From the NCBI RefSeq assembly GCF_037975445.1, contig NZ_CP150254.1, forward strand, positions 742,001 to 806,000: DNA of 64,000 nt, in the 5' to 3' direction. The notes below the pieces were generated by a model. That model saw only the letters and a program-made list of their open reading frames with translations, was not told the DNA's origin and did no database searches. Positions 1-64,000 of the stretch are shown here, in pieces; position 1 is the stretch's first letter, and every line of letters starts with the position of its first letter. This DNA is from Peribacillus sp. FSL P2-0133 (lineage in GTDB: Bacteria; Bacillota; Bacilli; Bacillales; DSM-1321). A program made the translations under genes and the position numbers.

Positions 1-508
1 GGCTAATGAACGTGTTGGATAATGGGGGAACGGATACACGCGCTGCTTGCGGCAAGACGATCCGCTTTAAAGCTTGGGTATATGACATCCCGATCGAATA
101 GCCCGCTTCCCATTGCCCTTTAGGTATCGATAAAATGGCAGCTCTTATAATCTCCGAAGCGTATGCTCCAACACTTAGTGTGAATCCGATTATAGCCGAT
201 ATAAAAGGACTGATGGTTACACCTAAATTTGGAAGTCCATAGAAAATGATAAATAATTGCACAAGTAAAGGTGTCCCGCGGATGATTGACACATATACTC
301 GCGCAATTATTTGAAGGATCCTCATGGAAGATAATCTAGCCAATGCTGTGAGTACAGCGAGAATAAGGCCGAGAACAAATGAAATTAGCGTTAGTGGAAT
401 CGTATATTGAATAGCTCCCTCTATCATGGGATAGAGGGAGGTTTGAGCGATGGAAACAAGCTGGTCCATACGCTCGGGGTCGGTGAAAATATTACTTAGG
501 AGAAACAT
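1..508 (-). CDS. tcyB: Amino-acid (cystine-type) ABC transporter permease, C-terminus cut by window edge
   Basis: Inner-membrane permease of a polar amino-acid importer. The frame opens with ATG at 508 and stays open to base 1, giving 169 codons without a stop; roughly the last quarter lies outside the window. Several hydrophobic segments are visible, followed by the EAA-type cytoplasmic loop that contacts the ATPase (...[12 protein letters not shown]...) and the RGTPLLVQ motif typical of HisM/GlnP permeases. It overlaps the 3' end of the binding-protein gene by 17 bases, so the two are one operon and probably translationally coupled. The cystine assignment comes from the neighbouring TcyA-like protein. 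An ATPase gene (tcyC) is expected just beyond the left edge. Confidence 0.88.
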
Positions 509-1316
509 CTTCACCAAACCATTTATCCGAGATTTTCGCGTATGTGCCGTCATCTTTCATTGCTTTAAGTGCTTTATTTACTTCTTCCACTAATTTGCCG
601 CTGTCTTTTCTGAACATTAAACCACTTGCGACTCCGCTTTCTTCCTCATCAGCGACTTTGATAGGTGCATCCGGGTGTTGCTTTTTATAATCAAGGTACG
701 ATAATTTGTCATTGATCGTGGCATCTACACGTTTAGAACCAATAAGCTGTACAGATTGAGAAAATCCTTCAATGCCTGTAACCTCAGCACCATGTGATTT
801 GGCTAGATCATTGTAATTACTCGTTAAAGATTGTGCAGAGGTCTTGCCTTTCAAATCATCGAAGGATTTAATATCCGAATTATCTTTGTGTACAAGCAAT
901 ACGGCCCCTGATTGAATATATGGGTCAGAGAAATCATATTTCTTTTGACGGTCTTCATCGATACCCACTTGGTTTGCGATCATATCAAAACGTTTAGCAT
1001 CCAAGCCTGCAAACATGCCGTCCCATTGTGTTTCCTTGAATTCAGCTTTCACTCCAAGGCGTTTTGCCACTTCTTTAGCAATTTCAACATCAAACCCCGT
1101 TAGTTTATCTGAATCATCGTGGAATGTGAAAGGAGGATATGTACCTTCAGTTCCAACAGTTAATACGCCATCTTTTTTGACTTTATCATACAGACTTTCT
1201 TGTGATGAAGATTTATTGTCGGTATCGTTTGCCTCATTTTTGGTATTGGTACCACAAGCGGTAAGTACAACCGTGAAAGCTAACAATAGCGATAAAAGTG
1301 CAACCATTTTTTTCAT
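492..1316 (-). CDS. tcyA: Cystine ABC transporter substrate-binding lipoprotein
   Basis: Lipoprotein of 274 residues that captures an amino acid, most likely L-cystine, outside the membrane and hands it to the TcyB-type permease. The signal peptide ends in the lipobox LTAC with lipidated Cys21. The SBP_bac_3 fold carries the [15 protein letters not shown] and [12 protein letters not shown] signatures that I recognise from B. subtilis TcyA. The terminal KWFGEDVS is also shared with that protein. The start has an AGGAGG-like site (GGAGGT) 6-7 bases upstream. A housekeeping promoter candidate lies about 45 bases further up. Substrate identity rests on remembered sequence similarity; glutamine or another polar amino acid is possible. 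Confidence 0.88.
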
Positions 1317-1360
1317 TTGGGTAAACCTCCTAGTAATCTGATAGGGATTGATACTCTGTG

Positions 1361-1389
1361 ATACTATACAAGAAAAGGAAAAAAGTCAA
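1361..1389 (-). promoter_or_regulatory. Candidate sigma-A promoter of tcyAB
   Basis: Reading leftwards, TTGACT (1389-1384) is followed by TATAGT (1368-1363) with a 15-base spacer, or by TAGTAT (1366-1361) with a 17-base spacer. It sits about 45 bases upstream of the tcyA start. No riboswitch or T-box was recognised in the short leader. Confidence 0.5.
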
Positions 1390-1540
1390 TGAAAATAACT
1401 TACATCATTATTGTTAATGAAACTTGGTGAATTATACGGATTTTCACGCATTGAAGTGAAATAATACTAAAAGAAAGATGTATCGTTATCCGAAAAAGGA
1501 TTTGAAAGGGAAGTGATCATTAAGAATCCAAGGGGACAAA

Positions 1541-1590
1541 AGGCCCCTCATCCACATGATTTTTAGCTAAGTGGAAAAGGGGCTTTTTTG
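1541..1590 (-). terminator. Terminator after PHP-domain gene
   Basis: The inverted repeat AGGCCCCT...AGGGGCTT, with an extra inner GTGG/CCAC pairing, lies 35 bases past the stop of the PHP gene. T-runs occur on both strands (TTTT leftwards, TTTTTT rightwards), so it could stop transcription in either direction. Confidence 0.65.
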
Positions 1591-1624
1591 GGCCGTCCGG
1601 AACTATTGCAAGATTCTTTTTACC

Positions 1625-3214
1625 TTAGTGTTTTTCATGATTCCTATCCTCTACGCTGACGAATATAGGGTTCGAATAGAACCAAAGGTCTTTATAGTTA
1701 CGTTTGTTTATTTCCGAAAAACGCGTTTCGTTATCCTCGATTTCAGTCTTTTTATCGATCAGCGGTTCCCCGTCCATCGTTTCTCCAGAGACATTTTCCC
1801 CTAGGTTCGTGCCTCGCAAACGGAAATATTGATCCTTATTTGCTTTGACTTTGTAAGTGATGGTATGAAAACCATCGCGATCGGTTTTCCAGTCTTTACT
1901 GGTAAAGCGTTTAACAACTTTTGTCGTATCATTGGTGGATTTATTATAAGCAGGTGTTCCAGGCACTGCTTTCCCGGTTACTTCCCCGGAAATTAGATCC
2001 ACGTGATCCACCTTGACGGGGTCCCCGTTATTGTTTTTTTGGGGGCTCTTAAATCGGATGGTGATCTTGACCATCTGTCCTTCCTTCACTTTAAGGTCCC
2101 CACCCATATCAACCGTGTTGTTTCCGTTTTTAGCTTGGAAATCAAGGGCATCGATCAAGTCACCAAAAACAGAGAAGGATTTCCCAGATCGCATGCCATC
2201 AAGGACGGATTTTATTGATGAGCCATTTACCCATGTATAATTCTTGGAATATTCTCCTGGCCAGTAACCACTGGAGTATAGGCGGTTTTCACTGATTTCA
2301 AAATGGGAGTCCGAATTGGAAAAATTCCAGAACTTACGACCTTCCCCAAGAAGTGCATCCCATGCCCCCCCTACCTTAGCAAGCATATAATCGGATCCGC
2401 CATAGGTCCGGTTTTCCGGTGTTGTCAGATTTAATCCGCCTCGATCTGGCTCCATCTGGTTACCTGGCATACCTTCAAATCCGAACATGACATCCGGGGC
2501 GATATTGTTGAAGTCACGAAAATCAGATATGTTGTACACCCTCTTTCTTGATGGGTGGTTCAATATGGCATAACTTGTATGCTTATAATTTTTCTCAAGC
2601 CATGCCAATGCTGTTCGGGCATCCTCGGATGTCTTATTGGCTCTTTGATCCTGTACTTTCCAGACAGCTACATCCTTAGAATCGAACATCTTTTCATCCT
2701 GGTTGGTGAACAGATATTCGAACTGATTGCCAGCTTTCAGACTTTTAGGTGAGCTCGGCTGATCTCCCAAAATGCCTATGCCGACATGCTCGTATGTAGG
2801 CATATCCCATTCGAAGCCTGAAAAGATGACTTTATTTTTATATTTGCCCTCTTTTTGCAGTTGTTCCATTTTCGGGGCTTGATATTGAATGATTCCTTGA
2901 GACAGCGGTATCGGCCCGCCTGGAATCAAATGTCCCTCATCATCCCTTGAAGACATCCTCAAGTGGTCGGAAATTCCCATCCAATCCAGGCCATACTTAT
3001 CAAATGCGTTATTTAGCAAGCTTTCAAGGCTCTGTGATCCCTCGGTATCATCTGACTGAGTGGTATGGGCATGATATTCCCCCTTCATCCATCTGCCTCC
3101 CGGATTTGTCTGATTGTCTTCTGCATCATTTGCAGCACCCGCGACAGGTAGACCTTGAAAAAGGATGGCTATGCTTAGAACCGATACTGTGAAAGCCCTG
3201 AACTTATTAATCAT
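1625..3214 (-). CDS. Secreted PHP-domain metallohydrolase (CehA/McbA-type)
   Basis: Exported protein of about 529 residues with a Sec signal peptide ending near VAGA (residue 27). Four PHP-type metal motifs appear in order: EYHAHT (His48, His50), ISDH (81-84), NHPSRKR near residue 220, and SDSH near residue 300. The motif set fits CehA/McbA-like extracellular metal-dependent hydrolases or phosphoesterases; the substrate is unknown. The start was placed at the internal ATG (3214), because GGAGG lies 11 bases before it and overlaps the first possible ATG at 3232. The gene stands alone, with a terminator downstream. The family call is by motif; phosphodiesterase and esterase roles cannot be separated here. 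Confidence 0.8.
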   Translation of the reverse strand: MINKFRAFTVSVLSIAILFQGLPVAGAANDAEDNQTNPGGRWMKGEYHAHTTQSDDTEGSQSLESLLNNAFDKYGLDWMGISDHLRMSSRDDEGHLIPGGPIPLSQGIIQYQAPKMEQLQKEGKYKNKVIFSGFEWDMPTYEHVGIGILGDQPSSPKSLKAGNQFEYLFTNQDEKMFDSKDVAVWKVQDQRANKTSEDARTALAWLEKNYKHTSYAILNHPSRKRVYNISDFRDFNNIAPDVMFGFEGMPGNQMEPDRGGLNLTTPENRTYGGSDYMLAKVGGAWDALLGEGRKFWNFSNSDSHFEISENRLYSSGYWPGEYSKNYTWVNGSSIKSVLDGMRSGKSFSVFGDLIDALDFQAKNGNNTVDMGGDLKVKEGQMVKITIRFKSPQKNNNGDPVKVDHVDLISGEVTGKAVPGTPAYNKSTNDTTKVVKRFTSKDWKTDRDGFHTITYKVKANKDQYFRLRGTNLGENVSGETMDGEPLIDKKTEIEDNETRFSEINKRNYKDLWFYSNPIFVSVEDRNHEKH

Positions 3215-3380
3215 CTTACCGACAACCTCCATATATTGAAATAATATTGAACAAGCTAATTTTATTGTAAAAATATTAAGAATCCGTTTGGGGTGAGTAT
3301 GGTTTTTGTAAATGGAAAGACCGATTCTGGTAACAGTGGTTTGGAAATTGAAAGGGAATAAAGGGGAGGGGCTCGAAATA

Positions 3381-3415
3381 AAAAAGGTGTAGAGAAAATT
3401 TTCTTTCTCTACAAC
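3381..3415 (-). terminator. Terminator after YjgB-like gene
   Basis: A stem of GGTGTAGAGAAA pairing with TTTCTCTACAACC is followed leftwards by CCTTTTTTAT. It starts about 27 bases past the stop of the YjgB-like gene. Confidence 0.8.
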
Positions 3416-3441
3416 CTGTAACGACTATTTTGCCGTAAATA

Positions 3442-4029
3442 TTATTTAGCTTGTAGTAGATTGATATGATCTACAGTCCGATCTTCACCGACAATGAATT
3501 GTAGTTCATAATTTCCTGTCTTGTAAATGTAGTTGATTTCATTCGTACTGGAAATATGGCGTATTTCGTCAGCACTGCCGAGCTGTTTTCCTAAAACTTT
3601 TGGTGTGATGCTTCCTAGATTATGGTCCCGTTCTACATTTGTCCCAAAATATCGGATTTGTGAGATGGTCTTGTCATCGTTATAGGCAAATGCAAATCCC
3701 GGATGCCCCATTTCTGCATGGTAATAGTCAAAAGTTTCATCTGTGTTACTTGGCTCAGGGGGAGAACCGAATGTCTCATATACATCTTTTTGGGTGTTTT
3801 CATTAATTTTCAAACCCATGGCAGTATAAGGCATTTCTCCTGAAAAAGCTTTGTTGTAGATTTCATGTAAGGTGGTAAGAGCGTGTTCCTTAGCTATGGG
3901 AGGGGCGGAATCCATTGTGGATGCAGCCTCAACCGGTTCTGTTGATAACGATGCACCTGCCCCTAAAAGAGAACCGGTTAGAATAACGGTGCTAATCATT
4001 CTGGCCGCTGGTTTTTTAGATAACATCAT
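3442..4029 (-). CDS. yjgB: YjgB-family secreted protein (DUF4309)
   Basis: Secreted protein of 195 residues. An N-terminal signal peptide (basic start, hydrophobic core, cleavage near VEAAS at about residue 37) precedes a DUF4309 domain at roughly 50-190, with the conserved KINENTQKDVYETFGSP stretch and the closing QFIVGEDRTVDHI. I recognise this as the B. subtilis YjgB type; its biochemical role is unknown. The start ATG has AGGAGGG seven bases upstream. It is monocistronic, closed by a strong hairpin. The DNA just upstream is the decayed transposase relic rather than another gene. Confidence 0.82.
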   Translation of the reverse strand: MMLSKKPAARMISTVILTGSLLGAGASLSTEPVEAASTMDSAPPIAKEHALTTLHEIYNKAFSGEMPYTAMGLKINENTQKDVYETFGSPPEPSNTDETFDYYHAEMGHPGFAFAYNDDKTISQIRYFGTNVERDHNLGSITPKVLGKQLGSADEIRHISSTNEINYIYKTGNYELQFIVGEDRTVDHINLLQAK

Positions 4030-4107
4030 TTCTTATCCCTCCTATAATTACTTTTCCACAATTTCTTAGCATAAAACATTTTCTTGGTGATAGATTGGAA
4101 TGTTTGA

Positions 4108-4337
4108 TTATAGTGGAGCATCAGGGGATTTATAAGCTGCATCTGCGGCAGCTGCTTCCGGTTTTCCAACTTTCTCAATCACTTGTTCAACTAGTGGCTC
4201 TAAGATTTGACTGTCATGTGAATTTCCAGGTGCTACAATCGGTCCCAATACAAAACTTTTGCGGTCTGCTGCACCAGTTGATTTAAAGTAATCACTTCAA
4301 GTTGATCTCTAGAATCATGTTTAGCAAGCATCTTCAT
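4108..4337 (-). pseudogene. IS1182-family transposase relic with internal deletion and frameshift
   Basis: Two transposase fragments lie in different frames on the minus strand. The first, from ATG 4337 or 4331 behind a GAGGTG site, reads LAKHDSRDQLEVITLNQLV, like the N-terminus of IS1182-type transposases. It then runs directly into a second frame reading ADRKSFVLGPIVAPGNSHD and EKVGKPEAAAADAAYKSP, the catalytic core around the second acidic residue, and stops at 4108. About 200 codons between them and everything after YKSP are missing. No terminal inverted repeats or target duplication were found. The element is dead. The family call comes from remembered IS1182 sequences and is fairly secure because both fragments agree. 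Confidence 0.72.
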
Positions 4338-4419
4338 CACCTCAAGTTTAAATAATTCTATTTTAAAACAATAAAGAATAGGCAAAAGGGTTCTATCTGA
4401 AATTTAAAACTAAGTTAAT

Positions 4420-4545
4420 TGGAGCGGAAGGTACGAGACTCCTGCGGGAAAAGCGCGTCCAGGGGGAGACCCCACAGGCGCAAAGGCGCCGAGGAGGCTC
4501 CCGGACCGCCCGCGGAAAGCGAGTGCCTGGAGCGGAAATCAACGT
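4420..4545. repeat. Bacillaceae intergenic palindromic repeat element
   Basis: This G+C-rich block in A+T-rich surroundings starts with GGAGCGGAAGGTACGAGACT and ends with GAGTGCCTGGAGCGGAAATC. The outer arms can pair, and the centre forms AGGCGC/GCGCCG and GGAGGCTCC hairpins. I recognise it as a multicopy intergenic repeat common in Bacillus and relatives. Its function is unknown. Only one copy occurs in this window. Confidence 0.7.
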
Positions 4546-4563
4546 CCAAATTGTACAAGCAAT

Positions 4564-4609
4564 AAAAAAACTGTAGGCAAACTCGATTTTCATCGAGATT
4601 GCCTACAGT
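4564..4609 (-). terminator. Strong terminator after DinB gene
   Basis: A near-perfect 16-base stem (CTGTAGGCAA-A-CTCGAT with ATCGAG-A-TTGCCTACAG) is followed leftwards by TTTTTTTATT. It ends the DinB-family transcript and also insulates the repeat element beyond. Confidence 0.9.
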
Positions 4610-4652
4610 CTGGGTGCTTCACCATGATGAAACACCTTTGAAAATGATGTAA

Positions 4653-5123
4653 TTAATCCCAAACGTTAATTCTAGGAACTCCAGCAGTTCTTAAGTAGTC
4701 TAATAATTGACCAGTATGTACAGACTCATGATAAGCGATTCTTAGCAACATGTCTCCTAAATCCCTGATATATCCCATATCGGAGCGATCGATCTTAATA
4801 TTGGATAAGTCGTCCTCGCTGAAGGATATGATTGTTTCCAAAAAATCACGCCTGTAAGGTTCGGCAAAGTTCAATTCCGCTTCAACAGAGGTAAGTGGCT
4901 GTTTTTCAAATGGTGATTCATAAACTTGTAGGCTACCTTGATTTTTAATGGATAAATGATAGTAATGCTCACTATCAAGAACATGTCTAACCATTTCTAA
5001 ACAGCTCATTGCCTTGTCGTCCGGTTTCCAATGGAGTGTGCTTTTAGGTATTGATGTCCATAGTTTAATGTTTCTTCTTCTAACCTCTTCAAGATTTAAG
5101 ATGATTAGTTCTATCGATTTCAT
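4653..5123 (-). CDS. DinB-family metalloprotein
   Basis: Protein of 156 residues with the DinB/YfiT four-helix fold. The three metal-ligand histidines are visible: His47 (MVRHVLDSE) and His132/His136 (YHESVHTGQ). Family members are probably thiol-dependent transferases or damage-induced proteins; the substrate here is unknown. The start ATG has AAAGGGGAG at good spacing. It is monocistronic, with a strong terminator, and is divergent from the epimerase-like gene. Confidence 0.85.
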   Translation of the reverse strand: MKSIELIILNLEEVRRRNIKLWTSIPKSTLHWKPDDKAMSCLEMVRHVLDSEHYYHLSIKNQGSLQVYESPFEKQPLTSVEAELNFAEPYRRDFLETIISFSEDDLSNIKIDRSDMGYIRDLGDMLLRIAYHESVHTGQLLDYLRTAGVPRINVWD

Positions 5124-5370
5124 AATTATCTCCCCTTTTAGCAGGTATATTTTAACTATACACGAATGGACGCTGAGAATATGGGGTTATTTTGAAAATA
5201 TAGAAAATCCAATGATCTGTTCAGGTATTAATCTTTGCGTATTCCTTCTATTATGTAAAGTATCGCTCCTGTTTAATTCAATCAGGACCAGTTTATTTTC
5301 CTGGACAAGTTCACAAATTGTTGCACGCGTATGTTATTTATTCGTGATACCAATTAATGTAATAAGATGG

Positions 5371-5393
5371 TATACTTGTGAAGTAATTCACAA
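5371..5393 (+). promoter_or_regulatory. Rex-type operator overlapping a -10 element
   Basis: The 18-base palindrome TTGTGAAGTAATTCACAA (5376-5393) differs at one base from the Bacillus Rex consensus TTGTGAAATAATTCACAA. It also fits the FNR/CRP pattern TGTGA-N6-TCACA. It abuts TATACT (5371-5376), a good -10, so binding would block initiation toward the gene at 5453. No convincing -35 was found. The rest of the 5124-5452 gap shows no further gene. Confidence 0.62.
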
Positions 5394-5452
5394 AAAGATT
5401 TAAACTGGTTATGGCTCGGCCTATTCACTCTAAAAGAAAGCGGGTTGGTTAT

Positions 5453-6343
5453 ATGCTGAAGAAAGTGGTTTTAGCTGGCGGGACTGGTTTTGTCGGTCAA
5501 TACTTTGAAAAGCATTTCAGGAATTTGGGATATGAGGTAAGGATCATCTCCAGGCAAACCCCGCATACTGGCTGGGAAGATAAAGAAGGAATAAGGGAAA
5601 CGATCGATAATTCGGATATGTTAATCAACTTAGCAGGAAAAACGGTCAATTGCCGCTACAATGCCAAGAATAAGAAAGAAATATTGGATTCACGAACTGA
5701 TACGACTGAAATGCTAGGTAAGGCGATTGAACAATGTGAAAATCCTCCTTCATTATGGATAAACTCAAGTACGGCAACGATTTACAGGCATGCTGAAGAT
5801 AAACCAATGACGGAGGGGGATGGTGTAATCGGTTCAGGTTTTTCTGTAGATGTTGCGAAAGCGTGGGAGCTCTCATTTTTCGATTTCCGATTACCCAAGA
5901 CGAGACAAATTGCTTTACGGATCGCCATTGTATTGGGCGATGGGGGAGTGATGACCCCATATAGGAATTTGGTTAAATTCGGACTGGGAGGCCATCAAGG
6001 ATCAGGAAATCAGAAATTCAGTTGGATACATATAGAAGATTTATTTAACATTGTCCTTTTTCTGAGAAAGAATCAAGAGTTGAGCGGGGTGTTCAATTGT
6101 TCATCGCCTCATCCAGTTACAAATCGTGAACTGATGGCTCATTTGAGAAAGCTCATGAATATTAGGATAGGATTTCCCTGTCCAACACCCATGCTTGAAA
6201 TGGGGGCTTTATTTATGGGGACCGAAACGGAATTGATATTAAAAAGCAGGTGGGTCATACCTGAGAGGCTGGAAAAGGCGGGGTATGTATTTAAATTCCA
6301 TCATCTTGATGAGGCTCTGGAACAGATACTGATGAATTCTTAA
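5453..6343 (+). CDS. TIGR01777-family NAD-dependent epimerase-like protein
   Basis: Protein of 296 residues in the extended SDR superfamily. The Rossmann motif GGTGFVG is at residues 9-15, INLAGKTVNCRY lies in the middle, and the C-terminal DUF1731-like half has GHQGSGNQKFSWIHIEDL. The reaction is unknown for this family. The start was set at ATG 5453, giving the usual MLKKVVLAGG beginning; a longer frame from 5411 adds 14 residues without a ribosome site. A Rex-type operator lies upstream, implying control by NADH/NAD balance, which suits a nucleotide-binding reductase. A second paralogue, yfhF, is at 34094. Confidence 0.82.
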   Translation: MLKKVVLAGGTGFVGQYFEKHFRNLGYEVRIISRQTPHTGWEDKEGIRETIDNSDMLINLAGKTVNCRYNAKNKKEILDSRTDTTEMLGKAIEQCENPPSLWINSSTATIYRHAEDKPMTEGDGVIGSGFSVDVAKAWELSFFDFRLPKTRQIALRIAIVLGDGGVMTPYRNLVKFGLGGHQGSGNQKFSWIHIEDLFNIVLFLRKNQELSGVFNCSSPHPVTNRELMAHLRKLMNIRIGFPCPTPMLEMGALFMGTETELILKSRWVIPERLEKAGYVFKFHHLDEALEQILMNS

Positions 6344-6405
6344 AATACTCGAGATTGATTGCTATAATGATAGATAGAAAATCATTAAGAGAGGGGAATC
6401 GTAGA

Positions 6406-7584
6406 ATGAATATGACTCCATCTGAAAAAGTCGGAAGATTCACAACAGGAATATTTTCAGAGTTGGCGACCCGCAAGCAGGATGCAATGAAACGAGGGGT
6501 GGATGTTATCGATTTGAGTGTAGGAAGTCCGGATTTACCACCGCCTGATTTTGTAATGGATACGCTTGTGAAATATGCGCAGGATCCCAGTTCTTACGGG
6601 TATACGTTAAAAGGTACGCCTGAATTCAATGAGGCAGTCCGTTATTTTTATCGGATGCGTTATGGAGTGGAGCTGGATGCAGAAAGGGAAGTCCTCCAAC
6701 TGATGGGATCGCAGGATGGCCTTGCACACTTGGCAACGGCGATGATTAACCCTGGAGATTATGTGCTGGTGCCAGATCCAGGATATCCAATTTATGAAGC
6801 GAGTGTAGAGCTTGCCGGCGGAATCATTCATCCGATGCCGCTTACTGCCGAAAATGCCTTCCTGCCGCAGCTCAACGTTATTCCGGATGAAATAGTGAAA
6901 AAGACCAAAATGATGATCATCAGTTATCCGGGAAATCCTGTCACCGCCCTTGCTGATGAAGATTTCTTTTCGGAAGTCATATCGTTTGCGAAAAAGAACG
7001 AGATCATGGTGGTTCACGATTTTGCTTATTCAGAGTTGATTTTTGATGATCATCCGCAAATTAGTTTTATGTCCATTCCTGGTGCCAAGGAAGTGGGGAT
7101 TGAATTTAACTCACTTTCCAAAACTTTTAATATGGCGGGCTGCCGCATTGGGTATGCGGTGGGCAATAGAGAGGCGCTGAACATCCTGGGAACGTTGAAA
7201 TCACACATCGATTATGGGGTTTTTTATCCAATCCAAAAAGCTGCCGAGATGGCGCTAACTTCTAATCTTTCGCTGCTATCAGAACAAGTTAAGGAATACC
7301 AGTCCCGACGTGATGCCTTGATATCAGGTCTTGCTGAAGGGGGATGGCATGTGCCGAAAACCTCAGCTACCATGTTTATTTGGGCCCAAATTCCTGCTGG
7401 CTGGAAATCACGGGATTTTTCCTATGCATTGATTGAAAAAGCAGGGGTTACGGTCGTCCCAGGCGATGCTTTTGGGAAGCAAGGGGAAGGGTATGTCCGG
7501 ATGGCCTTGGTCCAGCCGGCCGAGAGATTGAAAGAAGCTGCTGAACGGATCAAATTGTTTTTGGAGAAAAAAATTGGAGTGTGA
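6406..7584 (+). CDS. Class I/II PLP-dependent aminotransferase (LL-diaminopimelate aminotransferase-like)
   Basis: PLP enzyme of 392 residues. Visible landmarks are YPGNP (Asn177), HDFAYSE (Asp205, Tyr208), the PLP lysine SLSKTF (Lys239) and GCRIGY (Arg247). The overall type matches Bacillus proteins annotated as LL-diaminopimelate aminotransferase or PatA/YugH-like. The exact amino donor cannot be read from sequence. The start at 6406 has GAGAGGGG nine bases upstream. A possible -10 TATAAT (6363-6368) lies just before it, so the gene may have its own promoter in addition to readthrough from the epimerase-like gene 62 bases upstream. Confidence 0.83.
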   Translation: MNMTPSEKVGRFTTGIFSELATRKQDAMKRGVDVIDLSVGSPDLPPPDFVMDTLVKYAQDPSSYGYTLKGTPEFNEAVRYFYRMRYGVELDAEREVLQLMGSQDGLAHLATAMINPGDYVLVPDPGYPIYEASVELAGGIIHPMPLTAENAFLPQLNVIPDEIVKKTKMMIISYPGNPVTALADEDFFSEVISFAKKNEIMVVHDFAYSELIFDDHPQISFMSIPGAKEVGIEFNSLSKTFNMAGCRIGYAVGNREALNILGTLKSHIDYGVFYPIQKAAEMALTSNLSLLSEQVKEYQSRRDALISGLAEGGWHVPKTSATMFIWAQIPAGWKSRDFSYALIEKAGVTVVPGDAFGKQGEGYVRMALVQPAERLKEAAERIKLFLEKKIGV

Positions 7585-7891
7585 AAAATCCAGCATTTAA
7601 TATATTCAGGTTTTAAGAACGCTCGATCATGGGCACGCTGAGGAATATATATAGCTTGAGGAAGTTGTTCCTTACTTGTTAAAGTGAGGCGCTCTCTAGT
7701 GTTTTAAAAAAACTACTTTGAAGTTTAAGAGAAGGTCCATCCTCGGATGGGCTTTTTTTGTTTAGGGGAACTAGCGTGATAGATTATGAATGGAATTTCC
7801 GAACGTAAGATGGACAAGCCGCATAATATATAGCAAGTCCGCAACCCTCTTAAATGAAGCGGGCTTAATATGATAGAGAGGGGGAAAAGCA
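7585..7891. other. Gene-free stretch of 307 bases
   Basis: Apart from the terminator at 7735-7759, only A+T-rich sequence and the leader of the holin gene (ribosome site GAGAGGGGG near 7876) were seen. No reading frame with a ribosome site and no recognisable RNA was found. Confidence 0.5.
7735..7759 (+). terminator. Terminator after aminotransferase gene
   Basis: The stem GTCCATC / GGATGGGC is followed by TTTTTTTG. It lies 150 bases past the aminotransferase stop. Confidence 0.75.
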
Positions 7892-8164
7892 ATGATCAAC
7901 TGGAAAGTGCGTTTTAAGAATCCTACGTTTATATTCACGGTACTCATTCCAGGGCTTTTAATATTGGCCCAGATGATTGCTGCGTTCATAAATAATTTCA
8001 TTACCCCTATAGGCTTTACCATTACTGATGATGCATTGAACGGGGCTTTAGGCATCATTAACTTCATAGCGCTTACATTCTTTGGGGTCGGCGGTGTGGT
8101 CGATCATACCACTAAAGGTCTAAGCGACAGTGAAAATGCCCGACAATACAAGGAGCCTAAGTAA
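7892..8164 (+). CDS. phi LC3-family holin-like membrane protein
   Basis: Small protein of 90 residues with two hydrophobic segments (about 14-33 and 48-66). It ends in the family signature VVDHTTKGLSDSENARQY, close to the usual VVDPTTKGLSDS tail of phi LC3 holins. Phage holins make membrane holes that release endolysins. Chromosomal copies outside prophages have unclear roles. GAGAGGGGG precedes the ATG and a strong terminator follows. No other phage gene is near, but an NlpC/P60 wall protein is the next gene downstream. Confidence 0.85.
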   Translation: MINWKVRFKNPTFIFTVLIPGLLILAQMIAAFINNFITPIGFTITDDALNGALGIINFIALTFFGVGGVVDHTTKGLSDSENARQYKEPK

Positions 8165-8202
8165 TGGACACTATTCTTTCATCTATTGAAGAGTAGAATA
8201 TA

Positions 8203-8256
8203 CCAGATAACACCGTTACTTGCTACACAACGGCGTTATCTGGTTATTTGTTTTTT
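8203..8256 (+). terminator. Terminator after holin gene
   Basis: A fifteen-base arm CCAGATAACACCGTT pairs with AACGGCGTTATCTGG, followed by TTATTTGTTTTTT. It separates the holin from the NlpC/P60 gene. Confidence 0.88.
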
Positions 8257-8356
8257 GGGCAGAGATGATGATTTGGGATAATGATTTTGGTCTAAAAACC
8301 GAAATGCAACATACATTTAAAATTGTGGTTCATTTTCAGTTTGGGGAGGAAAAAGG

Positions 8357-8836
8357 ATGAGTTATAGTTTACCAGTTTCAAAATGGTTTGCAGCCATAGT
8401 TTTAATCGGGGCATTATTGATGGCATTCATTTTCAGTCCGGCTAATGCTTCAGCCTCTATCAATTATGGTGATGAAGTTGCCGCTTTGGCAAAGAAGCAG
8501 GTTGGGAGCAAATATAAATATGGGGGGACGACTCCAAAAGGGTTTGATGCTAGCGGTCTTACCCAGTATGTATATAAAAATGCCGCAACGGAAATGAAAA
8601 TTCCGAGAACGAGTGCGGAACAGTATAAAACCGGAAAGGCCGTGAAGCAAAATGATTTAAAAGCGGGCGATTTAGTCTTCTATGCGACAGGTAAGAAAGG
8701 GGAGGTCTCTTTTGTAGGAATCTATTATGGAAATGGTACATTTGTCGGGACCACCACTAAAGGGGTTAAGGTGGTCAAAATGAGTGATAAGTATTGGAAG
8801 GAAAAATATATAGGGGCAAAACGAGTTATTAAGTAA
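8357..8836 (+). CDS. NlpC/P60-fold secreted protein lacking the catalytic Cys and His (probable pseudoenzyme)
   Basis: Exported protein of 159 residues. A signal peptide (cleavage near NASAS, residue 34) precedes one NlpC/P60 domain covering the rest. The fold signatures are intact: YKYGGTTPKGFD, IPRTSAEQY, LKAGDLVFY, GIYYGNG and YIGAKRV. The catalytic triad is not. The expected Cys in GFDCSG is Ala65 (codon 8549-8551). The expected His in VSHVGIY is Phe119 (8711-8713). The third polar residue position is Gly131. No frame disruption is present. It therefore probably binds peptidoglycan without cutting it. GGGGAGGAAAAAGG precedes the ATG. Confidence 0.85.
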   Translation: MSYSLPVSKWFAAIVLIGALLMAFIFSPANASASINYGDEVAALAKKQVGSKYKYGGTTPKGFDASGLTQYVYKNAATEMKIPRTSAEQYKTGKAVKQNDLKAGDLVFYATGKKGEVSFVGIYYGNGTFVGTTTKGVKVVKMSDKYWKEKYIGAKRVIK

Positions 8837-8867
8837 CAATCTGATGTTCATATGAAAAAGTCCTGCA

Positions 8868-8900
8868 AAAAAGAGCATCGAAAAACCGATGCTCTTTTTG
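8868..8900. terminator. Bidirectional terminator between convergent genes
   Basis: The stem AAGAGCATCG/CGATGCTCTT is flanked by A-run and T-run. It serves the NlpC/P60-like gene and the convergent GDYXXLXY gene. Confidence 0.88.
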
Positions 8901-8921
8901 CTGGTCATATCCGGGGGTCAT

Positions 8922-9458
8922 TCATTCAATGATGATATCGGTTAAAACAACGTTGCCATTACGAACTTTTACGACGGCCACTGAAGGATTAGCCAATGCG
9001 TCCTTCTCCATTTCCTTTGCCTTTTCTTCGGATGCGAAATAATTGTCCAGACCGTATCTGATCTGAATGGTTTTAGCATTTTGCAGGTCATATGGGATTT
9101 CCAATTCCCCTTTTAGGTAAACGCCTTTGCCGGGTTTTTCTTTCGTTACGTAATCGACACCGTATAGTCCATCAGTGTTTTGTTTTAAACGTACATATAC
9201 CTTTTTATAATCACCCATATTTCTTGTATTGAACCCGGTTTTAATCGAGTCATCGACTTGTGACGGCTTAACTGATTCAATTTCGTATTTCAAAGCCACA
9301 TAGCTTCCCCTAAACAAATCAGTCGGGTCGACCGGGGCTGTTTTGATCTTGATTACATCTCCTGTCATTGTTGTCCAGACCGGAGGAAATGCCAAGACTA
9401 ACAGAATCAAGACTGGAATGGAAAATACGATGAGTGGCCGGAATGATGGATTACTCAT
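8922..9458 (-). CDS. GDYXXLXY-domain membrane-anchored protein
   Basis: Protein of 178 residues with one N-terminal membrane segment (about 11-30) and an outside domain beginning with DLFRGSYVALKYEI, a variant of the GDYXXLXY signature (Ser for Asp). Proteins of this family usually sit beside DUF2157 or DUF4401 membrane proteins, as here; their function is unknown. The start at 9458 was chosen because AGGAGGGG lies seven bases upstream. It overlaps the end of the DUF2157 gene by 8 bases, so the two are coupled. Confidence 0.8.
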   Translation of the reverse strand: MSNPSFRPLIVFSIPVLILLVLAFPPVWTTMTGDVIKIKTAPVDPTDLFRGSYVALKYEIESVKPSQVDDSIKTGFNTRNMGDYKKVYVRLKQNTDGLYGVDYVTKEKPGKGVYLKGELEIPYDLQNAKTIQIRYGLDNYFASEEKAKEMEKDALANPSVAVVKVRNGNVVLTDIIIE

Positions 9459-10509
9459 TGAGTTCCCCTCCTTTTTTTCGTTGATTTTCAAAGAAGAAGC
9501 CAAAACCGATAAGCATGATTCCACCAATGATGAATGTAAGCGATTTTGGCAGGAAGTCAAAGGAGTAGATGTAATATCTGAAAATCAGTGCACATATTAT
9601 TACGATGCTGGTCAAACTGCCTTTTAGAATGAGATAAAGCAGAAAAACGAAATAAGCTAAAGGAAACCAGATTGAAAAATCAAAGGTAAGGAAGAGTGCG
9701 GTAATACCATGTAAGATATGCCCTTGTATGTGTGTGATGTTCTGTAATTTTGCTCTTACCGGAATATAGGCAAGCACGATTCCCAATACAAACAGAATGG
9801 AAAGGACAATTGTATTCGAATTTTCAAAACCCAGCTTCGGCACGAATTCCATAAGAAATAAGGCAATTGTATTGATGGCTAAAGCGTTAATGAAAAAAGT
9901 CAAATATTTAGGGTAATCGAATTTCTTTAACAGAATGTATAAAGCCGGTAGAAATATAAGAATGGCAAGCGGATAAGACGTTTCATCAACGAATATACTT
10001 CCGTTAATATAAATGAAAAGCAGGAAAGATGTAAAAAGGAGAACAAAGACATCCTTCAAATAGTAACCAATGAATACCGTACCGATCGCCCATAATAAAA
10101 AGGAACTGTTGAAATTGATGCTGATGTTAAACATCTGCTCGATTAGAAAAATCCCTGCACCAAAAATCAGAATACCTGCATAATGCAGACTTCGTGACGT
10201 TTTGGGCAAGCGTGCCTGCACCTTCACGCCAGCAAAGTTCACTCCGATGAGGCATGCAATGATAAGCAGGAATTTAACCGCTTTACTTAAATAGATCCAG
10301 TTACTGGCTACGAAGGTCAATACGCCTAAACCTAAAAGAAGTGCCCCAATGGATAATAGAATAGTGATGAAGTTCAAATTACCTTTTACATCATAGGAAC
10401 CTAACATCCTCACTTTCTCCTGCTGGGAGATGATTCCTTCCTTTTCAAGGTAATTAAATTCATGTTCAAGAAATTCGAATTGCTTTTTTGTTATTTCTTT
10501 GTTGGCCAA
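9451..10509 (-). CDS. DUF2157-domain polytopic membrane protein
   Basis: Membrane protein of about 352 residues. The N-terminal ~45 residues form a soluble DUF2157 helix pair (KKQFEFLEHEFNYLEKEGII), followed by some ten hydrophobic segments to the C-terminus. Function is unknown. The best start is TTG at 10509, because GGAAGGAGG lies seven bases before it; the first ATG (10527) overlaps that ribosome site. It is first gene of a two-gene unit with the GDYXXLXY partner. The N-terminal motif (short helical domain, then a stack of membrane helices) resembles that of the giant membrane protein at 15468. Confidence 0.8.
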   Translation of the reverse strand: MANKEITKKQFEFLEHEFNYLEKEGIISQQEKVRMLGSYDVKGNLNFITILLSIGALLLGLGVLTFVASNWIYLSKAVKFLLIIACLIGVNFAGVKVQARLPKTSRSLHYAGILIFGAGIFLIEQMFNISINFNSSFLLWAIGTVFIGYYLKDVFVLLFTSFLLFIYINGSIFVDETSYPLAILIFLPALYILLKKFDYPKYLTFFINALAINTIALFLMEFVPKLGFENSNTIVLSILFVLGIVLAYIPVRAKLQNITHIQGHILHGITALFLTFDFSIWFPLAYFVFLLYLILKGSLTSIVIICALIFRYYIYSFDFLPKSLTFIIGGIMLIGFGFFFENQRKKGGELNE

Positions 10510-10618
10510 ATTAACTCCTCCTTCCATATTTTACTATTATACATCGTATTCTCTTGCAGCTTTGAATATAATGTTAATTTTCTTCTACCCTAATAGGAAT
10601 GCATATAGTACAAAAAAA

Positions 10619-10707
10619 ACAGTACCTTGCAATGAACAGTACCATGTGGTAAATTATTTACATAAGATGTATTGTTCGGTGTTCAGTACTGTTTATTGAA
10701 CTATACT
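10619..10707 (+). promoter_or_regulatory. Candidate operator/promoter of the padR operon
   Basis: The stretch holds a 13-base palindrome GTAAATTATTTAC within ATGT...ACAT (10644-10663), the spacing style of PadR/LmrR sites. It also has three copies of CAGTAC (10620-10625, 10637-10642, 10684-10689). A -10 candidate TATACT is at 10702-10707, with only a weak -35 (TGTTCA). Autoregulation is an inference. Confidence 0.42.
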
Positions 10708-10736
10708 AAAAGACTCTTGGAAGGAGTGATGGTGCT

Positions 10737-11057
10737 ATGAATGTACAATTTAAGAAAGGTGTCCTGGAACTATGTGTCCTGGTCTTACTGGATAAGCAGG
10801 ATCGCTATGGATATGAACTTGTGCAAAAGATTTCGGATCAAATTGAAATATCGGAAGGGTCGGTATATCCACTTTTACGTCGCTTGACGAAGGAGGAGTA
10901 TTTTACGTCATATTTGCAAGAATCAACAGAAGGGCCTCCGCGCAAGTATTATAAGTTAACGGACAAAGGCCGGAGATACCTTCAAGAGCTGCTGACGGAA
11001 TGGTATGAATTTTCCAATGGGGTCAATCAATTAATCAAGGAAGGTGTGAACCAATGA
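10737..11057 (+). CDS. PadR-family transcriptional regulator
   Basis: Winged-helix regulator of 106 residues. The PadR signature runs from [19 protein letters not shown] through [15 protein letters not shown] to [16 protein letters not shown]. Such proteins repress envelope-stress or drug-response operons and often sit just ahead of a HAAS/DUF1700 gene, as here. GGAAGGAG precedes the ATG. Its stop overlaps the next start (ATGA), so the operon is translationally coupled. The inducer is unknown. Confidence 0.92.
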
Positions 11058-11608
11058 ATAAAGAACAATTTTTAAAACAATTGAATGCCTCTTTAACCAG
11101 ACTTACCTTAGAGGAACGGGAAGATATCCTTCAAGATTACGAAGAGTATTTCGAAATTGGAATGGAAGAAGGGAAGTCAGAGCAGGAAATCTCCAAATCC
11201 CTTGGGAATCCTAGACAGATTTCAAAGGAACTTATGGCATCCTATCATCTTGGTCAGGTCGAACAAACGACTTCTGCAGGTAATGTAATGCGGGCGGTTT
11301 GGGCAGTCATTGGTTTGGGATTCTTTAATTTAGTGATCGTTTTGGGACCATTTGTAGCATTGATCGGAGTTGTCATTGCAGGATGGGCTTCGGCGATCGC
11401 GTTCATTCTTGCTCCGTTTGGCGTTCTTTTTAACCTTGCCATAGGCAATTTTCAATTATTCGATCTTTTCTTCGCATTGGGACTATGCGGGATTGGCATT
11501 TTCATTGCCATGGGAATGTTTGCCGCTACGAATGCTTTAACTAAAGGATTTATTCGCTATTTAAAATTTAACGCTTCCCTTGTGAAAGGCGGTTTGAAAA
11601 ATGATTAA
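11054..11608 (+). CDS. HAAS/DUF1700-domain membrane protein
   Basis: Protein of 184 residues. The N-terminal HAAS domain (about 1-65) contains the typical [20 protein letters not shown] and the [11 protein letters not shown] stretch. Three or four membrane helices follow (about 75-170). HAAS proteins are thought to relay signals between PadR regulators and membrane partners. It overlaps padR by 4 bases and the DUF4097 gene by 8 bases, so all three are made together. Confidence 0.88.
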
Positions 11609-12395
11609 TGTAAAAAAAATATCGATCATTGCACTTGTATTGTTACTGGTCGGAGTAATAGGAAGTATGTTTACTTTTTCCCAAGTGACGAATAAGGAAA
11701 CGACTACAGAGGAAAAAACGATTTCTGAAATCGTGACGGACATTCAGATCGACACTGACAATGCAGCTGTAGAAATTGTTCCAACGAAGGATAAGGAGAC
11801 CAGGATAGAATTGGTTTCAAAAGGGATGGATGTTTCCAAGTTGGATTTCACTGCCGATGTGGAAGGGAAGAAGCTTTCGGTACAATTAAAAGATCGACGT
11901 ACCTTTAGCTTTGGTTTTCATATTCAATCCTTACATTTAAAGGTGTATGTGCCTGATGAATCTTATAAATCCTTTGTCGTCGAATCCGATAATGGAAAAT
12001 TGCAAATATCAGGATTGAAAAGTGAAAATCTGAATGTGAAATCTCAAAATGGCCGGGTAGAATTAAATGATATAATAACCGAAAAAGTTGAAGTGAAATC
12101 TGCTAATGGAAAAGTGGATCTTAATAATGTGGAGGGAAAACTGGTTGGGTCATCGAATAACGGTAAAATTACATTGGTCACGAAAGACTTGGATAGGGAG
12201 ATCGACTTCGAAAGTAATAATGGTAAAATCATGATCAAAACGGAGAATGAACCGACAAATACAACTTTCGATGTTCATGTTGACAATGGGAGAGTGGATA
12301 TCCTTGGTAAGTATGAGGGCGATACTGTCATTGGCAAAGGTGAAAACTTAGTGAAATTGGAAACGAATAATGGGAAAATCGAGATAACGAAATAG
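11601..12395 (+). CDS. DUF4097 beta-repeat surface protein (LiaG-like)
   Basis: Protein of 264 residues: an N-terminal anchor helix (about 7-27), then a DUF4097 adhesin-like beta-solenoid. At least six repeats of the pattern (S/N)-N-G-(K/R)-(I/V) are visible (ESDNGKL, SQNGRV, SANGKV, SNNGKI twice, VDNGRV, TNNGKI). The protein is predicted to face outside. It resembles the LiaG/YvlB type linked to cell-envelope stress. It is the last gene of the padR-HAAS-DUF4097 operon and a terminator follows. Confidence 0.85.
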   Translation: MINVKKISIIALVLLLVGVIGSMFTFSQVTNKETTTEEKTISEIVTDIQIDTDNAAVEIVPTKDKETRIELVSKGMDVSKLDFTADVEGKKLSVQLKDRRTFSFGFHIQSLHLKVYVPDESYKSFVVESDNGKLQISGLKSENLNVKSQNGRVELNDIITEKVEVKSANGKVDLNNVEGKLVGSSNNGKITLVTKDLDREIDFESNNGKIMIKTENEPTNTTFDVHVDNGRVDILGKYEGDTVIGKGENLVKLETNNGKIEITK

Positions 12396-12405
12396 TGAAG
12401 CATGA

Positions 12406-12435
12406 AAAAGCCGATCCAATTGGGATCGGCTTTAT
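12406..12435. terminator. Bidirectional terminator
   Basis: The stem AAGCCGATCC/GGATCGGCTT has A-rich and T-rich flanks on both sides. It closes the padR operon and would also close the small convergent ORF at 12440. Confidence 0.85.
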
Positions 12436-12439
12436 TCAA

Positions 12440-12610
12440 TTATGCGGCCATTTCATCTTCATGAGCAGCAGGTGTTTTATAATAATGCCAATTTAGAAAT
12501 GAGCCATAAACAGAAGCCAATATTTGTTGGAACAAAGTACTGACCGGCTGGAGAGGAATAGACGAGTTTCCGATAATAAAGAAAATGCCAGTGGTTCTTC
12601 TGTTTTTCAT
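12440..12610 (-). CDS. Possible small protein of 56 residues
   Basis: The frame from ATG 12610 to the TAA at 12440-12442 reads MKNRRTTGIFFIIGNSS and ends AAHEDEMAA, with a basic start, a mildly hydrophobic centre and an acidic tail. It stops four bases from a hairpin that looks bidirectional, which is where a real gene would end. Against it, no good ribosome site is near the ATG (GAAAGGGG is about 30 bases away). I do not recognise a family. Treat as a candidate. Confidence 0.35.
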   Translation of the reverse strand: MKNRRTTGIFFIIGNSSIPLQPVSTLFQQILASVYGSFLNWHYYKTPAAHEDEMAA

Positions 12611-12792
12611 TTTATCATAGAGTGGGTAATTTGCTGGAAGTGGTCCCCTTTCTAGGAATAGTTTTTCCTTTTAGTTGTTTAGAATTATAATATGGAAAGG
12701 ATAATTATGTTAAAAGTAATGAGTGTAAGTCCGCCATCAAATCTAAGGAAAAGATTTTAATGAAAATGACTTCAAAGTATGGGGGCTGTAGA

Positions 12793-13755
12793 ATGAAATT
12801 CAATAAGTTGTCATTAAATATATTTAAATGTATGATCTTCACTCGCAAGAAAAGGGAAAAGGACTATCTGAAGAAAGGATTCGAAGAGCAAAAAGAGGTT
12901 TTTAATATAGTGGAAAGTTCTAAGGATATTATCTACTGCTACGAATCAATCCCAAGTTCCAAGTTCAGGTATCTAAGTCCGTCCATCAATACACTACTAG
13001 GTCAAGGCGTCTTGGAAGAAGCCTATAATGACCCTTCCTCGCCTTTTGAAAGGATTCATCCTGATGACTTTGATATCCTAAATGAAAAGATATACGTTGG
13101 GATTGATTATACTAAGTCTGTCATTCAACGCTGGAGAGATATCGAGGGGAATTATTGGTGGTTCGAGGAATATGCTACACCTATATATGAAAAAGAGCAA
13201 TTGGTAGCTGTTCAAGGAATCATTCGGAATATTGATGAAAGAGTGAGATTCATACAGGATATTGAGTATCAAATGTCCCATGACCCATTAACGAATATCC
13301 ATAATCGACAGTTTTTCGATAAAATATCTGCCAAATCCAATCTTGATTTTGACACTCCGGTTGCCATGATATTGTGTGATCTAGATGAGCTGAAATTTAT
13401 GAATGATACGTATGGTCATAAGAAAGGGGATGAATTGATTAAAGAAGCGGCCAATCTATTGAAACGGATTTTCTCGGACATCGCAGTTGTAGCGAGAGTA
13501 GGAGGAGATGAGTTTGCCATTCTGCTGATTGATAGAAGCAAGCGAGAAGTAGAATCTCTTTGTGAATTATTAAAGGAAGAAATCCTTCTGCAAAACTCCC
13601 TAAAAAAAGTCCCTCACATCAGTATGTCATTCGGGCATGCTTACCGTTCGCATTCCAAACGGAATATGGATAGCTTATTCATGGAAGCGGATCAAAAAAT
13701 GTTTCAAGATAAACGGCGTAGAAAAGAACAGAAACTCGTTCGGGCGGGTAGATGA
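12793..13755 (+). CDS. PAS-GGDEF diguanylate cyclase
   Basis: Soluble protein of about 320 residues. A PAS-like sensor region (about 35-145, with FRYLSPSINTLLG, FERIHPDDF and WFEEYATPIY) precedes a GGDEF domain starting at MSHDPLTNIHNR. The active-site motif is intact as RVGGDEF (residues 237-241), so c-di-GMP synthesis is likely. No RxxD inhibitory site is present five residues upstream. No EAL domain follows. The start at 12793 was preferred (GGGGG seven bases upstream); an in-frame ATG at 12760 adds 11 residues. The gene is monocistronic. Confidence 0.85.
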   Translation: MKFNKLSLNIFKCMIFTRKKREKDYLKKGFEEQKEVFNIVESSKDIIYCYESIPSSKFRYLSPSINTLLGQGVLEEAYNDPSSPFERIHPDDFDILNEKIYVGIDYTKSVIQRWRDIEGNYWWFEEYATPIYEKEQLVAVQGIIRNIDERVRFIQDIEYQMSHDPLTNIHNRQFFDKISAKSNLDFDTPVAMILCDLDELKFMNDTYGHKKGDELIKEAANLLKRIFSDIAVVARVGGDEFAILLIDRSKREVESLCELLKEEILLQNSLKKVPHISMSFGHAYRSHSKRNMDSLFMEADQKMFQDKRRRKEQKLVRAGR

Positions 13756-14089
13756 AAGATAAGGGATACAATAAGCTAGGGCAAGGGCAATACCACCATT
13801 CCTCACTAGCAGAATGGTTGATACCTGGGTGGTTTAATGGAATTTTGAAATAAAACAATTCGCTGTAAGAATGATGAATAGAAAGCCTGGCGAACTTAAA
13901 TCGTTTTTTGCGTAAGGAAGGTAAGTGAACGGAAACGAACATATTGGCATTTCGATATGAAGGGGGAGCCCAGTGTCATACTGGGCTTTTATTTTTATAT
14001 ATATTTAGGTATACGAAATAAATCATTCGCTTATTTTAACCAATTTTAGTAAACTGGCAATGACTATTTTAATTAGAAGGTGAAGGGGT
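13756..14089. other. Gene-free stretch of 334 bases between cyclase and MFS genes
   Basis: The only clear element is the terminator at 13967-13996. A shorter ACCATTC/GAATGGT inverted repeat lies near 13793-13814 in the presumed 3' region of the cyclase transcript. No ORF with a ribosome site was seen. I looked for a c-di-GMP riboswitch because of the neighbouring cyclase and did not find the conserved core. Confidence 0.45.
13967..13996 (+). terminator. Terminator upstream of the MFS gene
   Basis: The stem AGCCCAG/CTGGGCT is followed by TTTATTTTTA. It presumably ends the cyclase transcript. Confidence 0.8.
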
Positions 14090-15295
14090 ATGAGGGAAAG
14101 CTTAGTGGATGAACGGGTAAGAGGCACTGATAAAATCTGGACACGTGATTTCATCATGATCTGTTTGGCAAATATGTGCATCTTCATGGGGTTTCAAATG
14201 ACGATGCCGACCCTCCCGCTGTTTGTTGAGCAGCTTGGCGGTGACGACCGCCTGGTGGGGGCTGTCCTTGGAATCTTCACTTTTTCGGCCTTGCTTGTTC
14301 GGCCAATTGCCGGCAGATTATTGGAGACGAAGGGAAGACGCATCGTTTTTTCTGCCGGGTTAGCCATTTTTGCATTGTCCGTGGGTTCATTCGGGTTTAT
14401 GGGGAGCATCGGCCTGTTATTCATGATGCGGATTGTACAGGGCGTCGGATGGGGATTTTCTTCAACGGCATCAGGAACGATTGCTTCCGATATAATCCCT
14501 GCGAAACGGCGTGGCGAGGGGATGGGGTATTATGGATTATCGGGTAACTTAGCACTTGCATTCGGGCCATCATTGGGTCTTTTTCTAGTTACCGTCATTC
14601 CGTTTCAAGAGTTGTTTTTGATCTGTTCATTATTAGGTTTGTTTGCCATCATTGCAGCATCACTTATTCGGTATCAAAAAGTGGAAAGTGATCCTTCGGC
14701 GGCTGTCAGAGCCAAAAGGTTTGATATATATGAAAAAAGTGCTCTTCAGCCATCTTTGCTCATTTTCTTCATCTCCGTTACATTCGGTGGAATTGCAACC
14801 TTCCTTCCCTTATATACAGCGGAAAAAGGTGTAGATGGCATTCAGTGGTACTTTTTAGTATATGCAATGGCCCTCATGGTCACGAGATTATTCGCGGGTC
14901 GATTATATGACCGAAGGGGACATCGAGCCATATTCGTGCCTTCAACATTACTCATCATGGCTGGGATGCTGCTGCTTGCATGGATGCCGAGTGAAGCGGT
15001 CCTTTACATTGCGGCAGTGCTTTATGGATTTGGATTCGGTTCTGTCCAGCCAGCGCTGCAGGCATGGTCAATTGAAAAGACGGCACCCAATCGGAAGGCG
15101 ATGGCGAATGCAACATACTTTTCATTTTTCGATCTTGGTGTGGGCATAGGTGCCATCGTGTTCGGGCAAATAAGCTTCCTCTTCGGTTATAGGAGCATCT
15201 ATATCACGGCAGCCGCCTCGATTTTCATTTCAATGATCGTTTATTTGTGCATCATCAGGAGCGAGGATAAATTAAAATCAATGGAAAGACGTTGA
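14090..15295 (+). CDS. Major facilitator superfamily transporter (12 helices)
   Basis: Inner-membrane protein of 401 residues with about twelve helices. The MFS motif A appears twice, as GRLLETKGRR after helix 2 and GRLYDRRGHR in the second half; motif C-like GYYGLSGNLALAFGPSLG is also present. The type resembles B. subtilis YwoG/YfkF-like drug or metabolite exporters. The substrate is not predictable. GAAGGTGAAGGGG precedes the ATG. Single gene, with a terminator immediately after. Confidence 0.88.
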   Translation: MRESLVDERVRGTDKIWTRDFIMICLANMCIFMGFQMTMPTLPLFVEQLGGDDRLVGAVLGIFTFSALLVRPIAGRLLETKGRRIVFSAGLAIFALSVGSFGFMGSIGLLFMMRIVQGVGWGFSSTASGTIASDIIPAKRRGEGMGYYGLSGNLALAFGPSLGLFLVTVIPFQELFLICSLLGLFAIIAASLIRYQKVESDPSAAVRAKRFDIYEKSALQPSLLIFFISVTFGGIATFLPLYTAEKGVDGIQWYFLVYAMALMVTRLFAGRLYDRRGHRAIFVPSTLLIMAGMLLLAWMPSEAVLYIAAVLYGFGFGSVQPALQAWSIEKTAPNRKAMANATYFSFFDLGVGIGAIVFGQISFLFGYRSIYITAAASIFISMIVYLCIIRSEDKLKSMERR

Positions 15296-15324
15296 ATGGC
15301 TTCAATAGAAGTCATTCTTTTTTT
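15295..15324 (+). terminator. Terminator after MFS gene
   Basis: The stem AATGGCTTC-AATA-GAAGTCATT followed by CTTTTTTTG begins at the stop codon. Confidence 0.85.
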
Positions 15325-15467
15325 GAGTCAGGAGGAACACCACTGGCTTCCTTGTTTTATCAGTGTATCATCCTTAATATATAAAAAATGGAAAAACTTT
15401 GTTATTATCGAAAAGAGAATATACATAAGATGATAGAAGGTCTATTTGAAGGAAGGGGAATCTTGGG

Positions 15468-18400
15468 ATGAATGATTCTTCAAACGAAGAAATGACATTA
15501 GAAAGAAGGAAGCGTATTTTCCAAGAAGAACTGGATGTTTTATGGGAAAGGCGGCTCATCCCTAAATCAGAATATATACGGATTAGCAGGGCATACAATC
15601 GGCATTTCCAATTAGCCCTCCATAAACAAAAGCGCTTAGGGCATGAAAAAAAGAAATCCATCCAAGGACATGGAACGATTATCGGTGAAAGTGCCGAAGT
15701 GAGGGTACAAGATAGTCTGATTGAAGAATCTTCATTGAAATTACGTGAATCTAGTGGAGTGAAAGAAACGATAACGAAAGATGAGGAGACCACATATGAA
15801 ACTAATGAATCAGCTTTCGAGGAAAGTCTTGAACCGGTCAAGGAGATCACTGATAGGAAACCTGTTATTCAAAAGCAGGCCATCAAGCGGGAGAAACAGG
15901 TAAAACCGGCAAAGCCGAAGAAAACACCTGAGCAAATCAGGGAACGGAATATCTCGGTCATCCTGCTCACCGGGGTCATATTGCTTCTGTTCGGCGGGTT
16001 GATTTTAGCAACTTCCTCTTGGGGGGATCTGAATGCGGTCCTGAAAGTTTTCTTCATTGGAATGGTATCCGTCATTTTTGCAGGAATGGCCTTCATCGCT
16101 TCGAAGCTGAAAATTGAACAGACAGCTTTTGCATTCCTGACGCTAGCGGGTTTATTCATTCCGATTACGATTTTATCAGCTTCATATTATCGGATTTTTG
16201 GAGAGTACCTTTCACTTAATGGTGGGGGGCGGGGGCTACTGGGGTTTCTTGGGGGATTACTTTGTTTAGCGATTTATTGTAAGATTGCTGACTACTTTAA
16301 GTCGAAAATATTCATTTTCATTTCGATATTCACGTTTGGCATTACCTGCTATTTCGGATTGGCCTTTGTGACGCCGACTATCGAGTGGATGTTTTTGGCG
16401 ATTGGCATTCTTAATTTAATACTATTATGGAATATCGAGCAATTGAAAAATCAAAAAGCATTAACGTTATTCAAACCATTCATTTTTCAATTCATCCAGT
16501 TTAAGATCATCGTGGAAGCCTTTGTGATCCTGACGTTATTTTCAAGTAACTTGGTGTACTCGCTAACGTTGATGGTCTTTTCTGTGTTGTTTTTAATTTT
16601 TTCGGTCAAATTCCAAAAAAAATATTATGAAATGGCTTTTAGCGCCGTTTTCACGTATGGATATATCCATTTTGTTTTTAACTCATTTTTAAGTGAATAC
16701 ATGGTCATTGCTTTTGCACTTGTACCAATCATTTTTACTATGCTATCGAAATATCTGGCTAAATCTAAAATGACTAAGCTTTCCAAGAACTTCATGTTCA
16801 CCAGTTTGATTGAGAGCGGTATCGTTTTCTTATATAGTAACGCGATGGTGTACCAGGAGAACTATGCGCAAATATTCATCGCGCTCATGATAGTATCCGC
16901 TCAGCTTGTCCATTTTTCCCTTCATTCGAGAAATCCAAGCTTCACGTACCCGGCTGTTGTTGTTTTCGACTTAGCGTTCCTGTATCTTTTCTTTGCTTTG
17001 CCAGTCTCTTTTTCTACCATTTTAAATCTTGTTTTCGTTCTTCAGGCCATTCAATATGTTGGAGTATATTTATATAACCGTCACCCAAGGTACAGCCTGT
17101 TTAAGAAGAGTATCTTACTTATCTCCCCAATGATCATGTTAGTGATACTGACCATTAAATTCAGCGAAATGGATTGGCTTGCAGTTAGTGCCGCGCTCGC
17201 CATGATCTCGGGGCTATTCTTAATCACATATATAAAAGACGAATCAAAGCATATGAAGGAAAACGCCATATACGGATTTCCAATCACTTTCGTACTGGCT
17301 TTGGTTGCTTTCTATCCATTTTTGTTGGAGAGTTTAGAGTGGGTCCGGTCAAATATAACGCTTAGCGTCTATTTAATGGGGGTTTCACTGATTTCCATCG
17401 GTGCAGCTTACACATTTAAAAAGGGTTATCATAAATTATTTCCTGTTTTTGCATATAGCGCACAGATACTCTCCTTCCTTTCCTTGGTATCGATTCCATT
17501 CGATTCACTGAAACCTTTGGAGGAAAGCGGAGTCATCGCCATAGCTACGGCAATAAACGGCTGGTCCGTCCATATACATCGGAAGCACATATTCTGGGTG
17601 CCTGTCGTGATTACAAGTGCCAGCCTATATGTTTCACTCTACGATGTTTTTGATTTGAGTTCAATGGTGTTGAAGATTGCGTTTGTGCTGCTAGGTCCTA
17701 TTATCTTTTTCCTTTTGGGAGAATGGCTTGGGAAATATTCGGGGAAAGGGAAATTGTACTTCCAATATACAAGTCACTTTGCCAATTTGCTGGCGATTCC
17801 CGTTGGATATTTGCTCATTGTTAATACGGAAAGTTCACCGTTCCTATATGCTGCACAACTGTTGATTTATATTTTGAGTGCTTTAAGGGCACATGTGAAA
17901 TGGGAAAAATACGTTTTTACGTACCTGGGGTTTTCAGCCCTTTTCCTGCAGGTCCATTTATTTTTTGCAAACGTGGGGCAAATAGAGTTCATTACATCAA
18001 TATCCATGATGATAACAGCAGGACTCATAACCATTCTGTGGTCGGTTTCCAATAAGAATTGGAAAGGAATCATGGAGTATTATCTTATTCCATTCATTCA
18101 TTTAGGGATAAGCATATCCATATTGGAAACGGCAATCCGGGATTTTCCGACTAACAGGGAACTGGTCTGGGTAGGAGTGATGACTGTACAGTTCTTATTT
18201 GCCTGGTATCTGCTCATGAAAAGGAATTGGCGGAACTATGTTGTGGTTCCTCTAAGCCTTGCGTTCATCTTCTATAATATGTATGTAAATACATTACCTT
18301 TGGTTATGGCGATTATCGTATTGCTTGTATGCATGACTGTGATGGTGATGGCTAGCAGACGCCATTTCAAAGGATTGGTCAACCAAGAGGGAACGAAGCG

Positions 18401-20138
18401 AGTAATTGATTATTATCGGATTTTTGGCTTGTTATATCTGTGCACTTTGAATCTGGAAGTGTTTATGAGCGATACAGGTTCTGCAATTTTGGGGATTTTT
18501 GTTTCCCTGTTGTTGCCTGGCTACTTCATCATTATGGGAAGATTCACGATCCATACGAAAGAAAAAAGCATTTATTCGGGAATAGCGGCCATCATCGGAC
18601 TTTTCCCGTTTATCAATATCATGGACTTTGCCCATGCACTCTCAGTCGTCACGAGTTTGGCAGTTCTTTTTGGCTGTATGGCAGGAATGTTGTTGTTAAG
18701 CAGACTGTATTCCATATGGTTACTCAAGAAAAATGGATCAGGCATCATCAGCTTTGATCCTTTCAGGATCTATGGTTTATTCTTTTTGATCGATATGAAT
18801 GTAGAGGTTTTTAATGGTACTAAACATCAGTTACTCCAAGTCTTTGTATCGCTTCTGTTAACCGCTTATTTCATTTTCCTGAGAAACTTGACAGCGGAAA
18901 AGCCAGAAAAGAAAATCTATTCCAATATTGCTGCTCTAGTCAGTCTGTATCCCTTCCTGAACATCGTCGGCTATGCCGACAGCCTATCGGTTGTAAAGGG
19001 ATTGATGTTCCTTTTCGGCTGTATGTCAGGGATGCTGCTTTTAAGCCGGCGTTATTTCGATGGTTTAATCAAAAAGGAAGAAACAGGTATTACCATCGAT
19101 GCATACAGGATATATGGCCTGCTGTTTTTACTTGCCATGAATAGGGGAATTCCAGTAACTGAAACATCAAGCCAGTTACTCCAGGTTGTCGTCTCGCTCT
19201 TGATCACGGTTTACTTCTTCTTGATTGGAACTTTCACAAAGGATGTAAAAGAAAAGGTCATCTACGTTTGGCTAACGGGAATTCTCAGTTTGTATCCGTA
19301 TTGGATCATCATCATGTACGCGGACACATTACAGCCTTTCGTTGGAGCGGCATTCCTTTTTGGGTGTACGGCCATAATGGTGCTGCTAAGCAGGAAATTC
19401 TTTAAAGGCTTGCTTGATAAAGGCGGGGCAGGACTTCAATTGGATTTTTACAGAGTCTATGGTCTGCTGTTTCTTCTTGCCATGAACATGGATGTTTTGA
19501 CGGGGGGACCAGCACATTTCATTTTGGAAATCTTCGTGGCACTTCTGATTCCGGCCTATTTCATTTTGATGAGAAGCACGACTACAGGGGTGCTGGAAAG
19601 AAAATCCCAGATGGCTGCAGCGATATTGTTCAGTTTATATCCGTATTGGGTCATTGTCGATCAGCTCACGATACCTGCTGTACTTGAGGAGGAGGTGAAT
19701 ATTCTGCCGCTGTTCATTGTCAGCACCACTCTGCTGAGGAAAATCTTTGTTAAAGGCAAAATCACACAATATATCGAAAGTGGTATTGTTTTCCTCTTGT
19801 TTTCAGCCTTGATCATTGATGCAATGGCAGGAAACACCTTATATGATGCGCTCATTATCGGCACGGTGTCATTGGCAGCAATGCTCTTTGGATTCATGAT
19901 GAAATACAAATCCTATTTTATCGCTGGAACCGGGACCATTTTATTCAATGTCTATATGAATACCAATTCGATGTGGGGCGAGATGCCATGGTGGCTGTAT
20001 TTAATCATCGGCGGAGGGCTGCTTATCGGAATTGCATCTTTCTTTGAATGGAAAAAACAAAAAGACAACCGGACATCGAAGGAGGTACTTGAGAAAAATA
20101 AACAAAGGATAAAGAATTGGTTCAATCGGTGGAATTAA
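15468..20138 (+). CDS. Giant polytopic membrane protein with four tandem ~115-residue repeats
   Basis: Protein of 1556 residues. Residues 1-160 are soluble: a SHOCT-like helical hairpin (LERRKRIFQEELDVLWERRL) and a charged linker. From about 163 to 1535 it is almost continuous membrane helices, several dozen in all, then a short basic tail. This matches large bacterial SCO7613/DUF2157-like membrane proteins of unknown function. Residues 965-1422 form four consecutive repeats, each with a (R/F)-x-Y-R-(I/V)-(F/Y)-G-L segment, a VSLLL helix and, in the first three, an LFGC-xx-xM-xLLS ending. AAGGAAGGGG precedes the ATG. It stands alone, closed by a terminator. Export or scaffolding roles would be guesses. 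Confidence 0.85.
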   Translation: MNDSSNEEMTLERRKRIFQEELDVLWERRLIPKSEYIRISRAYNRHFQLALHKQKRLGHEKKKSIQGHGTIIGESAEVRVQDSLIEESSLKLRESSGVKETITKDEETTYETNESAFEESLEPVKEITDRKPVIQKQAIKREKQVKPAKPKKTPEQIRERNISVILLTGVILLLFGGLILATSSWGDLNAVLKVFFIGMVSVIFAGMAFIASKLKIEQTAFAFLTLAGLFIPITILSASYYRIFGEYLSLNGGGRGLLGFLGGLLCLAIYCKIADYFKSKIFIFISIFTFGITCYFGLAFVTPTIEWMFLAIGILNLILLWNIEQLKNQKALTLFKPFIFQFIQFKIIVEAFVILTLFSSNLVYSLTLMVFSVLFLIFSVKFQKKYYEMAFSAVFTYGYIHFVFNSFLSEYMVIAFALVPIIFTMLSKYLAKSKMTKLSKNFMFTSLIESGIVFLYSNAMVYQENYAQIFIALMIVSAQLVHFSLHSRNPSFTYPAVVVFDLAFLYLFFALPVSFSTILNLVFVLQAIQYVGVYLYNRHPRYSLFKKSILLISPMIMLVILTIKFSEMDWLAVSAALAMISGLFLITYIKDESKHMKENAIYGFPITFVLALVAFYPFLLESLEWVRSNITLSVYLMGVSLISIGAAYTFKKGYHKLFPVFAYSAQILSFLSLVSIPFDSLKPLEESGVIAIATAINGWSVHIHRKHIFWVPVVITSASLYVSLYDVFDLSSMVLKIAFVLLGPIIFFLLGEWLGKYSGKGKLYFQYTSHFANLLAIPVGYLLIVNTESSPFLYAAQLLIYILSALRAHVKWEKYVFTYLGFSALFLQVHLFFANVGQIEFITSISMMITAGLITILWSVSNKNWKGIMEYYLIPFIHLGISISILETAIRDFPTNRELVWVGVMTVQFLFAWYLLMKRNWRNYVVVPLSLAFIFYNMYVNTLPLVMAIIVLLVCMTVMVMASRRHFKGLVNQEGTKRVIDYYRIFGLLYLCTLNLEVFMSDTGSAILGIFVSLLLPGYFIIMGRFTIHTKEKSIYSGIAAIIGLFPFINIMDFAHALSVVTSLAVLFGCMAGMLLLSRLYSIWLLKKNGSGIISFDPFRIYGLFFLIDMNVEVFNGTKHQLLQVFVSLLLTAYFIFLRNLTAEKPEKKIYSNIAALVSLYPFLNIVGYADSLSVVKGLMFLFGCMSGMLLLSRRYFDGLIKKEETGITIDAYRIYGLLFLLAMNRGIPVTETSSQLLQVVVSLLITVYFFLIGTFTKDVKEKVIYVWLTGILSLYPYWIIIMYADTLQPFVGAAFLFGCTAIMVLLSRKFFKGLLDKGGAGLQLDFYRVYGLLFLLAMNMDVLTGGPAHFILEIFVALLIPAYFILMRSTTTGVLERKSQMAAAILFSLYPYWVIVDQLTIPAVLEEEVNILPLFIVSTTLLRKIFVKGKITQYIESGIVFLLFSALIIDAMAGNTLYDALIIGTVSLAAMLFGFMMKYKSYFIAGTGTILFNVYMNTNSMWGEMPWWLYLIIGGGLLIGIASFFEWKKQKDNRTSKEVLEKNKQRIKNWFNRWN
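18360..19736 (+). repeat. Four tandem in-frame protein repeats
   Basis: Repeat units start at Arg codons 18360, 18702, 19047 and 19392, of 114, 115, 115 and about 115 codons. They open RHFKGL, RLYSIW, RRYFDGL and RKFFKGL. The DNA has diverged much more than the protein pattern, so the duplications are old. The fourth unit has lost the LFGC ending. Confidence 0.8.
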
Positions 20139-20206
20139 TGAAGAAGGAATGAAATGCGTCAGATACCCAATCTCTTAACCTTGGACGAAAATTCAAAGGA
20201 AATCTC

Positions 20207-20245
20207 AAAAAGGGTTCGGAATTTATAAATTCCGAACCCTTTTTG
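20207..20245. terminator. Bidirectional terminator
   Basis: The perfect stem AAAGGGTTCGGAATT/AATTCCGAACCCTTT has A/T flanks. It follows the giant membrane protein and precedes the 3' end of the convergent GRDP-like gene. Confidence 0.9.
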
Positions 20246-20360
20246 TCTACAAACTGAGAGCACTTAAAAGCTATATTTTTGATTGAGTAACAAACTTAGC
20301 TTCATCAATCCATTATCAAGTTTATATGCTTGTGGATACAAACTGAAACGCTTTAGAAGC

Positions 20361-21287
20361 TCAAGACGAACAAGAACTGCATGAAGAACAGCTTGAAGAG
20401 GAATCAGAACTGCTGTCATGGGAACCGTTATGACCACCATGATCGGCATGGCCGGATCCAGAGGAAACTGTGTTCGATTCATTCCCGAAAATATCTTTAA
20501 ATTCACTGTCAAAATCATCGGTGCTTGCATAAGTGAAATAAGCAGGAGCTGCGTAGTCCGTCTGGTCGTACGTTTTCCGCCAATTCAATTCTGTCATGGG
20601 GCGATTTTCTTTAAATTGGGATGTGAAAGATTCAAAGGTCCGTTCGGCTTGCTTACTTGTCGGTTTCCGCATATATTTCTCTTTTAACTGCTCCAGCTCC
20701 AACGTTTCAAAATCGCGGAGAAGCGTTTGCCCTTTATCATGTTTGAAAAATTTGCCCCATTTTTGAATGGAATGGGAATCCACGGTAAATAGCTGTACAT
20801 AGTAAAAGTCAAAAAGAGTGCGCTCATCGGGTTTGAAAACAGGTTCTGAATGAGGATGGTGCTGAATGGCCCTACCGATGAAATCCTGGCAAAACTCATC
20901 ATATTCCCGTCTATATTTCAGCATGATATGCCACAACTCATCGATGACTGAATTAAACATTTCAACTTTTCCAAACACTGCAGCCATAATCAAGTAGCGT
21001 TTCAATTCTCGCCATGCCTGATTGACCTTTATCTGTGAGTCCCGTGGATGCTTCAGGCGGAATTCAACATTGACCTTTTCCATATAATTGAAATCCAGTG
21101 CTTTATTAAGCTTTTCTATCAATGCTTCTGAAACGATTTCCGTTGCATGCAGATCTAAAGTTTCAGCATGGTATTTACGAAATTCATTTTGATAGCGTTC
21201 TAATTTAGCCGGTTCACTTAGCCCTTTAACGAAATTGACCAGTAAAACAGCAAAAATTACCGCAAGAATGACATAAAAGAAAGTCAT
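20361..21287 (-). CDS. GRDP-like (DUF1399-type) membrane-anchored protein with Ser/Cys-rich tail
   Basis: Protein of 308 residues. An N-terminal membrane helix (about 1-22) is followed by a mostly helical domain. That domain has DELWHIMLKYRREYDEFC and HHPHSEP, close to the D-x-x-W-H...Y-x-x-F-C...HHP pattern of glycine-rich-domain-like proteins (PF07173). The tail is low-complexity: Gly/His-rich GHADHGGHNGSHD and then SSSCSSCSSCSS at the very end. Function unknown. ATG 21287 was chosen, with AGGAG eight bases upstream; the longer frame begins with a GTG inside that site. Metal or disulfide binding by the tail is speculation. Confidence 0.68.
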   Translation of the reverse strand: MTFFYVILAVIFAVLLVNFVKGLSEPAKLERYQNEFRKYHAETLDLHATEIVSEALIEKLNKALDFNYMEKVNVEFRLKHPRDSQIKVNQAWRELKRYLIMAAVFGKVEMFNSVIDELWHIMLKYRREYDEFCQDFIGRAIQHHPHSEPVFKPDERTLFDFYYVQLFTVDSHSIQKWGKFFKHDKGQTLLRDFETLELEQLKEKYMRKPTSKQAERTFESFTSQFKENRPMTELNWRKTYDQTDYAAPAYFTYASTDDFDSEFKDIFGNESNTVSSGSGHADHGGHNGSHDSSSDSSSSCSSCSSCSS

Positions 21288-21536
21288 TTTGTCCACTCCT
21301 CTAAATATATCGATATATTACTTTAACATTATCTTACATGTTGTTGGAAGTGATTGTAAGTTTTTTTAGTCAAAATGTTCCATTTACGGAACTCGATTAA
21401 GCTGTTGAGGTTGCATGCCAAAACCCTGTAAATGTTTCGTCCCTTGCTTGTCATGCAAGGGATTTTCAATCAAAAACCAAGCACTTCAAATAATGCCTCA
21501 TATCTAGTATAGTTAGAGAGGAAAAGGGGTGAAGGC

Positions 21537-21767
21537 ATGTACTTGACAGTAAAAGAGACTGCGGAATATCTATCGATGCCGGAATCTTATATAGAAAGTT
21601 TGATCGTTCAAAATAAAATTCGTACCGTTCATGATGGTGAGCAGCATTTGATTTTTAAAGATCAGTTTAATATGCATCTTGAACAGATGGAGAAGTATAA
21701 GAGGGATTTAGCGGATTATTATAACGAACCCATCCCCGAAGATATCGATGTGAAGGATGAAGATTAG
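21537..21767 (+). CDS. Small excisionase/MerR-type HTH DNA-binding protein
   Basis: Protein of 76 residues. Residues 1-45 match the HTH_17/excisionase pattern (YLTVKETAEYLSMPESYIESLIVQNKIRTV), followed by an acidic tail. No recombinase or phage gene is nearby, so it is more likely a stand-alone regulator than a true excisionase. AAAAGGGGTGAAGGC precedes the ATG, and a terminator immediately follows. Its target is unknown. Confidence 0.78.
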   Translation: MYLTVKETAEYLSMPESYIESLIVQNKIRTVHDGEQHLIFKDQFNMHLEQMEKYKRDLADYYNEPIPEDIDVKDED

Positions 21768-21794
21768 CATCTGCCGATTTGGCAGATGTTTTTT
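21768..21794 (+). terminator. Terminator after small HTH gene
   Basis: The stem CATCTGCC/GGCAGATG is followed by TTTTTTC and starts right after the stop codon. Confidence 0.88.
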
Positions 21795-21988
21795 CATGCA
21801 GAAATGGCTTGGGATAAAAGATTGAATTTTACGAAAAATTCTTAACGGCGTCTCCACCATGAGTTTTACTGATCATTCAAATAATTTTCTTGTCAATGGA
21901 AGGTAATTGTAGTAGAATTCCTCAATTACGTGTAAAATGAAAGGTAGAAGGAATTATCACGGCAGAATGGTAGTTAGGAGATAGGTAA

Positions 21989-23008
21989 GTGGTAAAAGAG
22001 TATTTGCAAAGCGAAGGTTTTTCAAGGTTAATTACATTAATTGTGTTAGTCCTCTTTTTAATTAGCATCGGTAGTATGGTTAATATCGTGTTATTCACAT
22101 TTGTTTTCACTTTCCTGATGGGAAGGCTGGAGCAAATTATCATGATTCGGCTGAATAAAGTGATGCATATCAATTCTAAGGTTGTTATAAGCTTTTTATA
22201 TGCAGTCGTCATTTCTTGTTTAGCCATCGTTCTTTATAAATATCTACCGGTCATTACGCTACAATTCACGGAATTAGTGACACAGATCGTTTTCTTCTTT
22301 CAACATCCACCAGATAGTAGGGTCATTCAATATGCCATTAATATAATGAACGAGCTGAAATCTCCGCTCGATCTTCAAACTCAGATGAATACACTCTATC
22401 TTTATATATCCGATTTCGGTAAACTGGCATTTCAAATTTTCATTTCCATGTTGCTCAGTCTATTTTTCTTATTGGAAAAAGATAAAATCATTCGCTTCAC
22501 TTCTAAATTCAAGCGGGCCAAATTTAAATCTTTCTTTATAAACTTAAGCCACTTTGGCGTCAAATTCATCAATTCATTCGGAAAGGTGATTGAGGTCCAG
22601 TTCTTGATAGCCATTACGAATGCCGTCCTATCGGTAACTTTCTTATGGATCCTTGGCTTCCCGCAGTTGCTCGGTCTAGGGATCATGATTTTCTTCCTGG
22701 GTTTGATTCCGGTTGCAGGAGTCATCATATCCCTCATTCCACTTAGCATGATTGCCTATAGCATTGGCGGCATGCCCAAAGTGATTGCTGTATTAATCAT
22801 GATTGTTGTGATCCATGCAATTGAAAGCTATATTTTAAATCCGAAATTCATGTCGGCAAAAACAAATCTTCCAACATTTTTCACCTTCATCATCCTATTG
22901 TTTTCCGAGCATTTCCTTGGGATATGGGGATTGATCATCGGGATACCGATCTTCATCTTCCTGTTGGATATGTTGGATATTGAAGAGGGGAATATGGAAG
23001 TCCGATAA
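21989..23008 (+). CDS. AI-2E family transporter (PerM/YdbI type)
   Basis: Membrane protein of 339 residues with about seven or eight helices. The AI-2E family layout is visible: two N-terminal hairpins, a soluble insert (about 90-150), then conserved G-L-I-P-V-A-G-V and the late HAIESYILNPKFMS...LPTFFTFIILL and GIWGLIIGIP signatures. Members are linked to export of small molecules or Na+/H+ exchange; the substrate here is not known. The start is GTG with GGAG eight bases upstream. Monocistronic. Confidence 0.87.
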   Translation: MVKEYLQSEGFSRLITLIVLVLFLISIGSMVNIVLFTFVFTFLMGRLEQIIMIRLNKVMHINSKVVISFLYAVVISCLAIVLYKYLPVITLQFTELVTQIVFFFQHPPDSRVIQYAINIMNELKSPLDLQTQMNTLYLYISDFGKLAFQIFISMLLSLFFLLEKDKIIRFTSKFKRAKFKSFFINLSHFGVKFINSFGKVIEVQFLIAITNAVLSVTFLWILGFPQLLGLGIMIFFLGLIPVAGVIISLIPLSMIAYSIGGMPKVIAVLIMIVVIHAIESYILNPKFMSAKTNLPTFFTFIILLFSEHFLGIWGLIIGIPIFIFLLDMLDIEEGNMEVR

Positions 23009-23018
23009 TAATCATTCG

Positions 23019-23056
23019 AGCAGCGGCCACGCTAATATGGCCGCTGCTTATTTTTG
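23019..23056 (+). terminator. Terminator after AI-2E transporter gene
   Basis: The stem AGCAGCGGCCA/TGGCCGCTGCT is followed by TATTTTTG. Confidence 0.88.
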
Positions 23057-23227
23057 TTCAATTAAACCTTTTGAAAGATGGCGCTAACTGTTTTCAATAT
23101 AATATCCATTAATTCGAGTAAAGGGGAAAAGGGTGCAACTTTCCCTATTAGTGCATAGTTGCGTTTTTGATTTACCGAGTTAATTGATTAAAATTTTATT
23201 TTACTAAAGTTATTTATCGACTTTTTA

Positions 23228-23272
23228 TTGCATAAAAAAACAAATAAACGTATAATATTCTTACAAGAATAT
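23228..23272 (+). promoter_or_regulatory. artPQR promoter with palindrome over the -10
   Basis: TTGCAT (23228-23233) and TATAAT (23251-23256) are separated by 17 bases, a good sigma-A promoter. The 18-base palindrome ATATTCTT-AC-AAGAATAT (23255-23272) overlaps the -10 and the start point, where a repressor would act. It does not clearly match the ArgR/AhrC box. The gap 23057-23227 holds a weak GCAACT/AGTTGC hairpin with TTTTT (about 23137-23170) and nothing else I can name. Confidence 0.62.
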
Positions 23273-23349
23273 ACTGAATGTTCTCTAAAGTTAGATTTAT
23301 CTGTTTTTTTAAAAAAAAGAGAGTTTACGAGAGAGAAGAGGGGATTATT

Positions 23350-24171
23350 TTGAAAAAGGTTTCTTTTTTAGTGTTTGCCATGGTTGCTTCTTTGTTACTA
23401 GTCTTGACAGGATGCGGGAAGGATAAGGAAGTCTCGACAACTGGTAAAGAAGAAGAGTCCAATGGGAAAACACTCAGGATCGTGACGGACGCCAACTATG
23501 CTCCATTTGAATATCTTGAAGGAGATAAGATTGTAGGATTCGATGTTGATTTCATCAATGCCGTTGCAAAAGAAGCGGGTTATGAAGTTAAAGTGGAAAC
23601 TGTTGGTTGGGATCCGATTTTTGTTGAAATCGAAGGTAAGAGAGCGGATGTCGCCATATCTGCGATTACAGTGAATGACGAAAGAAAACAATCTTATGAC
23701 TTCTCTGTTCCGTATTTCTTATCCACAAACAAGATTCTCGTTCCTGAGAATAGTGATATAAAATCAGGAGATGAATTGAAAGGAAACGTCATTGCCGTAC
23801 AGACTGGTACTACTGGACAGGAAGCGGTAGAGAAACTTCTTGGAAAGAATCACAAGGATATCAAAAAATTCGAAAACAATAACCTGGCCATTCAGGAATT
23901 ACTAAAAGGCGGAGCTTCGGCTGTCGTAGCTGATAATACGGTTGTTGAAGAATATGTGAAAAATAACCCCGATCAAAAACTGAAAGTCGTTGAAGACAGC
24001 AAAAGCTTCAATGAGGAGTTTTATGGTCTTATGTTCCCAAAAGGCAGTGAATTGAAACCGGAGTTCGATAAAGCCGTGAATGCCATTTATGAAAATGGGA
24101 AATATGCAGAAATCTATAAAGAGTGGTTTGGTACTGATCCAGATATTGAAACGTTGAAAGCACAACAATAA
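23350..24171 (+). CDS. artP: Basic amino-acid ABC transporter substrate-binding lipoprotein
   Basis: Lipoprotein of about 273 residues. The lipobox LTGC gives Cys22. The SBP_bac_3 domain includes DANYAPFEYLEGDKIVGFDV, GWDPIF, ISAITVNDERK-x-x-YDFS and the ending EWFG. The set fits the ArtP (YqiX) group for arginine and other basic amino acids. The start is TTG at 23350 with AGAGGGG six bases before it; upstream in-frame codons lack a site and would break the signal peptide. First gene of artPQR. A hairpin with a T-run follows and probably limits readthrough. Lysine, ornithine or histidine are possible substrates. Confidence 0.83.
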   Translation: MKKVSFLVFAMVASLLLVLTGCGKDKEVSTTGKEEESNGKTLRIVTDANYAPFEYLEGDKIVGFDVDFINAVAKEAGYEVKVETVGWDPIFVEIEGKRADVAISAITVNDERKQSYDFSVPYFLSTNKILVPENSDIKSGDELKGNVIAVQTGTTGQEAVEKLLGKNHKDIKKFENNNLAIQELLKGGASAVVADNTVVEEYVKNNPDQKLKVVEDSKSFNEEFYGLMFPKGSELKPEFDKAVNAIYENGKYAEIYKEWFGTDPDIETLKAQQ

Positions 24172-24192
24172 AAAAAAGGGATAGTAAAAGAT

Positions 24193-24228
24193 TGCGTAAC
24201 TTTACGTGTGAAGTTACGCAGTTTTTTT
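24193..24228 (+). terminator. Intra-operon hairpin between artP and artQ
   Basis: The stem TGCGTAACTT/AAGTTACGCA followed by G and seven T looks like a full intrinsic terminator. The permease gene has no visible promoter of its own in the 77-base gap, so it probably acts as a leaky terminator that keeps binding protein in excess. Confidence 0.8.
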
Positions 24229-24248
24229 GGTCTTAGGAGGGAAACAAA

Positions 24249-24905
24249 ATGAGTTTTCGCTGGGATATTATTTTTGAATATGCTCCTTTCTTATTAAAAG
24301 GAACGTTGCTTACAATAGGGCTGTCGGTTTCCTCCATTCTCATCGGAACTTTTTTGGGGTTATTTATCGGTTTAGGGAAACTCATGAGAAACAAAGTGCT
24401 TGCCTTTCCATTTTACTGTTATGTCACGGTTTTTCGCGGAACACCGCTTTTAGTTCAAATCTTTTTAATCCATTTTGGAATTGTGCCCTTTTTCACTGGG
24501 GAAACGAATGCAGTAACTGCAGGTGTCATTGCTTTATCTTTAAATGCAGCCGCATATATTGCCGAAATTTTCCGGGCGGGCATTCAATCCATCGATAAAG
24601 GGCAAATGGAAGGGGCGCGTTCATTGGGAATGACCCATATCCAAACAATGATGCATGTTGTATTGCCCCAAGCTTTCAAACGAATGATTCCTCCGTTAGG
24701 AAATGAATTCATTGTATTATTGAAGGATTCATCCCTGCTTTGTGTCATTGCTGCCCCGGAATTGATGTACTGGGGGAAAGCGATGGGGAGTCAGTACTTT
24801 AAAGTGTGGGAGCCATACTTGGCGTGTGCCTTCATCTATTTATTCCTGACCCTCATTTTAAGTTTCGTATTAAATAGACTCGAAAGAAGGTTGAAAACAG
24901 AATGA
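24249..24905 (+). CDS. artQ: Basic amino-acid ABC transporter permease
   Basis: Inner-membrane protein of 218 residues with about five helices. The HisM-type signatures are [16 protein letters not shown], the EAA loop [17 protein letters not shown] and the [18 protein letters not shown] segment. It forms the channel of the artPQR importer. CTTAGGAGG lies upstream of the ATG. Its last codons overlap the ATPase gene (ATGA), which couples their translation. Substrate assignment follows the neighbouring binding protein. Confidence 0.88.
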
Positions 24906-25624
24906 TCAAAGTGGAGAATCTAAAGAAGTCATTTGGCGAAAATGATGTATTGAAAAATATCAATGCAATCGTTTCCCCTCGGGAAGTAGTCGTGGTGATT
25001 GGTCCTTCTGGGTCGGGTAAATCCACTTTCCTCAGGTGTATCAATCAACTTGAAACGATAACGGGGGGCCATATTTTCATTGAAGGGCTTGATACGACAG
25101 ACAAGAAGGTCAATATCAATAAAGTCCGGACGGAAGTTGGCATGGTATTTCAGCATTTTAACTTATTTCCACATAAGACTGTTCTTGAGAATATAATGCT
25201 TGCGCCTATAAAGGTCCGCAAGATCTCCAAAGAACAGGCTTCCCAAAGAGGGATGGAGCTACTTAAGAAAGTGGGACTTGCCGAGAAAGCGAACGCATAT
25301 CCGGATTCATTATCGGGGGGACAAAAGCAACGCGTCGCAATTGCCAGGGCGTTGGCGATGGAACCCAAAATCATGCTATTCGACGAGCCGACTTCCGCTC
25401 TAGATCCGGAAATGGTCGGTGAAGTTCTTGAGGTCATGAAGCAACTGGCTAAGGAAGGCATGACCATGGTTGTTGTGACCCATGAGATGGGGTTTGCAAA
25501 AGAAGTTGGAGATCGCGTGATTTTCATGGACGAAGGTTATATTATTGAAGAAAATATTCCAAGTGAGATTTTTAATAATCCCCAGCAGGAAAGAACTAAA
25601 GCCTTTTTGAGTAAAGTGCTTTAA
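24902..25624 (+). CDS. artR: Basic amino-acid ABC transporter ATP-binding protein
   Basis: ATPase of 240 residues energising the importer. Walker [11 protein letters not shown]-loop [12 protein letters not shown], signature LSGGQKQR, Walker [13 protein letters not shown] and the switch His in [10 protein letters not shown] are all intact. Length and motifs are standard for the GlnQ/HisP family. It overlaps artQ by four bases and is the last gene of the operon, with a terminator directly after. Confidence 0.9.
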
Positions 25625-25635
25625 TTACACGTAAA

Positions 25636-25669
25636 GAAAAAAACCTTCCATTAAGGGAGGTTTTTTTTT
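25636..25669. terminator. Bidirectional terminator after artR
   Basis: The stem AAAACCTTCC/GGGAGGTTTT has A-run and T-run flanks. It separates artR from the convergent gene at 25689. Confidence 0.85.
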
Positions 25670-25688
25670 CGGGGCATATCAGGGGGCT

Positions 25689-26060
25689 TCATTTGATATA
25701 TGAAGCGCCTAAAAGCGATTCAGGGCTTTTACCGAGCACGAGCATACTGATTTTGGCATATCCAATATTTTTAATTTGGGAGAAGGTCTGAAGTAATACC
25801 TGGATATTCGGATCATCCTTTAACTTTTGAACTTCCTCTATATATAATCCGATAACGGAGGGCATAACGAATTCAGGGGTGTATTCGTCAGGGTTTTCAT
25901 CCATGATTAATGTGCCCATAAATTGATATTTAAATTGAAGAGCCCGTGTTAAGGCAACGACATGGAGCAGTTTATTAAATAGTTCGGGGTATGAATATTT
26001 AATCTTTTCCAGAGCTGCTTCTGTTGCCTGTAACTCATCGACACTAGATAAAGTGATCAT
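25689..26060 (-). CDS. Hypothetical protein, 123 residues
   Basis: Soluble, mostly helical protein that I do not recognise. It has no signal peptide or membrane segment. It begins MITLSSVDELQATEAALEKI, with a strong AAGGAG site before ATG 26060; a longer frame from 26099 lacks a site. It lies between the LysR regulator (same strand, about 160 bases upstream) and artR (convergent). No function can be inferred. Confidence 0.7.
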   Translation of the reverse strand: MITLSSVDELQATEAALEKIKYSYPELFNKLLHVVALTRALQFKYQFMGTLIMDENPDEYTPEFVMPSVIGLYIEEVQKLKDDPNIQVLLQTFSQIKNIGYAKISMLVLGKSPESLLGASYIK

Positions 26061-26222
26061 GAATATCTCCTTTTTAGAATATATTGAATCCATCAGCATT
26101 TACCGTGCTTTTTACTTATACTAGTCTACCCCCGCCGTAACGCCTTGTAAAATGGTTAGATGTTATCATGTGCATAACCCAAATCTATGATAGTGCTTAC
26201 ATCAATGATGCTGGATAATTCA

Positions 26223-27104
26223 CTACTTATGAGACAACGCTTCCCTCGTATATTTCAGCCATTCTTTTGCAGCGTATGAAAGGTAATGGTCCTTACTCCA
26301 TATAAATCCCAAATTCCAACTGATGGAGGGGTTTTTAACCTTGATTGTCTTTACGCGCTCATCATGACGGCATAAACTTTCCGGTAATAGAGCAACGCCA
26401 AGTTTACAGTAGACCATTTCCTCAATAAAATCCCAGCGTGAGCTTTCAGTAACGATATGTGGAGAAAAACCAGCTTCATTACAGGATGAAATGATGAGAT
26501 CACGAAGGACGTAATCTTTATTGAATAAGATGAAAGATTCGTTTTCCAAGTCGGCCAAATCGATTTCTTCCTTATAAGCATGCGGATGGGTGGGATGAAC
26601 AATCAAGTTGATGTCTTCTTCCAAAAAAGCAAAATGATGAAAATGTGCGGTGTTGGTTGGCAGGACTATTACTCCTATATCAATTAAGTCATTTTGGACG
26701 GATTCTTCTATTTTCTTTGAACCATCCTCTACTAATTGAAAGGTAATATTGGGATAGTCCTCGTGAAAACGGCTAAGAATTCGGGGGAAGAAAGAAGCGT
26801 CGATGATCGGCGGCAGCCCGATGCGTATATGTCCCTTTTTTAAACCTAATAAATTGTCCATTTCCGTTTCTAAATTGTGAAAGGCCTTATCAATCAATTT
26901 TGCCTGCTCTAAGACAACCCTGCCTGCATCGGTCAAGATCAGTTGCTTACGTGAACGATCAAAAAGCTCAACACCTAGCTCGGTTTCCAGGTTTTTAATC
27001 ATTTTGCTGATGGTCGGCTGGGTAATGAATAGATGGTCGGCAGCACGAGTGAAGCTATTGAAATTGGTTACCTCTATAAAGTATTGCAAATGTTTAATAT
27101 CCAT
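26223..27104 (-). CDS. LysR-family transcriptional regulator (CidR/YwbI-like)
   Basis: Regulator of 293 residues. The winged HTH at 1-60 (FNSFTRAADHLFITQPTISKMIKNLE) is followed by a periplasmic-binding-type effector domain from about 90. It resembles B. subtilis YwbI/CidR-like proteins by eye. No divergently transcribed target gene adjoins it: the upstream neighbour is the universal stress protein on the same strand. The target is thus unclear. AGGTGACG precedes the ATG. Confidence 0.85.
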   Translation of the reverse strand: MDIKHLQYFIEVTNFNSFTRAADHLFITQPTISKMIKNLETELGVELFDRSRKQLILTDAGRVVLEQAKLIDKAFHNLETEMDNLLGLKKGHIRIGLPPIIDASFFPRILSRFHEDYPNITFQLVEDGSKKIEESVQNDLIDIGVIVLPTNTAHFHHFAFLEEDINLIVHPTHPHAYKEEIDLADLENESFILFNKDYVLRDLIISSCNEAGFSPHIVTESSRWDFIEEMVYCKLGVALLPESLCRHDERVKTIKVKNPSISWNLGFIWSKDHYLSYAAKEWLKYTREALSHK

Positions 27105-27199
27105 TGCGTCACCTGTTATCCTCGTTTAAAATTAGTTTCATTTTACCCGTAAACGGAAGTGTTTGTAAAACATGATAAGCTATGCTGGGGTTTCATGCA

Positions 27200-27240
27200 C
27201 GCATAAATAAGCTGGACTCCAAAGGGGGAACCCAGCTTAT
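27200..27240 (-). terminator. Probable terminator after universal stress protein gene
   Basis: The stem ATAAGCTGG/CCAGCTTAT with inner GGACTCC/GGGGGAACC pairing is followed leftwards only by a weak TTATTTATG tract. Confidence 0.55.
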
Positions 27241-27272
27241 GAAAGGGCTGGCAAGAGTATCTGCCGTAAATT

Positions 27273-27698
27273 TTATTTGACCAACAAGACGGGCACTGGG
27301 GAATGTTGAACGATGTAGTGGCTCACGCTGCCTAAGAATTCCTTGAAACCACTCAATCCGCGGCTGCCCATGATGATAAGATCACAATTCTGGGATTTTG
27401 CATGTTCCAATAAAGTCGTGATGGCTGAACCCTCTACGACAAATGTCTGGGATGCATTCGGGATTTCGGATAAAAGCGCTTCCGCTTTTTTAATCACTTC
27501 CTTGCCATATTTGAGCATGGATTCTTCGATTTCCTGAAAGGCATTGCCATATATATTTGGTTTGATCGGCAGCGTTACAGCGTGAAGTATCTGGATTTCT
27601 ATAGCGGGATCCAGGTTCGCTAATTCAATCGCTTTTTCTAAAGATTTAAGAGCCAATTCAGATTCATCATAAGCAACTAATATTTTTGAACATAGCAT
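27273..27698 (-). CDS. Universal stress protein (UspA family)
   Basis: Cytoplasmic protein of 141 residues. The Usp fold begins ILVAYDESELALKSLEKAIELA. The C-terminal ATP-binding signature is present as GSRGLSGFKEFLGSVSHYIV, with the usual G-2X-G-9X-G-S spacing. It ends SPVPVLLVK. Typically induced under stress and binds nucleotides. The start was placed at ATG 27698, with AAGGGA about 11 bases before; a frame from 27746 adds 16 unlikely residues. Monocistronic. Confidence 0.86.
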   Translation of the reverse strand: MLCSKILVAYDESELALKSLEKAIELANLDPAIEIQILHAVTLPIKPNIYGNAFQEIEESMLKYGKEVIKKAEALLSEIPNASQTFVVEGSAITTLLEHAKSQNCDLIIMGSRGLSGFKEFLGSVSHYIVQHSPVPVLLVK

Positions 27699-27795
27699 TG
27701 ATCGATCATTCCCTTCTTTTAAAAGAATATACCCATAGTATATCAATATAAATCTTTCATGCAGTTTTATATATTATAAATTTTGTGAATATTTA

Positions 27796-27826
27796 TTGAA
27801 GTTTACGTTAACGTCAATGTTAAAAT
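27796..27826 (+). promoter_or_regulatory. MerR-type promoter with operator in a 19-base spacer
   Basis: TTGAAG (27796-27801) and TAAAAT (27821-27826) are 19 bases apart, the long spacing used by MerR-family-controlled promoters. The palindromic core TTTACGTTAACGTCAA fills the spacer and matches the LiuR/KguR-type motif TTGACGTTAACGTAAAC. The downstream gene is a MerR regulator, so autoregulation and control of the whole operon are likely. Confidence 0.7.
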
Positions 27827-27863
27827 AAAGGTAAATAATCCCTTTGTAAAGTGTGGTTTTAAC

Positions 27864-28259
27864 ATGTACACCATTTCTGAGTTAGCAAAAGAATTCGGAT
27901 TGACGACAAGGACCCTCCGATATTATGAGGAACTGGGTATGCTTAGGCCAAAGCGTACTGAATCGGGAAAAAGAGTTTATGGAAAGAAAGAATATGCACA
28001 GCTCAAAATCATAATGCGCGGTAAGAAATATGGTTTTTCGTTAGTGGAAATAAAGGATATAGTCCTTTTATTCGATAAGGATAGGACAGGCATTAAGCAA
28101 TTGGAAAAAACGATTGAAACTGCAGGACAGAAATTAAACGAAATTAATGAACGCATTAAAGAGCTGGATGGGTTGAAGCAGGATTTTGAACAGGTAATCA
28201 AAGGCTTTACCGAAACCCTTCATGACTTGAAAGTGAACGATGAAACAGGCAAGCGGTGA
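27864..28259 (+). CDS. MerR-family regulator of acyl-CoA catabolism (LiuR-like)
   Basis: Regulator of 131 residues. The MerR HTH is at 1-70 (YTISELAKEFGLTTRTLRYYEELGML...), then a coiled-coil dimer helix (about 80-120). No effector-binding Cys cluster is present, so it is not a metal sensor. Position ahead of four acyl-CoA genes and the LiuR-like operator fit a repressor of branched-chain or fatty acid breakdown that senses an acyl-CoA. A frequent arrangement in Bacillus is MerR plus acyl-CoA dehydrogenase. The effector is inferred. Confidence 0.84.
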   Translation: MYTISELAKEFGLTTRTLRYYEELGMLRPKRTESGKRVYGKKEYAQLKIIMRGKKYGFSLVEIKDIVLLFDKDRTGIKQLEKTIETAGQKLNEINERIKELDGLKQDFEQVIKGFTETLHDLKVNDETGKR

Positions 28260-28333
28260 AATTAATCTTGAAAATAGGTTTTGATGATAGTGAGAGATGA
28301 ATATATATTCTAGAAAACAAATGGGGTGGGAAT

Positions 28334-29101
28334 TTGGAAATTCAAGAAACCATTGCAGTTGTGACAGGCGGGGCTTCTGGTCTGGGAGCTGCGACAGTAA
28401 GAAACATCATTAAAAAAGGTGGAAAAGCGGTCATATTTGACCTCTCGGAAGAAAACGGCACTAAAATGGCTCAGGAATTGGGAGATTCAGTGCTGTTTAT
28501 TAAAACGGATGTAACTAGTGAGGAAAGCGTATCGGTAGCATTGGATGAAGGAATGAAAAAATTCGGGAGCATCAATACGGTCATCAACTGTGCAGGCATT
28601 GCGATTGCAGAGAAGGTCATAGGCAGAAAAGGTATACATGAATTGAAAGCGTTCTCAAATGTCGTGCAGATCAATTTGATCGGTACGTTTAACGTAATCC
28701 GGCTTGCGGCGGAAAAAATGGTCGAAAATGAACCGAACCAAGAGGGGGAGCGTGGGGTCATTATCAATACAGCTTCGGTAGCTGCCTTTGAAGGACAAAT
28801 CGGACAAGCCGCATATAGTGCCTCTAAGGGGGGGATTGTTGCTATGACTTTGCCGATCGCAAGGGAACTTGCCACTAAAGGGATACGTGTCGTATCGATT
28901 GCACCCGGTCTATTCCATACTCCGATGTTTGATTCATTGCCTGAAGAAGCTAGGACGTCATTAGGTAAAACCGTGCCATTCCCACCAAGGCTCGGGTATC
29001 CCGAAGAGTACGCTAAACTAACGGAAAGCATCATAACGAATCCAATGCTGAATGGGGAAACCATCAGACTTGATGGGGCCATTAGAATGTCACCCAGGTA
29101 A
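28334..29101 (+). CDS. SDR-family 3-hydroxyacyl-CoA dehydrogenase-like protein
   Basis: NAD-dependent enzyme of 255 residues. The Rossmann motif is GGASGLG (12-18), NCAG lies in the middle, and the active site Ser (NTASVAAF) and YSASK are intact. It is similar in type to 3-hydroxyacyl-CoA dehydrogenase type 2 (HSD17B10), which oxidises 2-methyl-3-hydroxybutyryl-CoA and fatty 3-hydroxyacyl-CoAs, including the family-typical GLFHTPMFDSLPEE. Start codon is TTG with GGGGTGGG in front. Second gene of the MerR operon. A cre-like site lies inside the coding region at 28644. Confidence 0.82.
   Translation: MEIQETIAVVTGGASGLGAATVRNIIKKGGKAVIFDLSEENGTKMAQELGDSVLFIKTDVTSEESVSVALDEGMKKFGSINTVINCAGIAIAEKVIGRKGIHELKAFSNVVQINLIGTFNVIRLAAEKMVENEPNQEGERGVIINTASVAAFEGQIGQAAYSASKGGIVAMTLPIARELATKGIRVVSIAPGLFHTPMFDSLPEEARTSLGKTVPFPPRLGYPEEYAKLTESIITNPMLNGETIRLDGAIRMSPR
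28644..28657 (+). promoter_or_regulatory. Candidate CcpA cre site inside the SDR gene
   Basis: TGAAAGCGTTCTCA matches the consensus TGWAANCGNTNWCA at every position. It lies about 310 bases into the coding region, where a CcpA roadblock would repress the acyl-CoA operon on glucose. A chance match within a coding region cannot be excluded. Confidence 0.42.
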
Positions 29102-29180
29102 GTTGTTAATTCCTTCAGGGCAATCCATGTAAATCTGGAAAAAGAGCCTCGGACAAAGAAATGGAGAGGAGAGAAAACAG

Positions 29181-30326
29181 ATGAAGCATCCATACCTAAG
29201 TGAAGATCATGAAATTTTCCGTAAGTCATTCCGAAAGTTTTTAGAGAAAGAAGCAGTTCCCAACTATGAACGATGGGAAGAAGAGAGGATAATTCCCCGG
29301 TCATTCTGGGTGAAAATGGGGGAACAGGGTTTTTTATGTCCGGACCTTGGTGAAGATTATGGGGGTTCCGGGGTAGATTGGGGCTTTGCTGTCATAATTA
29401 ATGAAGAATTGGAAAGAGTCGGTTCTGGTTTCATTGGTTTCGGACTTCACAGTGACATCACCGTTCCGTATATTTCCGCATACGGAAATGAGTCGCAGAA
29501 ACAGCGCTGGCTACCTAAATGCACGACAGGGGAAATCATTACAGCCATTGCCATGACAGAGCCTGGCACAGGTTCGGATTTGGCCAATATTAAAACGACT
29601 GCCATTTTGGATGGAGATCATTACATATTAAATGGCCAAAAGACATTCATCACAAATGGCATTCATTCGGATTTGGTCATCGTTGCCTGTAAAACGGATC
29701 CAAGTGCCGTTCCGAAACATAAAGGTGTTAGCTTAGTCGTGGTCGAAAGGGATACACCCGGATTTTCCAGGGGGCGAAAACTGAAGAAACTTGGCTTGCA
29801 CTGTCAGGATACAGCAGAACTCATCTTCGAGGATTGCCGTATTCCTAAGGAAAACCTGCTTGGTGAAGAAGGCAAGGGGTTTACTTACTTAATGGAAAAA
29901 CTGCAGCAGGAACGCCTTGTGGTAGCAATTTGTGCTCAAACCGCATCTGAGGATATGCTGGCCGATACGATTGAGTACGTGAAGGGCAGGGAAGCGTTCG
30001 GAAAATCCGTAAGTCAGTTTCAAAATACCCAATTCAAAATCGCGGAAATGGCAACGGAAATCAAAATGGGGCGTGCCTTCCTAGAGCAATTGATCGCCAA
30101 ACATATGGCTGGTGAACAGGTTGTAACGGAAGTTTCGATGGCAAAATGGCGTTTGACGGAGACTGCCAGAAAAATATCCATTGAATGCATGCAGCTCCAT
30201 GGCGGCTATGGATTTATGGAGGAATACAAGATTGCCAGAAGGTATCGGGATGTTCCGGTAGCAAGCATCTATGCCGGGACAAATGAAATCATGAAGAAAA
30301 TCATCGCTAAGAATCTGGGTCTATAA
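29181..30326 (+). CDS. Acyl-CoA dehydrogenase (isovaleryl/long-chain type active site)
   Basis: FAD enzyme of 381 residues that introduces the alpha-beta double bond. The N-terminal helical domain, the middle AMTEPGTGSDLANIKTTA and GQKTFITNGIHSDL, and the C-terminal MQLHGGYGFMEEY...YAGTNEIM are standard. The residue preceding GT in YAGT is Ala, not the catalytic Glu of MCAD-type enzymes. The base is probably Glu244 in LQQERLVVA, as in isovaleryl- and long-chain-type dehydrogenases. GGAGAGGAGAG precedes the ATG. Chain-length preference is not settled. Confidence 0.86.
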   Translation: MKHPYLSEDHEIFRKSFRKFLEKEAVPNYERWEEERIIPRSFWVKMGEQGFLCPDLGEDYGGSGVDWGFAVIINEELERVGSGFIGFGLHSDITVPYISAYGNESQKQRWLPKCTTGEIITAIAMTEPGTGSDLANIKTTAILDGDHYILNGQKTFITNGIHSDLVIVACKTDPSAVPKHKGVSLVVVERDTPGFSRGRKLKKLGLHCQDTAELIFEDCRIPKENLLGEEGKGFTYLMEKLQQERLVVAICAQTASEDMLADTIEYVKGREAFGKSVSQFQNTQFKIAEMATEIKMGRAFLEQLIAKHMAGEQVVTEVSMAKWRLTETARKISIECMQLHGGYGFMEEYKIARRYRDVPVASIYAGTNEIMKKIIAKNLGL

Positions 30327-30353
30327 TAATAGGATGAGAAGGGGAGAGAGTAT

Positions 30354-31505
30354 ATGCGGGAAGTGGTTATCGTTGAAGGGATCCGCACGCCAGTAGGCAG
30401 AAGGAACGGTGTCTTGAAAGACGTTCGCCCAGATGATCTGGCAGGGGAAGTATTGAAGAAGCTGATTGAAAAGGCAGGCATCGATCCTGCTATTGTCGAT
30501 GATGTCATTTTAGGTTGTGTTTCACAGTCGGGCGAACAGGCCGGTGATATAGCAAGGGTTGCTGCACTGATTGCTGGATTTCCGATTGAAGTTCCGGGAA
30601 CGACGATTGACCGTCAATGCGGATCAAGTCAGCAGGCAGTCCATTTCGCTTCCCAGGCCATCTTGTCAGGTGATATGGATGTGGTAGTGGCCGGTGGTGT
30701 GGAAAACATGTCACGAGTTCCCATGGGGTCTAATTATCAAGGTGCTGTAACAAGCCAAAAGTATATGGACTCGTATGAGGTGATCAACCAAGGTTTGTCA
30801 GCTGAGAGAATCGCCGATAAGTGGGGAATAACACGGGAAGATTGTGATCAGTTTTCCGTTGAGAGTCATGCCAAGGCAATACGTGCTCAAAAAGAAGGGC
30901 ATTTTTTCCGTGAAATGATATCAGTAACGGGTACTGATAAAGAAGGAAATCAAATCGAAGTTACGGAAGATCAAGGCCCAAGGGATGGAACTACGCTTGA
31001 AGTACTTGCTGGATTGAAACCGGTTTTTCAAGAAGGCGGTTTAATCCATGCAGGGAACTCAAGTCAGATCAGTGACGGTGCTGCCGCTTTATTATTGATG
31101 GAACGCAGTAAAGCCGAAGAACTTGGAGTGAAACCGCGCTTTAAAGTGCATACACGGGTTGTTGTCGGGTCAGATCCTACCCTGATGCTTACGGGACCGA
31201 TTCCCGCCACCCAAAAAGCTTTGGAAAAAGCAGGTCTTACAATTGATGATATCGATATCTTTGAAGTGAATGAGGCTTTCGCTCCTGTACCGATTGCCTG
31301 GCTAAAAGAAACGGGGGCAGACCCCCAAAAGCTGAATCCAAATGGCGGGGCGATTGCCTTGGGTCATCCTCTTGGCGGAAGTGGGGCCCGATTGATGGTG
31401 TCGATGATCCATGAGTTAGAAAGGACGGGCGGCCGTTATGGGCTGCAAACAATGTGTGAAGGCCACGGCATGGCAAATGCAACCATCATTGAAAGATTGG
31501 ACTGA
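30354..31505 (+). CDS. Acetyl-CoA acyltransferase (thiolase)
   Basis: Thiolase of 383 residues that cleaves 3-ketoacyl-CoA with CoA. The nucleophile is Cys89 (DRQCGSSQQA), with the NEAFAP block, GGAIALGHPLG His and the second Cys in TMCEGHGMAN all intact. Usual length is about 390. It is 27 bases past the acyl-CoA dehydrogenase and has GGGGAGAG in front. With the SDR and the dehydrogenase it completes three of the four beta-oxidation steps; no hydratase gene is present in this cluster. Confidence 0.9.
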   Translation: MREVVIVEGIRTPVGRRNGVLKDVRPDDLAGEVLKKLIEKAGIDPAIVDDVILGCVSQSGEQAGDIARVAALIAGFPIEVPGTTIDRQCGSSQQAVHFASQAILSGDMDVVVAGGVENMSRVPMGSNYQGAVTSQKYMDSYEVINQGLSAERIADKWGITREDCDQFSVESHAKAIRAQKEGHFFREMISVTGTDKEGNQIEVTEDQGPRDGTTLEVLAGLKPVFQEGGLIHAGNSSQISDGAAALLLMERSKAEELGVKPRFKVHTRVVVGSDPTLMLTGPIPATQKALEKAGLTIDDIDIFEVNEAFAPVPIAWLKETGADPQKLNPNGGAIALGHPLGGSGARLMVSMIHELERTGGRYGLQTMCEGHGMANATIIERLD

Positions 31506-31637
31506 AGCCGGACTATCCATTTATGAACATTCATAATTCGCACGAAAGTAAAAGCTGAAAAAGGGATGAAGCCGACCATCTGCAGGCTTTGCCTGAACTC
31601 TTCCTGTTGATGGTGGTTACTTGAGGAGGAACATGAT

Positions 31638-33218
31638 ATGTCAGTAACGATTAAAAATATCTTTGATCAGACGGTTCAGAAATTTCCCATTAAAGAAGCT
31701 ATATACGACGTGAGAAGAAATATCCGCTATACGTACATTCAATGGAATGAGCAGGTGAATAGGTTGGCGGCGGCCCTTCAAGCGGAAGGGGTGCGAAAAG
31801 GGGACAGGGTCTCTACGTACCTTTACAACAATGAAGAGCTTGCAACAGCATTCTTTGCCTGTGCAAAAATCGGTGCAATCTTTAACCCGATCAACTTCCG
31901 TTTAATGCCGGAAGAGTTGGCCTTCATCTTGAACGACGCTGCTCCAAAGATCGTTTTATTCGAACACGAATTGGAATCGAACGTTGCCGCGGTTGAAAAA
32001 CGATTTCCGACAACGGCTTTTTGGTATATAGATGATGATGTGCCTGGATATGCAAAAGGTTACCGCCAGAAAATGGCCAGTATTTCATCGAAGCCAGATG
32101 AAGTGGACGTTCACGAAGATGATGTCTATGCCATCATGTATACGAGCGGGACAACCGGACGCCCCAAAGGGGTCATTCACCTTCATAAAGACATGGTCAA
32201 ACAGGCCGAGATTTTAAAAGAGGCCATGAAGTATGAACGCTCTGATATCGGTTTGATCACTGCGCCGATGTTTCATTGTGCTGAATTGCACTGTTCCTTT
32301 TTACCTCGCATACAGGTCGGTGCCGCAAATGTCATATTACATCAGTTTAATCCCAAAAAGGTCATGGAACTGATTGAATCCGAAGGAGTCACCAAGTTTT
32401 TTGCTGCACCTACGATGTGGAACATGCTCATCCAGGAAAACTTGGATGAGTACAAATTCCAGAGTTTGAAGCTTGGGCTTTATGGAGCAGCCCCGATGGC
32501 TCCAACACTTGTACGTGCCTGTCAGGAAAAACTCGGCATCCAGTTCATCCAAGCTTATGGAATGACTGAAATGGGTCCCGCCATCACTCTCCTATTGGAG
32601 GAAGATCAAATTAGGAAAGCGGGTTCTGCCGGCAAGGCATGTTCCGATCATGAAATCATCATTGCCCGTCCGAATGACGAAGGGCCATCGGATCCCGAGG
32701 ATAGGATGGAACCTGGGGAAACAGGGGAAATCCTTGTGAAGGGTCCGTGTATCATGAAGGGTTACTTTCAAAAAGATAGAGAGACCGAAAAGGCGCTTTA
32801 CAAAGGCTGGTACCATTCCGGTGACATCGGTTTCCTGGATGAAGATGGATATCTGTGGGTCAAGGACCGGGTGGACGACATGATTATTTCTGGAGGGGAA
32901 AATATTTATCCACGTGAAGTGGAAGATACACTATATGAACACCAAGGAGTTCTCGACTGTGCAGTACTGGGTCAGCCGGATGAACAATGGGGGGAAATAG
33001 TGACGGCCTTCATCGTAGCCAAAGACCCTTCGCTAGCGGAAACAGATTTAGAAACCTGGTGTAAAAACAGTGTTACACTAGCGAACTATAAACGTCCAAG
33101 AAGATATATCTTCTGTAATGAGCTGCCCCGAAACGCAAGCGGGAAGATACAAAAATTCTTGCTTCGTAAACAGTTGGAAGATAATGTTGATGGTAAAAGT
33201 TTGGGGAACCTTCTTTAA
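31638..33218 (+). CDS. Acyl-CoA synthetase (AMP-forming, fatty-acid type)
   Basis: Adenylating enzyme of 526 residues that activates carboxylic acids to acyl-CoA. The AMP-binding motif YTSGTTGRPKGVIH (around 168-181), the AYGMTEMGP motif, GWYHSGDIG and the catalytic Lys near the C-terminus (PRNASGKIQKF) are all intact. Last gene of the MerR cluster, 132 bases after the thiolase. That gap contains no promoter I can call. GAGGAGGAAC precedes the ATG. Substrate could be long, medium or branched-chain acids. Confidence 0.87.
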   Translation: MSVTIKNIFDQTVQKFPIKEAIYDVRRNIRYTYIQWNEQVNRLAAALQAEGVRKGDRVSTYLYNNEELATAFFACAKIGAIFNPINFRLMPEELAFILNDAAPKIVLFEHELESNVAAVEKRFPTTAFWYIDDDVPGYAKGYRQKMASISSKPDEVDVHEDDVYAIMYTSGTTGRPKGVIHLHKDMVKQAEILKEAMKYERSDIGLITAPMFHCAELHCSFLPRIQVGAANVILHQFNPKKVMELIESEGVTKFFAAPTMWNMLIQENLDEYKFQSLKLGLYGAAPMAPTLVRACQEKLGIQFIQAYGMTEMGPAITLLLEEDQIRKAGSAGKACSDHEIIIARPNDEGPSDPEDRMEPGETGEILVKGPCIMKGYFQKDRETEKALYKGWYHSGDIGFLDEDGYLWVKDRVDDMIISGGENIYPREVEDTLYEHQGVLDCAVLGQPDEQWGEIVTAFIVAKDPSLAETDLETWCKNSVTLANYKRPRRYIFCNELPRNASGKIQKFLLRKQLEDNVDGKSLGNLL

Positions 33219-33392
33219 TGCCGGGGTCAGTAGCGGATAAAACCACTGACAAGTTAGGGTGGAAAAGCCATATAGTATTGCTTCGCATGCGATAATACTT
33301 GGAAGGAAGAAATTTAATAAAGACCGTAAAAGATATAGATGAACTATTATATAAATAATAATCCTGTGGAACAAATCAAGAAGAGAGAATAG

Positions 33393-33562
33393 TTATCCAC
33401 AACAAAAATGCAGCGTGATTAGCATAACATCCCTTTTATCCACATAATCCACAGGGTTATCCAGAAATAACATTATTTTCATGTTAATAAGGTGAGTTAT
33501 TGTACTTATAGTTTGTCAGTATTTTCAGAATATATCCACAATATACACAGGGTTGTGGATAA
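33393..33562. promoter_or_regulatory. DnaA-box cluster
   Basis: Three perfect DnaA boxes TTATCCACA occur within 170 bases: 33393-33401 (+), 33436-33444 (+), 33554-33562 (-). Three more have one mismatch: TAATCCACA 33445-33453, TTATCCAGA 33457-33465 and ATATCCACA 33532-33540. ATATACACA at 33541 has two mismatches. An A+T-rich stretch lies between the two groups. There is no dnaA or dnaN nearby, so this is not oriC. It resembles the extra-origin DnaA-binding clusters of B. subtilis, which titrate DnaA or link replication to gene expression. Confidence 0.82.
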
Positions 33563-33579
33563 GCTATGTAAATAAAGAA

Positions 33580-33608
33580 AACACAAGGGGCTGATTTACT
33601 CCCCCTTG
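33580..33608 (-). terminator. Possible terminator after yfhD
   Basis: The stem CAAGGGG/CCCCCTTG lies 20 bases past the yfhD stop; the following T-tract (TGTGTTTTC leftwards) is weak. Confidence 0.42.
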
Positions 33609-33627
33609 GTTTGGTTTATCCTGCTTA

Positions 33628-33810
33628 TTAACGGCGATTATGAGCACGGCGGTCAGCCGCATTGGCCCGGGCTTGTGCCTCGATGTCTTCCTGGTCAGCC
33701 AGTTCGGAAGAATATTCAACGTCAAGTCCGTCACTTTTCAGGTTTTTAGGAACCTGAGGAAGTTTTTGTTTGTTCTTATCTCGATTATGGTGTATGTTAT
33801 TTCGTCCCAT
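33628..33810 (-). CDS. yfhD: YfhD-family small protein
   Basis: Basic, hydrophilic protein of 60 residues beginning MGRNNIHHNRDKNKQKLPQ and ending ARANAADRRAHNRR, which I recognise as YfhD. Function unknown. Composition is like small spore-associated proteins. The start is ATG 33810 with AGGGGG nearby; the longer frame from 33894 runs back through the yfhE terminator and is not credible. It keeps the B. subtilis order yfhD-yfhE-yfhF. Confidence 0.9.
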   Translation of the reverse strand: MGRNNIHHNRDKNKQKLPQVPKNLKSDGLDVEYSSELADQEDIEAQARANAADRRAHNRR

Positions 33811-33827
33811 GTTAGCGCCCCCTAGAA

Positions 33828-33875
33828 TAAAAAATAAGCTGGAGATGAATTCACTAATCATCTCCAGCTTATTTT
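33828..33875 (-). terminator. Terminator between yfhE and yfhD
   Basis: The perfect 16-base stem AATAAGCTGGAGATGA / TCATCTCCAGCTTATT is followed leftwards by TTTTTTATTC. Confidence 0.9.
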
Positions 33876-33917
33876 GTGTTGAGTGGCTGTTCAAAATGTA
33901 CGGGAAAAAACTCCAAA

Positions 33918-34040
33918 CTAACGACGGGATTTCTTCTCGGTATATCCACCAGCTCGATCTGCTTTTTTAAATTCGCGAGCATAAAGAATCGCTTGGGTAC
34001 TAGTTAAGTTACTTTTCTCTTTATCGTGTTTTTTGAGCAA
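33918..34040 (-). CDS. yfhE: YfhE-family small protein
   Basis: Protein of 40 residues reading KEKSNLTSTQAILYAREFKK and ADRAGGYTEKKSRR, the recognisable YfhE pattern. The start is TTG at 34040 behind GGAGATGATCTAA. Function unknown. It sits between yfhD and yfhF as in B. subtilis and has its own strong terminator. Confidence 0.85.
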   Translation of the reverse strand: MLKKHDKEKSNLTSTQAILYAREFKKADRAGGYTEKKSRR

Positions 34041-34093
34041 TTAGATCATCTCCATTTCACTTAATATCCCTATTTTTTCCTAAAATGACCCTT

Positions 34094-35014
34094 TCATACG
34101 TGAGAATCTTCTTTTAAGATATTTTGTAAAGCTTCTTTAAGGGTTGGAAAGGAGAAGGTGAATCCTATCTCTTTAAGTTTAGTGGGAAGGACATTTTGTC
34201 CTTCAAGCACAAGTATGCTCATTTCCCCTAGCAGTTTCTTGAGGAAGAAGGGAGGTACGGGTAACCAATGGGGCCGGTGCAGGACAGCTCCTATCGTTTT
34301 CCCGAATGTATCCATTTGAACGGGGTTCGGTGCCGTAAAATTGACTGGACCTTCTATCCGTTGATCGTTCATGCAAAAGATGATTGCACGGACCACGTCA
34401 TGGATATGAATCCAGGAAAGCCACTGATTCCCTTTGCCCATCTTTCCACCGCCGAGAAGTTTATAAGGGAGAACCATCATTGGCAGTGCGCCGTCTTTTT
34501 CTCCCAGAATCACCCCGAATCTTGTTAGGACCAACCTTTTACTGTAAGAGCGTGATTTAGCCGCTTCCTTTTCCCATAGTTGAACAGTACGGGCCAAGAA
34601 ATCATCACCAATGGATTCAGAGGTTTCGGTAAAGGTCTCATCTTCCGAAGTACCATAATATCCGATTGCACTTGCATTAATAATGAAGGACACTTTATCG
34701 GGCAGTATGGAAATGATCCGGTTCATCTCTTTGGAGGCTTCGACCCTGCTCTCGACAATCCGGCGTTTTCGTTCAGGTGTCCAACGCCCGCTGTTCAGGG
34801 ATTCACCAGCAAGGTTTATGAAAGCATCAAGCCCCGCCAAGTGCTTTTCCGGCTTTGCGTCCTTGGTCAACCAGCCGATATATGTCAAATTAGTCTGTTT
34901 TTTAAATTTTTCGGGATGACGTGTCAAAATATATATATCATGATTTTCTTTTGATAATTCATCAATAAGGGCTGTGCCGACAAAACCGCTTCCACCAGCA
35001 ATGGCAATTTTCAT
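34094..35014 (-). CDS. yfhF: YfhF, TIGR01777-family epimerase-like protein
   Basis: Protein of 306 residues in the extended SDR group. The Rossmann GGSGFVG is at 7-13. FINLAGESLNSGRW, INASAIGYYG with the family Tyr, and GKGNQWLSWIHIHDVVRA follow. Reaction unknown. ATG 35014 was chosen to give MKIAIAGGSGFVG; the frame from 35074 adds 20 residues. Divergent from recX, as in B. subtilis. It is the conserved-position copy; the paralogue at 5453 is about 30 kb away and lacks the YYG active-site Tyr pattern (it reads STATIYRHAED). Confidence 0.87.
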   Translation of the reverse strand: MKIAIAGGSGFVGTALIDELSKENHDIYILTRHPEKFKKQTNLTYIGWLTKDAKPEKHLAGLDAFINLAGESLNSGRWTPERKRRIVESRVEASKEMNRIISILPDKVSFIINASAIGYYGTSEDETFTETSESIGDDFLARTVQLWEKEAAKSRSYSKRLVLTRFGVILGEKDGALPMMVLPYKLLGGGKMGKGNQWLSWIHIHDVVRAIIFCMNDQRIEGPVNFTAPNPVQMDTFGKTIGAVLHRPHWLPVPPFFLKKLLGEMSILVLEGQNVLPTKLKEIGFTFSFPTLKEALQNILKEDSHV

Positions 35015-35139
35015 GAAAACCACTTCCTTTCCCTTTCTTTCCTTCACTTTAACATGCCCATGTTCTTTTTTCATTTTTAGACATGCTATATATAGAAATG
35101 GTAAACGTAAAGGGGTAAAGTAGGGGTGGGGGTGGATTT

Positions 35140-35937
35140 ATGCCAAACATAACAAAAATAACAACCCAAAAGAAACGTAAAGATCGTTATAATATTTTCG
35201 TTGACGAAAAATATGCCTTCAGTGTAGATGAAGAAGTGCTATTGAAATTTCATTTGAAAAAGGGCATGGAACTTGATGACCTGATTTTGGCTGAAATACA
35301 ATTCCATGATGAAATCCAAAAAGCATTTACCGATGCACTTAATTATTTATCATATCGAATGCGCTCGGAATCGGAAATTCGCCTTTATTTAAAAAAGAAG
35401 GAGACGGAAGAGCCGATCATTAAAGAAGCGATACATAAACTATACAGCTTTAACTATTTAGACGACCTTGAATTTGCCAAGGCTTACGTACGGACCCATG
35501 TGAATGGAGGCAATAAAGGGCCCACTACCCTTAAGCTCGAGCTTAAGGAAAAGGGGGTGCAAGAAAAGTTGGTTGTCGAGGCATTGAAGGAATACCCCTA
35601 TGATATTCAGATTGATCATGCAAGGAAACTAGCTGGAAAAGCGGTCAAAAAGGAAAAAAACATTTCCGAACGGGCTTTAAGGCTGAAAGTTGAACAAACC
35701 TTGTTACGGAAAGGTTTCCCTAGAGATGTCATCCATGAAGCAGTTGAAGATGTGACGGTTGAAAAGGATGAAGATGAACAATGGGATTCTCTTTGCCACC
35801 ATGCCGAAAAAATGCAACGCCGATATAAAAACCATGAAGGCTTCGAATATGAACAAAAAATGAAGCAGGCATTATACCGAAAAGGTTTTCCAATAGAATT
35901 GATTGAGCGTTATCTTTCCAATCCTGATGGGGATTAA
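35140..35937 (+). CDS. recX: Recombination regulator RecX
   Basis: Protein of 265 residues that modulates RecA filaments. Three-helix repeats are visible: LNYLSYRMRSESEIRLYLKK, FNYLDDLEFAKAYVRTHVNGG with GPTTLKLELKEKGV, and LRLKVEQTLLRKGFPRDVI with the last YEQKMKQALYRKGFP. N-terminal NITKITTQKKRKDRYNI also fits. GGGTGGGGGTGG precedes the ATG. Keeps the yfhF-recX-yfhH order. Confidence 0.95.
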   Translation: MPNITKITTQKKRKDRYNIFVDEKYAFSVDEEVLLKFHLKKGMELDDLILAEIQFHDEIQKAFTDALNYLSYRMRSESEIRLYLKKKETEEPIIKEAIHKLYSFNYLDDLEFAKAYVRTHVNGGNKGPTTLKLELKEKGVQEKLVVEALKEYPYDIQIDHARKLAGKAVKKEKNISERALRLKVEQTLLRKGFPRDVIHEAVEDVTVEKDEDEQWDSLCHHAEKMQRRYKNHEGFEYEQKMKQALYRKGFPIELIERYLSNPDGD

Positions 35938-36012
35938 GTGCATCGATAGCCAAATCACTAAATTTTGTTTAATATAGAAGTAAATTAATATTTCATTTAA
36001 GGAGTCATATAT

Positions 36013-36324
36013 ATGAGCGACGTAAGATACAGCAAGTTGTCCGCCTATGAACTACAACAGGAAATTGCAGCGTTGACTGAAAAAGCGAGAAAAGCAGAGC
36101 AATTGGGAATGGTTAATGAATACTCCGTATTGGAACGAAAAGTGACGATGGCCAAGGCCTATTTGTTAAATCCGGATGATTTCAAAAAAGGTGAAATATA
36201 TCAAATTGACGGAGATCCCGGAGTCTATTTCAAAATTGATTATATGAACGGCGTATTCGCCTGGGGTTACCGCTTAGGCGGTAGCGGTAAGGAAGAAGCA
36301 CTTCCGATTTCAATGCTGAAATAA
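36013..36324 (+). CDS. yfhH: YfhH family protein (DUF1811)
   Basis: Small protein of 103 residues: a helical N-terminal half (LSAYELQQEIAALTEKARKAEQLG) and a beta-barrel-like half with FKKGEIYQIDGDPGVYFKIDY. This matches YfhH/DUF1811. The function is unknown. AAGGAGTC precedes the ATG, 75 bases after recX. A hairpin shared with the convergent sspK follows. Confidence 0.92.
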   Translation: MSDVRYSKLSAYELQQEIAALTEKARKAEQLGMVNEYSVLERKVTMAKAYLLNPDDFKKGEIYQIDGDPGVYFKIDYMNGVFAWGYRLGGSGKEEALPISMLK

Positions 36325-36355
36325 AAAGGAACCGGGGAAGAAACCCGATTCCTTC
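36325..36355. terminator. Bidirectional terminator between yfhH and sspK
   Basis: The stem AAAGGAA..CGGG/CCCG..TTCCTT has a few A/T bases on either side. Confidence 0.6.
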
Positions 36356-36366
36356 TGGTGTACCTG

Positions 36367-36522
36367 TTAATTCGATCTCTCGTTTGATGCTTTCATTCTT
36401 TCTTGAGGGTGTGTATTAATACTGCCATCTGCACGCTTTGAAGCATATCTTGCCTTTGCACGAGGCTCGCCATGGAATTTATTATTGTTTTGGTTGGGGA
36501 ATCCTTTTTGTTTATTTCGCAA
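36367..36522 (-). CDS. sspK: Small acid-soluble spore protein K
   Basis: Protein of 51 residues reading [19 protein letters not shown] then [20 protein letters not shown], the clear SspK signature. It is a minor spore-core protein that coats DNA or is degraded at germination. The start is TTG at 36522, with GGAGGAG seven bases upstream. Expression in the forespore (sigma-G) is expected from the family; I did not try to fix its promoter. Divergent from yfhJ. Confidence 0.93.
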
Positions 36523-36635
36523 ATTTTTCTCCTCCAAGCATCAGATTAAAGAAAGAAGCGTTTCCGCTTACAACTAGTATGGGTATGGGACAGTATAGTT
36601 CATTCTGTAAAAATATTGGCAATGAGGTGGTTCTA

Positions 36636-36902
36636 ATGAATGATTACCATGAAAGATTAACCAAGATACTGCTTGAGAAAAATGAACACATCACGTATGA
36701 GCAAGCTTTGACTTGGGTGGAATTATTATGGGAAGATTTCGAAGCGACCTATGCAAAGGCTGGGCATGAATATGCCGGAGAAGAAATGACATCGCGTGTT
36801 GTAAGGACCTGGATTGATAACTACGGCGAGCAATTCCACGAATTCATTGCAAAGAACCCTAAATATCGACAGTTATTAAATCAGCAGAATCGACTGCATT
36901 AA
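36636..36902 (+). CDS. yfhJ: YfhJ family protein (WVELLWEDFE type)
   Basis: Small helical protein of 88 residues with ITYEQALTWVELLWEDFEAT, the recognisable YfhJ motif, and RTWIDNYGEQFHEF. Function unknown. ATG 36636 was chosen because GAGGTGG is five bases upstream. The frame extending to 36438 runs through the opposite-strand sspK and is not coding. Confidence 0.9.
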   Translation: MNDYHERLTKILLEKNEHITYEQALTWVELLWEDFEATYAKAGHEYAGEEMTSRVVRTWIDNYGEQFHEFIAKNPKYRQLLNQQNRLH

Positions 36903-36946
36903 AAAAGCTGATTCCAGAGAGGGTTCCCTGGAATCAGCTCTTTTTC
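36900..36946. terminator. Bidirectional terminator between yfhJ and yfhP
   Basis: The stem AGCTGATTCCAG/CTGGAATCAGCT is flanked by A6 and T5. Confidence 0.9.
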
Positions 36947-36958
36947 AATATACAGCGA

Positions 36959-37936
36959 TTACAAAATAATATTCAATTTCTTCTGCAGTTTCGCTTCGCT
37001 AAAGATCCAGCCGGTATAAGAATTCAAGATATTCAATTCGCTGTCTAAATGGACCACTGCCACAAACGGGTAATATCCATTGCTTCGGTATCTTAAATCG
37101 ATAAAACGGACTTCATAATATTCTTTTATCTGTTCAATTTCAAAGCGGTAAACCGGGGAAAAGGACAGAAAGGCTGCCAAGTTGATATCCTTCTTGGCGG
37201 CTTCGAGAATTTCACTTTCAGGTAATGGCACTCGATCGAACGTATCAAGTATCGTCACATATCCATTATCGGCTCGTGCCACATAATAATTCTTTTCGGT
37301 AATAACCGCAATTTTCCAGCGGTGAAAACGCATGGTCGGTGATAAAAGAATTTTCCTTGCTCCAGGAATTTGCCGTCGGACCACTTTTTTTATAAAAGTT
37401 TGTTCCCTGAATCTGGAAATGTAGTAAATGACGAGTATTCCGTAAATGGAAAGAAATAAATAGCCTGGAGGAAATCCAAAGCCCCATAATATCAGGCCGG
37501 CAACATGTATTCCAAAAATGAACGGATCAAATGTATTGATGACCCCTAAAGCTACCCATTTTGATGAAATTGGCCTAAGAGCCTGGGTCCCATAAGCATT
37601 GAATATATCCACGAATACATGAAGGAATACGGCTAAAAAGGTCCAAAGCCAAAGATGAAGGTAATTTGCTTCAGGTATGATGGCGAAAAGTGCTCCGCTG
37701 ATAATCAAGGGCCAAAGTAAAACAGCGGGAATGGAATGCGTGATTCCACGGTGATTTCGAATATATACAGCGTTATTCCTTAATTTTAAAACGGTGTCAA
37801 TGTCTGGAGCTTGTGATCCCAATATTGTACCTGCTATGACTGCACTTGCAGTGACTGGGCTCTGCGCAATGACAGGATCTAATGTGGCAAGACCTCCAAG
37901 AGCAATTCCCATGACAAAGTGAGTACCTGTATCCAA
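36959..37936 (-). CDS. yfhP: YfhP membrane-bound metal-dependent hydrolase (YdjM family)
   Basis: Membrane protein of 325 residues. Conserved polar motifs of the LexA-regulated YdjM-like hydrolases are visible: THFVMGIALGG at the start, GSQAPDIDT, RNHRGITHS and HVFVDIFNAYGTQ. Four or five helices fall in the first 190 residues and a soluble C-terminal domain follows. In B. subtilis YfhP is a negative regulator of the neighbouring mutY (yfhQ), which is divergent here too. The start is TTG with GGGAGG in front. Confidence 0.88.
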   Translation of the reverse strand: MDTGTHFVMGIALGGLATLDPVIAQSPVTASAVIAGTILGSQAPDIDTVLKLRNNAVYIRNHRGITHSIPAVLLWPLIISGALFAIIPEANYLHLWLWTFLAVFLHVFVDIFNAYGTQALRPISSKWVALGVINTFDPFIFGIHVAGLILWGFGFPPGYLFLSIYGILVIYYISRFREQTFIKKVVRRQIPGARKILLSPTMRFHRWKIAVITEKNYYVARADNGYVTILDTFDRVPLPESEILEAAKKDINLAAFLSFSPVYRFEIEQIKEYYEVRFIDLRYRSNGYYPFVAVVHLDSELNILNSYTGWIFSEAKLQKKLNIIL

Positions 37937-38142
37937 AAAACTAACCTCCCTGCCACAATTTGAAAAAAATGGTCTTCTCTCATCATACCGTATTTATATA
38001 TTAACCATCAAATGAATAAAATTTTTACTTTTTTCCATGCCTGTTACAAATAAATGGATATGAACATGATATTAAAAAAAGAATGACCTACTATAGGTAT
38101 TCCCCTTTTTGATAAGAGTTTAACATCTTTGGAGGAACTGAT

Positions 38143-39261
38143 GTGAAAGAAATAACGATCCCGACAATAGAAAAAATAAAAATCGAAGAATTTCAAAAAG
38201 ATTTGGTTTCCTGGTTTCTCGAAGAACAAAGAGAATTGCCATGGAGGGAAAATAAGGATCCATACCGTGTTTGGGTTTCTGAAATAATGCTGCAGCAAAC
38301 GAGAGTGGACACGGTGATTCCTTATTTCAACCGATTTGTGGAATGGTTCCCAACACTCGAGGATTTTGCTAATGCCGATGAAGAGAAAATCCTAAAAGCA
38401 TGGGAAGGGCTGGGATATTACTCACGTGTAAGGAATCTGCATAGTGCCGTTCAGGAAGTGAAGGCATCATATAATGGAATCGTACCGGATGATCCCGAGG
38501 AAATTTCAAAATTGAAAGGTGTCGGCCCTTATACAGCTGGTGCGATTCTTAGTATCGCATACGGCAAGCCTGAGCCAGCTGTTGATGGAAACGTCATGCG
38601 TGTTTTATCAAGGATATTGATGATATATGAAGACATAGCAAAGCCAAAGACTAGAAAAACATTCGAAGCTGCCGTCAGAAAGCTGATCGATCATGAACAT
38701 ACCTCTGCCTTCAATCAAGCCTTGATGGAACTTGGAGCATTAATCTGCACACCAGGTAAGCCTGCCTGCCTATTATGTCCCGTTCAAAGTCATTGTCTAG
38801 CATTTGAATCCGGGGTTCAGTCGGAATTGCCGGTGAAAATCCAAAAGAAAAAAACACGGGATGTACCAATTGTAGCGGCCGTTTTAACGAATGAAAAAGG
38901 TGAATTTTTAATTCACAAGCGAGCATCAGAAGGATTGCTTGCAAATCTTTGGGAATATCCGAACTTCGAAAACCATTCATCCCTTTTGCATAAGCGGGAA
39001 TTCTTCGAGAGTCGGTTTCAGGAAATGTATGGCGTCAAACCTGAAATCACTGAATCGCTTGTGAGAATTGAACATGTTTTCTCACATCTCGTTTGGAAAG
39101 TGGACACATATATTGGAGTGGTCAAAGATGCCATCAGTGAAGAGACACTTAGAGAACAGCAACTTAAGTGGGTGAGTGAAGCAGAGATGGAGGAGTTGGC
39201 ATTTCCGGTTTCCCACCAAAAAATGATGAAGGCGTATAAAGAAAAAGAACGTATTGAATAA
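38143..39261 (+). CDS. mutY: A/G-specific adenine glycosylase MutY
   Basis: DNA repair enzyme of 372 residues that removes adenine opposite 8-oxoguanine. The N-terminal catalytic Glu lies in [11 protein letters not shown]. Helix-hairpin-helix [12 protein letters not shown] and catalytic Asp in [10 protein letters not shown] follow. The [4Fe-4S] ligands are the four Cys of [17 protein letters not shown] plus the upstream context. A C-terminal NUDIX-like domain (about 235-365) recognises 8-oxoG. The start is GTG at 38143, since the ATG one base earlier reads into a stop. GGAGG is at good spacing. Confidence 0.95.
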
Positions 39262-39310
39262 AGGCTCTCATTTGGTTATGTGGTAATATAAGGGTATTGG
39301 GGGCGTGGAA

Positions 39311-39580
39311 ATGAGGATAGTCATTCAAGCATTCATGGGTTCAATCATCATTCATGCTTTATATTTTGGGAGTGCGATAATGGTGGGGTCCATAAAAACG
39401 AGCCGATATAAACCGGACATTGAAAATGCATGGGAACAAGCAGGGGCGCTCCAGAATGAAACAGTATTCGGTAAGGTAATTTCACCTTCTTTATATTCGT
39501 TAACATTCTTGGGGACAGCCCTGATTTGCGCAATGGCTATAACGTCTTATAATAAAATTGTGATTAAAAAAAGGCGCTAG
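39311..39580 (+). CDS. Small two-helix membrane protein of unknown function
   Basis: Protein of 89 residues. Hydrophobic segments lie at about 4-26 and 60-78, with a polar loop (KTSRYKPDIENAWEQAG) between them and a basic end KKRR. I do not recognise the family. GGGGG lies about seven bases before ATG 39311; a GTG two codons earlier is a possible start. It is 49 bases after mutY on the same strand, and a bidirectional terminator follows. Confidence 0.68.
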   Translation: MRIVIQAFMGSIIIHALYFGSAIMVGSIKTSRYKPDIENAWEQAGALQNETVFGKVISPSLYSLTFLGTALICAMAITSYNKIVIKKRR

Positions 39581-39596
39581 TGATATTGGGAGCATG

Positions 39597-39628
39597 AAAG
39601 AGGATATCCGCTAAGATATCCTCTTCCA
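39597..39628. terminator. Bidirectional terminator
   Basis: The stem AGAGGATATC/GATATCCTCT is placed between convergent genes; flanking A and T tracts are short. Confidence 0.75.
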
Positions 39629-39661
39629 TTTGTTGATTTTCAAAGCCATATCCGTATAGAA

Positions 39662-39886
39662 TCAATCGTAAAGGGTTTTCGTTCCATGAGTATAATCGGC
39701 TTCCTGCCTGTTAAGTCCGCCTCTATTTTCAATTTCTTTGACGATTTCGCTATGGATACTCTGTCCTTCTTGGTTTAAATAAGGTACCATTTGTTGAAGG
39801 GAGTGATGAAAATAGGCAAGTTCACTATTTTCCCAATCCGATTTTTTCATCATCGACAACTCTGTCATATCACGTCCAACATACAT
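39662..39886 (-). CDS. Small hypothetical protein (position of YfhS)
   Basis: Acidic protein of 74 residues, MYVGRDMTELSMMKKSDWEN to HGTKTLYD, without a membrane segment. It sits directly upstream of and divergent from fabL, where B. subtilis has the sporulation gene yfhS of similar size; the match is by position and size, with some resemblance in the first residues. AAGGAG precedes the ATG. Function unknown. Confidence 0.75.
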   Translation of the reverse strand: MYVGRDMTELSMMKKSDWENSELAYFHHSLQQMVPYLNQEGQSIHSEIVKEIENRGGLNRQEADYTHGTKTLYD

Positions 39887-39911
39887 AACAGTAACACTCC
39901 TTAAAAAATGA

Positions 39912-40703
<792 letters not shown>

Positions 40704-40784
40704 TATAACTGGAAAAATTTAAATGTTTTTAGTTGGATAACACTCCTGGATAATGGTTATCTTATTATCGTGGAGGTGATATCA

Positions 40785-41060
40785 ATGGCTAAAAACATGA
40801 ATAAATCACAAGCAGGTACTAATGCTCAACAAGTGAGACAACAAAACGCGCAATCTCAACAGGGTCAAGGACAATTCGGTACAGAATTTGCTTCTGAAAC
40901 TAACGTTCAAGAAGTGAGACAACAAAACGCGCAATCTCAGCAAAAAAAGGGTCAAGGTCAAGCACAAGGCCAATACGGTACAGAGTTTGCTTCTGAAACT
41001 AACGTTCAAGAAGTGAAACAACAAAACCAAAAATCTCAAAGCAATAAAAGCCAAGGCTAA
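40785..41060 (+). CDS. sspE: Gamma-type small acid-soluble spore protein
   Basis: Spore-core storage protein of 91 residues, rich in Gln, Asn and Gly and lacking aromatic residues other than in the repeat. Two copies of the unit (Q)GQ(F/Y)GTEFASETNVQEV are separated by a QNAQSQQ linker. This is the classic SspE structure, with the GPR protease site TEFASET in each unit. GGAGGTG precedes ATG 40785. Expected in the forespore under sigma-G; its amino acids feed outgrowth. Follows fabL as in B. subtilis. Confidence 0.95.
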   Translation: MAKNMNKSQAGTNAQQVRQQNAQSQQGQGQFGTEFASETNVQEVRQQNAQSQQKKGQGQAQGQYGTEFASETNVQEVKQQNQKSQSNKSQG

Positions 41061-41071
41061 TCGCCGATGAA

Positions 41072-41105
41072 AAGCATCCTTCTTTATGAAGGGTGCTTTT
41101 TTTTT
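41072..41105 (+). terminator. Terminator after sspE
   Basis: The stem AAGCATCCTTC/GAAGGGTGCTT is followed by nine T. Confidence 0.92.
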
Positions 41106-41222
41106 GCCTTTCATTGGATTCGACAAATGTTACGTCGTGTTTACATTTTATGTCAAAGGAAAAAACGGATAAAAATAGAATATACATACTATAGAAAAAA
41201 TACAGATTAGGAAGGTGCATTC

Positions 41223-41477
41223 ATGGAGGAATTTAACCGGCTTATAAACAACCAGTTGAAAACGATGGATAAGCTTTTACTTTTACAATCCGAAATCGAA
41301 AGATGCCAAGATATAGAGAAGCAACTCCTTGCCCTGGAAGAGGAGAGTGAAGCAGTCACCATTCAGGAAGATATTCAACTCAAAAAGCAGGAATTGAAAA
41401 GTATCCATGATATGTTCGAGAAGCAAACGGAAGAAGTCATCCGTTATTTTCAGCAAGGACAGGCTGCCATACGATAA
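41223..41477 (+). CDS. ygaB: YgaB-family coiled-coil protein
   Basis: Protein of 84 residues, almost entirely predicted coiled coil with heptad spacing (LLLLQSEIERCQDIEKQLLALEE...). It matches YgaB by position and character. Function unknown. AGGAAGGTG precedes the ATG. Confidence 0.82.
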   Translation: MEEFNRLINNQLKTMDKLLLLQSEIERCQDIEKQLLALEEESEAVTIQEDIQLKKQELKSIHDMFEKQTEEVIRYFQQGQAAIR

Positions 41478-41710
41478 ATAACCGGCTAATTTCTTAGTTA
41501 AAATGGGTGGATGGTCAGACTTTTTCGACTTATTTACACATTTTCACTGGGAGATTAGCCACTTTTGTTTTAAATTTATGAATAAATCGCTATAATATAG
41601 GAATATAGGGTAAATGGAAAAAAGTATATATTTTCAAATTCACACAACACTGCAAACGGAATAGGGCACAGTACGCTGTCAGGGTGTCTATAGAAAGTAG
41701 GGAGAGATAA

Positions 41711-42241
41711 ATGGGGATTGTTCCTGCCGAAGGAGGAAAAATCCAAATCCATAGCTATAAACATAATGGACATATCCATCGTATCTGGGAAGAGACGACC
41801 GTTTTAAAAGGGACCCAAAATCTGGTGATAGCAGCGAATGACCGTACTATGGTAACTGAATCAGATGGAAGGACTTGGATTACGAGAGAGCCGGCGATTT
41901 GCTATTTTCATTCAAAGTATTGGTTTAATGTTATTGGTATGTTGAGAGAGGACGGGGTTTATTATTATTGCAATATCAGTTCGCCGTTCACATACGAATC
42001 GGGAGCATTGAAATACATTGACTATGACCTGGACATTAAAGTATTCCCAGATATGACGTTTAATTTGCTGGATGAGGATGAATATGAAAGGCATCGGAAA
42101 GAAATGAATTACCCGGATGCCATCGATTCAATATTGAAACAGAACGTAGACTATTTGATTTATATGATACGCCAGCGAAAAGGACCATTCTCCGCAGAGT
42201 TTATTGATAGTTGGTATGAACGCTTTTTAACCTATCGATGA
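41711..42241 (+). CDS. ntdP: Nucleoside tri-/diphosphate phosphatase YgaC (DUF402)
   Basis: Enzyme of 176 residues (YgaC/UPF0374 group) that hydrolyses NTPs and NDPs with a divalent metal. The DUF402 fold shows [38 protein letters not shown] and [14 protein letters not shown], in which the acidic residues bind metal. Length matches the family exactly. GGGAGAG precedes the ATG. Terminator follows. Confidence 0.88.
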
Positions 42242-42245
42242 TAGA

Positions 42246-42277
42246 AAAGGCCTGCTGCATAATTGGCAGGCTTTTTC
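42246..42277 (+). terminator. Terminator after ntdP
   Basis: The stem AAAGGCCTGC/GCAGGCTTTT ends in TTTTT and starts four bases after the stop. Confidence 0.88.
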
Positions 42278-42412
42278 ATTATGTATCATGCCTACTATCT
42301 GATTCAATCTTTCAAGAATGCAGGAACCATTAAACCTCCTATAAATGGTTATGAAAGTTAGTGAATGAAAATCCTTTTGATAGTTAATCATCGAAAAGGA
42401 AAATATAATTGC

Positions 42413-42433
42413 ATATAAGATATAAGATATAAG
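42413..42433 (+). repeat. Three tandem copies of ATATAAG
   Basis: A perfect 7-base tandem repeat of three units lies just downstream of a TATAAT (42404-42409) and about 70 bases before the ygaD start. Copy number could vary by slippage. Confidence 0.75.
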
Positions 42434-42501
42434 ATTCCAAATTGACTGTTATGGACTATTTTTATCATTTGGATTTAATGATTCAGAAAAGGAGGAAATC
42501 C

Positions 42502-44250
42502 GTGGGGAGCATTAAGAGATATTTGCAATTCGTCAAACCATATAAATGGCAGATAATCGGGACGGTACTGATTGGATTGCTAAAGTTCGCGATTCCGCTT
42601 TTGCTTCCATTGCTCAGTAAGTATATAGTGGATGACATCATCGGAAATGGTGACCTGTCCAAAGCCGTGAAGTCCGAACGCCTTTTATGGGCAATGGCCA
42701 TCATGATATTCATTTTCGTTGCAGTCAGACCGCCGATTGAGTATTACCGTCAATATTTCGCTCAATGGACCGGAACGAAAATCTTATATGATATTCGTAA
42801 TGATTTATTTACTCATATACAGAAACTGAGTTTTAAATATTATTCCAATACAAGGGTGGGCGAGGTCATTTCAAGGATGATCACGGATGTGGAACAAACG
42901 AAGAACTTTGTCATTACGGGTCTGATGAACCTTTGGCTCGATATCGCAACGATCATCATAGTGATAGTCATCATGTTTACGATGGACGTGAAGTTAACCA
43001 TTGTATCCATCATCATGCTTCCATTTTACGCATTTTCGATTAAGCATTTCTTCGGCAAGCTGAGAACCTATACAAGGATTCGGTCCCAAGCGTTAGCGGA
43101 TGTACAGAGTCACCTTCATGAACGGGTTTCAGGGATGTCAGTCATCAAAAGCTTTGCGATAGAGGACAGGGAACAGGAATTGTTTGCGAAGCAGAACAAG
43201 AATTTCCTCGATAAGGCCCTAAAGCATACGAGCTGGAATGCTAAGTCATTTGCTGTCGTGAATACGATCACGGATATTGCCCCCCTGCTCGTGATAGGAT
43301 TTGCCGGCTATCAGGTCATTCATGAACAATTGTCACTGGGTACCATGGTTGCTTTCGTCGGTTTCATAGACCGGCTATATAATCCCCTAAGACGTTTAGT
43401 TAACTCTTCGACGACAATGACCCAGACATTGGCGTCCATGGACAGGGTTTTTGAGTTTGTGGATGAGAAGTATGATATCGATGACGAACCAGGAGCGAAA
43501 GAGCTGAAGCATGTGGATGGCCGAATAACCTTTCAGGATGTATCGTTTGCTTATGACGAGAAAGAGGCACCCGTTTTGAAACATATAAATTTGGATGTTA
43601 AACCAGGGGAAACCATTGCACTTGTCGGGATGAGCGGCGGAGGGAAATCCTCCATCGTCAGTTTGATTTCCCGTTTCTATGATGTAACGGAGGGAAGGGT
43701 ATTATTGGATGGGACGGATATCCGTAAATATCAAGTCCGCAGCCTAAGAGATAAAATAGGAATGGTTCTACAGGATAATATCTTATTTAGTGAATCGGTT
43801 AAGGCCAACATCCTTATGGGACGGCCCGATGCAAGTGATGAAGAAGTATTTGAAGCGGCAAAGGCGGCGAATGCCCATGACTTCATCATGGGTTTAAAAG
43901 AAGGATATGAAACGAAAGTCGGGGAGCGGGGAGTTAAATTATCCGGAGGCCAAAAGCAACGGGTGGCCATTGCGAGGGTATTTTTGAAAAACCCGCCAAT
44001 CCTTGTTCTCGACGAAGCCACATCCGCATTGGATTTGGAAAGTGAACACTATATCCAGGAGGCGCTGGATATTTTGGCGAAAAACCGGACCACCATCATC
44101 GTGGCACATCGACTATCAACCATCACCCATGCCGATCGGATCGTTCATATCGATAATGGGGAAATTACGGAAATGGGAACACACGAAGAACTTATGAAAA
44201 AGCAAGGGCATTACTACAACCTATTTCAAGTGCAACAATTGGATGCTTAA
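42502..44250 (+). CDS. ygaD: ABC transporter YgaD (ATPase fused to membrane domain)
   Basis: Half-size exporter of 582 residues acting as a dimer. Six membrane helices (about 1-310) are followed by the ATPase domain. Walker A is GMSGGGKSS, signature LSGGQKQR, Walker [13 protein letters not shown] and the switch His is in VAHRLST. Type is MsbA/multidrug or lipid exporter; substrate unknown. The start is GTG 42502 with AAAGGAGG seven bases upstream, which gives the B. subtilis YgaD length. Single gene with terminator. Confidence 0.9.
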
Positions 44251-44277
44251 GGAGAAAAGGAAAAACAATATACAAAA

Positions 44278-44313
44278 GAAAGACCATTCCGCTAACGGGA
44301 ATGGTCTTTCTTA
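44278..44313. terminator. Bidirectional terminator between ygaD and EamA gene
   Basis: The stem AAGAAAGACCATTCC/GGGAATGGTCTTTCTT with loop GCTAAC. Confidence 0.88.
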
Positions 44314-44339
44314 TTCTTATCCGAACTGGTGGATAAACG

Positions 44340-45260
44340 TTATGAAATCCTTTTTTCATGCAGCGTTTTTTTTCTGTCAGGAAGGAATTGCGGCAGATGC
44401 TTTATTCCCTCAGGCAAGGCGATGCCGACGATGATCAAGCACATCCCGAACCATTGCAGTGACGTAACCTGTTCATTCAAGAAGATGACGGAAACGACCA
44501 TCGCTGAAGGCAGCTCTGCTGCACAAAGAATCGTTCCAAGCCCGACACCCACTTTCGGCAAACTGACAGCAAAGAAAAAGAAAGGAACTAAAACACCCAA
44601 AGTGCCGAGCAGCAGACCGTAGTACCATAGGTTCGTTTGGACAAGATTCGTCACAAGTGTGACGGGATTAGTCGTGAATACAGCAGTCAGCATGGCACCC
44701 GTTGCAATGAAAAACAACCGTTTCATTGAAGATTCCCCAACTGCGAATTGAGAGTTGCAGTACATATACAGCGCAAAAAGCAACGCAGACAATAGTCCGA
44801 ACAATACGCCTTTCAGGCTTAGGGCGGATAGAGGCTGACCAAAGATCGCCCCCGCCAATAATGTACCGATGAAGAGAACGAAAATGGCAATGAGTTTATT
44901 TTTATCCGGGCGTCTTTTATTTAAGAAACTTTCTATAAGGACGCCTATCCAGGTAAATTGAAATAAAAAGACAACGGCAATCGAAGCGGGAAGCTCGGAT
45001 ACGGAAACGGCATATGCCTTTCCGACGAAAGTGGACATCATGCCCGTGATTAAAAGTAATCCGGCACTCTTCCATGAAACTTTATATTTAAACGAAAAAA
45101 GAAATAACACGGAGACAATCAGCCAACCGACGAGGTATTGACTGCCGACCAGTTCTCCAGAAGAATGGCCATCCATGAATCCAAACTTGATCATCGTGGA
45201 TAATGTGCCATATGAGATCGAACCGATTAAGACCATTATGGAATACTTCAAAAGTTGCAT
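44340..45260 (-). CDS. EamA/DMT-family transporter
   Basis: Membrane protein of 306 residues with ten helices in two EamA halves (GTLSTMIKFGF in the first, AAELPSAMVVSVIFLNEQV in the second; the latter carries the conserved E-x-x-x-x-x-x-x-x-x-x-L-x-E pattern). Members export amino acids or drugs. ATG 45260 has AGGGGTG eight bases upstream. The transcript has a leader of about 125 bases with a terminator hairpin, so it is likely controlled by attenuation. Confidence 0.85.
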   Translation of the reverse strand: MQLLKYSIMVLIGSISYGTLSTMIKFGFMDGHSSGELVGSQYLVGWLIVSVLFLFSFKYKVSWKSAGLLLITGMMSTFVGKAYAVSVSELPASIAVVFLFQFTWIGVLIESFLNKRRPDKNKLIAIFVLFIGTLLAGAIFGQPLSALSLKGVLFGLLSALLFALYMYCNSQFAVGESSMKRLFFIATGAMLTAVFTTNPVTLVTNLVQTNLWYYGLLLGTLGVLVPFFFFAVSLPKVGVGLGTILCAAELPSAMVVSVIFLNEQVTSLQWFGMCLIIVGIALPEGIKHLPQFLPDRKKTLHEKRIS

Positions 45261-45274
45261 GTTTTTCACCCCTG

Positions 45275-45311
45275 TAAAAATAAAAATCGCCACCTGCCAA
45301 AAAGGCAAGTG
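45275..45311 (-). terminator. Leader terminator (attenuator) upstream of the EamA gene
   Basis: The stem CACTTGCC-TTTTT-GGCAGGTG is followed by GCGATTTTTATTTTT. It lies inside the 5' leader, between the promoter and the ribosome site. A possible competing pairing, AAAAGG-AAAA-CCTTTT, is at about 45322-45337. No known riboswitch core was recognised. Confidence 0.7.
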
Positions 45312-45394
45312 ACGAACGAAAAAAGGAAAACCTTTTAAAATTCCGTCTCTCAACAAAAGCTGAGTTTAAAAAATTGTTTGTGTTGCATTACCTT

Positions 45395-45423
45395 AGCTTA
45401 AAGTCTTTGTGAATATTTGTCAA
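45395..45423 (-). promoter_or_regulatory. sigma-A promoter of the EamA gene
   Basis: Consensus TTGACA (45423-45418) and TAAGCT (45400-45395) are separated by 17 bases. Transcription would start near 45388, giving a leader of about 125 bases. Confidence 0.75.
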
Positions 45424-45510
45424 CCAGAAAAATAAGTTAAGCCTGCAGTTGATCTTTAAGCTAAAGGTGGCGGCAGAGGTCGAAAATGTTTCTTTCATGC
45501 ATAGTAATTG

Positions 45511-45545
45511 AAAACCCCCAAAGAGGCGAATAGCCGAATGGGGGG
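45511..45545 (-). terminator. Terminator after small membrane protein gene
   Basis: The stem CCCCCA/TGGGGG with an inner GGC/GCC pair is followed leftwards by TTTTC. Confidence 0.7.
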
Positions 45546-45552
45546 ATGTGTT

Positions 45553-45900
45553 TCAGTCACGATTTTCCTGGAAGTCTTCCAATGTACCACGATATTCCGC
45601 GTCTTTCATTTTGCGAAGATTAGGCTTTTTTTCTGCAGTTGGCTCATCATTTGGCTTTAGATTGTGAAGCTTGGAAAGAGCCAAACGATAATCCTGATCT
45701 TTCATTTTCAATTCATCATTGTCTGTTGGGGAGATGATTTCGGTAACGGAATCATCTGCCGAAGAGAAAGAGGACTCTTCCAATGAGTTCTCTTCCTCGA
45801 TCCCCGGCGGCTTATCTTCAGGTGATAAGGCTTTGATATTGAACGTGATTAAGCCCGTAACCGCTAATATGGCAACGATGATAATTAGAATTATGCCCAT
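45553..45900 (-). CDS. Single-pass membrane protein with acidic tail and two short repeats
   Basis: Protein of 115 residues. One N-terminal membrane helix (2-21) precedes a long acidic tail predicted outside or disordered. Two related 13-residue segments occur: MKDQDYRLALSKL and MKDAEYRGTLEDF, each preceded by a Lys/Leu-rich stretch. I do not recognise a family. AGGAGG precedes the ATG. It starts 13 bases after the flavodoxin-like gene, with which it shares a strand and likely a transcript. Confidence 0.75.
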   Translation of the reverse strand: MGIILIIIVAILAVTGLITFNIKALSPEDKPPGIEEENSLEESSFSSADDSVTEIISPTDNDELKMKDQDYRLALSKLHNLKPNDEPTAEKKPNLRKMKDAEYRGTLEDFQENRD

Positions 45901-45913
45901 TGAATCAAGCCTC

Positions 45914-46444
45914 CTAGAGCTCGTTTATGAATGAACGAGTGACATGGGCTACCCGTTTTCCTAATGCTTCTCCAAGCTGCAAGTCATTTTTGGTGATGTT
46001 GTCATCCACACCGGGTGGACAGCTTATCCCTACTCCATAGTAGGAACCATATAAGGCGTTTTCCGGGACAGTGCCGGGTAAGCCCACAATGATCATTCCT
46101 TGGTGAAGCATTGGGGTGATTAAGTTCAGCATGGTAGCCTCGAGTCCGCCATGTACGGTGGCGGTCGTACAGAATACAGCACCCACTTTATTGATCAGCG
46201 CACCTTCCGCCCATAGATACCCAAGTTTATCAATCCATGTTTTCAAACTCGAACTGATGGTGCCGAAATGACCGGGACAGCCCCAAATGATTGCATCCAT
46301 TTCCTGAAGCTTATAAACATCCGCCTCGTTTACATGGTCAATGAGAACCTCAGCCCCAGGAACCGCAGCTGCTCCTTGAGCTATTGATTCGGCAAGTGCT
46401 TTCGTATGGTTACCTTCACTGTCGTAAACAACATAGATCTTCAT
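45914..46444 (-). CDS. Flavodoxin-like NAD(P)H oxidoreductase (WrbA type)
   Basis: FMN-binding protein of 176 residues. The phosphate loop is [15 protein letters not shown]. The isoalloxazine site includes [21 protein letters not shown] and [24 protein letters not shown], the arrangement of WrbA-like quinone reductases. It probably reduces quinones by two electrons. It lies directly downstream of the EmrAB-type efflux genes, so drug-induced co-expression is plausible. Confidence 0.85.
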
Positions 46445-46462
46445 TTTTATTCCCCCATTTAG

Positions 46463-48082
46463 TTAAACCGATTTTTTTACTGGTGAAGGAAGCAAAGGTA
46501 CATCCAAATGTTCCTGTTTAGCTTTTTTCATTGCTTTGTCTTTCCGAACGTCACGCAAAAACAGTGAGAGAACGATACCGACAATTGCGAAGCCTGTTGC
46601 CCAAAAGAATGCATCATTGATTCCCATCACATTTGCTTGACCCTGGATTTGTGAAGAAATCAGCGACATGGCAGTTTCCTGTGCCTGTTCACTAGTTTGA
46701 TTCATCGAACTCATGATGGATTGGACGATTGTTTGGAAATTCTGAACAAAACCGGGATCACTCGTACTCATTTCCGTTCCTAAAGCAGTTCCATGGAAAG
46801 AAGCACGGGTAGTATAAATGGTCGTCACGAAGCTCGTACCAATGGCTCCGGTAACCTGTTTCAGCGTATTGCTCATTGCAGTACCATGTGTATTCAAATG
46901 CTTAGGAAGCTGGTTCATCCCTGCTGTCATGATCGGCATCATCAGTAAAGACATTCCAAGTGCGCGGATGGCATAGATGATGACCAAAGTCGAATAGGTA
47001 GTTTCCGTAGTCAAATTAGCAAATTCGAAGGTTGTGACAGCAGTGATCGCTAAACCAAAAAGTGCTAATGGACGAGGACCGATTTTGTCAAATAATGCTC
47101 CTGAAATGGGTGACATCACCATCATCACAAGTGCTCCGGGTAACATCAATAGACCGGATTGAACTGGTGTGAAGCCTCTTAAAGTCTGCAAATATATTGG
47201 CAATAAGAATATCCCAGTAAACATGGCCACTGTGACGATGGCGGAAATGATATTCGATAATACGAACATGTCATACTTGAATACACGGAAGTCGAGCATA
47301 GGTGTTTCCGATTTTAGCTGTTGAACCACAAATAGGGTCAATAGGATCAGCCCGATGATGATCGTTCCCAGAACGATTGAATCCGTCCAGCCTTTGGAAC
47401 CTGCTTCACTGACACCGTATAGTAATGATGCAACTCCTAGCAAGGATAAAGAGGCGCCCAATAAATCCAATTTGATTTTCTTTGGTTCTGCTACATTATG
47501 CATGCTTAAAAGGGCAAGTATTATGACTATCATGCCTAATGGCACCATTGCGTAGAACATGACCCGCCAGCTATATTCCTGAATGACCCAACCTGATAAA
47601 GTCGGACCGATGGCAGGGGCAAACATAATGGCCAGTCCGAATATCCCCATTCCTTTCCCGCGCATTTCCGGAGGGAAGATGAAAAGGATGATCGTCATGA
47701 CCAATGGCTGAAGGATCCCGCCGCCAGCCGCCTGGATCAGCCGGCCTGTAAGGATGACGGGGAAATTAGGTGCAATGCCGCATATGAATGTCCCGACAGT
47801 GAATAGAAACATGGCAGCAAGGAATAAAATCCGCGTGCCAAACCGTTCTATTAAAAAAGCGGACAGTGGGATCAAGGCTCCATTCACGAGCATGAATCCA
47901 GTTGATAACCATTGAATCGTAGTCGCGGCTACATTGAATTCTGCCATCATCCTCGGCATGGCGACACTAAGCAGAGTTTGATTCAAAATGACCATGAACA
48001 AACCTAGCATTAAGATAATTAACATGGGGGCAAACTGTTTCATTCCCTTGTTTTCATTTACTGAGATGGTTTGAGAAGCCAT
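46463..48082 (-). CDS. DHA2-family (EmrB/QacA) multidrug transporter, 14 helices
   Basis: MFS exporter of 539 residues with fourteen helices. The DHA2 motif runs LNQTLLSVAMPRMMAEFN, then motif C-like FAPAIGPTLSGWVIQ. It uses the proton gradient to expel drugs or lipophilic compounds, probably through the adjacent membrane-fusion protein. AAAGGAGG precedes the ATG. Co-transcribed with the EmrA-like gene just upstream (gap 40 bases). Confidence 0.9.
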   Translation of the reverse strand: MASQTISVNENKGMKQFAPMLIILMLGLFMVILNQTLLSVAMPRMMAEFNVAATTIQWLSTGFMLVNGALIPLSAFLIERFGTRILFLAAMFLFTVGTFICGIAPNFPVILTGRLIQAAGGGILQPLVMTIILFIFPPEMRGKGMGIFGLAIMFAPAIGPTLSGWVIQEYSWRVMFYAMVPLGMIVIILALLSMHNVAEPKKIKLDLLGASLSLLGVASLLYGVSEAGSKGWTDSIVLGTIIIGLILLTLFVVQQLKSETPMLDFRVFKYDMFVLSNIISAIVTVAMFTGIFLLPIYLQTLRGFTPVQSGLLMLPGALVMMVMSPISGALFDKIGPRPLALFGLAITAVTTFEFANLTTETTYSTLVIIYAIRALGMSLLMMPIMTAGMNQLPKHLNTHGTAMSNTLKQVTGAIGTSFVTTIYTTRASFHGTALGTEMSTSDPGFVQNFQTIVQSIMSSMNQTSEQAQETAMSLISSQIQGQANVMGINDAFFWATGFAIVGIVLSLFLRDVRKDKAMKKAKQEHLDVPLLPSPVKKSV

Positions 48083-48122
48083 TTATTGAAAAGCCTCCTT
48101 TCTGTATAACTGTGTAGCCGGT

Positions 48123-48761
48123 TTATTTAGTTGAAATTTTCACTTCTGCGTTCATTCCAGGCAGAACTTTATCGGATGGTGCTTTGATGGAAATTTTAAC
48201 TGGTACTTTTTGAGTGACTTTCGTATAGTTTCCGCTGCTGTTTTGATTGCCCATCACTGAAAAGACAGACGTTGTGGCATAACCGATCTGTTCCAATGTA
48301 CCTTCGAAAACAGTATCGGGATCTCCATCGATGATAATATCGACGCTGTCACCCTTTTCGATATCCTTCAATTTATTTTCCTCAATATTAGCCGTTATGG
48401 ACAGATCATCCATATTGATGGTCTGAGCTAGCGTTTGACCCGCTTGAACAAGCTGCTCATCATGCACTTGTGTTTTAACGATTGTACCTTGTGCTGCGGT
48501 TTTTACTGCTTCTTTTCCATCTAAGGTGGTTACATTGGCAACTTGGTCATTCTTACTTACACTGTCTCCTTCGTGTAAGTCCCAATCTGCTAATTTACCG
48601 GCAGCGGGGGCAACGATGGTATATAGCTCTCCCGACACTTTCGCTTCATCCGTTTTAATGAAATTCGTGCTTTCATAATAGTAATAAGCCCCACCGGCTA
48701 ATACCGCTACAATAATAACCAAACCAATGACATTGATTAAAACTAAACGTCCTCTATTCAC
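48123..48761 (-). CDS. EmrA/HlyD-type membrane-fusion protein
   Basis: Protein of 212 residues. One N-terminal helix (about 7-27) is followed by an HlyD-type domain: a biotinyl-lipoyl-like half (VSGELYTIVAPAAGKL... and GTIVKTQVHDEQLVQAGQ) and a beta-barrel (ANIEENKLKDIEKGDSVDI). Works with the DHA2 transporter. The start is GTG 48761, with GGAGG eight bases upstream; the frame from 48776 starts inside that site. First gene of the efflux operon. Confidence 0.87.
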   Translation of the reverse strand: MNRGRLVLINVIGLVIIVAVLAGGAYYYYESTNFIKTDEAKVSGELYTIVAPAAGKLADWDLHEGDSVSKNDQVANVTTLDGKEAVKTAAQGTIVKTQVHDEQLVQAGQTLAQTINMDDLSITANIEENKLKDIEKGDSVDIIIDGDPDTVFEGTLEQIGYATTSVFSVMGNQNSSGNYTKVTQKVPVKISIKAPSDKVLPGMNAEVKISTK

Positions 48762-49081
48762 TTGTTTCGCCTCCAAAAGTATTGATGATGTATTCCCTTT
48801 GATTAACGTTCATTACCAGACTGGATAACGCCTCCTATTCTAAAGTTTATTTATTAATTTTAATAAATATTAATTTTTATAAGTATTAATATTATAAGTA
48901 AAGAGTTTACCAGTTTAATTATTTTTTGTCATGTAATTTATTCGGAAAAATAGTGGGAAATAAATACAGAGGAACGGTAAAAATTTGAATTTTTTTTAGT
49001 TTTAAGGATATATGGAAAGTAAATTTGACAATGGAATGGCATTTAATTAAATTTAAGAGGTAGGATTGTCCTATATAAGGA
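48762..49081. promoter_or_regulatory. Divergent control region of efflux operon and MarR gene (320 bases)
   Basis: Very A+T-rich. A perfect 9-2-9 palindrome ATTTATTAA-TT-TTAATAAAT is at 48849-48868. Two spaced ACTTATAA repeats lie just to its right on the minus strand. MarR proteins bind such palindromes, so this is the likely operator, though a plain A+T-rich coincidence is possible. No other ORF was seen. Confidence 0.5.
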
Positions 49082-49540
49082 GTGAGAAGGCTGGAATTTA
49101 AATGGGAAGTAACTAATAGTATAGAAATGCAGATTTTTCGGATTAGGAAGAAGCTTAGGGCCATCGTAGCAAAAAATCTTCAGCCTTATGGATTAACGTC
49201 GCCTCAGTTTTTCATATTATTGATATTGAAAAAAGAGGGGTCGATCAAATCGACCAAGCTGGCTGATTTCTTAACAGTAAAGCCAAGTGCGATTACCGTT
49301 TTTGTAGATAAGCTGGTCGAAATGGATTATGTGAAACGGCAGCCATCAGAAAAGGATCGCAGGGTCATCAATCTTGAATTGAAAGAGGCAGGGGAAGCGA
49401 TTTTGGGGAGAGTCCTTGCGGATCATAACCAATTGATGGGCAAGAACTTCAACTCATTCTCGGAAGATGAGCTGCAGGATCTTTTGCAGAAATTGGATAC
49501 GATTGAAAAGGCTGCTGATAAGAACCTTTTGGATGATTGA
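49082..49540 (+). CDS. MarR-family transcriptional regulator
   Basis: Winged-helix regulator of about 152 residues or slightly fewer. The MarR signature is clear: LTSPQFFILLILKKEG, IKSTKLADFLTVKPSAITVFVDKLVEMDYVKRQPSEKDRRVINLEL. It is divergent from the emrAB-type operon and most likely its repressor. The start is uncertain: GTG 49082 lies right against the AAGGAG site; CTG 49091 has better spacing, and the next in-frame ATG is 49127. Confidence 0.87.
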   Translation: MRRLEFKWEVTNSIEMQIFRIRKKLRAIVAKNLQPYGLTSPQFFILLILKKEGSIKSTKLADFLTVKPSAITVFVDKLVEMDYVKRQPSEKDRRVINLELKEAGEAILGRVLADHNQLMGKNFNSFSEDELQDLLQKLDTIEKAADKNLLDD

Positions 49541-49565
49541 ATGAGGAGCCTGCTCGAAATAGAGA

Positions 49566-49598
49566 CGAAAAAAGACGGTTCCCGGGAACCGTCTTTTT
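49566..49598. terminator. Bidirectional terminator between marR and ygaE-like gene
   Basis: The stem AAAAGACGGTTCC/GGAACCGTCTTTT has A and T flanks. Confidence 0.88.
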
Positions 49599-50689
49599 TA
49601 ATCTTCTTCATACTGGACAGATAATTCGTTATCTTCCTTATGGAAGGACTGGAAGCTGACGATCAGCTTTTCAAGATGCTCCAATTGTTCGTCATATTCT
49701 ATGACTGCAGAAATCAATGGTACAAGGCGGGCAGAGAGATGGCCCAGATTATCATGCATTTCGTCCACTTGATTTTGCTGTTCGAAAAAGTGGGCGAGCA
49801 GCTCTTTACGACTTAGACAATCCTGGTCCCAATCTTCAATCTCGTCGATGGACTTGATTTTTTCGATATGCAGTAATATCAATTGTTCATGCTTGCGGAT
49901 CAAGGAATCAAGCTGTTGTAAGATGCTCCGTTGGAAATCTTCAGGCATTTGATATACTTCATTCTCGAATTTATGGACTCTCTTCAAGGTTTCAAACGCT
50001 TTTTTTGTCGTTATGATCATCTGCCGATAAACGACAAGCTTTCTTGCTTTAGCTACACTGTTCTTCTTGAAATATTCCCGTTCCTCTTTGTACATGGAAT
50101 AGATATGTTCCAGATCGAGTAACTCCGCCTTCAATCGGCTGATGTCTTTTTTCAATAAAGTGTGTTCTGTAGCATGCCTTGTGCTGATTCTGATCCATTT
50201 CAAGATGTCTTCCGTTACATCTGTAATGCGTGTATAAAGCTTTGCTTCGTACTTTGGAGGAATGAAAACCAGATTCACGATGAAAGAAGAAACGATACCG
50301 AGCAAAACGGATGAGAGACGAATAAAGGCAAAATTCAGGAATTCCCCTTCCTGGCTTTCCATGATGGCAATGACCGTCACGATGGAAAGGACAATCGTTT
50401 TATCCATTTTCAGTTTTAAATTGATGGTTATGACAACCATTACGGCAAGACCGATTATAAAAATATCATTTCCGAACAACAAAACGAAGGAGACAGCAAC
50501 CAATGCGCCGATGATATTTCCTTGAACTTGCTCCAACACCGTTTGATATGAACGGTAAATGGTCGGCTGTATTGCAAAAATTGCAGCAATCCCAGAAAGG
50601 ACAGGAGCAGGAAGATTAAGCAGTTCCGATAGATAAAGCGCTAAAACAATTGCTATTCCTGTTTTGAGAATGCGGGCACCAAACTTCAT
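49598..50689 (-). CDS. Aromatic-acid exporter family membrane protein (YgaE-like)
   Basis: Protein of 363 residues. Six N-terminal helices (about 1-150) form a FUSC/ArAE_1 domain (LSGIAAIFAIQPTIYRSYQTVLEQVQGNIIG). The C-terminal part (about 155-355) is helical and soluble (ArAE_1_C). Proposed to export aromatic acids or related compounds. Position between ygaD and gsaB matches B. subtilis ygaE. AAAGGA precedes the ATG. Confidence 0.82.
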   Translation of the reverse strand: MKFGARILKTGIAIVLALYLSELLNLPAPVLSGIAAIFAIQPTIYRSYQTVLEQVQGNIIGALVAVSFVLLFGNDIFIIGLAVMVVITINLKLKMDKTIVLSIVTVIAIMESQEGEFLNFAFIRLSSVLLGIVSSFIVNLVFIPPKYEAKLYTRITDVTEDILKWIRISTRHATEHTLLKKDISRLKAELLDLEHIYSMYKEEREYFKKNSVAKARKLVVYRQMIITTKKAFETLKRVHKFENEVYQMPEDFQRSILQQLDSLIRKHEQLILLHIEKIKSIDEIEDWDQDCLSRKELLAHFFEQQNQVDEMHDNLGHLSARLVPLISAVIEYDEQLEHLEKLIVSFQSFHKEDNELSVQYEED

Positions 50690-51015
50690 ATATGGGTTAA
50701 TCCTTTCTTTGTGTTGTAATGGATCGTGGTAAGAAAAGGCTCTATTTATATATAGGCTTTTGCTTAAAGTTGTATTCTAACTTATTTGTTAGTACTTTAC
50801 ACTAAAATAAGAAGATGTAAACAAAAAGTAATATACAGGATTTTCCTTAGAGTTACAATAGTTAAAATCAAGTTTAATATATAAAGAAACGATAGGCAAT
50901 TTGTTGATTGTTTTCAACTGTGTTTTTCCATCGTTTAAAGACTATTCCTGAGGTATATGACTGGAAAAGGCTGATGCTCGAATTGAAGAGCATCAGCCTT
51001 TTTTAATTTTCGGCA
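50690..51015. other. Gene-free stretch between ygaE-like and glutamate synthase genes
   Basis: A CTAAC-N6-GTTAG palindrome (50777-50792) lies next to a possible -10 TAGAAT reading toward the ygaE-like gene; the -35 is poor. The right end holds the glutamate synthase terminator. Nothing else was recognised. Confidence 0.42.
50965..51005. terminator. Terminator after glutamate synthase gene
   Basis: The stem GGCTGATGCTC/GAGCATCAGCC has A-run and T-run flanks. Confidence 0.88.
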
Positions 51016-54000
51016 TCACTCCGTGGATACGGCAGGATCCGCCTGTTCTTTAACTGGAACGACCTGAAGGAAGTGCTCTCCAGGATTTTGAAGCAGTGTC
51101 TCTAAAGAGGCCGCTTCTTCGGGTTGGCCATGATCTTTCAAGAGGGCCGTGTATTTGCCCAGAAGTTCAGCCACATCCTGCAGGCCTTTTGCGGATAGGG
51201 GCTCAATGGAAATCTTTGCCCCTTTCGCAACCCGTTTCTTAATGACCTCTTTGGTTAATCCAGATTCGGGCTGTTGCCGTAAATAAACGACACCGCCTGT
51301 CATCCCTGCGCAAATCCATGGACCGGGATCACCCAGAACTAAACCTCTTCCATTTGTCATGTATTCAAAAGCGAATCCCTTAATATTGGAAGTTACCGCA
51401 ATATTACCGTTTTCCTTTTCAGGAAGTGGTTGTTTCAATAATCCCCCAATGATCATATCCGCTCCGGAAAGCCGGATTCCCGCCCTGGCATCGGCATCGC
51501 CTTGGGCAATGAGGAGACCATGCTGTGCACCGTAACCAAAGCCCTTACCGACGGAGCCATTGTAGAACTTTCCATCTTTTCCTGGAGATTTAAAGATGGC
51601 AATATTACCGCCAATCGATGTTTTGCCAATGCCATCCTGGGCACCGCCATTCACGCTGATTGAAATTCCCTCCGTATTGTATGCCCCAAGTCCATTACCC
51701 GGGATGGAACCATCCTGGTAGGATAGGTGAACGGGAGGAAGTTTTTTGTATGATCCATCCAATCTGCCCCTAACGCGGTGACAGGACACCCTGCTGCCGA
51801 GTACACGCTGCTCGGAAGTGATCGAGCTATAGCTACGGGATTGCTGCAGATCATCTACATGCGAATCAAGATATTCAGCGCCAACAGCTACCTGCATGGA
51901 GCCTTCATTCAAATATGCCGCCGTTTCTTTATGGGAGAACGGTGTTATATCCAGGTTTTTCAATAAATAGGTTAAATCCAATGATTGTTGACCTTTAACT
52001 TGCTGTAGCAAATCGGAACGTCCGACGATATCCTGAAGATTCTTCACCCCAAGTGACCCAGTCAAAGATTTGAGCTCTTTTGCAAATGCACTGAACATAT
52101 TCGTTAATCCTTGAACGGCTAAATCAAATTTTCGTGGAACAAAACGGCGCAGTCCATGTTCTTTCGCCTGCGCTTCCGATTCAATTTGGGTGGCGATTCC
52201 CACATGGCAAGTATCAAGGTGACATCCGCGGCACGTTGTACAGCCGACGGCAATCATCGAAAGGGTCCCAAAACCTACACGGTTTGCACCAAGCAGCATT
52301 ACCTTCAATACATCCATCGAGCTTTTTAACCCACCGTCAGCCCAAATTTCAACATTCTGTCGGATACCTGACTCAAGCAGCGCATTATGGGCCGCTTTAA
52401 CACCAATCTCAACTGGTAGACCGACATGTGCGAGTGCATGGATCCTGGCAGCACCCGTTCCGCCATCAAAACCAGAAAGCGTTATGATATCGGCCCCCGC
52501 TTTTGCGACACCGACAGCAATCGTACCGATGTTTGGAACGACTGGTACTTTGACGGCAACTTTCGCTTTGTCATTTGCCGTTTTTAACTCATGGATCATT
52601 TGGGCCAAATCTTCAATTGAGTATATATCATGGTTATTGGAAGGGGAGATCAAATCGGAACCGATTGTTGCATTTCGGGCTTCTGCGATTTTCGCTGTGA
52701 CCTTGGAACCGGGAAGGTGACCGCCTTCACCTGGTTTTGCCCCTTGCCCAATTTTAATTTCCAATAGATTTGAAGAGTTCAAGAGTTCTGCATTGACCCC
52801 GAAACGGCCGGAAGCGATTTGCTGTCCGCGGGATTTCGGGTACTTGCCCAGCATATCCTTTATTTCCCCGCCTTCACCATTCATGCTGATCATGCCTAAC
52901 CTCTCGGCAGCTTCCGCATAGGCCCGGAAAGCAATCTCATTTTGTGATCCAAAGGACATGGATGCTATGACGAACGGCAATTCCTGTTCGCCGACCGAAA
53001 GACTGACTTCTTCAGAAGGGATGGAAGCATCTGAAGTTTTTAATGATGTCAAGTGGCGGATCGTCGTAGGATTGGATTCTTCCTGTTCGGTGATCTTTTC
53101 GCGATAAGCATCATAGTCCCCGGTTGAAGCAACTTCTCCAATAGACTTCCAAATCCTAGGGAACAGATGGAAGGTCTTACCCATCCGTTCTTTTTCATTG
53201 CCGTAATCTTCCGCCCGCTGGATGGCATCTGCCTTGATTTTATCGAAATTATAGTCCAGATCATTGGATCCGAAGAAGTTAGCCACATTTAAATATTTCG
53301 CGATTTCCTCATGTAAACCGATGCTTGAGAAAAGTCTTCCATAGCCGCGCAGCTCATGAATGCCAATGGTCGAGATGACTTTCTCAAGCCCTTTCGTCAA
53401 GGAGTTATATAGATTGGTAACCCCCTTGATGTCATCTGAAGATAAGGAAAGGAACATATAATAGGGGCTGATTAAGTTGGCCCCAAGACCATAAGAAACG
53501 ATGATATCATGCAATGACCTTAGCGATGCTGAACGTAAAAGGATGGAACAATCACGGCGCTTGCCTGTGCGGACCAACGCTTGATCGACGGCTGAAGTGA
53601 CAAGGTGGGGATCAAGCCAAAGGTTGCCGTTTTGATGGGCAAGGGCATCATCCAGAACGAGCAGCGTTTTTCCTTCATCCACTGCATTGACACTTTCATC
53701 CGTTATCCTGGTCAAGGCAACCGTGATGTTTTCAGCCTCATTGAACGTGCATGAAATGAAGTGCACGAGTTTTTGATCTTGGTTATATTTAATGAACTGA
53801 TCATAGCTTGGCTGCGATACGATTGACGAGCACTCATAACCCGTTGATCCTTCAATCAATAAGGGAGTCAGCAGCTCCGTGACATTTCCCGCCTTATTCG
53901 CTTCGAATAGGGAAGGACGTTTTCCGATGATGGTTCTTGTTGAGAAGTGCTCGGTTTCCCGGTCCCGGTCGATCGCTGGGTTAGTTACAACGGCCACACT

Positions 54001-55488
54001 TTCCTTGATGAAATCAGCGATGTTGGTCCGCTGGGGATTAAGTGCTGCCAGTGGCGCATCGTGACCAAGTGAACGAATGGGCTCAGCGCCTTTTTCGGCC
54101 ATCTGTTCCACTAATTGTACATGCTCCCTTTCCCACCCAAAGGCTTTATATTGACCATTATGAATGGCTTGCGTGTTTGTCATGGAGATAACCTTTTCAA
54201 AAACTTGGGGCTGTAAGCGGACTCGGTCATTGGAAAGGACGAAACGATCATTGAAGAGTTCAAATACTTTATCCTGGTAATCCTTGTATGTGTACAATTC
54301 AATGCGGTCGCCGTTCCATTTCAAACCGATTTTTTCCCCTGGACCCATCGGTTTCGGATCTCCGGTATATTCACTGGAAGGGATGATTCCTGGTTCGGAA
54401 GTGAACATGTAGGATGATTCCGTTTCAATATTCCATAGTGGGCGCAAGCCTAAAGAGTCGACAGAGAACACGGCTTCATCGCCGAAACGGGAGATGATGC
54501 CTGCCGGACCTTGTGCAAAATGACCCCATGCTTCCCTTAAATACGTATATAAGTCTTGTAAGTGCTCGGGATATTCCTTGATTTCATTGATGATTGGCGG
54601 AAACATAAGATCGACAGCTTCAAATAAAGAGTAGCCATGACGGCAGATGAAAGTCTCGATCGTCTTGTTTAAATCCTGTGAGTCGCTTCCATCTTTAGCG
54701 ATGGGAACTCCGATCATTTTCGCTTCATCACGCAATTTGGCGATAGTATTGATTTCGCCATTATGACCAAGTACACTGAAAGGCTGGACCCGGAAGAAGC
54801 TTGAGAGAGTATTAGTTGAAAAACGATTATGTCCCAGTGTCATGGTGGAGGCAGCCAAAGGGTCTGCAAGATCAAGATAATAGGCAGGGAGCGTATCCCC
54901 CGCACCCATCACTTTGTATACCGCATGATGCTGGCTTAAAGATGCAACATGGATGAAATCACTTTTTTCGATGTCGGTAGTCAGCTCAAAAAGAACATTT
55001 GAGAGCTCCTGGTTGTTATTGATGGTGGAGGAACAGGCAAATTGCCAGAACACTGGGTCTTCTTGAATGGCAATCGGTCCCAATGCCTCGGAGCGGTAGG
55101 CTTTATCCGTTTCGAATATCAATGAGAGACCATGCTGGAGCAGTTTCTCCTTGACTTCGATTTTTAAGTCGTTAGCTTCTGTTTTTTTGCTTAAAAATAA
55201 GTGGCCGACTATGAAGGAATCTTGATCGACGATGCTTGAATCGACGTTTACCGCTTCAAGCTTCTTTTTCCAAAGAGCCCGGGGAATATCGATATGGATG
55301 CCGGCGCCATCGCCCTCACCATTGATGAAGCCGCAGCGATGGTTCATTTTAACCAAGGCGTCGATACAGGCAAAGATGTTTTCGTTAGTAGGGATTTTCT
55401 TTTTTTCGATGCAGGAAACGATACCGCAGGCATCATGTTCTTCCTTGTGAAATTCTTTGAATGTAGCAGGTGTCCATTGTTGGGCCAT
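51016..55488 (-). CDS. gltB: Glutamate synthase, large subunit (stand-alone)
   Basis: Enzyme of 1490 residues that makes two glutamates from glutamine and 2-oxoglutarate. The amidotransferase begins after a short propeptide at Cys21 (HDACGIVSC). A central domain and an FMN-binding synthase domain with GGEIKDMLGKYPKSRGQQIA follow. The [3Fe-4S] cysteines lie near residue 1090 (CTTCRGCHLDTC). A C-terminal gltB-alpha beta-helix ends the protein. No small flavoprotein subunit lies nearby, and the N-terminal context HRCGFINGEGDGAGIHID differs from the common GltA type. It may use ferredoxin or a distant small subunit. Start: no good ribosome site; see finding. Confidence 0.88.
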   Translation of the reverse strand: MAQQWTPATFKEFHKEEHDACGIVSCIEKKKIPTNENIFACIDALVKMNHRCGFINGEGDGAGIHIDIPRALWKKKLEAVNVDSSIVDQDSFIVGHLFLSKKTEANDLKIEVKEKLLQHGLSLIFETDKAYRSEALGPIAIQEDPVFWQFACSSTINNNQELSNVLFELTTDIEKSDFIHVASLSQHHAVYKVMGAGDTLPAYYLDLADPLAASTMTLGHNRFSTNTLSSFFRVQPFSVLGHNGEINTIAKLRDEAKMIGVPIAKDGSDSQDLNKTIETFICRHGYSLFEAVDLMFPPIINEIKEYPEHLQDLYTYLREAWGHFAQGPAGIISRFGDEAVFSVDSLGLRPLWNIETESSYMFTSEPGIIPSSEYTGDPKPMGPGEKIGLKWNGDRIELYTYKDYQDKVFELFNDRFVLSNDRVRLQPQVFEKVISMTNTQAIHNGQYKAFGWEREHVQLVEQMAEKGAEPIRSLGHDAPLAALNPQRTNIADFIKESVAVVTNPAIDRDRETEHFSTRTIIGKRPSLFEANKAGNVTELLTPLLIEGSTGYECSSIVSQPSYDQFIKYNQDQKLVHFISCTFNEAENITVALTRITDESVNAVDEGKTLLVLDDALAHQNGNLWLDPHLVTSAVDQALVRTGKRRDCSILLRSASLRSLHDIIVSYGLGANLISPYYMFLSLSSDDIKGVTNLYNSLTKGLEKVISTIGIHELRGYGRLFSSIGLHEEIAKYLNVANFFGSNDLDYNFDKIKADAIQRAEDYGNEKERMGKTFHLFPRIWKSIGEVASTGDYDAYREKITEQEESNPTTIRHLTSLKTSDASIPSEEVSLSVGEQELPFVIASMSFGSQNEIAFRAYAEAAERLGMISMNGEGGEIKDMLGKYPKSRGQQIASGRFGVNAELLNSSNLLEIKIGQGAKPGEGGHLPGSKVTAKIAEARNATIGSDLISPSNNHDIYSIEDLAQMIHELKTANDKAKVAVKVPVVPNIGTIAVGVAKAGADIITLSGFDGGTGAARIHALAHVGLPVEIGVKAAHNALLESGIRQNVEIWADGGLKSSMDVLKVMLLGANRVGFGTLSMIAVGCTTCRGCHLDTCHVGIATQIESEAQAKEHGLRRFVPRKFDLAVQGLTNMFSAFAKELKSLTGSLGVKNLQDIVGRSDLLQQVKGQQSLDLTYLLKNLDITPFSHKETAAYLNEGSMQVAVGAEYLDSHVDDLQQSRSYSSITSEQRVLGSRVSCHRVRGRLDGSYKKLPPVHLSYQDGSIPGNGLGAYNTEGISISVNGGAQDGIGKTSIGGNIAIFKSPGKDGKFYNGSVGKGFGYGAQHGLLIAQGDADARAGIRLSGADMIIGGLLKQPLPEKENGNIAVTSNIKGFAFEYMTNGRGLVLGDPGPWICAGMTGGVVYLRQQPESGLTKEVIKKRVAKGAKISIEPLSAKGLQDVAELLGKYTALLKDHGQPEEAASLETLLQNPGEHFLQVVPVKEQADPAVSTE

Positions 55489-55493
55489 ATATG

Positions 55494-55531
55494 TGGCTTG
55501 AATAAGGTTTCCCTTATTCTCTGCCTTTCAC
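55494..55531 (-). promoter_or_regulatory. Stem-loop between a strong SD and the gltB start
   Basis: In the message, AGGAGGTGA lies about 45 bases before the ATG and is followed by the perfect hairpin GAATAAGG-GAAA-CCTTATTC. The in-frame stretch between lacks any usual start codon. The hairpin may shape translation of gltB. Confidence 0.4.
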
Positions 55532-55636
55532 CTCCTGTAGCATGTGTTTAATGGGGGAAATATTAGTAAACCCGAACAATAGTCCAAGTTTTGATAGATT
55601 GAAAGAAAGTGTATAAATGTATATAAATGTATCCAT

Positions 55637-55665
55637 ATCATATCATTTAAATATTCAGAAATCAA
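55637..55665 (-). promoter_or_regulatory. sigma-A promoter of gltB
   Basis: TTGATT (55665-55660) and TATGAT (55642-55637) are 17 bases apart. The leader would be about 140 bases long. I saw no further gene in 55489-55827. Confidence 0.65.
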
Positions 55666-55757
55666 TTTTTTATACAATGGGATGGATGCTGTGATTGATG
55701 GGATTTATGTGGGAAGTGGCCTGAAATGCCAATGTTAAAGATTTATTACAGGGTAAT

Positions 55758-55800
55758 AAGAAACCCCCAAGATTGATGTATATCCTGAGGGTGTATAAAA
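55758..55800 (-). terminator. Probable terminator after gsaB
   Basis: The stem ACACCCTCA/TTGGGGGTTT with a long loop is followed leftwards by TTCTTATT; weaker than neighbours. Confidence 0.4.
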
Positions 55801-55827
55801 AATGCATAATTATGCTGATTCGATTTA

Positions 55828-57117
55828 TTATATTAGGTTTTTGAATGCATGTTCAACCGCTTTTAGAGTATAAGCGATATCGTCATCCGTGTGGGCAATT
55901 GTCAAGAACCAGGCTTCGTATTTGGACGGTGCCAAATTGATTCCCTGGTTGAGCATGAGTTTAAAGAACTTAGCGAACATTTCGCCATCAGTATTTTCCG
56001 CCTGCTCATAGTTTTCAATCTTTTCTGTGGTGAAATAGATCGTCAATGCCCCTTTAAGGCGGTTGATGGTGATCGGAACATTATATTGGCGGGCCGCTGT
56101 CAGGATACCTTCTTCAAGGATTTTTCCCAGCCGGTCAAGCTCTTCGTACAGACCCTCTTCTTTAAGTACTTCTAAGCAAGCTATCCCGGAAAGCATGGAA
56201 GCAGGATTTCCTGCCATCGTACCTGCTTGATAGGCAGGTCCCAGCGGGGCGACAGAATCCATGATCTCTCTTTTACCGCCATAGGCACCGATAGGAAGCC
56301 CGCCCCCGATGATTTTTCCAAGCGCGGTCAAATCGGGTTGAATTCCCAAGTAGTCCTGTGCCCCTCCATACATGAAGCGGAACGCTGTGATGACCTCGTC
56401 GAAAATGACGAGTGATCCGGCTTCGTGCGATAATGAAATGACTTCTTCCAAGAAGCCAGGGCTTGGTTCCACGATTCCAAAGTTGCCGACAATCGGTTCT
56501 ACCAGCACGCCTGCAATTTCAGTGCCCCATTTATCCAGTGCTTCTTTAAATGACTCGATATCATTGAAAGGTACAGTGATGACTTCTTGTGCGATGCTTT
56601 TTGGAACGCCGGCAGAGTCCGGTGTACCTAAAGTGGACGGGCCGGAACCTGCAGCGACAAGAACAAGGTCGGAGTGTCCATGGTAACAGCCTGCAAACTT
56701 GATGATCTTATCCCGTCCTGTGTAAGCGCGGGCAACGCGGATGGTGGACATGACGGACTCGGTTCCTGAATTGGTGAAGCGGACTTTATCCATGGATGGT
56801 ATGGCTTCTTTCAACATTTTGGCAAATTTGACTTCATGTTTTGTCGGTGTGCCGTATAAAACGCCCGTTTCTGCAGCTTTAACGATGGCCTCCGTAATAT
56901 GTGGATGCGCATGACCTGTGATGATCGGGCCATATGCAGCTAAATAATCGATATATTTATTGCCATCAACATCCCAGAAATAAGCACCTTTGGCATGATC
57001 CATCGCAACCGGTGAACCGCCTCCTACAGCTTTGTAAGAACGGGATGGACTGTTAACCCCGCCAACGATATGTTCTAATGCCTCTTTATGTAAAAGCTCC
57101 GAATTACTAAAATCCAA
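55828..57117 (-). CDS. gsaB: Glutamate-1-semialdehyde 2,1-aminomutase
   Basis: PLP enzyme of 429 residues that makes 5-aminolevulinate, the haem/cobalamin precursor. It begins [20 protein letters not shown]. The PLP lysine is Lys268 in [16 protein letters not shown], and [15 protein letters not shown] and GCYHGHSD are standard. GsaB is the second aminomutase of Bacillus besides HemL. The start is TTG with GGAGG eight bases upstream. Gene order (after ygaD/E) agrees with B. subtilis gsaB. Confidence 0.93.
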
Positions 57118-57260
57118 TCTTAAAACCTCCTAAAAATATAAACATATTTCCTCTTTATCATAGCACTTTTCCGTCCGTAAATCTGGGGTGGAAGGCTAGG
57201 AAATGTGATTAGTTCCCTGGTGGAAACGCTGCAGCCCTAGAACATCAGGATTCCGGGCCA

Positions 57261-57581
57261 TCATTTTGTTTCGGAAACGGGGTCGGATCCCAAAACTTCG
57301 ATTATGAAAGTAAGAATGGCCAAGATGGTGTCTGGGTTTTCGATGTCGAATGATTGGCGGTTCATTTCGCCCTGGGCTTGGTAATAGATTAGATGGCCGG
57401 TTCCTTTCTCTTCATTAATGCAAAGATGGAAACTGATGGGTGTGCTTTCGATCGACCCGCTGGAATCCCTTTGGATGACCTGGCATAATAATTCACCGTA
57501 CTCATCTTCATAAAGGAAGTCATATCGAAGGTCGAAAACGACCTTTTCAATTTGGGATAGTAATAATTTTTTGATATTCAT
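57261..57581 (-). CDS. Hypothetical protein, 106 residues
   Basis: Mixed alpha/beta soluble protein reading MNIKKLLLSQIEKVVFDLRYDFLYEDEYGELL and ending PDTILAILTFIIEVLGSDPVSETK. Not recognised. AAAGGAGA lies upstream of ATG 57581; the frame from 57659 adds 26 residues without better support. It sits between gsaB and the divergent ABC-2 operon. Confidence 0.68.
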   Translation of the reverse strand: MNIKKLLLSQIEKVVFDLRYDFLYEDEYGELLCQVIQRDSSGSIESTPISFHLCINEEKGTGHLIYYQAQGEMNRQSFDIENPDTILAILTFIIEVLGSDPVSETK

Positions 57582-57731
57582 AGCATACTCGTCTCCTTTA
57601 TATATGTATCTTATACAACGATCATTTCGCCCTGAAAATGGTATTTGGCATCCAAGCATTTTTATTGTCTAAAAAGGTTAGGTTGGATAAACTAATTCAT
57701 TAGGACAAGAGATTACGGAGGATGTAACAGG

Positions 57732-58739
57732 ATGAGTGATGCAATTCAAGTGAAACAGCTTCGGAAGGAATTTAAGTCGGCATCAAGCCGTACAGGGCTA
57801 AAGGGTGCCTTCCGGGATTTACTTACCAGAAATTATAAGATCGTCCCTGCCGTCAATGATATCAATTTTACTGTAAAAAAGGGTGAGATGGTAGCTTATA
57901 TCGGGGAGAATGGTGCAGGGAAATCGACCACGATCAAAATGCTGACAGGTATTTTGGAACCGACAGCAGGTGAAATCACGGTCAATGGAATGAATCCACA
58001 TAAAGAAAGGGAAAAGTTCACTCAGACAATCGGAGTCGTATTCGGTCAGCGCTCACAGCTTTGGTGGGATATTGCAGTTCAAGAATCCTTTAGGCTGCTA
58101 AAAAAGGTCTATAAGGTAACGGATGAACAATATAACGATCATATGGAACATGTCATCGAGACGCTCGATATCGGACCTTTGCTGGACAAGCCAGTGCGTA
58201 AACTTTCACTTGGTCAGCGGATGCGCTGCGAGCTTGCGGCAGCCTTGATCCACAATCCGCCTTTGCTGTTCCTGGATGAGCCGACGATTGGACTTGATGT
58301 ACTCGTGAAAATGAAGATTCGTGAGTTCCTGAAAGAAATCAATGAGAAATATAATACGACGATCCTTTTGACTACCCATGATTTAGGTGATATTGAAGCA
58401 TTATGTGAGCGCGTAATCATGCTTGATGAGGGACAGATCATTTATGATGGGGAATTACAGAGTTTGAAAGATAACTGGGCTGAGGAAAAACAGATCCATT
58501 TTCAATTCATCGAGCCGATCGCATTGAAGGAATTGCAATCATTGGCGCTCCCATTTACTGCTAACTGGGTTTATGATGAGAAAAATCAAACATACATTGC
58601 CTTGTTGAAAGAAGAAAGTGATCATATTTCACAGCTTGTTTCGGCTGTTGTAGCTCATTTTAAAATAAAGGACATCAAAATCCATGAAACGTCCATTGAA
58701 GAGATTGTTCGCAACATTTACGAAGAAGGCACTGTCTGA
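57732..58739 (+). CDS. ABC-2 type exporter ATP-binding protein
   Basis: ATPase of 335 residues. Walker A GENGAGKSTTIKML, Q-loop VFGQRSQLWWDI, signature LSLGQRMRCELAAALIHNPP, Walker B LLFLDEPTIGLD and switch His TTHDLGDIE are intact. The C-terminal ~90 residues are an added domain. Type is the drug/antibiotic or polysaccharide exporter group with DUF990-like permeases. GGAGGATGTAACAGG precedes the ATG. First gene of a three-gene operon with two permeases. Confidence 0.9.
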   Translation: MSDAIQVKQLRKEFKSASSRTGLKGAFRDLLTRNYKIVPAVNDINFTVKKGEMVAYIGENGAGKSTTIKMLTGILEPTAGEITVNGMNPHKEREKFTQTIGVVFGQRSQLWWDIAVQESFRLLKKVYKVTDEQYNDHMEHVIETLDIGPLLDKPVRKLSLGQRMRCELAAALIHNPPLLFLDEPTIGLDVLVKMKIREFLKEINEKYNTTILLTTHDLGDIEALCERVIMLDEGQIIYDGELQSLKDNWAEEKQIHFQFIEPIALKELQSLALPFTANWVYDEKNQTYIALLKEESDHISQLVSAVVAHFKIKDIKIHETSIEEIVRNIYEEGTV

Positions 58740-58787
58740 CTCTCTTATCATTAAGAAACAACGTGTCTATCAAGAAGGGAGAGGGCC

Positions 58788-59579
58788 ATGGGAAAGTATC
58801 TTGCAATGATCCGCATGCGTTTTTTGATGATGCTTGCGTATCGAACAGATTATTATACCGGCATTTTAATTTATAGCATTAATATCGGTGCCTATTATTT
58901 CTTATGGAATGCGATATATGGGGAAAAAAGCTCCATCGAAGGACTTTCAAGTATGCAGATGACAACCTATGTCGCGGTTGCATGGATGGCACGCGCTTTT
59001 TATTTCAATAATATTGACCGCGAAATCGCCACTGAAATTAAAGACGGCAAGGTCGCCATTGAAATGATCCGGCCGTATAACTATTTAGGCATGAAAACGA
59101 TGCAAGGACTTGGGGAAGGGATATTTCGTTTCTTCTTCTTCTCGATTCCAGGAATGCTGCTGGTAGCTTTCATTTTTCCTATCGAATTGCCGCACGAGCC
59201 GGCTACGTGGGGGATGTTCGGCATTTCCTTGCTGTTCAGCTTCATCATCAATACACAGATTAACTTATTGACGGGGATCACTACCTTTTTCTTATATAAT
59301 AATGCCGGATTGATCCGGGCTAAAAGGGTTATCATTGATTTATTTTCCGGTCTGCTGCTGCCCATCAGTTTCTATCCGGTATGGGCGCAGGAAGTGATGA
59401 AATATCTACCCTTTCAAGGGATCAGCTATGTACCAAGCATGATTTTTACGAACGGGTACAGTTCAGGCGAAATTGCCATGGCGCTTTTACAGCAGTTAAT
59501 TTGGTGCATCATTCTCATAATACCGATTCAGCTTTTATGGATAGTCGCAAAAAAACAGCTGATTATTCAAGGAGGTTGA
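58788..59579 (+). CDS. ABC-2 type exporter permease 1
   Basis: Membrane protein of 263 residues with about six helices, of the ABC-2 (DUF990-like) permease type. It contains WNAIYGEKSSIEGLSSMQM, AWMARAFYFNN and GISYVPSMIFTNG, recurrent in this family. GAAGGGAGAGGG precedes the ATG. Partners the preceding ATPase and the second permease, 4 bases downstream. Confidence 0.85.
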   Translation: MGKYLAMIRMRFLMMLAYRTDYYTGILIYSINIGAYYFLWNAIYGEKSSIEGLSSMQMTTYVAVAWMARAFYFNNIDREIATEIKDGKVAIEMIRPYNYLGMKTMQGLGEGIFRFFFFSIPGMLLVAFIFPIELPHEPATWGMFGISLLFSFIINTQINLLTGITTFFLYNNAGLIRAKRVIIDLFSGLLLPISFYPVWAQEVMKYLPFQGISYVPSMIFTNGYSSGEIAMALLQQLIWCIILIIPIQLLWIVAKKQLIIQGG

Positions 59580-59583
59580 CGGG

Positions 59584-60369
59584 ATGTTTTATGTATCGAT
59601 GTTTTTTCAATATGTGAGTCAATATATGAAAACCAGATTGCAATATAGAGCCGATTTCTTCATGGAAATCCTATCTGACCTGCTGAATCAGGTCGTGAAT
59701 CTGGTATTTATCTTAGTCGTTTTTGGGCATACCCAATTTTTAAGCGGCTGGAGCCGGGAAGAAATCATATTCATTTATGGATTCTTCCTTATCCCATTTG
59801 CCCTTTTTTCTGCCTTTTTCAACATCTGGGATTTTAATGACCGCTATATCGTCAAAGGTGAAATGGATCGGATATTAACAAGACCGATACATAGCCTGTT
59901 TCAAGTCATTTTAGAAAGAATCGAACTAGAAGCGTTATTTGGTGTTGTGACCGGTTTGATCATTATATTCTATTCGGGGATTTCATTGGATCTTCAGCTT
60001 GCGTGGTATGACCCGATTCTTTTCATCATTTTTGCAATAGGCGGGGCCCTTGCTTATGCAGCCATATTCGTTGCGATAGCAAGTATTGGGTTCTGGTCGG
60101 ATGCGAAAACATCCATCATGCCAATGATGTACAATATCGGGAACTACGGGCGCTATCCAGTTGATATTTATAATAAGGTCATCCGTTTTGTCCTTACATG
60201 GGTGCTGCCATTCGCGTTTGTTGGTGTCTATCCGGCATCTTATTTCCTAAGAAAAGAAGAGTGGTATGCATATGCATTTGCCACACCTGTAATCGGGGTT
60301 TCCTTTTTCGTGATATCCGTTTTCATATGGAATCAGGGAGTGAAGAGGTACCGCGGGGCAGGGAACTAA
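59584..60369 (+). CDS. ABC-2 type exporter permease 2
   Basis: Membrane protein of 261 residues with about six helices. FVASIGFWSDAKTSIMP-like and GNYGRYPVDIYNKVIRFVLTWVLPFAFVGVYPA are typical DUF990/ABC-2 permease motifs. It pairs with permease 1 to form a heterodimeric channel. GGAGG sits in front of the ATG; the operon ends with a strong terminator. Substrate unknown. Confidence 0.85.
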   Translation: MFYVSMFFQYVSQYMKTRLQYRADFFMEILSDLLNQVVNLVFILVVFGHTQFLSGWSREEIIFIYGFFLIPFALFSAFFNIWDFNDRYIVKGEMDRILTRPIHSLFQVILERIELEALFGVVTGLIIIFYSGISLDLQLAWYDPILFIIFAIGGALAYAAIFVAIASIGFWSDAKTSIMPMMYNIGNYGRYPVDIYNKVIRFVLTWVLPFAFVGVYPASYFLRKEEWYAYAFATPVIGVSFFVISVFIWNQGVKRYRGAGN

Positions 60370-60409
60370 AAAAACCCCTTCAACAGCATTCATGTTGAAG
60401 GGGTTTTTG
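60369..60409. terminator. Bidirectional terminator after the ABC-2 operon
   Basis: The stem AAAACCCCTTCAAC/GTTGAAGGGGTTTT has A/T flanks and also serves the convergent thioesterase remnant. Confidence 0.92.
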
Positions 60410-60410
60410 T

Positions 60411-60886
60411 TTAGTTCCGTTTTTTCTTTCTTTCAATATATCTTGCTTGTGCTTCAACATATTGCTGCTTTTCCTCTTCCGTTTTCGGAATGACCTTAGG
60501 TACGTTTGTCGGCTTGCCGTCTTCATCAATGGCCAGCATCGTTAAAAAAGCGCGTGCCGTAAGCTGTTTTTCACCTGTTAATAGATTCTCACGCTCCACT
60601 TTCACGAATACCTCCATTGATGTGCGATGAGCACAGGTGACATAAGCTTCAAGGTTGATCGCATCCCCTGTCTTGATGGGGGCCAAAAAATCAAAAGAGT
60701 CGCTTGAAGCAGTCACAACGGTTTTCGACAATGGCGCATAGCTGAAATGCAGGCTATTTTATCAACATATGCCATTACTTTTCCGCCAAAGATGGTATTG
60801 TGATGATTTGTATCCGGTGGAAAAACAAGGTCGGTTAAAAAAGTCCGTGACTGCTGTGTTGGATGGGCAACGTTCTTTTCAATCAT
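60411..60886 (-). pseudogene. Acyl-CoA thioesterase (YkhA-like) with a one-base frameshift
   Basis: Hotdog-fold thioesterase split over two frames. From ATG 60886 the frame reads MIEKNVAHPTQQSRTFLTD then PPDTNHHNTIFGGKVMAY and MRHCRKP, ending prematurely. The other frame then continues VVTASSDSFDFLAPIKTGDA to the end at 60411. Joining needs one extra base in the proline codon near 60720. Intact YkhA-type enzymes hydrolyse long-chain acyl-CoA. It overlaps the metE stop by four bases (ATGA) and lacks its own ribosome site, so it was cotranslated with metE. A sequencing error could also cause this. Confidence 0.82.
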
Positions 60887-63180
60887 TGGCCTGTTGGTTT
60901 GGCTAAAAGGTTTTCACGGACGATTTTTGCTGCTTCGACCATGTTTTTCAGGGAAGCGACGGTTTCCGGGATACCCCTTGTTTTCAGGCCGCAGTCTGGA
61001 TTGATCCAAAACTGGTCTTTATTCAATACCTTGATGCCCCGTTCAATCATATCGACCATTTCTTCCACTGCGGGCACACGCGGGCTGTGAATATCATACA
61101 CACCAAGGCCAATACCTTTTTCATATGTTTTTTCCTCGAATGCGGAAGCAAGCTCCCCATGACTACGAGATGTTTCGATGGAAATTACATCAGCATCGAG
61201 GGAGGAGATGACATCCATGAAACTGTTGAAGTCGCAATAGCACATATGCGTATGAATTTGGGTTGTATCCTCCACGCTTGATGTGGATATCAAGAATGAA
61301 TTCACAGCCCAGTTCAAATACTCGTCGCGATCGTTTTTTTTCAATGGCAGACCTTCTCTAAGTGCAGGCTCATCAACCTGAATCATTTTAATTCCAGCAG
61401 ATTCCAATGCAATGACTTCCTTTTCTAAAGCGAGTGCCAGCTGATAGCAAACATTCTCCCTGGAAATATCATCACGGACAAATGACCAATTTAAAATCGT
61501 AACAGGACCTGTAAGCATTCCCTTTACCGTCTTCTTCGTCAGTGATTGTGCGTACACACTTTCCCTTACTGTCATCGGTTCGATGAAATGGATGTCGCCG
61601 TAGATGACTGGTGGTTTCACGCAGCGGGATCCATAGGATTGTACCCAACCCTTTTCCAGAAAGATGAAACCGCCTAACTTATGGCCGAAGTATTCAACCA
61701 TATCCGTCCGTTCGAATTCCCCGTGAACGAGAACATCCAAACCGATTTCTTCTTGGATTTCGATCCACCTGCCGATTTCTTCGTTTACGAATGTTTCATA
61801 TTTCTGAGCGGTCCATTCTCCTCTTTTGAATTTCCCGCGTGCTTGTTTAACTTCAAATGTCTGCGGAAAGCTACCGATGGTAGTCGAAGGAAGGAAAGGC
61901 AATTTGAAAAATTCCTGTTGTTTTTGGTAACGCTCTTTAAATGGAATGTGACGGCCGGCGGTCCTGGTTTTAACCTTTTCGACTTTCGATTGTACAGTCC
62001 CATGATTCCGTGCATTTGAACTTGCTAACGTTTGAACCGTAAATTTATTGGCATCGACTTTTTCGGCGATTGCTTCAAAGCCTTGATTATTCCCTTTGAC
62101 CAAGAGTGTGATTTCCTCAAGTTTCTCATCAGCGAAAGCAAGGGCCTGTTTCACTTCTTTTGAAAGTGCGGTTTCATTCCGAACGGTCACTGGGACATGA
62201 AGCAGGGAACAAGAGGGCTGAAGCCAGATTTGGTCTTCGGCTACCTTTTTCTTAAGAGTCTCAATTAATTGAATTTTTTTCGATAAATCAGATAGCCAAA
62301 TGTTTTTTCCGTCAATCACACCTGCAGCAAGCACTTTGTCCTTTGGGAAGCCGAATGCTTCAAGATTACTTAGATTCCTCCCTTTATCATGTACAAAATC
62401 AAGACCGATTCCTTGGACTTTTAATTCGATGACTTCTTGGTAGTGTTCCACGGCATCAAAGTATGTTTGTAGCATGATGTTCAGGTTTGGTGCTGCTTCA
62501 TTCAGCTTTTCATATAGGTAAGTAACAGTTTGCATATCATCCTTGGAAATGGATGAAACAAGAGAAGGTTCGTCCATTTGTACCCACTTCACGCCTTCTT
62601 GCTCCAACTCCCGCAGGATTTGCGTGTATAGGGGAAGCAAGCTCAGGATGATACTAGGGATCTCTTGTTTATTGAAGCCTTTGGAAAGGGAGATGAAGGT
62701 ATAAGGTCCAATCAACACGGGCTTCGTTTCAATCCCTAGCTTTTCCTTGGCTTCCCGATATGCTGCAAGTGGTTTATTTTCTGTTAAAGTCAGCTGTGGC
62801 AGTTTTAATTCAGGGACAATATAGTGATAGTTCGTATTGAACCATTTCGTCATTTCGGAAGCGACTTGATCATTGTTTCCGCGAGCCATTGAATAATATA
62901 CGGAAAGGGGAACCCTACCGCCTTCATAGGCTGAATAACGTTCAGGAACAAGACCGAACATGACGGACATATCGAGCATTTGATCATAGAAAGTGAAGTC
63001 ATTGACAGGAATGATATCAATGCCCCGTTGCTTTTGTTTTTGTATGTTGCCTAAACGGATTGCCTTTAGTTGTGCCGTAAATTCCGCTTCATCGATTTTA
63101 CCTGACCAGTAAGCTTCCAATGTACGTTTCCATTCACGATCTTCCCCGATTCGTGGGTAACCCAAACTACTGCTTTTCAA
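60883..63180 (-). CDS. metE: Cobalamin-independent methionine synthase MetE
   Basis: Zinc enzyme of about 765 residues that methylates homocysteine from methyltetrahydrofolate. The N-terminal half starts SSSLGYPRIGEDREWKRTLEAYW. The C-terminal catalytic half has the zinc ligands in HTHMCYCDFN (His and Cys) and NPDCGLKTR (Cys), all present. The start is probably TTG 63180 with AGGAGG nine bases upstream; an ATG at 63189 abuts the site. Expression is controlled by the cobalamin riboswitch upstream: B12 shuts it off, leaving B12-dependent MetH to work. The downstream thioesterase frame overlaps by 4 bases. Confidence 0.95.
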   Translation of the reverse strand: MKSSSLGYPRIGEDREWKRTLEAYWSGKIDEAEFTAQLKAIRLGNIQKQKQRGIDIIPVNDFTFYDQMLDMSVMFGLVPERYSAYEGGRVPLSVYYSMARGNNDQVASEMTKWFNTNYHYIVPELKLPQLTLTENKPLAAYREAKEKLGIETKPVLIGPYTFISLSKGFNKQEIPSIILSLLPLYTQILRELEQEGVKWVQMDEPSLVSSISKDDMQTVTYLYEKLNEAAPNLNIMLQTYFDAVEHYQEVIELKVQGIGLDFVHDKGRNLSNLEAFGFPKDKVLAAGVIDGKNIWLSDLSKKIQLIETLKKKVAEDQIWLQPSCSLLHVPVTVRNETALSKEVKQALAFADEKLEEITLLVKGNNQGFEAIAEKVDANKFTVQTLASSNARNHGTVQSKVEKVKTRTAGRHIPFKERYQKQQEFFKLPFLPSTTIGSFPQTFEVKQARGKFKRGEWTAQKYETFVNEEIGRWIEIQEEIGLDVLVHGEFERTDMVEYFGHKLGGFIFLEKGWVQSYGSRCVKPPVIYGDIHFIEPMTVRESVYAQSLTKKTVKGMLTGPVTILNWSFVRDDISRENVCYQLALALEKEVIALESAGIKMIQVDEPALREGLPLKKNDRDEYLNWAVNSFLISTSSVEDTTQIHTHMCYCDFNSFMDVISSLDADVISIETSRSHGELASAFEEKTYEKGIGLGVYDIHSPRVPAVEEMVDMIERGIKVLNKDQFWINPDCGLKTRGIPETVASLKNMVEAAKIVRENLLAKPTGQ

Positions 63181-63215
63181 AATTCCCATCCTCCTACATT
63201 CATTTTATTGAACAA

Positions 63216-63261
63216 TAAAAAAAGCATCCCCAACCGTCAAAAGAGAAAGTTAGAAATGCTT
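63216..63261 (-). terminator. Expression-platform terminator of the metE riboswitch
   Basis: The arms GCATTTCTAAC and GTTGGGGATGC pair with G-U wobbles and are followed by TTTTTTT. It sits just before the metE ribosome site, so ligand binding would favour its formation. Confidence 0.82.
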
Positions 63262-63346
63262 AAAATAAGAGGCATGCAGAATGCCCCTTACAATTATAAG
63301 GTCCCTAACACCTCCCTATCTCCCGTAGGTTAAAACAGTGTTGTCG

Positions 63347-63513
63347 AAATAGGCAGGTCTCCTGACTTAGGGATTATCATTAGCGGCGGCCTTCCCGATC
63401 CTTTGATCAGTGGCATATTGGATGGCGCTAACACTCCCATTACAGTGGCGGGACCGTGCCGGAATTACACCGGACTTCCCTTTTAATCCTAATTTAAAAT
63501 TAGGAACCTATTT
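63347..63513 (-). promoter_or_regulatory. Cobalamin (B12) riboswitch aptamer upstream of metE
   Basis: On the minus strand the aptamer opens AAATAGG and closes CCTATTT (P1 helix). Inside are the conserved GGGAA...CCGGTGTAATTCCGG, the B12 box with GGTCCCGCCACTGT and the GGAGACCTGCCTA end. This is the standard cobalamin riboswitch core, well placed to control metE. The other metE leader pieces lie between it and the terminator. Confidence 0.93.
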
Positions 63514-63602
63514 CCACATATGAAATTTTACAAAACCTGCCTTTATAAACTGTTTGCAGGCCGAAGATTTTTAAAATAAAAACTATTATAAAAATTTAGA
63601 CA

Positions 63603-63631
63603 ATCTTAACATATCCGACCAAAAGGGTCAA
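63603..63631 (-). promoter_or_regulatory. Promoter of the metE riboswitch transcript
   Basis: TTGACC (63631-63626) and TAAGAT (63608-63603) are 17 bases apart. Transcription would start about 80 bases before the aptamer. Confidence 0.72.
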
Positions 63632-63772
63632 CATGGAAAAAAAGATTCGGGAAAAGAATCAGTTTATTGAGTGTGTTGTTGATAAGTATGAGGTCTGTAC
63701 CTAAAAAAGAATATATTGTTTGGACAGGGAGTATGTATAGAGAGAGTGGCGTTTTGAAATGGGGCGTGGGGG

Positions 63773-64000
63773 ATGACTTTCTACATCTTGATTGCAGGAA
63801 TCATTTTTTGCATGGTGATGAGCATTCGTACGTTATTTCTTGTTGAGTCGGGAGGAAAGAAGTTTTCTCTGGAGGATATGCTGTGGCTTGGCAATTTATA
63901 TGCGACGATATTGGTTGGATTTGCACTGATTTATTTATTATACGAGCTTCAGAATCATTCGGTGATTCTTGATATGGGCAATCGGTTGGATGGCACTTTC
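63773..64000 (+). CDS. Membrane protein, partial at window end (possible potassium-channel family)
   Basis: From ATG 63773 the frame stays open through 76 codons to the edge. It has two hydrophobic segments (about 2-21 and 43-60) and reads MTFYILIAGIIFCMVMSI at the start. The size and helix layout before the expected pore are compatible with a small ion-channel-type protein, but the pore region is outside the window, so this is a guess. GGGCGTGGGGG precedes the ATG. Confidence 0.62.
   Translation, partial: MTFYILIAGIIFCMVMSIRTLFLVESGGKKFSLEDMLWLGNLYATILVGFALIYLLYELQNHSVILDMGNRLDGTF

Follow-up and report, generated by a model that had tools for sequence, protein, structure and literature searches.

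We analysed a 64-kb window of the Peribacillus sp. FSL P2-0133 genome (C1:742001-806000; the genome is one contig that begins with dnaA), in which a cluster of DnaA boxes occupies the gap between two 3' ends, that of an acyl-CoA ligase gene on the plus strand and that of yfhD on the minus strand. The cluster lies ~775 kb from oriC, about 13% of the chromosome. The gap itself (33219-33627) shows no apparent gene, in agreement with the first-pass annotation of this DNA; minus-strand short ORFs of 71-98 aa (33073-33288 and 33078-33374) extend into it from the acyl-CoA ligase gene. The features of the locus, numbered from the first base of the window and given with mean column identity across 23 Peribacillus loci where available, are as follows.

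31638..33218, plus strand: acyl-CoA ligase (AMP-binding), left convergent neighbour (ORF list, profile search)
33393..33562, no strand: DnaA-box cluster, whole element (box scan, genus alignment, spacing control)
33393..33401, plus strand: box A, perfect TTATCCACA; 99.5% identity
33436..33444, plus strand: box B, perfect TTATCCACA, abuts C; 100% identity
33445..33453, plus strand: box C, TAATCCACA, one mismatch; 96% identity
33457..33465, plus strand: box D, TTATCCAGA, one mismatch; 96% identity
33466..33485, no strand: non-box block 1 (AATAACATTATTTTCATGTT); 96% identity, matching the boxes in conservation within the genus
33482..33490, minus strand: weak box, one mismatch to TTATNCACA (scan with TTATNCACA)
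33514..33531, no strand: non-box block 2, around TATTTTCAGAAT; 94% identity
33532..33540, plus strand: box E, ATATCCACA, one mismatch; 100% identity
33541..33549, plus strand: box F, ATATACACA, one mismatch to TTATNCACA, abuts E; 92% identity
33554..33562, minus strand: box G, inverted perfect TTATCCACA, faces E-F; 100% identity
33567..33575, minus strand: weak box by TTATNCACA scan; several relatives (e.g. L016-L020) have a perfect TTATCCACA 13 bp after G
33585..33607, minus strand: hairpin-like stretch separating the cluster from yfhD, possibly the terminator of yfhD (read from the sequence; not called by a terminator scan)
33628..33810, minus strand: yfhD (PF14151), right convergent neighbour (ORF list, profile search)
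34094..35074, minus strand: yfhF (TIGR01777 oxidoreductase), syntenic marker (profile search)

A pattern scan recovered six TTATCCACA boxes within 33393-33562, three of them perfect and the other three with one mismatch, with a perfect box on the minus strand at the right end (33554-33562), much as the first-pass annotation had described. That description had put one base between the left pair of boxes, at 33436 and 33445, which in fact abut with 0 bases between them. It also lacked box F at 33541 (plus strand), which emerges once TTATCCACA is replaced as consensus by TTATNCACA, the form applied to B. subtilis DnaA boxes (PMC4447404). The A+T-rich stretch noted between the box groups corresponds to the D-E spacer (33466-33531), which is 77% A+T versus 58% for the window.

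Taken over the whole window, one-mismatch boxes show no excess (27 versus 20.2 +/- 4.4 in shuffles, with 7 of 100 shuffles as high). Against the background of the rest of the window, 0.056 boxes would be expected per 170 bp, giving a probability of 4e-11 for at least six, or ~1.5e-8 after allowing for 376 windows. The genome-wide count that the annotation had recommended returned 90 perfect TTATCCACA sites in 5.81 Mb, versus 46 for the reversed pattern; perfect triples at such spacing are expected 0.00027 times in a genome of this size, and the crowding is far beyond chance. Crowding, and not overall box number, is the improbable feature of the 64-kb window. The array lies outside oriC with a density above chance and belongs by that measure among the extra-oriC DnaA-box clusters.

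Within the genus, the cluster is present in 33 of 36 Peribacillus genomes, the source genome counted. We located 27 of these by DNA match and box check, three at the yfhF locus (L046, L047 and L049) and three with longer flanks (G024, G009 and G029). Its distance from yfhD is 8-10 kb in G009, G010 and G029, and about 1 kb in G024. Among the three genomes without the cluster, G016 retains two boxes, G027 has zero boxes within the flank examined, and an orthologous yfhF was not found in G002. All seven boxes A-G stand at identical offsets (0, 43, 52, 64, 139, 148 and 161; at most two mismatches) in 22 of the 33 loci, and at least six do so in 24; in L014 and L021 the D-E spacer is one base shorter. 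Mean column identity over 23 loci is 92-100% in the boxes, compared with 71% in the A-B spacer, 75% in the middle of the D-E spacer, 67% in the F-G gap, 84% in the C-D gap and 75-78% in the flanks. The two non-box blocks at the ends of the D-E spacer share TATTTTCA, and a second protein is one possible explanation for their conservation.

A direct DNA search of 25 genomes from other genera yielded no match better than E 0.0017, so any relation beyond the genus is hidden to DNA similarity alone. YfhF served as a syntenic anchor: it was found at E <= 1e-70 in 161 of 179 order-level genomes, and we took flanks from 100 of these, hand-picked for family spread and excluding Peribacillus. Each perfect TTATCCACA in a 250-bp stretch scored 2 and each copy with one mismatch scored 1, with a threshold of 6 chosen after the first results; families and genera were counted by taxonomy codes, and neighbour orientation came from a simple ORF finder (at least 80 aa). 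On the yfhD side of yfhF, 36 of the 100 genomes, from 19 of 42 families, carry a cluster at this threshold, and the counts at scores of 4, 5, 6 and 8 are 41, 41, 36 and 31. On the recX side, none of the 100 genomes reaches even a score of 4, and each of twelve permuted 9-mers used as controls gave 0 of 100. The yfhD-side comparison among relatives that the first-pass annotation had proposed thus finds the cluster kept by 33 of the 36 Peribacillus genomes and by members of 19 of the 42 families sampled outside the genus. With its density above background and its retention by relatives, an extra-oriC DnaA-box cluster, as originally put forward, is the best reading of the element.

The 36 loci outside the genus vary in their surroundings. 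Seventeen clusters lie within ~205 bp of a YfhD match, six at 0.8-1.9 kb, and 13 have no YfhD match in the stretch; neighbours are convergent at 19 loci, divergent at two, co-directional at ten and unresolved at five, and seven clusters share sequence with an ORF of 80 aa or more. Named carriers include Mesobacillus persicus (L169), where the cluster adjoins yfhD, and Terrihalobacillus insolitus (L164), where it precedes recX by 1.2 kb and neither yfhF nor yfhD was matched. A pattern scan of the contigs of named genomes, which provides organism names and no measure of frequency, returned 109 stretches (56 oriC-like, 15 yfh, 32 without a landmark and six near other query genes).

Presence and absence require 17 changes on the YfhF tree versus a shuffled mean of 29.5, and 0 of 500 shuffles were as low. 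By itself, the YfhF tree leaves gain and loss indistinguishable; its clustering together with the shared layout points to common descent with repeated loss. Given its occurrence in 19 of 42 sampled families, the cluster is far older than the genus. It is also often lost or moved, as seen from the 17 changes and from its absence in 64 of the 100 sampled genomes at a score of 6 (59 at a score of 4).

The layout recurs across families along with the location. Among the 36 extra-genus clusters, 32 contain a doublet of the B-C type, 24 a triad of the E-F-G type, and 20 both; a box stands 42, 43, 54 or 55 bp before the doublet in 27 and 21 or 22 bp after it in 15. To gauge chance, we redistributed the boxes of each stretch at random in 500 trials. 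The 9-bp doublet on either strand occurs in 35 of 36 clusters (random mean 3.9, maximum 11), a plus-strand box with a minus-strand box 22 bp on in 22 (mean 1.3, maximum 6), and the 42/43-bp pair in 26 (mean 6.2, maximum 13). Same-strand spacings peak at 9, 31, 43, 52 and 22. This recurrence suggests an ordered DnaA complex instead of a passive sink, which leaves the fixed spacing and the conserved non-box blocks unexplained.

We also searched the non-box blocks for an accessory motif. Block 1 was not found in the clusters of other families with up to two mismatches allowed, and near-copies of block 2 turn up in other families at five of the 36 loci searched; these 36 comprise 34 of the 36 clusters above (L197 and L205 omitted) plus L185 and L196. 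TATTTTCAKRA has 77 genome copies versus 37 for the reversed control, and the copy at 775520 is the sole one inside a listed box cluster of the source genome; the next-nearest copies miss the clusters at 5807 and 5777 kb by 0.9 and 1.6 kb. At up to one mismatch, ATTTTCAGAAT reaches 0.55 per kb in other families' clusters versus 0.03 outside, a figure drawn from only 5 of 36 loci with a motif chosen post hoc, and at two mismatches the arbitrary motif ATTTTGACAAT is more enriched (2.08 versus 0.65). On these grounds, we rejected the accessory-factor motif as weak.

The source genome has further clusters at tsaD/ydiF (ydiF was identified no further than as an ABC-F protein), yqeG, ywlC/spoIIR, rlmH, mnmE/jag and on both sides of dnaA. 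To match the rlmH cluster to its B. subtilis region, we took yydA to be rlmH. Of the eight strongest B. subtilis regions in Table 1 of PMC4447404, the seven compared in this way all have a counterpart among the source-genome clusters, the eighth being ywcI/vpr. The tsaD(gcp)/ydiF cluster (299.2 kb) likewise lies between two 3' ends, and its spacing (box, 54, doublet of 9, 22, box) is found in yfhD-side clusters of other families too; it differs from the yfhD-side cluster in its locus and in having no E-F-G triad. For the B. subtilis tsaD(gcp)/ydiF counterpart, PMC4447404 reports strong DnaA binding with a preference for ATP-DnaA. More broadly, the yfhD-side cluster resembles the B. subtilis extra-oriC clusters: several boxes crowd together where no gene lies, at a distance from oriC, and no unwinding element was found.

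With a probability of roughly two in three, we read the element as an old extra-oriC cluster that would bind DnaA and draw it off from oriC. The boxes, their spacing, their conservation at one locus across families and their position between 3' ends are direct observations, and DnaA sequestration is the function most likely to go with them. DnaA would occupy the perfect boxes, and the weaker ones would be filled with help from their neighbours, boxes and DnaA together forming an ordered complex whose cooperativity we infer. At ~13% of the chromosome from oriC, the cluster would be copied early and doubled soon after initiation; the doubled cluster would then draw DnaA from oriC and help to prevent premature re-initiation. 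Such a curb is implied by B. subtilis, in which clusters of this sort bind DnaA and the deletion of six of them leads to early initiation (PMC5295017 and PMC13220808, citing Okumura 2012). The B. subtilis clusters are described as DnaA-sequestering in PMC11019786. Against this reading, ~10-fold overproduction of DnaA in that species is reported to cause no over-initiation (PMC13220808). The cross-family spacing makes it testable whether such clusters just soak up DnaA or build a specific complex, and many natural spacing variants exist for this question.

A structured element controlling the nucleotide state of DnaA, akin to datA or DARS, is unlikely, and the least so of the alternatives we weighed. 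In it, a fixed array would direct assembly of an oligomer that shifts DnaA between its ATP and ADP states, perhaps with an accessory protein on the non-box blocks. Base-exact spacing at 22 of the 33 genus loci, together with its recurrence across families far above random placement, is consistent with this. So is the presence in the D-E spacer of two non-box blocks conserved like boxes, although these blocks recur little beyond the genus. For the comparison with E. coli, we assume the positions of DARS1, DARS2 and datA. The E-F-G triad shares the topology of the DARS1/DARS2 core, two tandem boxes facing an inverted third; its spacings (+ 9 + 13 -) are off those of both DARS elements (+ 12 + 14 -) by 3 and 1 bp, and facing boxes 12 bp apart are present in the source rpmH-dnaA region too. 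datA likewise has mostly one-way boxes and a spacer between box groups. DARS releases ADP from DnaA, and datA combines an IHF site between its boxes with hydrolysis of DnaA-ATP; no IHF or Fis site is known at the yfhD-side cluster, for which either activity is hypothetical. IHF itself is reported absent from B. subtilis (PMC13220808). The C-E distances of other clusters (59, 68, 68, 76-81 in nine and 87-91 in eight) rise in steps of about ten. With one value per family, the window's value of 87 being added by hand to the family medians, a period of 10-10.5 bp reached p 0.05-0.09, and the fit improved at 11-13 bp. Helical phasing of this distance is suggestive only.

Quite unlikely, in our estimate, is a composite of these ideas: an ancestral Bacillales device for resetting DnaA activity, in which a datA-like one-way array would be joined to a DARS-core-like facing triad through a spacer varying in steps of about one turn, and which the B. 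subtilis lineage would have lost. If true, that loss would explain why no datA or DARS counterpart has been recognised there.

The cluster might instead control transcription, with DnaA acting from it as repressor or activator of an adjacent gene or of an RNA absent from the annotation. We consider this improbable. In B. subtilis, sda, ywlC and other genes are regulated by DnaA from such clusters according to PMC4447404, and a putative DoxX-family gene, judged by eye, starts beside the cluster in some relatives. The sda-like role that the first-pass annotation had entertained is nonetheless not favoured, because the cluster sits between two 3' ends, and a promoter is unlikely as the conserved function since neighbours are mostly convergent elsewhere as well (19 of 36 loci, versus two divergent). 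Promoter-like sites are at chance (4 versus 3.3 +/- 1.7), and an Rfam search of 32900-34100 gave no match above gathering score. Two microRNA-family matches in that search, both far below gathering score, were rejected as evidence of an RNA gene.

A secondary or fossil replication origin is very improbable. DnaA boxes accompany an A+T-rich stretch here as they would in an origin, and the B-C doublet resembles the TTATTCACATTATCCAGA doublet of the source dnaA-dnaN region, where a box likewise stands 40 bp upstream of an abutting doublet; in the Kurthia huakuii (L149) dnaA-dnaN region, the distance is 43 bp. The source oriC, however, lies at dnaA and has a DnaA-trio with a run of 6, and the yfhD-side cluster has neither: its longest run is 2 (shuffle mean 2.2), it lies in an acyl-CoA ligase/yfhD context rather than at dnaA-dnaN, and a normal oriC is present where the genome begins. 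That no DnaA-trio was found itself speaks against a second origin. Least credible of all is that the boxes lack function and persist through inheritance of intergenic DNA that evolves slowly: close members of the genus are 82-92% identical throughout the stretch, but in distant members spacers and flanks have diverged around unchanged boxes, and other families keep the spacing despite dissimilar spacers, which contradicts the idea at family level.

We asked whether the locus is new relative to B. subtilis. A survey of 397 order genomes contained five, all of one genus, with YfhH 77-93% identical to PDB 1sf9, which we take to be B. subtilis YfhH; on that assumption, the five are presumably Bacillus sensu stricto. 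All five have yfhD-yfhF-recX-yfhH, but no box cluster was found in the 11 kb examined. The yfhD-side cluster is retained by G117 and G197, two genomes that share their family code and belong to a different genus. Table 1 of PMC4447404, with the 20 strongest DnaA regions of B. subtilis, names no yfh gene. The yfhD-side cluster is not orthologous to B. subtilis regions as far as these 20 rows (of 269 regions) and the nearest genomes (0 of 5) extend, and the earlier suggestion of a new cluster locus is supported because no yfh region is in Table 1 and five of five nearest genomes are without the cluster. A search of titles and abstracts, with most subscription papers outside its reach, found no yfhD-side cluster in print. 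The element is a real, old DnaA-box cluster of unusually regular build, absent from the published lists compared. The B. subtilis list of DnaA-box clusters is the Gram-positive model. With a cluster that 19 of the 42 sampled families carry and the five genomes nearest B. subtilis lack, that model may give an incomplete picture.

Several other observations emerged from these scans. A second, weaker YfhD-family match lies at C1:2326427-2326564 (31 bits versus 106). Downstream of hflX, seven TTATNCACA boxes on one strand form a cluster (C1:195032-195115; L031, ~1981-2186) that is outside Table 1 of PMC4447404. Six boxes, two of them perfect, occupy the gap between a squalene-hopene cyclase gene and a TPR protein gene (C1:5412236-5412261; L035, ~1996-2171), which corresponds to no listed B. 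subtilis region. At a thioredoxin-reductase-like gene (C1:5340182-5340537; L034, 2183-2538), four perfect boxes fall in ~360 bp, from 2446 on inside the next ORF. Box-pattern matches at ywlC/spoIIR, a known B. subtilis cluster site, in Pseudalkalibacillus (L099 and L128) suggest that this cluster is old too. Finally, Cytobacillus horneckiae (L127, 5429-5733) has eleven boxes in 300 bp; a nearby gene first labelled yumC lost that label, its product being only 26% identical to the thioredoxin-reductase-like protein of the source genome.
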